A DNA stretch of 33,962 nucleotides from Paracoccaceae bacterium (GTDB lineage: Bacteria > Pseudomonadota > Alphaproteobacteria > Rhodobacterales > Rhodobacteraceae): the NCBI GenBank assembly GCA_009924775.1, contig RFQY01000009.1:1-33962 (forward strand), given 5' to 3'. The first letter of the stretch is position 1; every line of letters starts with the position of its first letter. Under the pieces are notes generated by a model, which was given only the letters and a program-made list of their open reading frames with translations, searched no databases and had not been told where the DNA came from. Made by a program: the position numbers and the translations under genes. Shown in pieces: positions 1 to 33,962 of this stretch.

Positions 1-1
1 C

Positions 2-358
2 GCCGCCGCCCTGCGCGAGGCACAAGAAGAAATTGGCCTGCAGCCCGAAAACGTGCAGGTTTTGGGCACGTTGCCCAGCCATGAAACCGTAACAGCCTTT
101 ACGGTAACGCCGGTTGTTGCGCGTGTTCTGGCGCCTTTTACCCCCCGCCCGGAACCCGGCGAGGTGGACGAGGTATTCGAGGTGCCGCTGGCACATTTGG
201 CAGACCCGGCGCGCTATGGTGTTCAGTCGCGGCGCTGGCGCGGCAGCATGCGCCATTATTTTGCGGTGCCTTGGGGGCCCTATTACATTTGGGGTGCAAC
301 GGCGCGCATTTTGCGCGGCTTGGCGCAGCGGATGCAAGACGATGCAGATCACCGATAG
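2..358 (+). CDS. Nudix hydrolase, probable CoA pyrophosphatase (5' partial)
   Basis: The gene enters from the left edge, so its start is missing; the frame beginning at base 2 runs open to the TAG at 356-358. The first visible residues (AAALREAQEEIGL) are the second half of a Nudix box, REx2EExG, which binds the metal for diphosphate hydrolysis. About 118 residues are visible, mostly the C-terminal part. The Nudix family hydrolyses nucleoside diphosphates linked to another group. The choice of CoA pyrophosphatase (NudL/NUDT8-like) rests on my memory that this subtype often precedes the CCA-adding enzyme in Rhodobacterales, so the substrate is an inference. Its end overlaps the next gene by 17 bases. 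Confidence 0.75.
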   Translation, partial: AAALREAQEEIGLQPENVQVLGTLPSHETVTAFTVTPVVARVLAPFTPRPEPGEVDEVFEVPLAHLADPARYGVQSRRWRGSMRHYFAVPWGPYYIWGATARILRGLAQRMQDDADHR

Positions 359-1496
359 CTGGATACAGGCACCCGGGCTGCAACGCCTGTGCGCCATGCT
401 GGAACAGGCCGGTTATCAGGCCTTGCTGGTGGGCGGCTGCGTGCGAAACGCGCTGATGGGCCAGCCGGTGACAGATATTGATATCAGTAGCGATGCACGG
501 CCAGAAATAGTCTCTAAACTGGGTGTTCGTCATGGGTTCAAGGTGGTGCCAACAGGGCTGCAGCATGGCACTGTAACGCTGATTTGGCAGGGCATCCCAC
601 ACGAAGTAACCACCTTTCGCCGCGATGTTGAAACCGATGGGCGCCATGCGGTTGTGGCCTTTTCAGACAGCGTCGAAAGCGATGCCAGCCGCCGCGATTT
701 TACCATGAATGCGCTTTACGCCCGTGCTGATGGCACAGTTTTAGACCCGCTGTTGGGCCTGCCCGACCTGCGGGCGGGGCGTGTGCGGTTTATTGGCAAC
801 CCACATCGCCGTATCGCCGAAGATCATTTGCGCAGCCTGCGGTTTTTCCGGTTTCACGCGTGGTACGGCAACCCCGAGGGCGGCCTAGACGCCGAGGGGC
901 TGGCGGCCATTGCCGAAAATCTGGCCGGTTTGGCGCAGCTGTCGCGCGAAAGGGTGGGGGCCGAGGTGCTGAAACTGCTGGCCGCGCCAAACCCTGCGCA
1001 GGCCGTGGCGGGCATGCGGGCCTGCGGTGTATTGGGCCAGATTTTACCCGGCGCCAACGATCAAAGCTTGAGGTTACTTGTGCACCACGAAGAAACCGCC
1101 GGTATTGCCCCAAACGCATTGCGCCGTTTGGCCCTGTTGGGGGGGGAAAACACCGGCGATATTCTGCGCCTGTCCAAGGTGCAAGCGCGCGAATTCCAGG
1201 CCCTAACTGGCGCATTAGAGACACAAGAAAAGATTGCAACACTGGCCTTTACCCATGGGGCCGAGATGGCTGTTTCCGTCGCGCTGCTGCGCGCTGCTGT
1301 GTTTGAACAGCCCTTTGACACGCAAGCCTTTGCGCAGGCAGAACATGGGGCGCAGGCGCGGTTCCCGCTGTCTGCCGCCGATTTGATGCCGCGGTACAGC
1401 GGGCCCGAACTGGGCCAACGTTTGCGCCATTTACAGGGGCTTTGGGTGCAATCAGATTTCACGCTAAGCCGCGCGCAATTGCTGGCGCTGGCCTAA
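342..1496 (+). CDS. cca: CCA tRNA nucleotidyltransferase / poly(A) polymerase family
   Basis: This 384-residue protein belongs to the class II polymerase beta superfamily that adds or repairs the 3' CCA of tRNA. The signature LLVGGCVRNALMG followed by TDIDISSDARPE near residues 27-52 gives the nucleotide-binding glycines and the DxD metal-binding carboxylates. RRDFTMNALYA and the RIAEDHLRSLRFFRF block further on are the other conserved family motifs. The open frame extends upstream to 114, but the ATG at 342 gives a protein starting MQITDSWIQ just before the conserved core and a modest 17-base overlap with the Nudix gene. The length is normal for an alphaproteobacterial enzyme. Cytoplasmic and housekeeping; it is probably co-transcribed with the upstream gene. 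Confidence 0.9.
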   Translation: MQITDSWIQAPGLQRLCAMLEQAGYQALLVGGCVRNALMGQPVTDIDISSDARPEIVSKLGVRHGFKVVPTGLQHGTVTLIWQGIPHEVTTFRRDVETDGRHAVVAFSDSVESDASRRDFTMNALYARADGTVLDPLLGLPDLRAGRVRFIGNPHRRIAEDHLRSLRFFRFHAWYGNPEGGLDAEGLAAIAENLAGLAQLSRERVGAEVLKLLAAPNPAQAVAGMRACGVLGQILPGANDQSLRLLVHHEETAGIAPNALRRLALLGGENTGDILRLSKVQAREFQALTGALETQEKIATLAFTHGAEMAVSVALLRAAVFEQPFDTQAFAQAEHGAQARFPLSAADLMPRYSGPELGQRLRHLQGLWVQSDFTLSRAQLLALA

Positions 1497-1514
1497 GGGT
1501 GCGCGCATTCGCGG

Positions 1515-1532
1515 TTGACATTGCAGCGCTGC
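1515..1532 (+). promoter_or_regulatory. Possible promoter element upstream of the ABC exporter
   Basis: The 52-base gap before the exporter contains a perfect -35-like TTGACA at 1515-1520 and a 10-bp palindrome GCAGCGCTGC at 1523-1532. I do not see a convincing -10 box 16-18 bases downstream, so this may be chance or a regulated promoter. Confidence 0.25.
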
Positions 1533-1548
1533 GGCGCAGCTTAGCAGG

Positions 1549-3381
1549 ATGAACAAATTGATTGATCCTTTCGCTGCGGCCGAAGGGCCACCCCCCCATT
1601 CCCTGTGGCCATTTATGCGCTGGGCGCTGCGTGGTTCGTGGCCTGCACTGGGTTTGGCCACCTTTATTTCGGCTTTGGCGGGCCTGATGGAGGCGGCAAC
1701 AGCGCTGATCATGGGATTGGTCATCGATAGCACCGCCGCGCGCAGCCCCGAGGCGTATTTTACGGGCGAAACATTGGTGGTTTTGGCCGCTTCGGTGGCA
1801 TTTTTCATGGTGTTGCGGCCTTTGGCGTTTGGCCTGTCATCGGCGGCAAACTCTATTTTAGTGGCGCCCAATGTGAACCCGCTGGTGCTGTCGCGGCTGA
1901 ACCGTTGGACATTGGGCCAAGCGGTGCAGTTTTTCGACAACGATTTTGCTGGCCGTATCGCGCAAAAGCAAATGCAAACGGCGCGTGCCTTAACCGATGT
2001 GGTGGTAGAGGTGATCAACGTGGTGGCCTTTGCGCTGGCCTCGCTGCTGGGATCTGTTTTGCTGTTGGTGGCGATCGATGGCACTGTGGCCTTGGCGTTT
2101 TTGCTGTGGTTGGTGGCGTATTTTGTGGCGATCCGCTGGTATTTACCGCGCATTCGCGAAAGGGCCGCAGCACGCGCTGGCGCGCGCGCGCATGTTTCTG
2201 GCCAAATCGTAGATACAATCACCAACATCAAGACCGTGAAATTATTTGCCCATGATGCCCACGAGGACCGCGCGGCATTGGGCGCATTGGGCCAATTTCG
2301 CCAAACCGCCCTGCATTTTGGCCGCTTGGCGGCGGGGTTTCGGTTTGTCTTGATGGGGCTGGCTGGGGTGCTGCCGGTGTTGCTGATTGGCATTACCCTG
2401 CACGATTGGTCACTGGGGCAGGCCAGCGCCGGCGATATCGTGGCGGCGGGCACTGTTTCAATTCGTATCGCCCAGATGACAGGTTGGGTAAGTTTTACGC
2501 TGATGACGATCTATTCCAATATCGGCGAGGTCGAAGACGGTATGCGCACCCTGACCCCGCGGATCCGGTTGGAAGATGCCCCTGATGCCCAACCGTTGCG
2601 CCTGAATGATGGCCAAAGCGATATTGTGTTTCAGGATGTCTCTTTTGCCTATGGGCAGGCGGCGGGCGGTGTGGATAGCATTTCGCTGGCCATCAAAAGC
2701 GGCGAGAAACTGGCCATTGTGGGCGCCTCTGGCGCGGGCAAATCAACGCTGGTGTCGCTGGTGTTGCGCTTGCACCAGCCCGAAGCGGGGCAAATTGCGA
2801 TCGCGGGCCAAGATATCCAATCGATCACCCAGCAAAGCCTGCGCAGGGCCATTGGCATGGTCACGCAGGAAACAGCGATGTTTAACCGCTCGGTTCGTGA
2901 CAATATCGCCTATGGGCGCCCCGATGCCAGCGATGCCGAAATCCAGCAAGCCGCCCGCAAGGCCGAGGCGCATGATTTTATCATCTCTATGCAAGATCAT
3001 AAGGGGCGCCGGGGCTACGACGCGCATTTGGGCGAGCGGGGCGTAAAGCTGTCGGGCGGGCAACGCCAACGTATTGCGCTGGCCCGGGCCATTTTGAAAG
3101 ATGCCCCCATTTTGGTGCTAGACGAGGCGACATCGGCGCTGGATTCCGAGGTAGAGGCCGCCATTCAAACAGCGCTAGAGCGGGTGATGCAGGGCAAAAC
3201 CGTGCTGGCGATTGCCCACCGCCTGTCTACCATCGCGCGGATGGACAGGATTGTAGTGATGGATCAGGGCCGCATTGTAGAGCAGGGCACGCATGACCAG
3301 TTGCTGGCCAAATCGGGCTTATATGCGCGCTATTGGCAGCGGCAATCGGGCGGGTTTATGGGGCTGGATGCCGCAGAATAG
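1549..3381 (+). CDS. ABC transporter, fused permease and ATPase (exporter type)
   Basis: This 610-residue half-transporter has an N-terminal six-helix exporter domain (about residues 20-310) and a C-terminal ATPase. The ATPase shows Walker A GASGAGKST at residues 392-400, a Q-loop region around TQETAMFNRSV, the signature LSGGQRQRIALARA, Walker B ILVLDEATSALD and an H-loop IAHRLSTIARMD. The architecture matches MsbA/LmrA-like exporters that act as dimers in the inner membrane. Substrates of this family range from lipids to drugs and cannot be assigned from sequence alone. The ATG at 1549 is the first in frame that yields a full-length protein; an AGG lies immediately before it. It converges with the DUF6505 gene, with four bases between stops. 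Confidence 0.9.
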   Translation: MNKLIDPFAAAEGPPPHSLWPFMRWALRGSWPALGLATFISALAGLMEAATALIMGLVIDSTAARSPEAYFTGETLVVLAASVAFFMVLRPLAFGLSSAANSILVAPNVNPLVLSRLNRWTLGQAVQFFDNDFAGRIAQKQMQTARALTDVVVEVINVVAFALASLLGSVLLLVAIDGTVALAFLLWLVAYFVAIRWYLPRIRERAAARAGARAHVSGQIVDTITNIKTVKLFAHDAHEDRAALGALGQFRQTALHFGRLAAGFRFVLMGLAGVLPVLLIGITLHDWSLGQASAGDIVAAGTVSIRIAQMTGWVSFTLMTIYSNIGEVEDGMRTLTPRIRLEDAPDAQPLRLNDGQSDIVFQDVSFAYGQAAGGVDSISLAIKSGEKLAIVGASGAGKSTLVSLVLRLHQPEAGQIAIAGQDIQSITQQSLRRAIGMVTQETAMFNRSVRDNIAYGRPDASDAEIQQAARKAEAHDFIISMQDHKGRRGYDAHLGERGVKLSGGQRQRIALARAILKDAPILVLDEATSALDSEVEAAIQTALERVMQGKTVLAIAHRLSTIARMDRIVVMDQGRIVEQGTHDQLLAKSGLYARYWQRQSGGFMGLDAAE

Positions 3382-3385
3382 GCGC

Positions 3386-3868
3386 TTAGTCTTCGTCTAG
3401 GCTGCCGTGAATTGCAAATTGTTCGATCCCGGCATTTTGCGGCTGTATCACCCGAAAAGATTCCCGCACGCCGCTTTCTGTCAGTTCGCGCGCAACGGTC
3501 AGCAGGGTGTTGGGCGCATGATCTTCGCAAAGGTCGATCATCTGCGCCAGCTCTTCTTGGGCCACGGGCTGCGCCGCCTCGACTGAGGGGGCGCCATAAT
3601 AGGTAACGAAATGATGCGCCAACAGCCCGGTCAGCACTTCTACCTCGCTTTGTTCAATCGTGGTGACAGCCACAAATGTGGCGCGCCCCCCGGTTTCCAG
3701 CCCAAGCCAGCCATTGGAAAAGGCTTGCCGCGCTTTGCCGGTCAAATCGCCCTCGCCCCAGTTTGAAAACTCGAATCCACCAGAAATGCACCATTCACCG
3801 GTGCGGGCTGGGCTGGCGAAAACGCGTTGATCGCTTTCGTCGAAATGAACGGCGCGGGCAAGTTTCAT
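3386..3868 (-). CDS. DUF6505 family protein
   Basis: This 160-residue soluble protein has no signal peptide or membrane segment. I recognise it as the DUF6505 family, known to me only from alphaproteobacterial genomes and without an assigned function. It begins MKLARAVHFDESD and carries GEWCISGGFEF and a TFVAVTTIEQ segment; only two cysteines are visible, and no metal-binding or catalytic signature. It is the last gene of a four-gene minus-strand operon, overlapping the preceding DUF4444 gene by four bases (ATGA), which suggests translational coupling and a shared task with it. The sequence does not support naming a function. Confidence 0.75.
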   Translation of the reverse strand: MKLARAVHFDESDQRVFASPARTGEWCISGGFEFSNWGEGDLTGKARQAFSNGWLGLETGGRATFVAVTTIEQSEVEVLTGLLAHHFVTYYGAPSVEAAQPVAQEELAQMIDLCEDHAPNTLLTVARELTESGVRESFRVIQPQNAGIEQFAIHGSLDED

Positions 3869-4569
3869 ATGTCTGTCTCCAGCAAGCGGGTCAACGGAAC
3901 AAGGTGTGTGGTTGTGTCATCGCGCAGCAGCATGCCGAAATCTTCGTCTACGCCCAAAAACGTGCCTGACAGACCAAAACAGCTGGTCTGTTCGCCCATG
4001 CCATGGGCCAGCCCGCGCCATTCGGCATGCAGGGGGCGGTTGCCCTCGTCTTCCCAGCGGGTGATCCAATTCATGCTATGACGTGCCCATGCTTCCAGCA
4101 GCTGGGCGGGCGATACATCGGCGCAGCCTTCGGCGAAAAGCGCGGTTTGGTCGGGCGTATCGCCGGGGTTTTCGCTGGGCGGATACAGCGGCAAACGCAG
4201 GCCGATCACCAGCCAATCGGGGGCGGCACTGACATCGGCGCCAGAGGCATAGACCACAAACCCACCGCAGCGCGCGCCATTGATGCGCAGGCCCCCGTCC
4301 CATTGCAGGTGCACCGCAACCTCGGGCGGGGCAATGGCGCCCAGCGCGTTTTGAAAGCCGATACCGCAAAGTGGCAGCATCGCCATGGCCTTGGCCAAGG
4401 GCACCTCGGGCGCCAGAACCAGCCCTGCCTGCAGCTCGTGGCCCAGCAGGTTATAGGCCACAAGGCCAGCATCACAGCCCATGGTGGCACGCATGCGGGC
4501 GTGTTCCACGGCATCGGCAACCGTGGCCTCGCCCCACATCAGGGGTGGAAAGCTGATATCGTTCTGCAC
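3865..4569 (-). CDS. Biotin/lipoate protein ligase-like protein with DUF4444 tail
   Basis: This 234-residue protein resembles the compact biotin/lipoate ligase fold (BPL/LplA/LipB type) with a C-terminal DUF4444 segment (about residues 185-230, GLAHGMGEQTSCFGLSGTF). In true ligases two lysines lie in a KWPND...GRKLAG region. Here the aligned stretch (residues 87-104) reads HLQW...NGARCGGF, with Gln89 and Arg100 at the lysine positions, and the GRGRxG adenylate loop is not evident. It may therefore bind or handle a lipoyl, biotinyl or other acyl group without canonical chemistry. The start is a GTG at 4567-4569, four bases from the Mrp stop, and the end overlaps DUF6505. The fold assignment is moderately sure; the activity is unknown. 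Confidence 0.75.
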   Translation of the reverse strand: MQNDISFPPLMWGEATVADAVEHARMRATMGCDAGLVAYNLLGHELQAGLVLAPEVPLAKAMAMLPLCGIGFQNALGAIAPPEVAVHLQWDGGLRINGARCGGFVVYASGADVSAAPDWLVIGLRLPLYPPSENPGDTPDQTALFAEGCADVSPAQLLEAWARHSMNWITRWEDEGNRPLHAEWRGLAHGMGEQTSCFGLSGTFLGVDEDFGMLLRDDTTTHLVPLTRLLETDI

Positions 4570-4572
4570 GGC

Positions 4573-5643
4573 TTAGGCCACCCCCATCGCCACCAGCGCA
4601 TTGGCCACGTCGGCAAAGGCGCGGGCTTGTTTGCTGTCAGGTTGGCTGACAGTAATCGGCGCACCGCCATCGGCGGCAAGGCGAATTTGCAGATCCAAAG
4701 GTATTTCGGCCAACAGCGGCACGCCCAGCTTGGCCGCCTCTTTTGCCACCCCGCCATGGCCAAACATATGTTCTTCGTGGCCGCAGTTGCTGCAGATATG
4801 GGTGCTCATGTTTTCGATCATGCCCAGAATTGGCACTTTCAACTGTTGGAACATATCAATGCCCTTGCGGGCATCCAGCAGCGCCACATCCTGCGGTGTC
4901 GAGACGATAATCGCGCCATCAACCTTGGCTTTTTGGCTTAGGGTCATCTGCACATCGCCGGTGCCGGGCGGCAGATCAACCAGCAAAACATCCAGCGCGC
5001 CCCATTGCACCTGCATCATCATCTGCTGCAGCGCGCCCATCAACATGGGCCCGCGCCAAACCACGGCTTGGTCTTCGTTGGTCATCAAACCAATCGACAT
5101 CATGGTAACCCCATGATTGCGCATTGGCAGAATGGTTTTGCCATCGGGGCTGGCGGGGCGGCCAGAGATGCCCAACATGCGCGGTTGGCTGGGGCCGTAA
5201 ACATCGGCATCCAGCAGCCCCACGCGGCGCCCTTGGGCGGCCAATGCGCAGGCCAAATTTGCCGAAACGGTGGATTTGCCCACGCCACCCTTGCCGCTGG
5301 CAATGGCGATAATGTGGTTCACACCGGGAATGGTTTCTGGGCCTTTGGGCTGGGCTGGGTGGCCCAGTTTCAAATCGGGCGGCGGTGCCTTTTCGCTGTG
5401 CCCGGTCATAACGATGGCCACTTTGGCCACCCCATCGGCGCTGGCAAGCAGTGCCTCGGCTTGGTCTTTGACCGCTTGATAGGCTTGCGCCTGACTGGGC
5501 GGAATTTCCATGACAAAGCGCACCGCCCCGTCCTCGTCAACGGCCAGCGCACGCACAACGCCGCTGGCAACAATATCGCTGCCAGCCACCGGGTCGGCGA
5601 TGGTTTTCAGCAATTCTAATACTTGGTCACGCGTAGCAGCCAC
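4573..5643 (-). CDS. mrp: Mrp/NBP35-type P-loop ATPase, Fe-S cluster carrier
   Basis: This 356-residue cytoplasmic protein (ApbC/Mrp family) has an N-terminal MIP18-like domain (residues 5-80) and a P-loop ATPase domain with the deviant Walker A SGKGGVGKST around residues 116-125, a LLDADVYGPS switch, and VDLPPGTGD. The family's cluster-bridging CxxC is present (Cys284 and Cys287 in HICSNCG), so a dimer could hold a transferable [4Fe-4S] cluster. It starts with GTG at 5641-5643, one base after the DUF6494 stop, with a purine-rich GGGGGAA upstream. Fe-S cluster delivery is the known role of the family. Its position beside FDH genes, which need many clusters, suggests but does not prove that FDH subunits are clients. 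Confidence 0.9.
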   Translation of the reverse strand: MAATRDQVLELLKTIADPVAGSDIVASGVVRALAVDEDGAVRFVMEIPPSQAQAYQAVKDQAEALLASADGVAKVAIVMTGHSEKAPPPDLKLGHPAQPKGPETIPGVNHIIAIASGKGGVGKSTVSANLACALAAQGRRVGLLDADVYGPSQPRMLGISGRPASPDGKTILPMRNHGVTMMSIGLMTNEDQAVVWRGPMLMGALQQMMMQVQWGALDVLLVDLPPGTGDVQMTLSQKAKVDGAIIVSTPQDVALLDARKGIDMFQQLKVPILGMIENMSTHICSNCGHEEHMFGHGGVAKEAAKLGVPLLAEIPLDLQIRLAADGGAPITVSQPDSKQARAFADVANALVAMGVA

Positions 5644-5644
5644 G

Positions 5645-5836
5645 TTATTCCCCCGCCTTGATTTGGCCTGTCACTTCATGGGTCATGCCCAGCTCTTCGA
5701 TCGTGATTTGAGCTTTTACCTGATAGGTTTTGCCGCCGGCTTGGGCATTGCGCAACGCCTCTTCGATGGCCTGTTGCGATGTGACGCCCACCTGTTTCAG
5801 GAATTTGCGCATCGACATGTTGAAATCTTCGGTCAT
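5645..5836 (-). CDS. DUF6494 family small protein
   Basis: This 63-residue soluble protein starts MTEDFNMSMRKFLKQVG and ends with a beta-rich half (QVKAQITIEELGMTHEVTGQI). I recognise the DUF6494 family from recall; no function is assigned. It has no cysteines, signal peptide or membrane helix. The start is well supported by AAAGGA six bases upstream of the ATG. It is the first gene of the minus-strand operon with mrp, the ligase-like gene and DUF6505, and is separated from mrp by one base. The shape, a helix followed by a small sheet, would suit a small adaptor, but that is speculation. Confidence 0.8.
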   Translation of the reverse strand: MTEDFNMSMRKFLKQVGVTSQQAIEEALRNAQAGGKTYQVKAQITIEELGMTHEVTGQIKAGE

Positions 5837-5892
5837 TGGCGGTCCTTTCAGAATGGTTGACGCGCGAGGCCAAACAGATCTAGCTTTTCTGC
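5837..5892. promoter_or_regulatory. Divergent intergenic region between DUF6494 operon and cytochrome gene
   Basis: These 56 bases separate two divergent genes and must hold the promoters or leader regions for both. The DUF6494 ribosome site AAAGGA lies on the minus strand here. I see no convincing -35/-10 pair or palindrome. Confidence 0.4.
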
Positions 5893-6642
5893 ATGGGACT
5901 GTGGCGCATTATTTTTGGTCTTTGGCTGCTGGTGGCTGTGCCCTTTGCCGCCGCCGCAGACGATAAGATGGTGCGTTTGTTCGCGCCGGCCAGTCTGGCC
6001 GACACCGGCTTGCTTGGGTATATGCTGCCGCGCTTTAGCTTGAAAACCCAAGTGCGCGTTGCCTTGGCTGATACGCCCGATGGCGCCGACGTTGTTTTGG
6101 GCGCCGAAGGGCAGGCGCTGTTTCAGGGGGTGGGCCAGCAATGGCATATGCAGCTGCGCAGCCCCGGCCATGCCCCCAGCCAGCGCTTGGCAGATTGGCT
6201 GCGCTCTGACATTGGCCAGCGCACGGTGCTGGCCTATGCGCCGCAGGGCACCGCGCTGTTCCAGCCGCCCACAGCCGCCCAGACCGCGGCGGTAGCGATG
6301 GAATTTGCCGGCGATGCAGTTCTGGGCCAACGGCTGTCGCGCGAAAAATGCAGCCGCTGCCATGTGGTGGATAATCAGACCCGAATGAGCGGCATAGGCT
6401 CTACACCCAGCTTTGCTGTTTTGCGCAGCTTGCCCGATTGGGACAGCCGGTTCGCGGCGTTTTTCGCGCTGAACCCGCACCCAGCCTTTACGATTATTCC
6501 CGATGTTACCCCGGCGTTCACCGCCCAACGGCCGTCGCCCATCGTGCCCATAACCCTGTCGTTGGACGAGCTTGAGGCCATACTGGCCTATGCCGCCAGT
6601 ATCGAGGCTGCAGATCTGGGCGGGGCGCTGGTGCATCAGTGA
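5893..6642 (+). CDS. Periplasmic cytochrome c with condensed TupA/ModA-like N-terminal domain
   Basis: This 249-residue protein has a signal peptide (residues 1-21, ending FAAAADD). Residues 24-45 (RLFAPASLADTGLLGYMLPRF) resemble the first strand and helix of tungstate-binding TupA-type solute-binding proteins. Residues 94-122 (RLADWLRSDIGQ...GTALFQP) resemble their closing helix and strand, while most of the middle of the fold is missing. A monohaem cytochrome c domain follows, with Cys153-S-R-Cys156-His157 and candidate axial methionine Met167 in TRMSGIG. It is probably an electron carrier exported by Sec. The gene lies in the FDH island and its 3' end overlaps the convergent poly-ferredoxin gene by seven bases. 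The haem site is certain; the binding-protein ancestry is my inference. Confidence 0.8.
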   Translation: MGLWRIIFGLWLLVAVPFAAAADDKMVRLFAPASLADTGLLGYMLPRFSLKTQVRVALADTPDGADVVLGAEGQALFQGVGQQWHMQLRSPGHAPSQRLADWLRSDIGQRTVLAYAPQGTALFQPPTAAQTAAVAMEFAGDAVLGQRLSREKCSRCHVVDNQTRMSGIGSTPSFAVLRSLPDWDSRFAAFFALNPHPAFTIIPDVTPAFTAQRPSPIVPITLSLDELEAILAYAASIEAADLGGALVHQ

Positions 6643-8585
6643 TCGCGCCGCTTGCTAAAGTAATCTTCGGTGGTGCGGGGGCGCGGCCGCTCTTTGCTGG
6701 CAAAGGGGTTATCTTCGGAATGAAACTGCGCATTCACGCGGCAATCGTCGCACATTTGGATCATCCGCAGCTTGCTGCTATCGGCAAACATGGAATGGCC
6801 TTGCAGTTTTTCGGTAATACGCTCGATCGTTGATTTCACCCCAAACAGCGCGCCGCATTCAACGCAGGCAAATGGCTCTTCCTCGTTCAAAATCTCTTGC
6901 GTCAGCGCCGCGTCGGTCAGGTTTAACCGCGGTTCATAGGTAATGGCATCTTCGGGGCAAATGGTGGCGCACAGGCCGCATTGCAGGCAGGCATCTTCCT
7001 GAAACCGCAGTTGCGGCAAATCTGGGTTATCACCCAGCGCGCCCGAGGGGCACAAAGACACACAAGACAGGCACAAGGTGCAGCTGTCGGTATTGACCAG
7101 CACCGCGCCATAGGGCGCGCCTTGGGGCAGGGGCAGAACCTCGGTGCCGGGGTGCAGGGCACGGGCTGCTTGGCGGGTGATTTGCCGGCGCTGGCCCATC
7201 GGGCGCACCGGGTTTGCCACCGGTGTGGGGATGGTTTCGTGAAACAGCATGTCAGACAGAATATCAGGGTCTGTTACGCTTAACAGAGCCACATTTGCCG
7301 CCGCAGAAATGGCCTGCGCCAAGGCCACCTGCGCCTGCAGCGCATCAAGATCGGCGCTGGGCCCGGGCAGGATGCTAACGCTGGCAAAGCCCGCCGCCAA
7401 GGCGGCCACAATTTCAGCATGACCAAAGGCACCAATGGCGCCCATTTCTATGGGGATCACATCGGCAGGCAGGCCATTGCCGAACCGCGCGGCAAGCGCG
7501 ATCATCTCGCCGCCATGCGCATCGTGCACCAGCAGGCGCGGGGCGGTGCCGCCGGCCTGCAAAAAGGCCTTTGCCAGTGTCTGAACACGGCTAAACGTTT
7601 GCGCCACGGGCGGCGCATCGTAGCTGATTGCGCCCGATGGGCAGGCAGACGAGCAGGCGCCGCAGCCCGCACAAATCATGGGATCAACGCTAACATATTC
7701 GCCCGCTGGCATGATCGCCCCTGTTGGGCACAAATCCAAACAGCGCGTGCAGCCGGTTTGTTCGGCCCGGCTGTGGGCACACAGCAGCGGGTCGGTGCGC
7801 ACGTAAAGCGGCTTTTCAAAGGTGCCAACCAGATGCGAGGCGGCCAGCGCGGCCGCTGCCACAGCGGGGGGGTGGCTGGGATCTGCGCGCAGATAGCCTT
7901 CGCGTTTTTCATGGGCTGGAAACAGCGGCTGCGCGCCGCGCAAATCCAGCAAAACATCGCACTGGGTGATGCCGCCATCGCGGGGTGTGGTCAGCGCAAA
8001 GGCGCCCCGCCCGCCGGGCTGCACCGTTTGCAGGGCGTCGATCACCACTTCGAACTGGCCCAAGGCCCCTTTGGCGCGGCGAAACTGGCCAATAACCACG
8101 TCGAAATCGCGGGTATCGGGCAGGGTTTCGGCACTATCCAGCAATACAGTGACACCCAAAAAGCCTTTTAGCTGTTCGGCGACGGGCAGGGTGGTTTCGG
8201 CTGGGCCAAGGATAAGGCACAGCCCCTGCGAAATGACATCAACCGATTTTTCTGGCGCGGCGGGCAGCAGGGCCTCGGCCACCAATGCGGACATTTTGGG
8301 TAGTTTCGAGGCCGGGTCAGCCGACCAGCCAGCCCTGTCGCGCAGGTCCAGCACGTGGGGGGCATCGGCGCCCAATTCCTCGGCCAACTGGGCGAAAAGC
8401 CGGGCTTCTTGGGTGCAGCAAAAAATTGCATCAGGGTCCGAAACAGCGGCGACCGCTTGGTCGATTTGGGTGGTGCATAGGGCAGAACAGGGCCGGCGCA
8501 CCTGCAGGCCGGTGGCCTGCGACAGCGCCTGCGCGTCAATGGGGTTTGACCCCAAACAATCGCATGTAATCAATGTCTTGGTCAT
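6636..8585 (-). CDS. Poly-ferredoxin FDH accessory protein with HdrA/MvhD-like segments
   Basis: This 649-residue cytoplasmic protein sits divergent from DUF3305. Its N-terminal 200 residues (ITCDCLGSN, PCSALCTTQ, DAIFCCTQEA) resemble the start of HdrA-type proteins. Four ferredoxin-type motifs follow in two pairs: GCTRCLDLCP and CAGCGACSSACP, then CTLCLSCVSLCP and CLQCGLCATICP. Between the pairs lies an MvhD-like alpha/beta segment (IPIEMGAIGAFGHAEIV) without that family's cysteines. Near the C-terminus, CVECG and CDDC could bind zinc or a mononuclear iron. The ATG at 8583-8585 has GGAGGGG just upstream and gives a clean N-terminus, although the frame is open further. Proteins of this type accompany FDH genes in many proteobacteria; electron transfer during cofactor insertion is a guess. 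Confidence 0.85.
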   Translation of the reverse strand: MTKTLITCDCLGSNPIDAQALSQATGLQVRRPCSALCTTQIDQAVAAVSDPDAIFCCTQEARLFAQLAEELGADAPHVLDLRDRAGWSADPASKLPKMSALVAEALLPAAPEKSVDVISQGLCLILGPAETTLPVAEQLKGFLGVTVLLDSAETLPDTRDFDVVIGQFRRAKGALGQFEVVIDALQTVQPGGRGAFALTTPRDGGITQCDVLLDLRGAQPLFPAHEKREGYLRADPSHPPAVAAAALAASHLVGTFEKPLYVRTDPLLCAHSRAEQTGCTRCLDLCPTGAIMPAGEYVSVDPMICAGCGACSSACPSGAISYDAPPVAQTFSRVQTLAKAFLQAGGTAPRLLVHDAHGGEMIALAARFGNGLPADVIPIEMGAIGAFGHAEIVAALAAGFASVSILPGPSADLDALQAQVALAQAISAAANVALLSVTDPDILSDMLFHETIPTPVANPVRPMGQRRQITRQAARALHPGTEVLPLPQGAPYGAVLVNTDSCTLCLSCVSLCPSGALGDNPDLPQLRFQEDACLQCGLCATICPEDAITYEPRLNLTDAALTQEILNEEEPFACVECGALFGVKSTIERITEKLQGHSMFADSSKLRMIQMCDDCRVNAQFHSEDNPFASKERPRPRTTEDYFSKRRDH

Positions 8586-8937
8586 CGTTCCCCTCCGGTC
8601 CAAGGGCTGTTTTTGCAGCAGAATTTTCCCTTGGTGCTGGCAAAAGCTAGTCATGAAAGCGGGGGCCGACAACCGGTTTGTTGCCTTGGGGTGGGCGCAA
8701 AGCGTGGCATTTGGCTGTGCCGAATCACCCTTTGATTCGGTTTTGGCTGGCTGGGGGCCGGGCCTTGGCATTTCTGACAAAAAGAATCGGTTTAGACATT
8801 TCGTCCAAACTGGGCCGGTGGGCGGGTGCGCTTTGTCCATTTTGTCCGAGATGCGGCAAACTTGCCGGGCCAAGGGAAAAACCGCTTTTCACAAGCCGGT
8901 GTACCACTGCATTCTTTCCCACGGAGGAAGGCCAACA
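8586..8937. promoter_or_regulatory. Divergent regulatory region of the FDH operon
   Basis: This 352-bp gap between the poly-ferredoxin gene and DUF3305 contains no credible gene. It holds a perfect inverted repeat CCGAATCA/TGATTCGG (8720-8727 and 8733-8740) followed by TTTT, and a related GAATCGGTTT at 8784-8793. It also holds two TTGTCC copies nine bases apart (8833-8838, 8842-8847) with a TCGTCC at 8801-8806. A perfect CGGCAA-AC-TTGCCG dyad lies at 8854-8867, about 70 bases before the DUF3305 start. These are plausible operators for the response regulator encoded at the end of the operon. I found no sequence matching the sigma-54 consensus TGGCAC-N5-TTGC. Confidence 0.55.
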
Positions 8938-9501
8938 GTGATCCATAACCCAAAGATGTATCGCACCATGCCGGTGGGCATTGTCCTGCGCAAAGCGCCG
9001 GGCATTACGCGTTGGGTGAAATGGCACTGGACCGCCAGCGCCATTTTGCCCGGTGCAGGCCCTGCCGATTGGCGCGAGTTGCGGCGCGAGGGCGAGGCGG
9101 TGGAATACCACGCCGCCACCAAGGTGCTGGAATTGCACGGCGCCGATACCGAAGCTTATTTGCATGGTCTCACAGCCGAAGTGCCCAGCCTGTACGTGGT
9201 GATGCGCGAAGGCGAGGGCGATGTGCCGCTGGACATTGTGCTGGTGACCGCCTCGCCCTACGAGGCGCAAGACTACACCGATAGCGGCGAAGAAATCGTG
9301 GAAAAGGTGCCCATGCCGCATGGTCTGGTGGCGTGGGTGCGCGAATTTGTAGAAGAGTTTCACCAAGAAGAGGCCTTCATCAAACGCAAGCGCGACAAGA
9401 AAAACATTGATTTGCGCGAAGACGGCATCGGTGATCCGCGCATTGGCAAGGCCGAAGATGTTTATGCCTCGCCCGCGTTAAAGCGGAGGCGCCTGCAATG
9501 A
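8938..9501 (+). CDS. DUF3305 protein, FDH accessory
   Basis: This 187-residue soluble protein belongs to DUF3305 (MPVGIVLRKAPGITRWVKWHWTA is the family's opening block), always found with DUF3306 in FDH loci as far as I recall. The frame is open far upstream, so the start must be chosen: GTG at 8938-8940 has GGAGGAAG seven bases before it, and an ATG at 8956 is an alternative without such spacing. The tail is strongly charged (KRKRDKKNIDLRED). It overlaps DUF3306 by four bases (ATGA). No enzymatic motif is visible; a role in assembling or regulating FDH is inferred only from context. Confidence 0.85.
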   Translation: MIHNPKMYRTMPVGIVLRKAPGITRWVKWHWTASAILPGAGPADWRELRREGEAVEYHAATKVLELHGADTEAYLHGLTAEVPSLYVVMREGEGDVPLDIVLVTASPYEAQDYTDSGEEIVEKVPMPHGLVAWVREFVEEFHQEEAFIKRKRDKKNIDLREDGIGDPRIGKAEDVYASPALKRRRLQ

Positions 9502-10154
9502 GCGATTTTTGGCAGCGCCGCAAAGCCGAGGTGCAAAAAGAGCAGCTGGCCGAACAGCAGGCCATAGAGGCACAGCTGGTCCGCGAGCACGAGGCGAAGC
9601 TGGCCGAGAAGACCGACGAAGAATTGCTGGCTGATGCGGGCCTGCCCGAACCCGAGGTGCTGGACAGCCCCGAACAGGTGCGCGAATTCTTGCAATCGGC
9701 CCTGCCGCAGCGGCTGAAAACCCGTGCTTTACGGCGTTTATGGCGGCTGAACCCGATTTTTGCGCAACTTGATGGGTTGGTGGATTACGGCGAAGATTTC
9801 ACCGACAGCGCCCGCGTGATCGAAAACATGCAAACCGCCTATGTTGTGGGTAAGGGCATGTTGACCCGCTTTGAAAAAGCCTTGGCCGAGGCAGAAGACA
9901 CAGCCGATGGTGCCGATGATATGGGCGCCCTTGTGGCCGAAGGTGCCGACGGCCAAGACGACAGTGCAGATGCAGGCAATGATGCAGGCAATGACCCCCA
10001 AAATCATGCCCAAGCTCCGCAGCCAGAGCTGGCCAGCGACATGCCCGACAGCCCGCAGCCTGCCCCCTTTGCCGCCTATTACGACAGCGACGAAGATGCG
10101 CCTGTGGCCCTGCCGGCCACCATGCGCCGCATGCGCTTTCATTTTGACACATGA
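9498..10154 (+). CDS. DUF3306 protein, FDH accessory
   Basis: This 218-residue protein begins MSDFWQRRKAEVQKEQ, the hallmark of DUF3306. The N-terminal 60 residues are a charged, probably coiled-coil helix; the middle contains LRRLWRLNPIFAQLDGLVDYGEDF, the most conserved family segment. Residues 130-200 are acidic, low-complexity and probably disordered (repeated GADD, DAGNDAGND). It is coupled to DUF3305 upstream and to the TorD-type chaperone downstream by four-base overlaps, implying that the three are made together. No cofactor-binding motif is present. The family is of unknown function; a scaffold or assembly role fits its composition but is unproven. Confidence 0.85.
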   Translation: MSDFWQRRKAEVQKEQLAEQQAIEAQLVREHEAKLAEKTDEELLADAGLPEPEVLDSPEQVREFLQSALPQRLKTRALRRLWRLNPIFAQLDGLVDYGEDFTDSARVIENMQTAYVVGKGMLTRFEKALAEAEDTADGADDMGALVAEGADGQDDSADAGNDAGNDPQNHAQAPQPELASDMPDSPQPAPFAAYYDSDEDAPVALPATMRRMRFHFDT

Positions 10155-10771
10155 CAGGACTGCCGATGACCGCCGCCGAAAAATTCAAAATCGCCGAAGA
10201 AGACAGACTGCGCGCTGACCTGTATAACTTTCTTGGCGTTATCTTGTCTGGTCCCCCAGATGAAATGCTTTTGGGTCAAACCGCTGGGTTGCAAGGTGAC
10301 AGCACCGATTTGGGCCAAGCGGTAAGCACCTTGGCCAAAATGGCCCGTATTACCAAACCCAGAACCGTGGAAAGCGAATATAACCGGCTTTTCATTGGTT
10401 TGGGCCGGGGCGAGTTGCTGCCCTATGCCAGCTATTACCTGACGGGGTTTTTGAACGAAAAGCCGCTGTCCCTGCTGCGCCAAGACATGACAGCCCAAGG
10501 GCTGGCGCGGGCGCAAAACGTGTTTGAACCCGAAGATAATATCGCCAGCCTGATGGAAATGATGGGCGCAATGATTGTGGGCCGCTTTGGCACGCCCGCC
10601 GATCTGAACACCCAGAAAACATTTTTCAACAAGCATATTGGCCCATGGGCGGGGCATTTCTTTTCAGATTTGGAAGGCGCCAAAAACTCGGTTTTCTATG
10701 CGCCGGTCGGCACTGTCGGGCGGTTGTTTATGGATGTCGAGGTGGAAGCCTTTCGGATGAGCGCGGCCTGA
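10151..10771 (+). CDS. TorD/DmsD-family molecular chaperone
   Basis: This 206-residue, all-helical cytoplasmic protein matches the redox-enzyme maturation chaperones. These bind the Tat leader of a molybdoenzyme and hold it for cofactor loading. Visible signatures include DLYNFLGVILSGPPDE near the start, EYNRLFIGLGRGELLPYASYYLTGFL in the middle and a DxxNTQKTFFNKHIGPWAGHFFSDLE block. The ATG at 10151 overlaps the DUF3306 stop; a second ATG at 10166 would shorten it by five residues and cannot be excluded. Directly downstream lie a Tat peptide gene and fdhA, whose Tat leader is the likely client. Confidence 0.9.
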   Translation: MTGLPMTAAEKFKIAEEDRLRADLYNFLGVILSGPPDEMLLGQTAGLQGDSTDLGQAVSTLAKMARITKPRTVESEYNRLFIGLGRGELLPYASYYLTGFLNEKPLSLLRQDMTAQGLARAQNVFEPEDNIASLMEMMGAMIVGRFGTPADLNTQKTFFNKHIGPWAGHFFSDLEGAKNSVFYAPVGTVGRLFMDVEVEAFRMSAA

Positions 10772-10786
10772 AAGGGCTGCAAAACT

Positions 10787-10821
10787 GGCGGTCAACCGCC
10801 TTAACCAGAGAGGAGGCTCTC
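10787..10821 (+). promoter_or_regulatory. Hairpins over the ribosome site of the Tat peptide gene
   Basis: A stem GGCGG-TCAA-CCGCC (10787-10800) is followed by GAGAG-GAGG-CTCTC (10808-10821), which places the Shine-Dalgarno GGAGG at the edge and loop of a 5-bp hairpin just before the ATG at 10824. It may tune translation of the Tat peptide. Both stems are short, so chance is possible. Confidence 0.35.
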
Positions 10822-10823
10822 AA

Positions 10824-11018
10824 ATGACCAGAAAAACCGAGGAGGCCACAAGCCGCCGCGATTTTCTGAAGCTGGCAGGCACAACTGCGCCCGTTGCGGC
10901 GCTGGCCGTGGCCACCAGCGCAGGCACCGAGGCAGAAGCCGCGGCGCCTGACCTGAGCTTGGACAAGATCCAAGACACCGCGCATACGCGCGCATATTAC
11001 AGCAGCGCCCGGTTCTAA
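10824..11018 (+). CDS. Formate dehydrogenase region Tat-signal small protein
   Basis: This 64-residue protein has a textbook twin-arginine motif, SRRDFLK (Arg11, Arg12), a hydrophobic stretch APVAALAVATSAG and a likely cleavage after AEAAA. About 28 residues remain, ending DTAHTRAYYSSARF. It matches a known small family (formate dehydrogenase region TAT target) located just before the catalytic subunit gene. A strong GGAGG lies seven bases upstream of the ATG. The mature peptide has no cysteine and no cofactor site. Possible roles are a periplasmic FDH subunit or cap, or a decoy for the TorD-type chaperone; none is established. Confidence 0.85.
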   Translation: MTRKTEEATSRRDFLKLAGTTAPVAALAVATSAGTEAEAAAPDLSLDKIQDTAHTRAYYSSARF

Positions 11019-11119
11019 CTGGACGATGCATCGTGGTGGAACAACTGGTTGCGTGAGGCCCGACCGTTCCGCCGTTTCGAGGCCAAGCGCGCATGGTGCG
11101 CGTGAAGGGAGATGACAAC
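11019..11119 (+). promoter_or_regulatory. Structured leader before fdhA
   Basis: This 101-base gap carries a perfect 12-bp palindrome ACGATGCATCGT (11023-11034) and a stem CGCGCA-TGG-TGCGCG (11088-11102). The stem ends four bases before the AGGGAG ribosome site of fdhA. They could protect the fdhA transcript end or modulate fdhA translation relative to the Tat peptide. Confidence 0.35.
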
Positions 11120-14017
11120 ATGTTGAGGAAAAAGACCAACGGGGTTGCGCGACGCCCCCAGCGGACAAGTATCCTTTCCGAGGTGGCAAACGCCTCGGTG
11201 GACCGCCGTGCGTTTTTGCGCGGCTCTGGTCTGGCAATCGGGGGCCTGGCGGCTGTTGCTGCCACTGGCGGCACCGTAACCCAGGCCAATGCAGCCTCGG
11301 CCGCAACTGGTGCGGTAGAGCTGAAAAAATCGGTCTGCACCCACTGTTCGGTTGGGTGTACCGTTGTGGCCGAAGTGGCCGATGGCGTTTGGGTTGGGCA
11401 AGAGCCCGGCTGGGACAGCCCCTTTAACCTAGGTGCGCATTGCGCCAAAGGTGCCTCTGTGCGCGAACATGCCCATGGCGAGCGCCGCTTGAAATACCCG
11501 ATGAAAAAAGAGGGTGGCGAGTGGAAGCGCATCAGCTGGGAACAGGCGATCAACGAGATCGGCGACAACATGCTGAAAATCCGTGGCGAAAGTGGCCCGG
11601 ACAGCGTGTATTGGCTGGGATCGGCCAAGCACAATAACGAACAGGCCTATCTGTTCCGCAAATTCGCGGCCTATTGGGGCACGAATAACGTGGACCATCA
11701 GGCGCGTATTTGTCACTCGACCACGGTTGCAGGTGTTGCCAACACTTGGGGCTATGGTGCGATGACAAACTCGTACAACGATATCCACAATTCCAAGGCC
11801 ATCTTCATCATCGGCGGCAACCCTGCCGAGGCGCACCCCGTCTCGCTGTTGCACGTTTTGAAGGCCAAAGAGCAAAACAACGCCCCCCTCATCGTGTGCG
11901 ACCCGCGCTTTACCCGCACGGCGGCGCATGCCGATGAATATGTGCGTTTCCGTCCCGGCACCGATGTGGCGCTGGTATGGGGCATCTTGTGGCACATTTT
12001 TGAAAATGGCTGGGAAGACAAAGAGTTCATCCGCACCCGCGTGTGGGGCATGGACCAAATCCGCGAGGAAGTGGCCCGCTGGACCCCCGAAGAAACCGAG
12101 CGCGTCACCGGCGTGCCCGGCAGCCAGCTGCGCCGCGTGGCCCTGACCATGGCCAACAACCGCCCCGGCACCGTGATTTGGTGTATGGGTGGTACGCAGC
12201 ACACCAACGGCAACAACAACACCCGCGCCTATTGCGTGCTGCAGCTGGCACTGGGCAACATGGGTGTGTCGGGTGGCGGCACTAACATCTTCCGCGGCCA
12301 CGACAACGTGCAAGGCGCAACCGACCTTGGCGTTCTGTCGCACACCCTGCCCGGCTATTACGGCTTGGCCAAGGGTTCGTGGGGCCATTGGGCGCGTGTT
12401 TGGGGCGAAGATTTTGACTGGCTGAACAGCCAGTTCGCCAAGATGAAAGGCGCCGACGGCAAGGACAAAGACCTGATGTATGAAACTGGTATTCCGGTTT
12501 CGCGTTGGATCGATGGTATCCTTGAAGACGCCGAAAACATCGACCAGCCCAACAACGTGCGCGCCATGGTTTTGTGGGGGCATGCGCCCAACTCGCAGAC
12601 GCGCATGGTGGAAATGAAAAAAGCCATGGAAATGCTGGACATGCTGGTCGTGATCGACCCGTATCCAACCGTTTCGGCTGTTTTGCATGACCGCACAGAT
12701 GGTGTTTACCTGCTGCCCGCAGCCACCCAGTTCGAGACACACGGCTCGGTTACCGCGTCGAACCGCTCGATCCAATGGCGCGAGCAAGTGGTGGCGCCGC
12801 TGTTCGAATCCAAGCCCGATCACGAGATCATCGGCTTGTTTGCGAAAAAGTTTGGCTACCACGACCGGATGTTCCGCAACATCAAGATCGAAGATGACGG
12901 CATCACGCCGAATATCGAAGATACGTTGCGCGAAATTAACCGCGGCATGTGGACTGTGGGCTATACCGGGCAATCGCCCGAGCGCCTAAAGCTGCACATG
13001 GCCAACCAGCACACCTTCGACCGCACAACGCTGCGCGCCGTTGGTGGCCCAGCCGATGGCGATTACTACGGTCTGCCATGGCCCTGCTGGGGTACGCCGG
13101 AAATGCGCCATCCGGGTTCGCCCAACCTGTATAACATCAACATACCAGTCGCCGATGGCGGCCTGCCCTTCCGCGCCCGTTATGGCGTAGAGCGCAATGG
13201 TGAAAACCTGCTGGCCGAGGGGGTTTCAAACCCCGGGGCGGAAATTCAGGATGGGTATCCCGAATTTACCATGCAGATGTTGATGGATCTTGGCTGGGAT
13301 GGTGACCTGACCGCAGAAGAACGCGCAGCGATCGATGCGGTTGCCGGGCCGAAAACCAACTGGAAAACCGACCTGTCGGGCGGCATCCAGCGGGTGGCCA
13401 TCAAGCACGGCTGTGCGCCCTATGGCAACGCCAAGGCCCGCACCGTGGTGTGGACCTTCCCCGACCCGATCCCGGTGCATCGCGAACCGCTTTACACCAA
13501 CCGCCGCGATCTGGTGGCCGATTACCCCACCTACGAAGACCGCAAGTTCTATCGCCTGCCCACGATGTATGCATCGATCCAAAAGCAGGACTTCAGCAAA
13601 GACTACCCGATCATTCTGACATCGGGCCGTCTGGTTGAATACGAAGGGGGCGGCGACGAAACGCGCTCGAACCCGTGGTTGGCGGAATTGCAGCAAGACA
13701 TGTTCGTCGAAATCAACCCGCGCGATGCCAATAACCTTGGCGTGCGGGACGGCGCGCAGGTTTGGGTTGAAGGGCCAGAAGGTGGCAAGGTGAAGGTGAT
13801 GGCCATGGTGACCGAACGGGTGGGTGAAGGCGTGGCCTTTATGCCCTTCCACTTTGGTGGCCATTTCCAAGGCGAGGATCAGCGCGGGAAATACCCCGAT
13901 GGTGCAGACCCCTATGTTTTGGGCGAATCCACCAACACTGCGCAAACCTATGGCTATGACAGTGTGACCCAGATGCAAGAGACGAAGGCGACTCTTTGCA
14001 AAATCATGCCAGCGTAA
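11120..14017 (+). CDS. fdhA: Periplasmic formate dehydrogenase catalytic subunit alpha (Cys type)
   Basis: This 965-residue molybdo/tungsto-bis-MGD enzyme oxidises formate to CO2. It has a Tat leader with VDRRAFLRG (Arg29-Arg30). An N-terminal [4Fe-4S] site follows (Cys73, Cys76, Cys80, Cys108). The metal-ligand/catalytic pair is Cys198-His199 in RICHSTTVAG, so the enzyme uses cysteine, not selenocysteine. The C-terminal MGD-binding barrel includes ILTSGRLVEYEGGGDETR. An in-frame ATG at 11093 exists, but ATG 11120 has AGGGAG eight bases before it. Its size and organisation match the FDH-N/FDH3-like membrane-linked enzymes exported together with FdhB. The cofactor metal (Mo or W) cannot be read from sequence. 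Confidence 0.95.
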   Translation: MLRKKTNGVARRPQRTSILSEVANASVDRRAFLRGSGLAIGGLAAVAATGGTVTQANAASAATGAVELKKSVCTHCSVGCTVVAEVADGVWVGQEPGWDSPFNLGAHCAKGASVREHAHGERRLKYPMKKEGGEWKRISWEQAINEIGDNMLKIRGESGPDSVYWLGSAKHNNEQAYLFRKFAAYWGTNNVDHQARICHSTTVAGVANTWGYGAMTNSYNDIHNSKAIFIIGGNPAEAHPVSLLHVLKAKEQNNAPLIVCDPRFTRTAAHADEYVRFRPGTDVALVWGILWHIFENGWEDKEFIRTRVWGMDQIREEVARWTPEETERVTGVPGSQLRRVALTMANNRPGTVIWCMGGTQHTNGNNNTRAYCVLQLALGNMGVSGGGTNIFRGHDNVQGATDLGVLSHTLPGYYGLAKGSWGHWARVWGEDFDWLNSQFAKMKGADGKDKDLMYETGIPVSRWIDGILEDAENIDQPNNVRAMVLWGHAPNSQTRMVEMKKAMEMLDMLVVIDPYPTVSAVLHDRTDGVYLLPAATQFETHGSVTASNRSIQWREQVVAPLFESKPDHEIIGLFAKKFGYHDRMFRNIKIEDDGITPNIEDTLREINRGMWTVGYTGQSPERLKLHMANQHTFDRTTLRAVGGPADGDYYGLPWPCWGTPEMRHPGSPNLYNINIPVADGGLPFRARYGVERNGENLLAEGVSNPGAEIQDGYPEFTMQMLMDLGWDGDLTAEERAAIDAVAGPKTNWKTDLSGGIQRVAIKHGCAPYGNAKARTVVWTFPDPIPVHREPLYTNRRDLVADYPTYEDRKFYRLPTMYASIQKQDFSKDYPIILTSGRLVEYEGGGDETRSNPWLAELQQDMFVEINPRDANNLGVRDGAQVWVEGPEGGKVKVMAMVTERVGEGVAFMPFHFGGHFQGEDQRGKYPDGADPYVLGESTNTAQTYGYDSVTQMQETKATLCKIMPA

Positions 14018-14028
14018 GGAGATAGAGA

Positions 14029-14622
14029 ATGGCTAGAGCAAAATTTCTCTGTGACGCCGAGCGCTGCATTGAATGCAACGCCTGCGTTACCGCATGTAAA
14101 AACGAGCACGAAGTGCCATGGGGGATCAACCGCCGCCGTGTGGTGACCATCCAAGATGGTAAGCCGGGTGAACGCTCGATTTCGGTGGCTTGCATGCACT
14201 GTTCAGACGCGCCTTGTATGGCCGTTTGCCCGGTGGATTGCTTCTACCAGAACGAAGAAGGCGTTGTTTTGCACTCGAAAGACCTGTGCATCGGCTGCGG
14301 TTATTGCTTCTACGCGTGCCCATTTGGTGCGCCGCAATACCCGCAAGCGGGCAACTTTGGCTCGCGCGGCAAGATGGACAAATGCACATTCTGCGCCGGT
14401 GGCCCGGAAGAGAACCATTCGAAAGAAGAGTTCGCAAAATACGGCCGCAACCGGATTGCCGAAGGCAAACTGCCCATCTGCGCCGAGATGTGCTCGACCA
14501 AGGCGCTGCTGGCGGGTGATGGCGATGTTGTATCGGCCATCTACCGCGAGCGTGTTGTCGCCCGTGGCTTTGGCTCGGGTGCATGGGGTTGGGGCACCGC
14601 CTACGACCAGAAAGGCGGCTAA
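14029..14622 (+). CDS. fdhB: Formate dehydrogenase iron-sulfur subunit beta (FDH3 type)
   Basis: This 197-residue four-cluster ferredoxin subunit passes electrons from FdhA to the membrane subunit. Four cysteine groups are visible: CIECNACVTACK (cluster motif 1), CMHCSDAPCMAVCP (2), CIGCGYCFYACP (3), and the split CTFC...CAEMC group (4). It lacks its own signal peptide, so it is probably co-exported through the Tat leader of FdhA. It is shorter than E. coli FdnH/FdoH and lacks their C-terminal anchoring helix, so membrane attachment must come from FdhC. AAGGAGA sits before the ATG, and the gene follows fdhA by 11 bases. Confidence 0.95.
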   Translation: MARAKFLCDAERCIECNACVTACKNEHEVPWGINRRRVVTIQDGKPGERSISVACMHCSDAPCMAVCPVDCFYQNEEGVVLHSKDLCIGCGYCFYACPFGAPQYPQAGNFGSRGKMDKCTFCAGGPEENHSKEEFAKYGRNRIAEGKLPICAEMCSTKALLAGDGDVVSAIYRERVVARGFGSGAWGWGTAYDQKGG

Positions 14623-14635
14623 TCCGCCCAGAGCG

Positions 14636-14698
14636 GGGCGGCTTTGTGCCGCCCTCGCCCTGCATTGAATAACGCATGCAGCCCCCCGGGCTGCATGC
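14636..14698 (+). promoter_or_regulatory. Two tandem hairpins between fdhB and fdhC
   Basis: The 107-base gap holds a 7-bp stem GGGCGGC-TTTGT-GCCGCCC (14636-14654) and a perfect 11-bp stem GCATGCAGCCC with a three-base CCC loop and its complement (14674-14698). Neither is followed by a T-run, so this looks like an RNA-stability or processing element setting fdhAB to fdhC ratios rather than a full terminator. Confidence 0.55.
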
Positions 14699-14711
14699 TG
14701 TTATCTGTTTC

Positions 14712-14726
14712 TTATCAAGGAGATAA
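14712..14726 (+). promoter_or_regulatory. fdhC ribosome site inside a small hairpin
   Basis: TTATC-AAGGA-GATAA forms a 5-bp perfect stem with the Shine-Dalgarno AAGGA as the entire loop, three bases before the fdhC ATG. This echoes the arrangement before the Tat peptide gene. The short stem may be chance. Confidence 0.3.
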
Positions 14727-14729
14727 ACC

Positions 14730-15938
14730 ATGCTGCGTCACATGGTGGCCTTTCTCGCCGTGGTATTGCTGTCGCTGCCCGCCGCGGTGCAGGCCCAGCA
14801 AGCCGAGGCGCCCGCGCCCATCGATCGCTCTGCTACGGGCGGTGCACAGACTTTGGAAGACATTCTTGCCCGTCAGCGTGGTGAGAAAATCGACGATTCA
14901 TTCCGCCGCGAAGGCAATGAAGGCAGTGCTTTGCCTGCCCCGGGCCTGGGCCCGCACGGTTCGGCATCTGACCCGGAATTGTGGCGCGCGCTGCGCTACA
15001 ACACCCTAGAGGCCACAGTCAGCACCCGCGACCAAGTGGGCCGCGTGCTGGTGCAAGACGGCGGCATGGGGTGGTATCAGTTCCGCCAAGGGCCATTGGC
15101 CAGCTATGGTGGCTGGCTGCTGTTGGGCACAATCGCAGCGTTGGTGGTGTTTTTGGCGCTGCGGGGCCGGGTAAAGCTGGATTATGAAAAAACCGGCCGC
15201 ACAGTGACCCGCTTTAAGGCGTTCGAGCGGTTTTCGCATTGGTTGCTGGCCAGCTCGTTTATCTTGCTGGGCCTGACCGGGCTGCTAACCATGTTTGGGC
15301 GCAGCTTTATTGCCCCCTATTTGGGCAAAGACGTCAATGCATGGCTTTTGCTGGTATCAAAATATATCCACAACAACGTGGCTTGGGCCTTTATGCTGGC
15401 GCTGGTCTTTGTGTTTTTCTTGTGGGTCTGGCACAATATTCCCAACCGCACAGACCTGACATGGTTTGCGCAGGCAGGCGGGATTATCGGCAAAAAGCAC
15501 CCCCCCGCGAAAAAGTTTAACGCCGGTCAAAAGATTATTTTCTGGTCGGTTATCGTGCTGGGTGGCTCGATCTCGGTGTCGGGGCTGTCGCTGCTGTTTC
15601 CATTCCAGATGCCGCTGTTTGCCCATACGTTCGAGCTGTTGAACGGCTGGGGTATTCCCGAAATGCTGGGCATGGGCACCCTGCCCACCGAATTGGCCCC
15701 GCAAGAGGAAATGCAGCTGGCGCAGGCATGGCATGCGATCGTGGCCTTTGTTCTGATGGCGATCATTATTGCGCATATCTATATCGGCTCGGTCGGTATG
15801 GAGGGCGCGTTTGATGCCATGGGTTCGGGAGAGGTAGACGAGGCTTGGGCCCGCCAGCACCATTCGCTGTGGCTGGAAGAGGTGCGGGCCAAACAGGGCG
15901 GCACCGGCGTGGAAGGTGCGAAAACCCCGGCGGAGTAG
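14730..15938 (+). CDS. fdhC: Formate dehydrogenase cytochrome b subunit gamma
   Basis: This 402-residue integral membrane di-haem cytochrome b556 family protein would anchor FdhAB and pass electrons to the quinone pool. A signal peptide (LRHMVAFLAVVLLSLPAAVQA) and a periplasmic extension of about 90 residues precede the membrane core. Hydrophobic helices are seen near residues 125-148, 168-190, 208-232, 268-290 and 332-356, with candidate haem histidines in FSHWLL, YIHNN, WHN, AWHAIV and IAHIYIG. It is much longer than E. coli FdnI (about 217 residues) because of the N-terminal extension and tail. The ATG at 14730 follows AAGGAGATAAACC. Confidence 0.93.
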   Translation: MLRHMVAFLAVVLLSLPAAVQAQQAEAPAPIDRSATGGAQTLEDILARQRGEKIDDSFRREGNEGSALPAPGLGPHGSASDPELWRALRYNTLEATVSTRDQVGRVLVQDGGMGWYQFRQGPLASYGGWLLLGTIAALVVFLALRGRVKLDYEKTGRTVTRFKAFERFSHWLLASSFILLGLTGLLTMFGRSFIAPYLGKDVNAWLLLVSKYIHNNVAWAFMLALVFVFFLWVWHNIPNRTDLTWFAQAGGIIGKKHPPAKKFNAGQKIIFWSVIVLGGSISVSGLSLLFPFQMPLFAHTFELLNGWGIPEMLGMGTLPTELAPQEEMQLAQAWHAIVAFVLMAIIIAHIYIGSVGMEGAFDAMGSGEVDEAWARQHHSLWLEEVRAKQGGTGVEGAKTPAE

Positions 15939-15944
15939 GGCAGC

Positions 15945-17219
15945 ATGCGGCGCTTGCTTGCTGTGCTGGCTAGTGTCTGCGCCACCACGCTGGGGGCGCA
16001 GGAATTTACAACGCTAAAGGGGCATGGCGGGCCCATCATGGGGCTTGCCATGTCGCCTGCGGGGCAGATCGCCACGGCCAGCTTTGACAATTCCGTGGGG
16101 CTTTGGTCTGCCGATGGGCCCACGTGGCTAGAAGGGCACGAGGCTGCTGTTACCGCAGTGGCCTTTGGCCCTGATGGCCAATTGGTGACGGGGGGCGATG
16201 ATTTCACGGTGCGCCTTTGGGGGGCTGCGCCCAAAATTTTGGGCCAGCACCAAGGCAAGGTTACATCAGTGCAGGTATCGCCTGATGGCCAGCATGTGCT
16301 GTCGGCCAGTTGGGATGGCACGCTGCGCCTGTGGCCGCTGGCCGGTGGGGCGGCGCAGGTGTTGCGGGTGCCGGGCACCGGTATCAACGCCGCCATTTTT
16401 GGCCCCGAAGGCCGGCATTTTTTCGTCGCCACGGTGAATGGCCAAATCTTGCGCTTTGATCGGCAGGCCGATGCCGCGCCGCTGCCCTTGGTGAAGCACG
16501 GGTTTGGCGTTACGCGGCTTGTGGCCCATGGGCCGTGGTTGGCCTATGGCGCGGTCGATGGTGGCACCCGCGTGGTCTGGGCCGAGACAGGCGCGCAACT
16601 GGCCGATTTCTCGCTAGACCGCCGCCCCGTGCTGGCCTTGGCCTATCATGCCGACAGCGCGCAATTGGCCGTGGGCGATGGCCATGGGTATATTATGATG
16701 GTGGACACCAACACATGGCGCATTGCCCGCGATTTCAAGGCCACGCGCAAGGGGCCGGTATGGGCCTTGGCCTTTTCACCAGATGGCGCCAGCATTTACG
16801 CCGGTGGGCTGGATGATGTGGCCTATGGCTGGCCTGTGGCCCTGCTGGATGCGTTTACGCCCAGCATTTCTGGCCAACGCAGCTTCTTGCGCGATGTGGA
16901 AACCATGCCCAATGGCGAACGGCAATTCATGCGCAAATGTTCGATCTGCCATGCGCTGGGGCCCGGCACCTCGCGCAAGGCGGGGCCTACGCTGCATGGG
17001 GTGTTTGGCCGCCCGGCTGGCAGCGTTCCGGGCTATTATTATTCCCCAACCCTGCGTAATGCGCAGATCGTTTGGACCGAAGACACCATCAATGCCCTGT
17101 TCGACATGGGCCCCGACCACTATATCCCAGGGTCTAAGATGCCCATGCAAGTGATTGCAGGCGCCGACGACCGTGCCGATTTGATTGCTTATCTGAAACA
17201 AGCCACCAAGAAAGAGTGA
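15945..17219 (+). CDS. Periplasmic WD40 propeller fused to cytochrome c
   Basis: This 424-residue protein has a Sec signal peptide (cleavage probably after TLGA). About six to seven WD40-like blades span residues 20-310, with recurring GHxxxVxxVxFxPDG...D..VRLW units such as LEGHEAAVTAVAFGPDG and SASWDGTLRLW. A mitochondrial-type cytochrome c domain follows, with Cys332-S-I-Cys335-His336, a GPTLHGVFGRPAGSVPGY block and candidate axial Met399 in GSKMPMQ. It starts six bases after fdhC, so it is a genuine member of the FDH operon. The cytochrome could accept electrons from the FDH or relay them onward, with the propeller as docking surface. The partner and function are unknown. Confidence 0.88.
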   Translation: MRRLLAVLASVCATTLGAQEFTTLKGHGGPIMGLAMSPAGQIATASFDNSVGLWSADGPTWLEGHEAAVTAVAFGPDGQLVTGGDDFTVRLWGAAPKILGQHQGKVTSVQVSPDGQHVLSASWDGTLRLWPLAGGAAQVLRVPGTGINAAIFGPEGRHFFVATVNGQILRFDRQADAAPLPLVKHGFGVTRLVAHGPWLAYGAVDGGTRVVWAETGAQLADFSLDRRPVLALAYHADSAQLAVGDGHGYIMMVDTNTWRIARDFKATRKGPVWALAFSPDGASIYAGGLDDVAYGWPVALLDAFTPSISGQRSFLRDVETMPNGERQFMRKCSICHALGPGTSRKAGPTLHGVFGRPAGSVPGYYYSPTLRNAQIVWTEDTINALFDMGPDHYIPGSKMPMQVIAGADDRADLIAYLKQATKKE

Positions 17220-17224
17220 ACACA

Positions 17225-17350
17225 ATGAAGCCAATGATTGCAGGAGTTCTGGCCGCGGCGGTTATTTCCGTTGGGGCGTGGTATGCGCTGGGCCAATTGG
17301 GGCTGTCGTCGCAAAATATGTTCTCGGGCAGCAATGTGCGCATCGAGTGA
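17225..17350 (+). CDS. 41-residue single-helix membrane peptide in the FDH operon
   Basis: A short frame, ATG at 17225 to TGA at 17348-17350, encodes MKPMIAGVLAAAVISVGAWY followed by ALGQLGLSSQNMFSGSNVRI and a final E. Residues 4-23 form one hydrophobic helix, followed by a polar tail of about 18 residues. It begins five bases after the WD40-cytochrome stop, and its stop overlaps the GTG start of the response regulator (GTGA), so the spacing argues for a real, translated gene. It could be a small subunit anchoring the cytochromes or FDH. A Shine-Dalgarno match is weak (AAAGAG ten bases upstream). It has no recognisable family. Confidence 0.65.
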   Translation: MKPMIAGVLAAAVISVGAWYALGQLGLSSQNMFSGSNVRIE

Positions 17351-18699
17351 CTAGCCCAGCCACACCAATTGCTGCGGTCGAAGAATACCGCAGCCTGTCC
17401 GCCGCATCGATACTGGTGATCGATGACGAGCCCGGCATGCGCAATTTTCTGACCAAAATTTTGCAGCCCCGGGCGCGTCGGGTGGAACAGGCCGCTTCGG
17501 CGCAAGAGGCGACCCGAAGGCTGGACGAGGCGCATTTCGATCTGGTGATCTTGGACAATCTGATGCCGGGCGAACGGGGCTTGGATTGGGTGGCAAACCA
17601 GCGCAAGCGTGGGTTTTACGCCGATACAATCTTGATCACGGCCTATGCAGATTTGGAAACCGCCATCACCGCCTTGCGGGCAGGTGTCAGCGATTTCGTG
17701 CTAAAGCCGTTTCGTGCCAACCAGATTTTGGGCGCGGTGGAACGCGCGCTTGATCGTAAAAACCTGCGCCGCGACAATGCGCTGCTGCGGCGCGAGCTGT
17801 CGGCCGATATTGGGCGGGGGCAGCTGCTGGGCGCGTCGGGTGCTTTGCAGGCGGTGCGAGACGTGATGAAACGCGTGGCGCCGTTGCCCACGCCCGTGCT
17901 GTTTACCGGGGCCAGTGGCACCGGTAAAGAACTGGCCGCGCGCCACCTGCACGACCTGTCAGATCGCGCCGAAGCCCCCTTTGTGGCGGTGAATTGTGCG
18001 GCCATCGCCCCCGACCATATTGCCGCCGAACTGTTTGGCGTGGTGGAACAGGGCGACAGGTTGAAACCTGGCTTGTTGCTATTGGCCGACCGCGGCACAT
18101 TGTTTCTGGACGAGGTGGCGCAAATGCCGCTGCAGGTGCAGGCCGCGCTGCTGCGGGTGCTGGAAGACAGGCGCGTGCGCCCGGTGGGCGCGCAACGCGA
18201 AATGCCGCTAGATTTGCGGTTCCTGTTCGCCACCAACGCGGATTTGCAGCACGCGGTTTCGGCCGGGGCGTTTCGGGCCGATTTGTATCATCGCATCAAT
18301 GGGTTCACCATTGATATGCCGCCCCTAAAGGACCGCGCCGATGATATCGTCGAATTGGCATCAATGTTCATGCGCCAGTTTTCCGAAGCGTTGGGCATGC
18401 CGGTGTTGGACCTTGACGAAGAAACGCTGCTAAAGCTGCGCCGCTACCACTGGCCCGGCAATGTGCGCGAGCTGAAAAACCTTATCGAACGTTCGGTTAT
18501 TTTGGGGGAATTCCCCGAAGAATTCGCCGGTAGCGGGGCGGTCACAGGGGTGCAAGCCATCGAAAACCTAGAACTGGTGACACAGCGCCACATCATGCAT
18601 GTGCTTGATGCCTGCGATGGCAACCGTGCCGAAGCCGCGCGCCGTTTGGGCGTTTCGCGCAAAACCATCGATAGAAAAATGGCGCTGTGGGACGCCTGA
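17347..18699 (+). CDS. NtrC-family response regulator lacking GAFTGA
   Basis: This 450-residue regulator starts at a GTG overlapping the previous stop. The receiver domain (residues 21-140) has acidic Asp26/Asp27, phosphoacceptor Asp70 in LVILDNLMPGERG, a conserved Thr in ILITAYAD and Lys in FVLKPF. The AAA+ domain (about 160-380) has Walker A TGASGTGKE (residues 187-195) and Walker B GTLFLDEV. Where GAFTGA should follow LFG (residues 229-231), the sequence is VVEQGDRLKPG, four residues shorter than NtrC. The C-terminal Fis-type helix-turn-helix reads GNRAEAARRLGVSRKTI. Loss of GAFTGA predicts that it does not act through sigma-54, as known for Rhodobacter capsulatus NtrC. It probably controls this operon. 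Confidence 0.9.
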   Translation: MTSPATPIAAVEEYRSLSAASILVIDDEPGMRNFLTKILQPRARRVEQAASAQEATRRLDEAHFDLVILDNLMPGERGLDWVANQRKRGFYADTILITAYADLETAITALRAGVSDFVLKPFRANQILGAVERALDRKNLRRDNALLRRELSADIGRGQLLGASGALQAVRDVMKRVAPLPTPVLFTGASGTGKELAARHLHDLSDRAEAPFVAVNCAAIAPDHIAAELFGVVEQGDRLKPGLLLLADRGTLFLDEVAQMPLQVQAALLRVLEDRRVRPVGAQREMPLDLRFLFATNADLQHAVSAGAFRADLYHRINGFTIDMPPLKDRADDIVELASMFMRQFSEALGMPVLDLDEETLLKLRRYHWPGNVRELKNLIERSVILGEFPEEFAGSGAVTGVQAIENLELVTQRHIMHVLDACDGNRAEAARRLGVSRKTIDRKMALWDA

Positions 18700-18702
18700 A
18701 AA

Positions 18703-18725
18703 CCCCAGCGCCATGGCGGGGGGCT
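18703..18725. terminator. Weak bidirectional terminator between convergent genes
   Basis: The 26-base gap between the regulator and the convergent DUF2478 gene contains CCCC-AG-CGCC-AT-GGCG-GG-GGGG followed by CTTT. It can form an imperfect GC-rich stem with a 2x2 internal loop. Only a short T-run is present. Confidence 0.35.
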
Positions 18726-19235
18726 TTAGGCTGCCAATTGGCTGTGGCGCAGGCACCAGGCGTGAATGGCCTGGGCGTCTGCGGGCAATTGTTCGCCAAA
18801 CCCGTCGCAAAAGGTTTCAAAGGCCTGCAAATTGCCGGCGTTCACCGCCGTCAGCACCGGCACGCCCATCGCCAGCGCCTCGCCGATCAGGGGGCGAAAG
18901 CCGCGGCCGTCGATTTCTTGTTTGCCGAACTTATTCACCACCAACAGCCGTGCGCCTTGCTGCAGCGCTGCCCCCACCAAGCCCACCGCGCTCTCCAGCC
19001 CGTTTGGGTCCAGCCGGCAGCCGCGCGACAGCAGGCCCAGATCTTGGCTGATACGCACCACGGCGTTGCCCGACAAAATATGCAGGTCCATTTGGCATTT
19101 GCGCGCCGGGTCGGTTTCGATATTCACCTGCACGGCACCAGCCATGGCCAGCCCCTGCGCTTGCAGTTTCAGCGCCACATCGCGGATAAGCTCGTCGGCC
19201 TTTCCGCGGCCCTCTGCCACGATATATCCCAGCAT
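18726..19235 (-). CDS. DUF2478 protein, molybdenum-metabolism associated
   Basis: This 169-residue protein belongs to DUF2478, a P-loop-derived (THEP1-like) family usually found beside molybdate transport or Mo-cofactor genes. Conserved parts include LGYIVAEGRGKADELI at the start, SQDLGLLSRGCRLDPNGLE, and VVNKFGKQEIDGRGFRPLI. The classical Walker A GxxxxGK[ST] is degenerate (AEGRGKAD), so nucleotide hydrolysis is doubtful. The start ATG at 19233-19235 has AAGGGA six bases upstream; the frame is open further upstream, but only this start has such a site. It is transcribed away from fdhD across a 78-base gap. Confidence 0.8.
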   Translation of the reverse strand: MLGYIVAEGRGKADELIRDVALKLQAQGLAMAGAVQVNIETDPARKCQMDLHILSGNAVVRISQDLGLLSRGCRLDPNGLESAVGLVGAALQQGARLLVVNKFGKQEIDGRGFRPLIGEALAMGVPVLTAVNAGNLQAFETFCDGFGEQLPADAQAIHAWCLRHSQLAA

Positions 19236-19313
19236 AAGCAATCCCTTGAAACCAGACGATGAAGCATACAACATGCCCCCAGCGCTGGAAAGCCACCGCA
19301 AAAGGACACCGAT
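19236..19313. promoter_or_regulatory. Divergent promoter region of DUF2478 and fdhD
   Basis: This 78-bp gap must serve both directions. Toward fdhD a TTGAAA (19246-19251) precedes TACAAC (19267-19272) at a short 15-base spacing, a poor candidate promoter. AAGGA at 19302-19306 is the fdhD ribosome site. Confidence 0.3.
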
Positions 19314-20186
19314 GTGAGCAGCCCAACCTACCCGATTTTGCCCGATCCTGCCAATGCCCGGCTGACGCGCCTGATTGAGGGTACAGATCACACCGGCGCG
19401 CAGGCCCAGATCTCGGTGGTCGAAGAGCGGCCTTTGACGATTTATCTGAACCGCCAAGAAATTGTCACCGCCATGACCATTGGCGATTACCCCGAACTGT
19501 TGGCGCTGGGGTTTTTGCGCAATCAGGGCATGCTGCTGGCCGATGATGTGGTAACGGGCATCGATTACGACGACGAGATCGAAACCGTGGTTGTGCGCAC
19601 GCAGCGCGAAACCTCGTATGAGGAGAAAGTGCAAAAGAAAACCCGCACCAGCGGCTGCGCTGTGGGCACGGTGTTTGGCGATATGATGGAGGGGCTAGAG
19701 GGCGTAACCCTGCCCCCCGCCCAGCTGCGCACAAGCTGGCTTTATGCGCTGGCCCGCGAAATTAACACAACGCCATCGCTGTATTTGCAGGCGGGGGCCA
19801 TTCATGGCACGGTCTTGTGCCACCAAGACCAACCGTTGGTGTATATGGAGGACGTGGGCCGCCATAACGCAGTAGACAAGATCGCTGGCTTTATGTTCCG
19901 CCACAACGTGCCCGCCGCAGATAAGATTTTATATACCACCGGGCGGCTTACCTCGGAGATGGTGATCAAAACCGCCATGATGGGCATTCCAGTGCTGGCC
20001 TCGCGTTCGGGGTTCACGGCATGGGGCGTGGAAATTGCCCGCCAACTGGGGCTAACGCTGATTGGGCGCATGCGCGGACAGCGGTTTATTTGCCTGTCTG
20101 GCGAAGACCGCCTGCTGCGCGATATCGACCCGGCCAGCGTGCCGCCAGAAGACAGCAAACACCGCCGCAAAGGTGCGGGCCAATGA
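19314..20186 (+). CDS. fdhD: Formate dehydrogenase accessory sulfurtransferase FdhD
   Basis: This 290-residue protein transfers sulfur from a cysteine desulfurase to the bis-MGD cofactor, giving the sulfido ligand that FDH needs. The family blocks VEERPLTIYLN, TMTIGDYPELLALGFL, VYMEDVGRHNAVDKI.G and TTGRLTSEMVIK...GIPVLASRSGFTAWGVEIA are all present. E. coli FdhD has a CxxC pair (Cys121/Cys124); here the aligned segment SGCAVGTVFG keeps one cysteine (Cys115). The start is a GTG at 19314 with AAGGA upstream. The four-base overlap with mobA indicates one operon fdhD-mobA-mobB, then the moeA fusion. Confidence 0.93.
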   Translation: MSSPTYPILPDPANARLTRLIEGTDHTGAQAQISVVEERPLTIYLNRQEIVTAMTIGDYPELLALGFLRNQGMLLADDVVTGIDYDDEIETVVVRTQRETSYEEKVQKKTRTSGCAVGTVFGDMMEGLEGVTLPPAQLRTSWLYALAREINTTPSLYLQAGAIHGTVLCHQDQPLVYMEDVGRHNAVDKIAGFMFRHNVPAADKILYTTGRLTSEMVIKTAMMGIPVLASRSGFTAWGVEIARQLGLTLIGRMRGQRFICLSGEDRLLRDIDPASVPPEDSKHRRKGAGQ

Positions 20187-20812
20187 GGCCGCTTGGCGTG
20201 GTGTTGGCGGGGGGGTTGGCCACCCGCATGGGCGGTGGCGATAAGGCGCTGTTGCCCTTGGGGGGGCGCAGCCTGTTGGCGCATGTTTTGGCCCGTTTGG
20301 CACCCCAAGTGGGCGCAGTGGCGCTGAACGCCAATGGCGATGCCGCCCGCTTTGCCAGCTATGGCCTGCCGGTGCTGGCAGACACCATTACAGGCTATCC
20401 TGGCCCCTTGGCCGGGGTTTTGGCGGGGCTGGATTGGGCTGCAAGCCAAGACGCCGATGCCATTGTCACGGTGGCAGCAGACACGCCGTTTTTCCCTGCC
20501 GATCTGGTGGCGCAGTTGGTGGCGCAGGCGCAGGGCCAAACCCACCCTTTGGTGCTGGCCGCCACGCCGCGCCGCGCAGATATCGAGACGAAATCAATGA
20601 CATCGGGTGTGATCCGCCACCCGACATTTGGCCTTTGGCCCGTGGCCTTGCGCGATGATCTGCGCGCCGCCTTGAACGCGGGCCTGAAAAAGGTGGTGCT
20701 GTGGACAGATCGCCACGATGGCCGTTTGGCGGTGTTTCCCGACCAGCCGATTGACCCGTTTTTCAACGTCAACACCCCCGAAGACCTGCAGATGGCCGAG
20801 GCGATGATATGA
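20183..20812 (+). CDS. mobA: Molybdenum cofactor guanylyltransferase MobA
   Basis: This 209-residue enzyme joins GMP to molybdopterin to make MGD, the form of the cofactor used by both FDHs in this window. The nucleotide-binding motif LAGGLATRMGGGDKALLPLGG is at residues 8-28, and the metal-binding acidic segment VAADTPFFP lies near residue 97. FFNVNTPEDL at the end is also typical. ATG 20183 overlaps the fdhD stop (ATGA); the upstream open frame lies inside fdhD. The length is typical, and the end overlaps mobB by four bases. Confidence 0.93.
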   Translation: MRPLGVVLAGGLATRMGGGDKALLPLGGRSLLAHVLARLAPQVGAVALNANGDAARFASYGLPVLADTITGYPGPLAGVLAGLDWAASQDADAIVTVAADTPFFPADLVAQLVAQAQGQTHPLVLAATPRRADIETKSMTSGVIRHPTFGLWPVALRDDLRAALNAGLKKVVLWTDRHDGRLAVFPDQPIDPFFNVNTPEDLQMAEAMI

Positions 20813-21306
20813 ATATTTACGGCGTGACAGGCTGGAAGAACGCTGGAAAAACCGGGCTGATGGAGCGTTTGGTGGCCGAAATCACCCGCCGCGGTTATAC
20901 CGTTTCAACGGTCAAACATGCCCATCACGACACCGATGTTGACCAGCCCGGCCGCGACAGTTATCGCCACCGCGTGGCTGGTGCGCAGCAGGTGTTGCTG
21001 GCCTCGCCCCGGCGCTGGGCCTTGATGCACGAATTGCGCGATCAGCCCGAACCTGCCTTGGCGCAGTTGCTGCAACAGCTGGCGCCGGTCGATCTGGTTC
21101 TGGTCGAGGGCTATAAGGCCGCGCCCCACCCCAAGATCGAGGCGTTTCGCGCGGTGAATGCCAAACCGCCCTTGGCCGAAAAAAACCCCACAATCTGCGC
21201 CATTGCCGCCGATCAGCCCCCACAGGCGCCCCATGGCCTGCCAGTGCTGGGCTTGGATGATACTGCCGCTATTGCCAGTTTCATCTTGCGCGATCTGGGG
21301 CTTTAG
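20809..21306 (+). CDS. mobB: Molybdopterin-guanine dinucleotide biosynthesis adaptor MobB
   Basis: This 165-residue P-loop GTPase assists MobA in MGD formation. Walker A GWKNAGKTGLMERL appears at residues 6-19, followed by VSTVKHAHHDTDVDQPGRDSYRHR, the conserved histidine/aspartate block of MobB. VLVEGYKAAPHPKIEAFR is the Walker B-like region with the family's EGYK motif. The start overlaps mobA (ATGA), and the moeA fusion follows two bases after the stop, so the four genes are probably co-translated. MobB improves but is not essential for MGD synthesis in E. coli. Confidence 0.92.
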   Translation: MNIYGVTGWKNAGKTGLMERLVAEITRRGYTVSTVKHAHHDTDVDQPGRDSYRHRVAGAQQVLLASPRRWALMHELRDQPEPALAQLLQQLAPVDLVLVEGYKAAPHPKIEAFRAVNAKPPLAEKNPTICAIAADQPPQAPHGLPVLGLDDTAAIASFILRDLGL

Positions 21307-21308
21307 CC

Positions 21309-23435
21309 ATGGATCGCGTGGCAGTTCTTGATTGGTCGTCGTCTGGTGTTCCCAAGCTTGGGAAAGATTCCATTTGGCTGGGCGTGGCCCAAAACGGGCA
21401 GGTGCAGGCCGAAAACCATGCCACGCGTGCCGCCGCCTATGACGCGCTACACCGCTTGGTGGCCGATACGCTGGCGGCGGGGGAAACCCTGCTTTTGGGG
21501 GTCGATTTCTCGCTGGGCTATCCGCAGGGGTTTGGCCGGGCATTGATGGGCGATGATCGCCCGCTGGCGCTGTGGGGCTGGATGGCGGCGCAGATCACCG
21601 ACAGCCCCAACAATGCCCATAATCTGCGCATGGTGGCGGCGCAGGCCAATGCCGCCTTTGCCGGGGATGGCCCGTTTTGGGGCAATGGCGCCAAGGCCGA
21701 CATACCCGGCCTGCCCCGTAAAAAACCCCAGCTTATCGCGGGATTGGCTGAATTTCGTGCCACTGAAATTGCGGCGCAAAAGGCTGGGCTGCGGCCCAAA
21801 TCTTGTTGGCAACTGGCGGGTGCCGGGACGGTTGGGGCGCAGGCGATGGTGGGGCTACACTGGCTGGAAAAGCTGCGCCATGCCTTTGCAGGGCAGGTGG
21901 CGGTTTGGCCGTTTGAACAAGCCACCGCCCCCATCGTGATTGTCGAGGTATACCCGGCCCTGTTGGACCAAGATGTTGCGGCGGCCTTGGCTCACAACCC
22001 CAGCTTGGTGCGCGATGCGCTGCAGGTGCAGATGTTGGCGCAGGCGCTGCAGGGGCTGGCAAAGGCCGGGCAGTTGGCGCCACTTTTTGCCCAGCCCCAC
22101 CCTATGGCACCGGTAGAGGGCTGGATTTTTGGCCTGGGCCATCACATTGCCCTGCGCGCGGCCCTGCCAGCTGGGGTTTTGCCCCCCCGCCTGCGCGACG
22201 ATTGTTTTGCCATGCCGCAAGGGGTGAATTGGGTGCCAGTCGATCAGGCGCTGGCGCGGTTGCGTGGGGCGCTGCACCCGGTGACGGGCACCGAAACCTG
22301 CCCCATAGCCCGCGCCCATGGCCGGGTTTTGGCCCAAGACTGTTTTGCCCGCCGGCCAAATCCGCCGATGCCCAATGCGGCCGTAGATGGCTATGGGTTT
22401 GCCCATGCAGCCACCGGCGCTGGGCCACAGCGTTTGCCTTTGGTTGCGGGGCGTGCGGCGGCGGGCCAGCCCTATCCGGGGGTGGTGCCCCTGGGCGCGG
22501 CGGTGCGCATTTTAACCGGGGCGATTTTGCCTGCCGGTGTGGATACCGTGGTGCTAGAGGAAGACACCGCGCTGGATGGCGCGGCTGTGGTCTTTGATGG
22601 GCCGGTCAAGCCCGGCGCCAACACCCGCAAAGCGGGCGAAGACGTGCCCGCGGCTGCGCCCGTCTTGCCCATGGGCGCCCGGCTGCGCGCGCCAGATCTG
22701 GCCCTGCTATCTGCCGTGGGCATTGCCCAAGTGCCGGTGTACCGCCGCTTGCGTGTGGGGGTTTTATCGACCGGCGACGAAATTATCAGCAGCCCCAATC
22801 AACCTGCCTTGCCGCATCAGATCTACGATGCCAATCGGCCCATGCTGCTGGCTTTGGCGGAAAGCTGGGGCTATCAGCCGGTGGATCTGGGCCATGCGCC
22901 CGACCAACCCCAGGTTATTGCCCAGCGCCTAAACCAAGGGGCCGCAGAGGCGGATGTTATTTTCACCTCGGGTGGGGCCTCGGCGGGCGACGAAGACCAT
23001 GTTTCGGCGTTGCTGCGCGCCAGTGGCACGTTGTCTAGCTGGCGTATCGCGCTGAAACCGGGGCGGCCCTTGGTTTTGGCAATGTGGCAGGGTGTGCCGG
23101 TGATGGGCTTGCCGGGCAATCCGGTGGCGGCATTGGTTTGCGCGCTCATCTTCGGGCGCCCGGCATTGTCGCTTTTGGCTGGTGCGGGCTGGACCCAGCC
23201 GCAGGGGTTTTGGGTGCCAGCGGCCTTTCATAAGGCCAAAAAACCCGGGCGGCGCGAATATTTGCGCGCGCGCCTGAACGCAGATGGCGCGGCAGAGGTG
23301 TTTCAATCCGAAGGGTCAGGGCGCATCAGCGGGCTAAGCTGGGCTGACGGGCTGGTAGAATTGCCCGACGCAGCAATCGATATTGGCCCCGGGACAATGG
23401 TGCGGTTTATGCCCTATGCGGGGTTTGGCATTTAG
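21309..23435 (+). CDS. moeA: Fusion: DUF429-like domain plus MoeA molybdopterin molybdotransferase
   Basis: This 708-residue protein joins two parts. Residues 1-290 (MDRVAVLDWSSS..., LLGVDFSLGYPQGFG, VIVEVYPALL) look like a DUF429-type RNase H-fold domain, with the opening Asp and the EVYP motif seen in that family. From about residue 302 it is a full-length MoeA: PPMPNAAVDGYGF, ILTGAILPAGVDTVVLEEDT, LSTGDEI, YDANRPML, FTSGGASAGDEDH and MGLPGNPVAALV. MoeA inserts molybdate into adenylated molybdopterin. The N-terminal half has no known role in this pathway. No ribosome site supports a separate internal start. It converges with the TusA-like gene, three bases apart. Confidence 0.88.
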   Translation: MDRVAVLDWSSSGVPKLGKDSIWLGVAQNGQVQAENHATRAAAYDALHRLVADTLAAGETLLLGVDFSLGYPQGFGRALMGDDRPLALWGWMAAQITDSPNNAHNLRMVAAQANAAFAGDGPFWGNGAKADIPGLPRKKPQLIAGLAEFRATEIAAQKAGLRPKSCWQLAGAGTVGAQAMVGLHWLEKLRHAFAGQVAVWPFEQATAPIVIVEVYPALLDQDVAAALAHNPSLVRDALQVQMLAQALQGLAKAGQLAPLFAQPHPMAPVEGWIFGLGHHIALRAALPAGVLPPRLRDDCFAMPQGVNWVPVDQALARLRGALHPVTGTETCPIARAHGRVLAQDCFARRPNPPMPNAAVDGYGFAHAATGAGPQRLPLVAGRAAAGQPYPGVVPLGAAVRILTGAILPAGVDTVVLEEDTALDGAAVVFDGPVKPGANTRKAGEDVPAAAPVLPMGARLRAPDLALLSAVGIAQVPVYRRLRVGVLSTGDEIISSPNQPALPHQIYDANRPMLLALAESWGYQPVDLGHAPDQPQVIAQRLNQGAAEADVIFTSGGASAGDEDHVSALLRASGTLSSWRIALKPGRPLVLAMWQGVPVMGLPGNPVAALVCALIFGRPALSLLAGAGWTQPQGFWVPAAFHKAKKPGRREYLRARLNADGAAEVFQSEGSGRISGLSWADGLVELPDAAIDIGPGTMVRFMPYAGFGI

Positions 23436-23438
23436 CGC

Positions 23439-23666
23439 CTATTTATGGCGGATCAGGTAGATCTGGGTGTCGCCCTCTTCGCTGGCTTGCACCAATTCAT
23501 GCCCGGATTCGGCACAAAAATGCGGCACGTCGATAATGGCGGCCGGGTCGGTTGCCAGCATGCGCAGCACTTGGCCCGGCTGCATGGCTTGCAGCCGCTT
23601 GCGTGCCTTCAGCACGGGTAGTGGGCACAACAGCCCCGATGCGTCTAATTCGTTATCCCAAGTCAT
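23439..23666 (-). CDS. TusA-like sulfur carrier protein
   Basis: This 75-residue protein has the sulfurtransferase signature DASGLLCPLPVLKARK, with active Cys14 in the CPxP motif, and the usual length. TusA-family proteins carry persulfide sulfur from a cysteine desulfurase to acceptors; beside fdhD and moeA it could supply sulfur for the cofactor. The frame is open to 23759, but the start MTWDNELDASG gives the family's normal N-terminus. The extra upstream residues include a sequence (DRFFLLNNQAID) that looks unlike the family. No strong ribosome site marks either start. Confidence 0.82.
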   Translation of the reverse strand: MTWDNELDASGLLCPLPVLKARKRLQAMQPGQVLRMLATDPAAIIDVPHFCAESGHELVQASEEGDTQIYLIRHK

Positions 23667-23812
23667 GGCCAACAGATAGGGCGCAGGCGGGGTGCTGTCT
23701 ATGGCTTGGTTGTTTAATAGAAAAAATCTATCGATCAACGATATCTCGATATTGACCATGAATGAAAGATCGCCGCAAAAGCAGGCGAAACCGGCAAATT
23801 TGGCAGGCGATC
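23667..23812. promoter_or_regulatory. Divergent region between the TusA-like gene and the NAD-FDH genes
   Basis: This AT-richer 146-bp gap should hold the promoter of the cytoplasmic FDH operon. Both flanking genes have alternative upstream starts (23759 minus, 23762 plus) that would nearly close it. I see an AT-rich stretch at 23705-23755 but no clear promoter boxes. Confidence 0.4.
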
Positions 23813-25501
23813 ATGGCACTTGATAAAGAAAACGGCATCTGGACATCGGGGCGCAGCGGCAAGCGTGGGCGCGCCCATACAAAGGGCCGGCAGGCCAGCG
23901 ATGCGGCCTTGGCCGATGTGCAGGCGCTGTTGGGCACCCGCCCGCGCCAGCGCGATCTTTTGATAGAGTTTTTGCACCTGATCCAAGATGCCTATGGCCA
24001 CCTGTCGGCCCCACATCTGCGGGCCTTGGCCGAAGAAATGCGCCTTTCAATGGCCGAAGTGTGGGAAGTGGCCACGTTTTACGCCCATTTTGACCCGCTG
24101 CGCGAGGATGACACCCCACCGCCCGCGCTGACGATCCGGGTGTGCAATTCGCTGTCATGCGAATTGGCCGGGGCCGATGCGCTGGCCGCTGCCCTAGAGG
24201 CGGGCCATGACCCTGCGCAGATTCGCGTGTTGCGTGCGCCCTGCATGGGGCGTTGCGATACTGCGCCCGTGGCCGAAGTGGGCCACCGCCATGTTGATCA
24301 TGCCACCCCAGATGCCATTGCGCAGGTGGTGGCAGAGGGGCATTTTCACCCCGTTATCCCGCCCTACGAAGATCTGCAGGCCTATCGCAGCGCCGGTGGC
24401 TATGCCAGTTTGGCCCAATTGCGCGCCTCGGGCGATTGGCAGCAGGTGCAAGAGACACTGTTGCAGGCCGGCTTGCGTGGGTTGGGCGGTGCTGGGTTCC
24501 CATCGGGCAAGAAATGGGGCTTTGTGCGCGCCAACCCCGGCCCGCGCTATTTGGCCGTTAATGGCGACGAGGGCGAGCCGGGCACCTTCAAAGATCGCTA
24601 CTACCTAGAGCGGACGCCGCATCTGATGCTAGAGGGCATGTTGATTGCCGCTTGGGCGGTCGAGGCGGAAAAATGCTTTATCTACATGCGCGATGAATAC
24701 CCCGCCGTGCTGCAGATCTTGCGCCAAGAAATTGCCGCGTTGGAAGCGGCCGAAATTATTACCCCCGGCTATATCGATCTGCGCCGCGGCGCGGGCGCCT
24801 ATATCTGTGGCGAAGAAAGCGCAATGATCGAATCGATCGAAGGTAAGCGCGGCGTGCCCCGCCTGCGGCCGCCCTTTGTGGCGCAGGTTGGCATTTTTAA
24901 CCGCCCCACCTTGGTGCACAATGTGGAAACCCTGCACTGGGTGGCCCGCATCTGCCGCGAAGGCGCAGCGATTACCGATGTGCATCTGAATGGCCGCAAG
25001 GGGCTGCGCAGTTATTCGGTTTCGGGGCGCGTGGCCCAGCCCGGCGTATATTTGCTGCCTGCGGGCAGCACGATTACCGATATTATCGCGGCCGCCGGTG
25101 GCATGGCACAGGGCCATGTGTTCAAGGCCTATCAGCCGGGTGGCCCGTCGTCGGGCTTGTTGCCGGCCAGCCTGAATGATGTGCCGCTGGATTTTGACAC
25201 GCTGCAGGCCCATGGCACCTTTATCGGCTCGGCTGCGGTGGTGGTTTTGTCGGATGCTGACAGCGCCCGCGATGCCGCGCTTAACATGTTGCGGTTTTTC
25301 GAGGCGGAAAGCTGCGGCCAATGCACGCCCTGCCGCGTGGGCTGTGAAAAAGCGGTCAAGCTGATGTCGGCCCCGAAATGGGACCGCGATTTGCTAAGCG
25401 ATCTGTGCACAGTGATGGCCGATGCCTCGATCTGTGGTTTGGGGCAGGCAGCGCCCAACCCAATTAAGCTGACCATGCAACATTTTGGCGACGAGGTCTG
25501 A
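23813..25501 (+). CDS. fdsB: NAD+-dependent formate dehydrogenase beta chain (FdsG-FdsB fusion)
   Basis: This 562-residue diaphorase subunit joins a NuoE/FdsG-type domain to a NuoF/FdsB-type domain. The first has a [2Fe-2S] site with Cys111, Cys116, Cys144 and Cys148. The second carries the FMN/NAD-binding GLGGAGFPSGKKW and GDEGEPGTFKDRY, then GAGAYICGEESAMIESIEGKRG and the [4Fe-4S] motif ESCGQCTPCRVGC with a later Cys in ICGLGQ. The same fusion is known in Methylobacterium FDH1. It takes electrons from FdsA to NAD+. ATG 23813 (AGGCG upstream) is preferred; a start at 23762 adds 17 basic residues. FdsA follows one base after the stop. Confidence 0.92.
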   Translation: MALDKENGIWTSGRSGKRGRAHTKGRQASDAALADVQALLGTRPRQRDLLIEFLHLIQDAYGHLSAPHLRALAEEMRLSMAEVWEVATFYAHFDPLREDDTPPPALTIRVCNSLSCELAGADALAAALEAGHDPAQIRVLRAPCMGRCDTAPVAEVGHRHVDHATPDAIAQVVAEGHFHPVIPPYEDLQAYRSAGGYASLAQLRASGDWQQVQETLLQAGLRGLGGAGFPSGKKWGFVRANPGPRYLAVNGDEGEPGTFKDRYYLERTPHLMLEGMLIAAWAVEAEKCFIYMRDEYPAVLQILRQEIAALEAAEIITPGYIDLRRGAGAYICGEESAMIESIEGKRGVPRLRPPFVAQVGIFNRPTLVHNVETLHWVARICREGAAITDVHLNGRKGLRSYSVSGRVAQPGVYLLPAGSTITDIIAAAGGMAQGHVFKAYQPGGPSSGLLPASLNDVPLDFDTLQAHGTFIGSAAVVVLSDADSARDAALNMLRFFEAESCGQCTPCRVGCEKAVKLMSAPKWDRDLLSDLCTVMADASICGLGQAAPNPIKLTMQHFGDEV

Positions 25502-25502
25502 T

Positions 25503-28274
25503 ATGGCGGACGGTAACAATATCTCGCAAATTTCTTTTGTGATGGACGGCCAAGATGTGACCGCCTTTGAGGGTGAAACCATTTGGGATGTCGCAAAGCG
25601 CCACGGCAAAGATATTCCGCATCTGTGCCACAAAGACCAAACCGGCTATCGGCCTGATGGAAACTGCCGCGCCTGCGTGGTGGAAATCGACGGCGAGCGC
25701 ACGCTGGCCGCCTCGTGCTGCCGCGCGCCCAGCGCCGGGCTAACGGTGCACACAGACAGCGCGCGCGCGCAAAAATCGCGGGCGCTGGTGATGGAATTGC
25801 TGCTGGCCGACCAGCCCGAGCGCGCGGCCGCCCATGATGCCAGCGCGCATTTTTGGGACATGGCGCAGGCCAATGGTGTCAGCGAAAGCCGCTTTCCCAC
25901 CCTCGAGGCTGAACGCATTCCCCTGCTAGACGACAGCCATGTGGCGATGCGGGTGAATTTGGATGCCTGCATTCAATGTGGGCTGTGCGTGCGCGCCTGC
26001 CGCGAGGTGCAGGTTAACGATGTGATCGGCATGGCCGGGCGCGGCCATGATGCCTATCCCACCTTCGATTTTGCCGATCCGATGGGCGCCTCTAGCTGCG
26101 TGGCCTGTGGTGAATGCGTGCAGGCCTGCCCCACCGGCGCGTTGATGCCTGCCACGGTGCTGGATGAGGACCAGAAAGGCGATAGCGCCGATTTCGATGC
26201 CGAGGTGAAATCGGTCTGCCCGTTTTGCGGGGTGGGCTGCCAAGTGTCGCTAAAGCTGAAAGAGGGCAAAATAAAATATGTCGAGGGCATCAATGGCCCG
26301 GCAAACGAGGGGCGGCTGTGTGTCAAAGGGCGGTTTGGCTATGACTATATCCACCACCCCCACCGCCTGACCAAGCCGCTAATTCGCCGCGCGGGCGTGC
26401 CAAAAGGGTTAAACGTAGACCCGGGCAACCCCTTTACCCATTTCCGCGAGGCCAGCTGGGACGAGGCGCTGGATTTCGCCGCCAAAGGGCTGGCGGATTT
26501 GCGCAGCCAGCATGGTGGGCCTGCGGTTGCGGGGTTTGGCAGTGCCAAATGCACCAACGAAGAGGCGTATTTGTTCCAAAAGCTGATCCGCCAAGGTTTT
26601 GGCCATAACAACGTCGATCATTGCACGCGGCTGTGCCATGCCTCGTCGGTGGCAGCGTTGATGGAGAACGTAGGCTCGGGCGCGGTGACGGCCACGTTCA
26701 ACCAGATTGAACATGCCGATGTGGCCATCGTGATTGGGGCCAACCCCACAGAAAACCACCCCGTTGCAGCCACCTATTTCAAGCAATTTGCAAAGCGTGG
26801 CGGCAAGCTGATTATCATGGATCCGCGCGGCACGGCGATGAAACGCCATGCCAAACATATGTTGCAATTCCGCCCCGGCGCGGATGTGGCGCTGTTGAAT
26901 GCGATTATGGCGGTGATCGTCGAAGAGGGCCTGTATGACCAAGCCTATATCGAACGTTACACCGAAAACTGGGAGGCAGAAAAACAGCATCTGGCAGGGT
27001 TTGCCCCCGAAAAGATGGAAGAGCTGACAGGCATTTCCGCCGCAGATATCCGCGCTGTGGCGCGCGATTTTGCCACCGCAAAGGCGGGGATGATCTTTTG
27101 GGGTATGGGCGTGTCGCAGCATATCCATGGCACCGATAACGCGCGCTGCCTGATCTCGCTGGCGTTGATGACGGGCAACGTGGGCAAGCCGGGCAGTGGG
27201 CTGCACCCGCTGCGCGGGCAAAACAACGTGCAGGGTGCCTCGGATGCCGGGCTGATCCCGATGTTCTTGCCCGATTATCAAAGCGTCACAGATGACGGCG
27301 TGCGCAGCGTGTTTTCTGAAATTTGGGCTTCGGGTGATTTCAGCAATGAAAAGGGCCTGACGGTCACTGAAATCTTGGATGCGGTGCATCATGGGCAGAT
27401 CAAGGGGATGTATATCTTGGGTGAAAACCCGGCCATGTCAGACCCAGATGTTACCCATGCCCGCCAAGCGCTGGCCAGCCTGCAGCATTTGGTGGTGCAA
27501 GATATCTTCCTGACCGAAACCGCCAACTATGCCGATGTTATTTTGCCCGCGGCGGCATTTTACGAAAAGAACGGCACTGTGACCAATACCAACCGGCAGG
27601 TGCAAATGGGCCGTGCGGCGGCGCAACCCCCGGGCGAGGCCCGCGAGGATTGGGCCATTACCGTGGCCTTGGCACAGCGCTTGGGGCTGAATTGGGCCTA
27701 TAGCCACCCCAGCGACGTGTTTGCCGAAATGAAGCAGGGCATGAAATCGCTGAACAATATCAGCTGGGCGCGGTTGATGGAGGAAAGCGCGGTGACATAC
27801 CCCAGCCTTTCACCCACCGATCCGGGCCAAGCGATTGTATTTGGCGATGGCTTCCCCCGCGCGGATGGGCGCGCCCGGTTTGCCCCGGCGCAGGTGATCG
27901 CCCCAGACGAGCAGCCCGACAGCGACTATCCAATGGTGTTGACCACGGGCCGCCAGTTAGAACATTGGCATACCGGCTCGATGACCCGGCGTTCGGTGGT
28001 GCTGGACGCGGTAGAGCCGCAGGCCAATTGCTCGTTGCACCCTGCGACCTTGCGCAAACTGGGTGTTGCACCCGGTGGTATGGTGCGGCTGGAAACGCGC
28101 CGGGGTGCGGTGGTGGTGATGGCCCGCGAAGACCGTGCCGTGGCCCCTGATATGGTGTTCTTGCCCTTTGCCTATGTCGAGGCGGCGGCGAATATCCTAA
28201 CCAACCCGGCGCTGGACCCTTACGGTAAAATCCCGGAATTCAAATACGCCGCCGTGCGCGTCACTGCGGCGTAA
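25503..28274 (+). CDS. fdsA: NAD+-dependent formate dehydrogenase catalytic subunit alpha
   Basis: This 923-residue cytoplasmic molybdo/tungsto-enzyme has no signal peptide. The N-terminus is a NuoG-like [2Fe-2S] domain (CHKDQTGYRPDGNCRACVVE with CC downstream), followed by clusters in CIQCGLCVRACREV and CVACGECVQACPTG, then CPFCGVGCQVSL. The catalytic residues are Cys378-His379 in TRLCHASSVAAL; this numbering equals that reported for Cupriavidus FdsA. MGD-binding blocks include GANPTENHPV and TTGRQLEHWHTGSMTRRS. The ATG at 25503 has GAGG six bases upstream. No fdsD-like gene follows; the next feature is a hairpin region and a convergent kinase. FdhD encoded upstream would replace fdsC. Confidence 0.95.
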   Translation: MADGNNISQISFVMDGQDVTAFEGETIWDVAKRHGKDIPHLCHKDQTGYRPDGNCRACVVEIDGERTLAASCCRAPSAGLTVHTDSARAQKSRALVMELLLADQPERAAAHDASAHFWDMAQANGVSESRFPTLEAERIPLLDDSHVAMRVNLDACIQCGLCVRACREVQVNDVIGMAGRGHDAYPTFDFADPMGASSCVACGECVQACPTGALMPATVLDEDQKGDSADFDAEVKSVCPFCGVGCQVSLKLKEGKIKYVEGINGPANEGRLCVKGRFGYDYIHHPHRLTKPLIRRAGVPKGLNVDPGNPFTHFREASWDEALDFAAKGLADLRSQHGGPAVAGFGSAKCTNEEAYLFQKLIRQGFGHNNVDHCTRLCHASSVAALMENVGSGAVTATFNQIEHADVAIVIGANPTENHPVAATYFKQFAKRGGKLIIMDPRGTAMKRHAKHMLQFRPGADVALLNAIMAVIVEEGLYDQAYIERYTENWEAEKQHLAGFAPEKMEELTGISAADIRAVARDFATAKAGMIFWGMGVSQHIHGTDNARCLISLALMTGNVGKPGSGLHPLRGQNNVQGASDAGLIPMFLPDYQSVTDDGVRSVFSEIWASGDFSNEKGLTVTEILDAVHHGQIKGMYILGENPAMSDPDVTHARQALASLQHLVVQDIFLTETANYADVILPAAAFYEKNGTVTNTNRQVQMGRAAAQPPGEAREDWAITVALAQRLGLNWAYSHPSDVFAEMKQGMKSLNNISWARLMEESAVTYPSLSPTDPGQAIVFGDGFPRADGRARFAPAQVIAPDEQPDSDYPMVLTTGRQLEHWHTGSMTRRSVVLDAVEPQANCSLHPATLRKLGVAPGGMVRLETRRGAVVVMAREDRAVAPDMVFLPFAYVEAAANILTNPALDPYGKIPEFKYAAVRVTAA

Positions 28275-28344
28275 GGGTTGCACCCCTTACCAGCTAATTC
28301 CCCCAGCCCCAGTCCCGGCTATCGCCGAGGCTGTTGGCTGGGGG
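28271..28344. terminator. Hairpin pair between fdsA and the convergent histidine kinase
   Basis: A 7-bp perfect stem GTAAGGG/CCCTTAC (28271-28277 and 28284-28290) begins in the fdsA stop codon. A second stem CCCCCAGCC/GGCTGGGGG (28300-28308 and 28336-28344) closes a 27-base loop that itself contains CGGCTATCGCCG. No long T-run follows on either strand, so termination may be partial or Rho-assisted. Confidence 0.5.
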
Positions 28345-28358
28345 GCAAGGGCCATGGT

Positions 28359-30308
28359 TTACGTGGCCGCTGGCAGCCAAACGGTGAATTCCGCCCCGCC
28401 GTCTGGGGCATTGGCGGCGCTGATAAGCCCCCCCAAACGCTGAATAAGCGTTTGCGAAATAGACAGCCCCAGCCCGGTGCCTTCGGCGGTTTTTGTGGTG
28501 AAAAACGGGTTAAACACCGTGTCCAGATTTTCTGGCGAAATGCCGGGGCCGGTATCGCGTACCACCAAAACCGCGCCGGTTTGCCCATCTTTCGTGTGCG
28601 AGGCTAGGCTTAAAAACAGCTGCCCCTGCCCCTGCATTGCTTGGGCGGCATTGACGATCAGGTTTACCACCACTTGCTGTATTTCGCCCGCATCGCCGCG
28701 CACGGGCGGTGCCGGGGCAAAGCTTGCATGCACCACGATGCTGCCTTTGGCCAAAACATGTTCGACCAACACCAGACAATCGGCCACGATTGGCTGCAGG
28801 TCTAGCACCTCTTCGTAGTTGGAAAATTCGCTTGGGCGGGCAAATTTTAGCAGCTTGCCAACGATCGCCTGAATGCGGGCCACTTGCTTGTCGATCAGCG
28901 ACAGTTCGGTTTCCACGATTTCGGCGTTTGTGCCCAATGCCTCGCGCATAACGTCGATATTGCCTTGAATCACGGCGACCGGGTTGTTGATTTCATGGGC
29001 CACACCGGCGGTGATTTCGCCGATGGCGGCCAATTTCTCGCTCATCACCAGCTGTTTGAAGGTTTGTTCCAGCTTTTCGTTGGCGCGGCGCAATTCGGCG
29101 GTGCGTTCCTCTACCCGGTGGTTAAGCTGGTCGGCATAGCTGCGTAACCTTTGATCGCGGTCTTGCACCTGATCTAGCAGGTTGTCCAAATGCCCGGCCA
29201 CTTGGCCAATTTCATCGGCTTTTCCAAATTGACCATTGCGCGCGGATAAATCGCCCTCGCGCACCTTGCGCATGGTGTTTGTCATGCGTTCCAGAGGGGC
29301 AAAAATACCTTCGGCCATGCGCAGCAAAATGGGCACGGAAACCGCCAAAACCAGCGCAAAGGCCCCCATCATCCAGATCAGCGCGTCACGCTTGGCCAAG
29401 GCAAACGGCGCCTCGAGAAAGCCCACATACAACATGCCAACGCGCTGGCCAAAACTGTCTGTCAGCGGCACATAGCCCGAGATATACCAGTCATTCACCA
29501 CAAACGCGCGGGCCAGCCATGTTTTGCCGGCACCCAGCACCTGCCCCCGCACCGCAGCCGATACGCGCGTGCCCAAGGCGCGCACATCTTCGAACAGGCG
29601 CACATTGGTAGATACCCGCACATCATCCAAAAACAGGGTGGCGGTGCCTTGTCTATCGCCGCCGGTGATGGCGTTCAGGTATACGAGGGTATTGATGGTA
29701 TCGATGAAATCAAGGTTGCGGTTCAACAACACCCCGCCCACCAAAACGCCGCTGTGGCCCGCCAATTTTACCGGGCTTGCGGCGTGAATAACCATGCCCC
29801 GGTCTTCTACGGTGCGTTCTGTTGGAACGGCGGCTTTGGTTTCAATCAGCGCAATGCGGGCGCGTGTGGCTAAGTTTTCGGGAAAAACGGCCAGATCATC
29901 GGCGCTGAAAATATCGATCTGGGTCGAGGGCCTGCCGTTTAGTCCGGCGGCAATGATGGGCCAGCGTGCAGCTTGATCGATGGCATCATGTTCTGGCAGG
30001 AAATACAAAAAATCCAGTTCCAGCACCTTGCGTTTGCGGGCGAAATAGGCGGCCTGCTGCGTGGGTGTGCGCTGTAAAACGGCGGCAAATTCGGCTGAAT
30101 CGGCCACGCCTGCCAGTTCATCGCCGGTTTCCACCATCAGGCGGGCTAGGTATTGCTGGGCGATGCGCAGATCGCTTTCGACATTGGCAATCAAAACCTT
30201 GTCGTAATCTGCTGTCCAGCGGGTCATGCCGATCAACAGCAATAGCGGCATCAGCACGATCAGCGGGGTCAACGCCAAGATCAGCAGGCGTAGACGAACA
30301 GATTTCAT
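28359..30308 (-). CDS. Membrane sensor histidine kinase with periplasmic Cache-like domain
   Basis: This 649-residue kinase has TM1 at residues 7-29, a periplasmic sensor of about 275 residues (probably double Cache, with FLEAPFALAK near its end) and TM2 about 307-328. A HAMP linker follows, then a coiled coil (RVEERTAELRRANEKLEQTF). HisKA has phospho-accepting His438 in GVAHEINNPVAV. The HATPase domain shows NLIVNAAQAM (N box), DTGPGIS and FFTTKTAEGTGLGLS. AGGA lies seven bases before the ATG. The kinase class fits NtrC-type regulators such as the one at 17347-18699, so they are a likely pair, though separated by 10 kb. The ligand is unknown; formate is an obvious guess. Confidence 0.9.
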   Translation of the reverse strand: MKSVRLRLLILALTPLIVLMPLLLLIGMTRWTADYDKVLIANVESDLRIAQQYLARLMVETGDELAGVADSAEFAAVLQRTPTQQAAYFARKRKVLELDFLYFLPEHDAIDQAARWPIIAAGLNGRPSTQIDIFSADDLAVFPENLATRARIALIETKAAVPTERTVEDRGMVIHAASPVKLAGHSGVLVGGVLLNRNLDFIDTINTLVYLNAITGGDRQGTATLFLDDVRVSTNVRLFEDVRALGTRVSAAVRGQVLGAGKTWLARAFVVNDWYISGYVPLTDSFGQRVGMLYVGFLEAPFALAKRDALIWMMGAFALVLAVSVPILLRMAEGIFAPLERMTNTMRKVREGDLSARNGQFGKADEIGQVAGHLDNLLDQVQDRDQRLRSYADQLNHRVEERTAELRRANEKLEQTFKQLVMSEKLAAIGEITAGVAHEINNPVAVIQGNIDVMREALGTNAEIVETELSLIDKQVARIQAIVGKLLKFARPSEFSNYEEVLDLQPIVADCLVLVEHVLAKGSIVVHASFAPAPPVRGDAGEIQQVVVNLIVNAAQAMQGQGQLFLSLASHTKDGQTGAVLVVRDTGPGISPENLDTVFNPFFTTKTAEGTGLGLSISQTLIQRLGGLISAANAPDGGAEFTVWLPAAT

Positions 30309-30442
30309 GCGCGCGTCCTTTCCATGATTGTAGCAGGCTACTGGGCGCGGGGCGCGGCGTCAAAGCCATGATGCAGCGCAATTTTGGCGCGTCCGTGCTG
30401 CGGGGGCTTTTCCGGCGGCACGCGGCACGGTATGGCCCGGAT
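30309..30442. promoter_or_regulatory. Divergent region between kinase and RNA methyltransferase genes
   Basis: This 134-bp gap contains a perfect dyad GTAGC-AG-GCTAC at 30330-30341, about 22 bases upstream of the kinase start, which could be an operator. The rest shows no clear promoter boxes. An in-frame ATG at 30368 could extend the methyltransferase gene by 25 residues. Confidence 0.35.
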
Positions 30443-31660
30443 ATGACACGCATAACAATCGACCGTTTGGGCCACCAAGGCGATGGTATCGCCGATGGCC
30501 CGCTATTTGTGCCCCTTGCCCTGCCCGGCGAGGTGGTCGAGGGCACGCTGCAAGGCCAGCAGCTGGCCGATATGCGGGTGATCACGCCCTCGGCCAGCCG
30601 CGTGGCCCCGCCCTGCCGGCATTTCAAATCTTGCGGTGGGTGCCAATTGCAACATGCCAGCGATGCATTTGTGGCCGAATGGAAGGTGGATGTGGTGCGC
30701 AAAGCGCTGCAGGCGCAGGGTATCGAGGCGAAGTTCTTGCCTATCCACACCTCGCCCCCGCGCAGCCGGCGGCGCATGGGCATTTCTGCCCGGCGCACCA
30801 AAAAGGGCGCTTTGGCGGGGTTTCATGGCCGCGCATCTGGGGTCATTGTCGAAATTCCCGATTGCCAGTTGATCGACCCGGGGCTGCAGCCTGCCTTTGA
30901 TGTGGCGCAGCGTTTGGCGGTGTTGGGTGCCAGCCGCAAGGCCGAGCTGGCGGTGCAGGCCACGCTAACCCGCCATGGGCTGGATTTGGCGGCAACCGGC
31001 GGAAAGCCGCTGGATGGCCCATTGCGCATGGCGCTGGCACAGCTTGCCGAAGAGGCCAAATTGGCACGGCTGTCTTGGGAGGGCGAGGTGGTGGCCACCC
31101 GCTTGCCCCCGCTGCAGCGGATGGGCCGGGCCGATGTGGCGCCGCCCCCCGGCGCCTTCTTGCAGGCCACCGCCGCCGGCGAGCAGGCGTTGGTGCGCGC
31201 CGTCAGCGACATGGTGCAAGGGGCCGCGCGCGTGGCCGACTTGTTTTCTGGCTGTGGCACATTTGCGCTGCCCTTGGCCCAAACGGCTGCTGTGCATGCG
31301 GTCGAGGGGGACGCCGAGATGCTGAAAGCGCTGGACCGGGCCTGGCGCGAAACGCCGGGGTTGAAACGTATCACCACCGAGGCCCGCGATCTGTTTCGCC
31401 GCCCCCTGATGCCGGATGAATTGCGCGGCGTTGATGCCGTGGTGATCGACCCGCCCCGCGCCGGGGCACAGGCACAGGTTGCGCAGCTGGCCCTTGCCCC
31501 GATTGGTAAAATTGCTTTTGTGTCCTGCAACCCTGTCACCTTTGCCCGGGATGCAAAGCTGTTGCTGGATGCAGGGTGGCGCTTGGGCCCGGTGCAGGTG
31601 ATCGACCAGTTTCGGTGGTCGACGCATGTTGAATTGGTTGCCTGTTTGAACCGCGACTGA
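30443..31660 (+). CDS. Class I SAM-dependent RNA methyltransferase (RlmD/TrmA-like m5U family)
   Basis: This 405-residue enzyme methylates uridine at C5 in rRNA or tRNA. A small N-terminal TRAM-like region (LGHQGDGIADGPLFVPLALPGE) is followed by a [4Fe-4S] site with Cys58, Cys64 and Cys67 (CGGCQLQH) and a later Cys in IPDCQLID. The SAM-binding fold starts at VADLFSGCGTFALPLA. The catalytic motifs DPPRAGA and FVSCNPVTFARD supply the nucleophile cysteine. ATG 30443 gives MTRITIDRLGHQGDG, the normal family opening. It is a housekeeping enzyme; whether the target is 23S rRNA or tRNA cannot be decided from sequence here. Confidence 0.9.
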   Translation: MTRITIDRLGHQGDGIADGPLFVPLALPGEVVEGTLQGQQLADMRVITPSASRVAPPCRHFKSCGGCQLQHASDAFVAEWKVDVVRKALQAQGIEAKFLPIHTSPPRSRRRMGISARRTKKGALAGFHGRASGVIVEIPDCQLIDPGLQPAFDVAQRLAVLGASRKAELAVQATLTRHGLDLAATGGKPLDGPLRMALAQLAEEAKLARLSWEGEVVATRLPPLQRMGRADVAPPPGAFLQATAAGEQALVRAVSDMVQGAARVADLFSGCGTFALPLAQTAAVHAVEGDAEMLKALDRAWRETPGLKRITTEARDLFRRPLMPDELRGVDAVVIDPPRAGAQAQVAQLALAPIGKIAFVSCNPVTFARDAKLLLDAGWRLGPVQVIDQFRWSTHVELVACLNRD

Positions 31661-31679
31661 TCACGCAAATGTAACCATA

Positions 31680-31727
31680 TGGCGCAGGGTCTATGGCGCT
31701 GGGCAAAATTGGTGTAGGGCTGCGCCA
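31680..31727 (+). promoter_or_regulatory. Inverted repeat upstream of the L,D-transpeptidase lipoprotein
   Basis: TGGCGCAG (31680-31687) and CTGCGCCA (31720-31727) are perfect complements 32 bases apart in the 88-base gap. They could end the methyltransferase transcript or form part of a leader. No T-run follows. Confidence 0.3.
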
Positions 31728-31748
31728 AACGAACAGGCAGGTTGTAGG

Positions 31749-32237
31749 ATGCTGCGGGTAATTCTGATATTGGCGACGGTTTTTTCTCTTGCGGGCTGCG
31801 CCAGCAAGTTTCGCAGCTATGACGAGCCTGCGGTTACATGGGTTGTGGTGAATAAGGGGGCGCGTAAAATGTACCTGATGCACGAAGATCAGGTTTTGCG
31901 CAGCTACGATATTGGCCTTGGCTTTGCGCCCGAAGGCCACAAGCAATTCGAAGGTGATGGCAAAACCCCCGAAGGCACCTATGTGATCAACCGGCGCAAT
32001 CCCAATAGCGAATTTCATTTATCTTTGGGCATTTCTTACCCAAATGGCCGCGATCGGGCCTATGCGCAGGCGCGTGGGCGCAGCCCGGGGGGTGATATAT
32101 TTATCCACGGCCGCCCATGGAAAAACCGCAAAGGTGGGCGCGACTGGACCGCAGGTTGCATTGCCGTGCCCAACCGCCATATCGAGGAAATCTACGCCAT
32201 GGTGCGCAATGGCACGCCGGTAACGATTAACCCCTAA
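31749..32237 (+). CDS. L,D-transpeptidase (YkuD) family lipoprotein
   Basis: This 162-residue protein has a lipoprotein signal (VILILATVFSLAGC, lipid-attachment Cys18) and a YkuD catalytic domain. The active-site region reads IHGRPWKNRKGGRDWTAGCIAV, with catalytic Cys137 in TAGC and an upstream HG. The substrate-side block DGKTPEGTYVINRRNPNSEFHLSLGISYPN is typical of this branch. The family forms or cleaves L,D-crosslinks in peptidoglycan, or attaches proteins to it. The lipid anchor places it in the periplasm on a membrane. It converges with the CAP-domain lipoprotein gene, 18 bases apart. Confidence 0.88.
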   Translation: MLRVILILATVFSLAGCASKFRSYDEPAVTWVVVNKGARKMYLMHEDQVLRSYDIGLGFAPEGHKQFEGDGKTPEGTYVINRRNPNSEFHLSLGISYPNGRDRAYAQARGRSPGGDIFIHGRPWKNRKGGRDWTAGCIAVPNRHIEEIYAMVRNGTPVTINP

Positions 32238-32255
32238 TGGCCTGCTGTGCGGGCC

Positions 32256-32762
32256 CTAGGTGCCGGTGATCAAGGTCCACCAGATTTTGCCATTCGCTTC
32301 TTGGTGCCATGCAAAGCCCAGTTTTGCGGCATCAGGGTCTACAATGATGCGCCGTGTGGTTGGGTCTTCCATCCATGCGGCCAGCGTTTCCAGCTCGGTC
32401 TCGTAGGTTTCCGAGATATTTTCGCCCAGCAATCGCCCGTCATAGCCCACGCGCTGCACCCGATCTATGGGCGAAGACCCGTCCGAGCCGAAATGCCATG
32501 GCCGGTTTTGCACCGCCATATCGCGCGCATGCGTGGCTGCGGCTGCGGTTAGGCGTGCATCCAGTTCGATTCGCGCCAAGCCGGCTGCACGGCGTAGCGA
32601 ATTCACCGAATCGAGCATTCGAAACTGGATTTTCCCATTATCCGACGGGGCAATGCGGTAGACCCGCGGCAGGGGTTTGCCATCTGGCCCCAGCGTTGGT
32701 TCGGTGGTGGTACAGGCCGCCAGGGCCAGCGCTGCAGTAACCAGAAATGCGGCCAAACGCAT
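32256..32762 (-). CDS. CAP (SCP/PR1) domain lipoprotein
   Basis: This 168-residue predicted lipoprotein (MRLAAFLVTAALALAAC, lipobox LAAC, Cys17) has a CAP domain. Visible motifs are LDSVNSLRRAAGLARIELDARLTAAAATHARDMA, which includes the typical NxxRxxxGL and AxxHxxDMA elements, then GENIS and a C-terminal WHQEANGKIWWTLITG strand. Bacterial CAP proteins are extracytoplasmic and poorly defined functionally. The ATG at 32762 gives a canonical lipoprotein signal with AAGG ten bases upstream; a longer start at 32786 (MAIQGFKN) has a ribosome site that is too close. Flanking L,D-transpeptidase genes suggest a cell-envelope setting. Confidence 0.85.
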   Translation of the reverse strand: MRLAAFLVTAALALAACTTTEPTLGPDGKPLPRVYRIAPSDNGKIQFRMLDSVNSLRRAAGLARIELDARLTAAAATHARDMAVQNRPWHFGSDGSSPIDRVQRVGYDGRLLGENISETYETELETLAAWMEDPTTRRIIVDPDAAKLGFAWHQEANGKIWWTLITGT

Positions 32763-32929
32763 GTTTTTGAAACCTTGAATTGCCATTCCTTCTGCTTTAG
32801 CCCGAATGGCGTGGTTTTTCCAACCCACTATGCTGTTACATTGTTGCCTAACGGCTGTTTGATTTGCGACTGCGGCTTTCGCGCCATATGCTGCGCATCA
32901 ATCCGGGGCCATTCCATTTGGAGAGCATG
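32763..32929. promoter_or_regulatory. Divergent region between CAP lipoprotein and second L,D-transpeptidase
   Basis: These 167 bases separate two divergent envelope genes. GGAGAG at 32920-32925 is the ribosome site for the plus-strand gene. I see no palindrome or convincing promoter pair. Confidence 0.35.
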
Positions 32930-33538
32930 ATGACACAATCGAAAACCACGCCTTTCAACAGGCGTGCCTTTCTTGCTTCGGCGGCGGCATTAGTTGCGGC
33001 GCCTGCCTTTGGCCAAACGGGCGATGTGAACTCTGCAACCACCATCGAAGTTGAACAAGACGTCACCCAAGCGGTGCGGCGCAACATTTCCAGTTTTCGC
33101 ACGCTGGATTGGCGGCCTTATTTTAGCAACCTGAACAAAGGCGCCATCTTGGTCGATATTGATTCGCGCGCGCTGCATTATTGGTCGGCCGATGGCGAAA
33201 CCTATAAATTGTATCCCTCGTCTGTGCCCATGACCGAGGATCTAACCCGTCGTGGGCGCACGCAGGTGGTGCGCAAGGTCGAGGGGCCAGAATGGCGCCC
33301 AACCCCGGCGATGAAACAGCGCAACCCAGAATGGCCCGATTTCGTGCCAGCTGGCCCCGATAACCCGCTGGGCACCCATGCATTGTATCTGTCTTGGACA
33401 TATTACCGTATCCACGGCACCCATGATACGCGCAAAATTGGCCGCCGATCTTCGAATGGCTGCATTGGCCTGTATAACGAACATATTGCTGAACTGTTCA
33501 GCATGGCCAAAGTGGGCACACAGGTGTTGCTAATTTGA
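32930..33538 (+). CDS. L,D-transpeptidase (YkuD) family protein with Tat-like leader
   Basis: This 202-residue protein has a leader with FNRRAFLASAAALVAAPAFG (Arg11-Arg12), which fits Tat export. The ErfK/YbiS-type YkuD domain covers residues 60-202: AILVDIDSRALHYWSADG at the start, YRIHGTHDTRKIGR and the catalytic SSNGCIGLYNEHIAELF with Cys178. The family builds 3-3 peptidoglycan crosslinks or anchors lipoproteins. Two adjacent ATGs (32927 and 32930) are possible; the second has better spacing from GGAGAG. A Tat leader on an L,D-transpeptidase is common in this bacterial group in my memory. Confidence 0.87.
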   Translation: MTQSKTTPFNRRAFLASAAALVAAPAFGQTGDVNSATTIEVEQDVTQAVRRNISSFRTLDWRPYFSNLNKGAILVDIDSRALHYWSADGETYKLYPSSVPMTEDLTRRGRTQVVRKVEGPEWRPTPAMKQRNPEWPDFVPAGPDNPLGTHALYLSWTYYRIHGTHDTRKIGRRSSNGCIGLYNEHIAELFSMAKVGTQVLLI

Positions 33539-33676
33539 CGACACGATGACGCGAGTTGTTGAAATCCACTAAACTTGGGTTTGCATTTCCGCGCTGATAC
33601 TGCTTTATCCGATGTTACGAGGTAAGTCTTGGGTGCCTGTCACGCTGAAGTGGTAGGCGGATATCTGGAGGATATT

Positions 33677-33856
33677 ATGAATAAACTTGTTTTGGCTGCT
33701 GCCCTGACCGCTGCTGCTTCGACCGCATTTGCTGGCAACATGTCGGCTCCCGTAATGGAAGCACCGGTTGTTGTTGAAGAAACTGCAAGCTCGTCGGGCG
33801 GTGCACTGGTTCCGCTGCTGGTTCTGGCCGTTGTTGCGGCATTTGCAGCTGACTAA
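33677..33856 (+). CDS. Small alanine-rich membrane protein
   Basis: This 59-residue protein starts MNKLVLAAALTAAASTAFAG, a signal peptide with cleavage probably after AFA. A short polar stretch (NMSAPVMEAPVVVEETASSS) and a hydrophobic helix GGALVPLLVLAVVAAFAAD follow. It resembles abundant small proteins I associate with Rhodobacterales; no function is known to me. GGAGG five bases upstream of the ATG at 33677 and a strong terminator just downstream argue for a well-expressed single gene. Its codons (CTG, GCT and GTT repeatedly) look more like those of a highly expressed gene than its neighbours. Confidence 0.8.
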   Translation: MNKLVLAAALTAAASTAFAGNMSAPVMEAPVVVEETASSSGGALVPLLVLAVVAAFAAD

Positions 33857-33857
33857 T

Positions 33858-33908
33858 TTTCCAGTTTCTGGAAACAAAAAGGCGGTGGGGAAACCCACCG
33901 CCTTTTTT
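33858..33908 (+). terminator. Strong intrinsic terminator after the small membrane protein
   Basis: A hairpin TTTCCAG-TTT-CTGGAAA (33858-33874) is followed by a 14-bp perfect stem AAAAAGGCGGTGGG-GAAA-CCCACCGCCTTTTT (33876-33907), which runs into a six-T tract. This is a classical Rho-independent terminator with a stable GAAA loop, and the A-tract makes it usable from both sides. Confidence 0.92.
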
Positions 33909-33944
33909 GTTGGCGCGGCCCGTGTGACCGCTGTCGAGCTGATC

Positions 33945-33962
33945 ACTGCCAATATTGGCAGT
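33945..33962. repeat. Perfect 18-bp palindrome at the window edge
   Basis: ACTGCCAATATTGGCAGT reads identically on both strands and ends exactly at the window boundary. It may be an operator for the next gene or the tip of a longer hairpin. Confidence 0.5.

Follow-up and report, generated by a model that had tools for sequence, protein, structure and literature searches.

A cytochrome c with a one-lobed TupA-type domain in the FDH islands of Rhodobacteraceae

The window (the whole stretch of DNA analysed, 33,962 nucleotides) holds a formate dehydrogenase (FDH) island in which we confirmed an open reading frame at 5893-6642 on the (+) strand, running from ATG to TGA and encoding 249 amino acids (Table 1). 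Its GC and GC3 are similar to those of the neighbouring genes, and a promoter scan found no sigma-70 site for it. The sequence points to cleavage of the signal peptide after about A22. The initial annotation had placed a CSRCH haem domain downstream of a TupA-like part, and this was borne out: the motif lies at residues 153-157, and its two cysteines and histidine are invariant among 88 members of the family. On the basis of these motifs, export and haem attachment are predicted, and the product would be a soluble periplasmic monohaem c-type cytochrome.

Table 1. Features of the FDH island in the window and of the fused cytochrome gene within it
Feature	Coordinates	Strand	Evidence
DUF6505 protein	3386..3868	-	family match
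BPL_LplA_LipB_2 + DUF4444 protein	3865..4569	-	family match
Mrp/ApbC iron-sulfur carrier ATPase	4573..5643	-	PF10609 E 7e-101; NCBIfam ApbC just under cut-off
DUF6494 small protein, divergent neighbour of fused gene	5651..5839	-	PF20104, E 1e-27
Predicted signal peptide, residues 1-22	5893..5958	+	hydrophobic stretch and AAAA|DDK; first helix of model 3-23
Single-lobe TupA-type domain, residues 25-128 (lobe A; lobe B deleted)	5965..6276	+	profiles, model, structural matches
Variable linker, residues 129-138	6277..6306	+	mean pairwise identity 16% over residues 127-138
Class-I-type cytochrome c domain, residues 139-249	6307..6639	+	Pfam Cytochrom_C in 77/88 members; structural matches
CSRCH haem-binding motif, residues 153-157 (H157 proximal ligand)	6349..6363	+	C153, C156 and H157 invariant in 88 members
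H196 in PHP motif, candidate sixth haem ligand	6478..6480	+	His in 88/88
Large 4Fe-4S protein, convergent neighbour of fused gene	6636..8615	-	Fer4 domains
DUF3305	9001..9501	+	family match
DUF3306	9498..10154	+	family match
TorD/NarJ-type chaperone	10151..10771	+	PF02613
FdhA, Tat-exported molybdopterin subunit	11093..14017	+	TIGR01591 E 1e-144, below cut-off; Tat motif DRRAFLRG
FdhB, iron-sulfur subunit	14029..14622	+	sequence; synteny
FdhC, membrane cytochrome b (gamma) subunit	14730..15938	+	TIGR01583 above cut-off

The order of genes around the fused gene is near-fixed: DUF6505, BPL, Mrp and DUF6494 read in one direction, the cytochrome gene in the other, the 4Fe-4S gene back towards it, and DUF3305, DUF3306, TorD, fdhA, fdhB and fdhC again in the direction of the cytochrome gene. 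Among 78 fused-gene loci with long flanks, the 4Fe-4S neighbour was present in 78/78 and fdhA lay within the fetched stretch in 77/78. Homologues are thus found mostly beside FDH genes and not away from them, which upholds the link to FDH drawn in the initial annotation. An earlier survey described DUF3305/DUF3306 upstream of dmsD-fdhGHI operons, and the part of it that deals with this arrangement mentions no cytochrome (PMC4464133). The group of DUF6505, BPL/DUF4444, Mrp and DUF6494 genes (window 3386-5839, (−) strand) travels with the FDH island almost everywhere, and a literature search for its role found no paper. A further cytochrome of the FDH operon, apparently undescribed as well, is encoded at 15945-17219 on the (+) strand of the window, a WD40 propeller fused to a C-terminal cytochrome c; its gene adjoins fdhC in many Rhodobacteraceae and in some Alphaproteobacteria outside the family. 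FdhA itself occurs in two forms in Rhodobacteraceae, one matching the window's FdhA over its full length and the other over residues about 5-755 only, and both are found with and without the fused cytochrome.

We surveyed the family in 295 Rhodobacteraceae genomes, nearly one per genus. A match was found in 106/295; one of these is a mere TupA piece (G029) and two are cytochrome-only genes (G004, G054), leaving the fused form in 103/295, with one gene per genome. The closest named relative, 92% identical, comes from an uncultured Lutimaribacter MAG (Rhodobacteraceae). When presence of FdhA was scored as a match at ≥70% identity, 101 genomes had FdhA together with a homologue of the cytochrome (99 fused, 2 cytochrome-only), 27 had FdhA alone, 4 the cytochrome alone and 163 neither. 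A homologue is therefore present in 101/128 genomes with FdhA vs 4/167 without (Fisher p about 1e-47, which overstates the association as the genomes are not phylogenetically independent). Of the four exceptions, three are assemblies split into 210-300 contigs, and the fourth, G168, does have fdhA, on the contig that also carries its cytochrome gene (L087). Two Rhodobacteraceae genomes carry a cytochrome-only gene outside the FDH island (L089:10011-10442 and L090:5310-5723), with fdhA elsewhere in both. Beyond the family, the fused form appeared in a sample of 385 alphaproteobacterial genomes only in Rhodobacteraceae and one other family (f80: G579, G656), and a search of 398 genomes of the phylum found none elsewhere. 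Of 20 FDH clusters without the fused gene that we fetched, 16 preserve the full gene order, in which the 4Fe-4S gene directly adjoins DUF6494 or Mrp, and a haem-domain match was found in 0/20. That these clusters are intact around a clean gap shows the gene to be a dispensable insert in a conserved island. The fused cytochrome is thus a facultative accessory of the Tat-exported FdhABC FDH.

The ancestry of the N-terminal domain is visible only with a family profile, because searches with the single sequence were uninformative: the NCBIfam TupA model (NF041772) gave the window protein E 0.17 and 11.3 bits, below its 400-bit cut-off, and the top PDB matches, DNMT3A among them, were at chance level. 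The full TupA of the window genome likewise falls under that cut-off, at 227.5. We built a profile from 88 homologues of the fused protein, nearly all from different genera. Against the PDB it matched 3muq (E 1e-4) in two pieces (5-53 and 213-236) with the middle missing, and 5my5, the TupA of D. alaskensis (E 7e-4), also in two separated pieces; one-piece matches were to 3cvg (E 4e-4) and to a Geobacter TupA, 3lr1 (E 0.03). NCBIfam TupA matches 40/88 members, the best at 1.7e-6. An HMM of residues 23-126 scored 33-58 bits on 18 full-length TupA-like proteins, whereas 40 column-shuffled half-domain HMMs, run as a control, scored ≤6.9 bits. The match was again in two pieces, with roughly 1-52 of the profile on 20-90 and 51/67-101 on 218-280 of the TupA-like proteins, and profile-profile comparison gave a probability of 98.6-99.1%. 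The ancestry from a TupA-type metal-oxyanion binder proposed in the initial annotation is borne out by these two-segment matches, which score well above the shuffled controls.

Structure prediction also gave a TupA-like and not an unrelated fold. In an AlphaFold model of the fused protein built on a 77-sequence alignment, residues 31-120 have pLDDT 95-98, and the best structural match among 1000 pre-ranked PDB chains was TupA 5my5 (Z 13.3, rmsd 2.3 A, 104 residues); next came 3muq, 3cvg and ModA proteins, with Z 10-12. Foldseek with the whole two-domain model gave TupA just E 6e-3 to 1e-2, presumably a consequence of the split match, which VIA-align resolves by superposing model residues 25..128 on 3..251 of the 5my5 chain. 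In TupA, lobe A consists of A2-R76 and Y201-E251, and lobe B of A91-Q200 (PMC5517513). Structural matching found no counterpart of lobe B in the fused protein, and, compared with full-length TupAs, HMM alignments show one deletion of about 140 residues. The 25..128 to 3..251 match and the published lobe limits together therefore identify the domain as lobe A, with lobe B cut out. The lobe A fold (a beta-alpha-beta core with C-terminal helices) is present, and the second lobe and hinge strand of the TupA-type fold are absent from the HMM alignments. The N-terminal domain descends from a TupA-type protein that lost the whole of lobe B. The earlier description of TupA-like opening and closing elements around a missing centre therefore stands; their extent does not, as the similarity spans all of 25-128 and not just the first 22 mature residues and 94-122. 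The picture of a condensed TupA without the centre of its fold also holds, yet what is retained is a complete lobe and what is missing is the other complete lobe.

The tungstate site of TupA is thought to use the lobe-A motif TTTS together with R118, T124 and D170 of lobe B (PMC5517513). The TTTS-equivalent positions, assigned by profile-profile alignment to residues 31-34, are A/P/x/x across the 88 members, and R118, T124 and D170 fall within the deleted lobe. With TTTS lost and the lobe-B ligands deleted, TupA-style tungstate binding by the fused protein is very unlikely. Other residues of the lobe are strongly conserved: R47 is invariant (88/88) and K51 is present in 87/88, one turn apart on helix 40-52, and we consider the pair a candidate docking patch. 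Between two genomes of the same genus, dN/dS was 0.10 for the lobe and 0.16 for the haem domain, indicating purifying selection on both; cross-genus values were discarded for saturation.

The haem domain has the CxxCH motif and the fold of class I cytochromes c. Pfam Cytochrom_C matches 77/88 members at E up to 1, with the window protein under the Pfam cut-off, and the domain modelled alone gave matches at Z 5.2-7.4, all of them cytochromes c among the matches listed, including 7zs0-7zs2, SoxX 1h31_B, and yeast and other cytochromes c. Similarity over the full length to cytochrome c549 (1f1c; E 0.37), a cytochrome of the bis-His type, was weak and was gone after trimming. We found no conserved Met column after H196 that could supply the canonical axial Met, and 35/88 members lack any Met beyond it; H196, in the PHP motif, is invariant. 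The simplest reading is that H157 and H196 would be the haem ligands, making H196 a candidate for the sixth position. The distant relatives L212 and L215, which have a PHPxMP motif, share the equivalent histidine, so conservation of H196 alone is no proof of ligation, and a five-coordinate haem is also possible.

The surroundings of related genes suggest how the fusion may have arisen. In other alphaproteobacterial families there is a cytochrome-only relative of about 125-150 aa, in several cases in the same kind of FDH island. At L222, L223 and L227, the cytochrome-only gene lies within about 1-2 kb of a separate gene for a full-length TupA whose motifs are intact; L234 has two full-length TupA genes in the FDH island and the cytochrome on another contig. 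In Rhodobacteraceae, a full tupA often lies about 3 kb from the fused gene (e.g. G086, G197, G171, G282). On a parsimonious reading, two neighbours in the FDH island would have fused, with the binding protein cut to one lobe. In a tree of the haem domain, whose 115 columns do not resolve one fusion from several, ten cytochrome-only genes group together (93/75). L221, a cytochrome-only gene from another family at the standard position, falls inside the fused clade with moderate support, which suggests that it may have lost the lobe domain after fusion. In some FDH islands, the direct neighbour of DUF6505 encodes a further TupA-like protein (L237:6617-7432, L246:3882-4688, L251:9206-10015), which is more divergent and has 43-45% identity to the TupA of the window genome. 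The tup genes of the window genome (permease, ATPase and full TupA) lie on another contig, L233:294-2472. A candidate Mo/W regulator is encoded downstream of them, at L233:2506-3432: a helix-turn-helix protein of the excisionase type, in which the C-terminal part is matched by the corresponding part of a molybdopterin biosynthesis model.

The tight linkage to FDH, the loss of the oxyanion site and the conserved haem domain together favour a redox accessory with the lobe as scaffold or docking domain. The fused cytochrome is probably an electron-transfer accessory of FDH, and a role as electron carrier is plausible; its predicted location in the periplasm is on the same side as the active site of the Tat-exported FdhA. 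The retained lobe would most likely serve as a scaffold for docking or dimerisation, bringing the haem close to FDH or its membrane partner, and the haem would take up or hand on electrons, in turnover or as a side acceptor. Since FdhC already provides a link to quinone and the cytochrome is missing from many genomes, it may be a side route for FDH, a buffer or a partner used under certain conditions; it is not needed for FDH activity, given the 27 genomes that have FdhA without it. We rate this account as a whole, a TupA-derived one-lobed cytochrome serving FDH as a redox accessory with its lobe as scaffold, at about an even chance. Against it, the gene lies outside the group transcribed with fdhABC and is divergent from Mrp, BPL and DUF6505, an arrangement that a part in maturation would fit too. 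The cytochrome would then serve FDH assembly and not catalysis, for instance by supplying or accepting electrons when cofactors or iron-sulfur clusters are repaired in the periplasm. This is the main rival, and its setting speaks for it: the gene lies about 50 bases from the divergent Mrp/ApbC-BPL-DUF6505-DUF6494 group and sits between that group and the 4Fe-4S protein, adjoining the DUF3305, DUF3306 and TorD chaperone genes. We nevertheless consider it unlikely, as the cytochrome is predicted to be exported whereas the neighbouring maturation-like proteins look cytoplasmic, and FDH clusters without the fused gene are common and intact.

The ancestry of the lobe invites readings in which it retains some part of its former trade. 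The initial annotation had raised a redox-gated metal sensor, in which a single lobe would still bind tungstate or molybdate and the haem would report or gate. Full TupA genes are often in or near the same islands, and ligand binding by an isolated lobe is reported for some type II binding proteins (LAO, HisJ, ArgBP; PMC10601554). The replacement of TTTS in all 88 members and the position of the other ligands in the deleted lobe do not support the proposal, and the window genome retains its own permease, ATPase and full TupA; we think it quite improbable. Binding proteins of ABC importers contact the permease through two faces, one of which is lobe A, and together with the frequent proximity of tupA this would allow the lobe to dock on TupB, with the redox state of the haem blocking or modulating tungsten uptake. 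That the fused gene tracks FDH instead, and is far less common than full tupA (103 vs 193/295 genomes), makes such a competitor of the TupBC permease very unlikely. A one-lobed type II binder acting as haem-linked regulator of W/Mo supply to FDH, through redox-dependent docking on TupB or a rebuilt oxyanion half-site, is a long shot. The domain could also be the functionless relic of an eroded binding protein accidentally fused to a cytochrome, and the syntenic L221, which has the cytochrome without the lobe inside the fused clade, would fit. Length, fold-core residues and R47 are kept across the 88 members, almost every one of a different genus, however, and the dN/dS of the lobe points the same way, so that a relic seems highly improbable. 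For the redox accessory of FDH that we favour, natural clusters with and without the cytochrome occur in culturable strains, which makes its role directly testable; Roseovarius nubinhibens ISM and Sagittula stellata E-37 are among the cultured carriers of the gene. The analysis also flags an undescribed cytochrome as an accessory of an FDH common in Rhodobacteraceae.

Half-sized binding proteins are mostly laboratory-made, as tests of how two-lobed binding proteins arose. Here nature appears to have gone the opposite way, trimming a tungstate-binding protein to a single lobe that was put to new use in a redox protein. Precedents for single lobes are the engineered half ribose-binding proteins (PMC9815098, PMC10601554) and a natural substrate-binding protein of a single alpha/beta domain from Rhodothermus marinus (Bae et al. 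2018, as cited in PMC10601554). Compared by their descriptions, these share with the fused protein a binding-protein lobe without its partner; the passages describing them mention no haem domain and no FDH linkage, and the engineered halves are of type I. We found no description of the fused family in the open-access literature, and its relatives on sequenced plasmids are annotated as 'hypothetical protein' (4/5) or 'c-type cytochrome' (1/5). Like TupA (5MY5), the fused protein has the lobe A fold and sequence over residues 25-128 and is exported by prediction, and some of these FDH islands contain a TupA gene or have one close by. Unlike TupA, it is without lobe B, hinge, TTTS and the lobe-B ligands, carries a haem c domain and is not in a tupBC operon. 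With the cytochrome-only relatives (L222, L223, L224, L227) it shares the haem domain, the (G)STPSF and PH motifs and the FDH island, whereas they have no lobe domain and, in L222, L223 and L227, a full-length TupA nearby as a separate gene. It resembles class I monohaem cytochromes c (SoxX 1h31_B; the Kustd1711 haem domain, 7zs0-7zs2) in fold (Z 6.8-7.4) and single CxxCH, and differs from them in that the axial Met is not conserved and H196 is invariant instead. The fused cytochrome is thus an undescribed FDH accessory, made of known parts in a new domain architecture.
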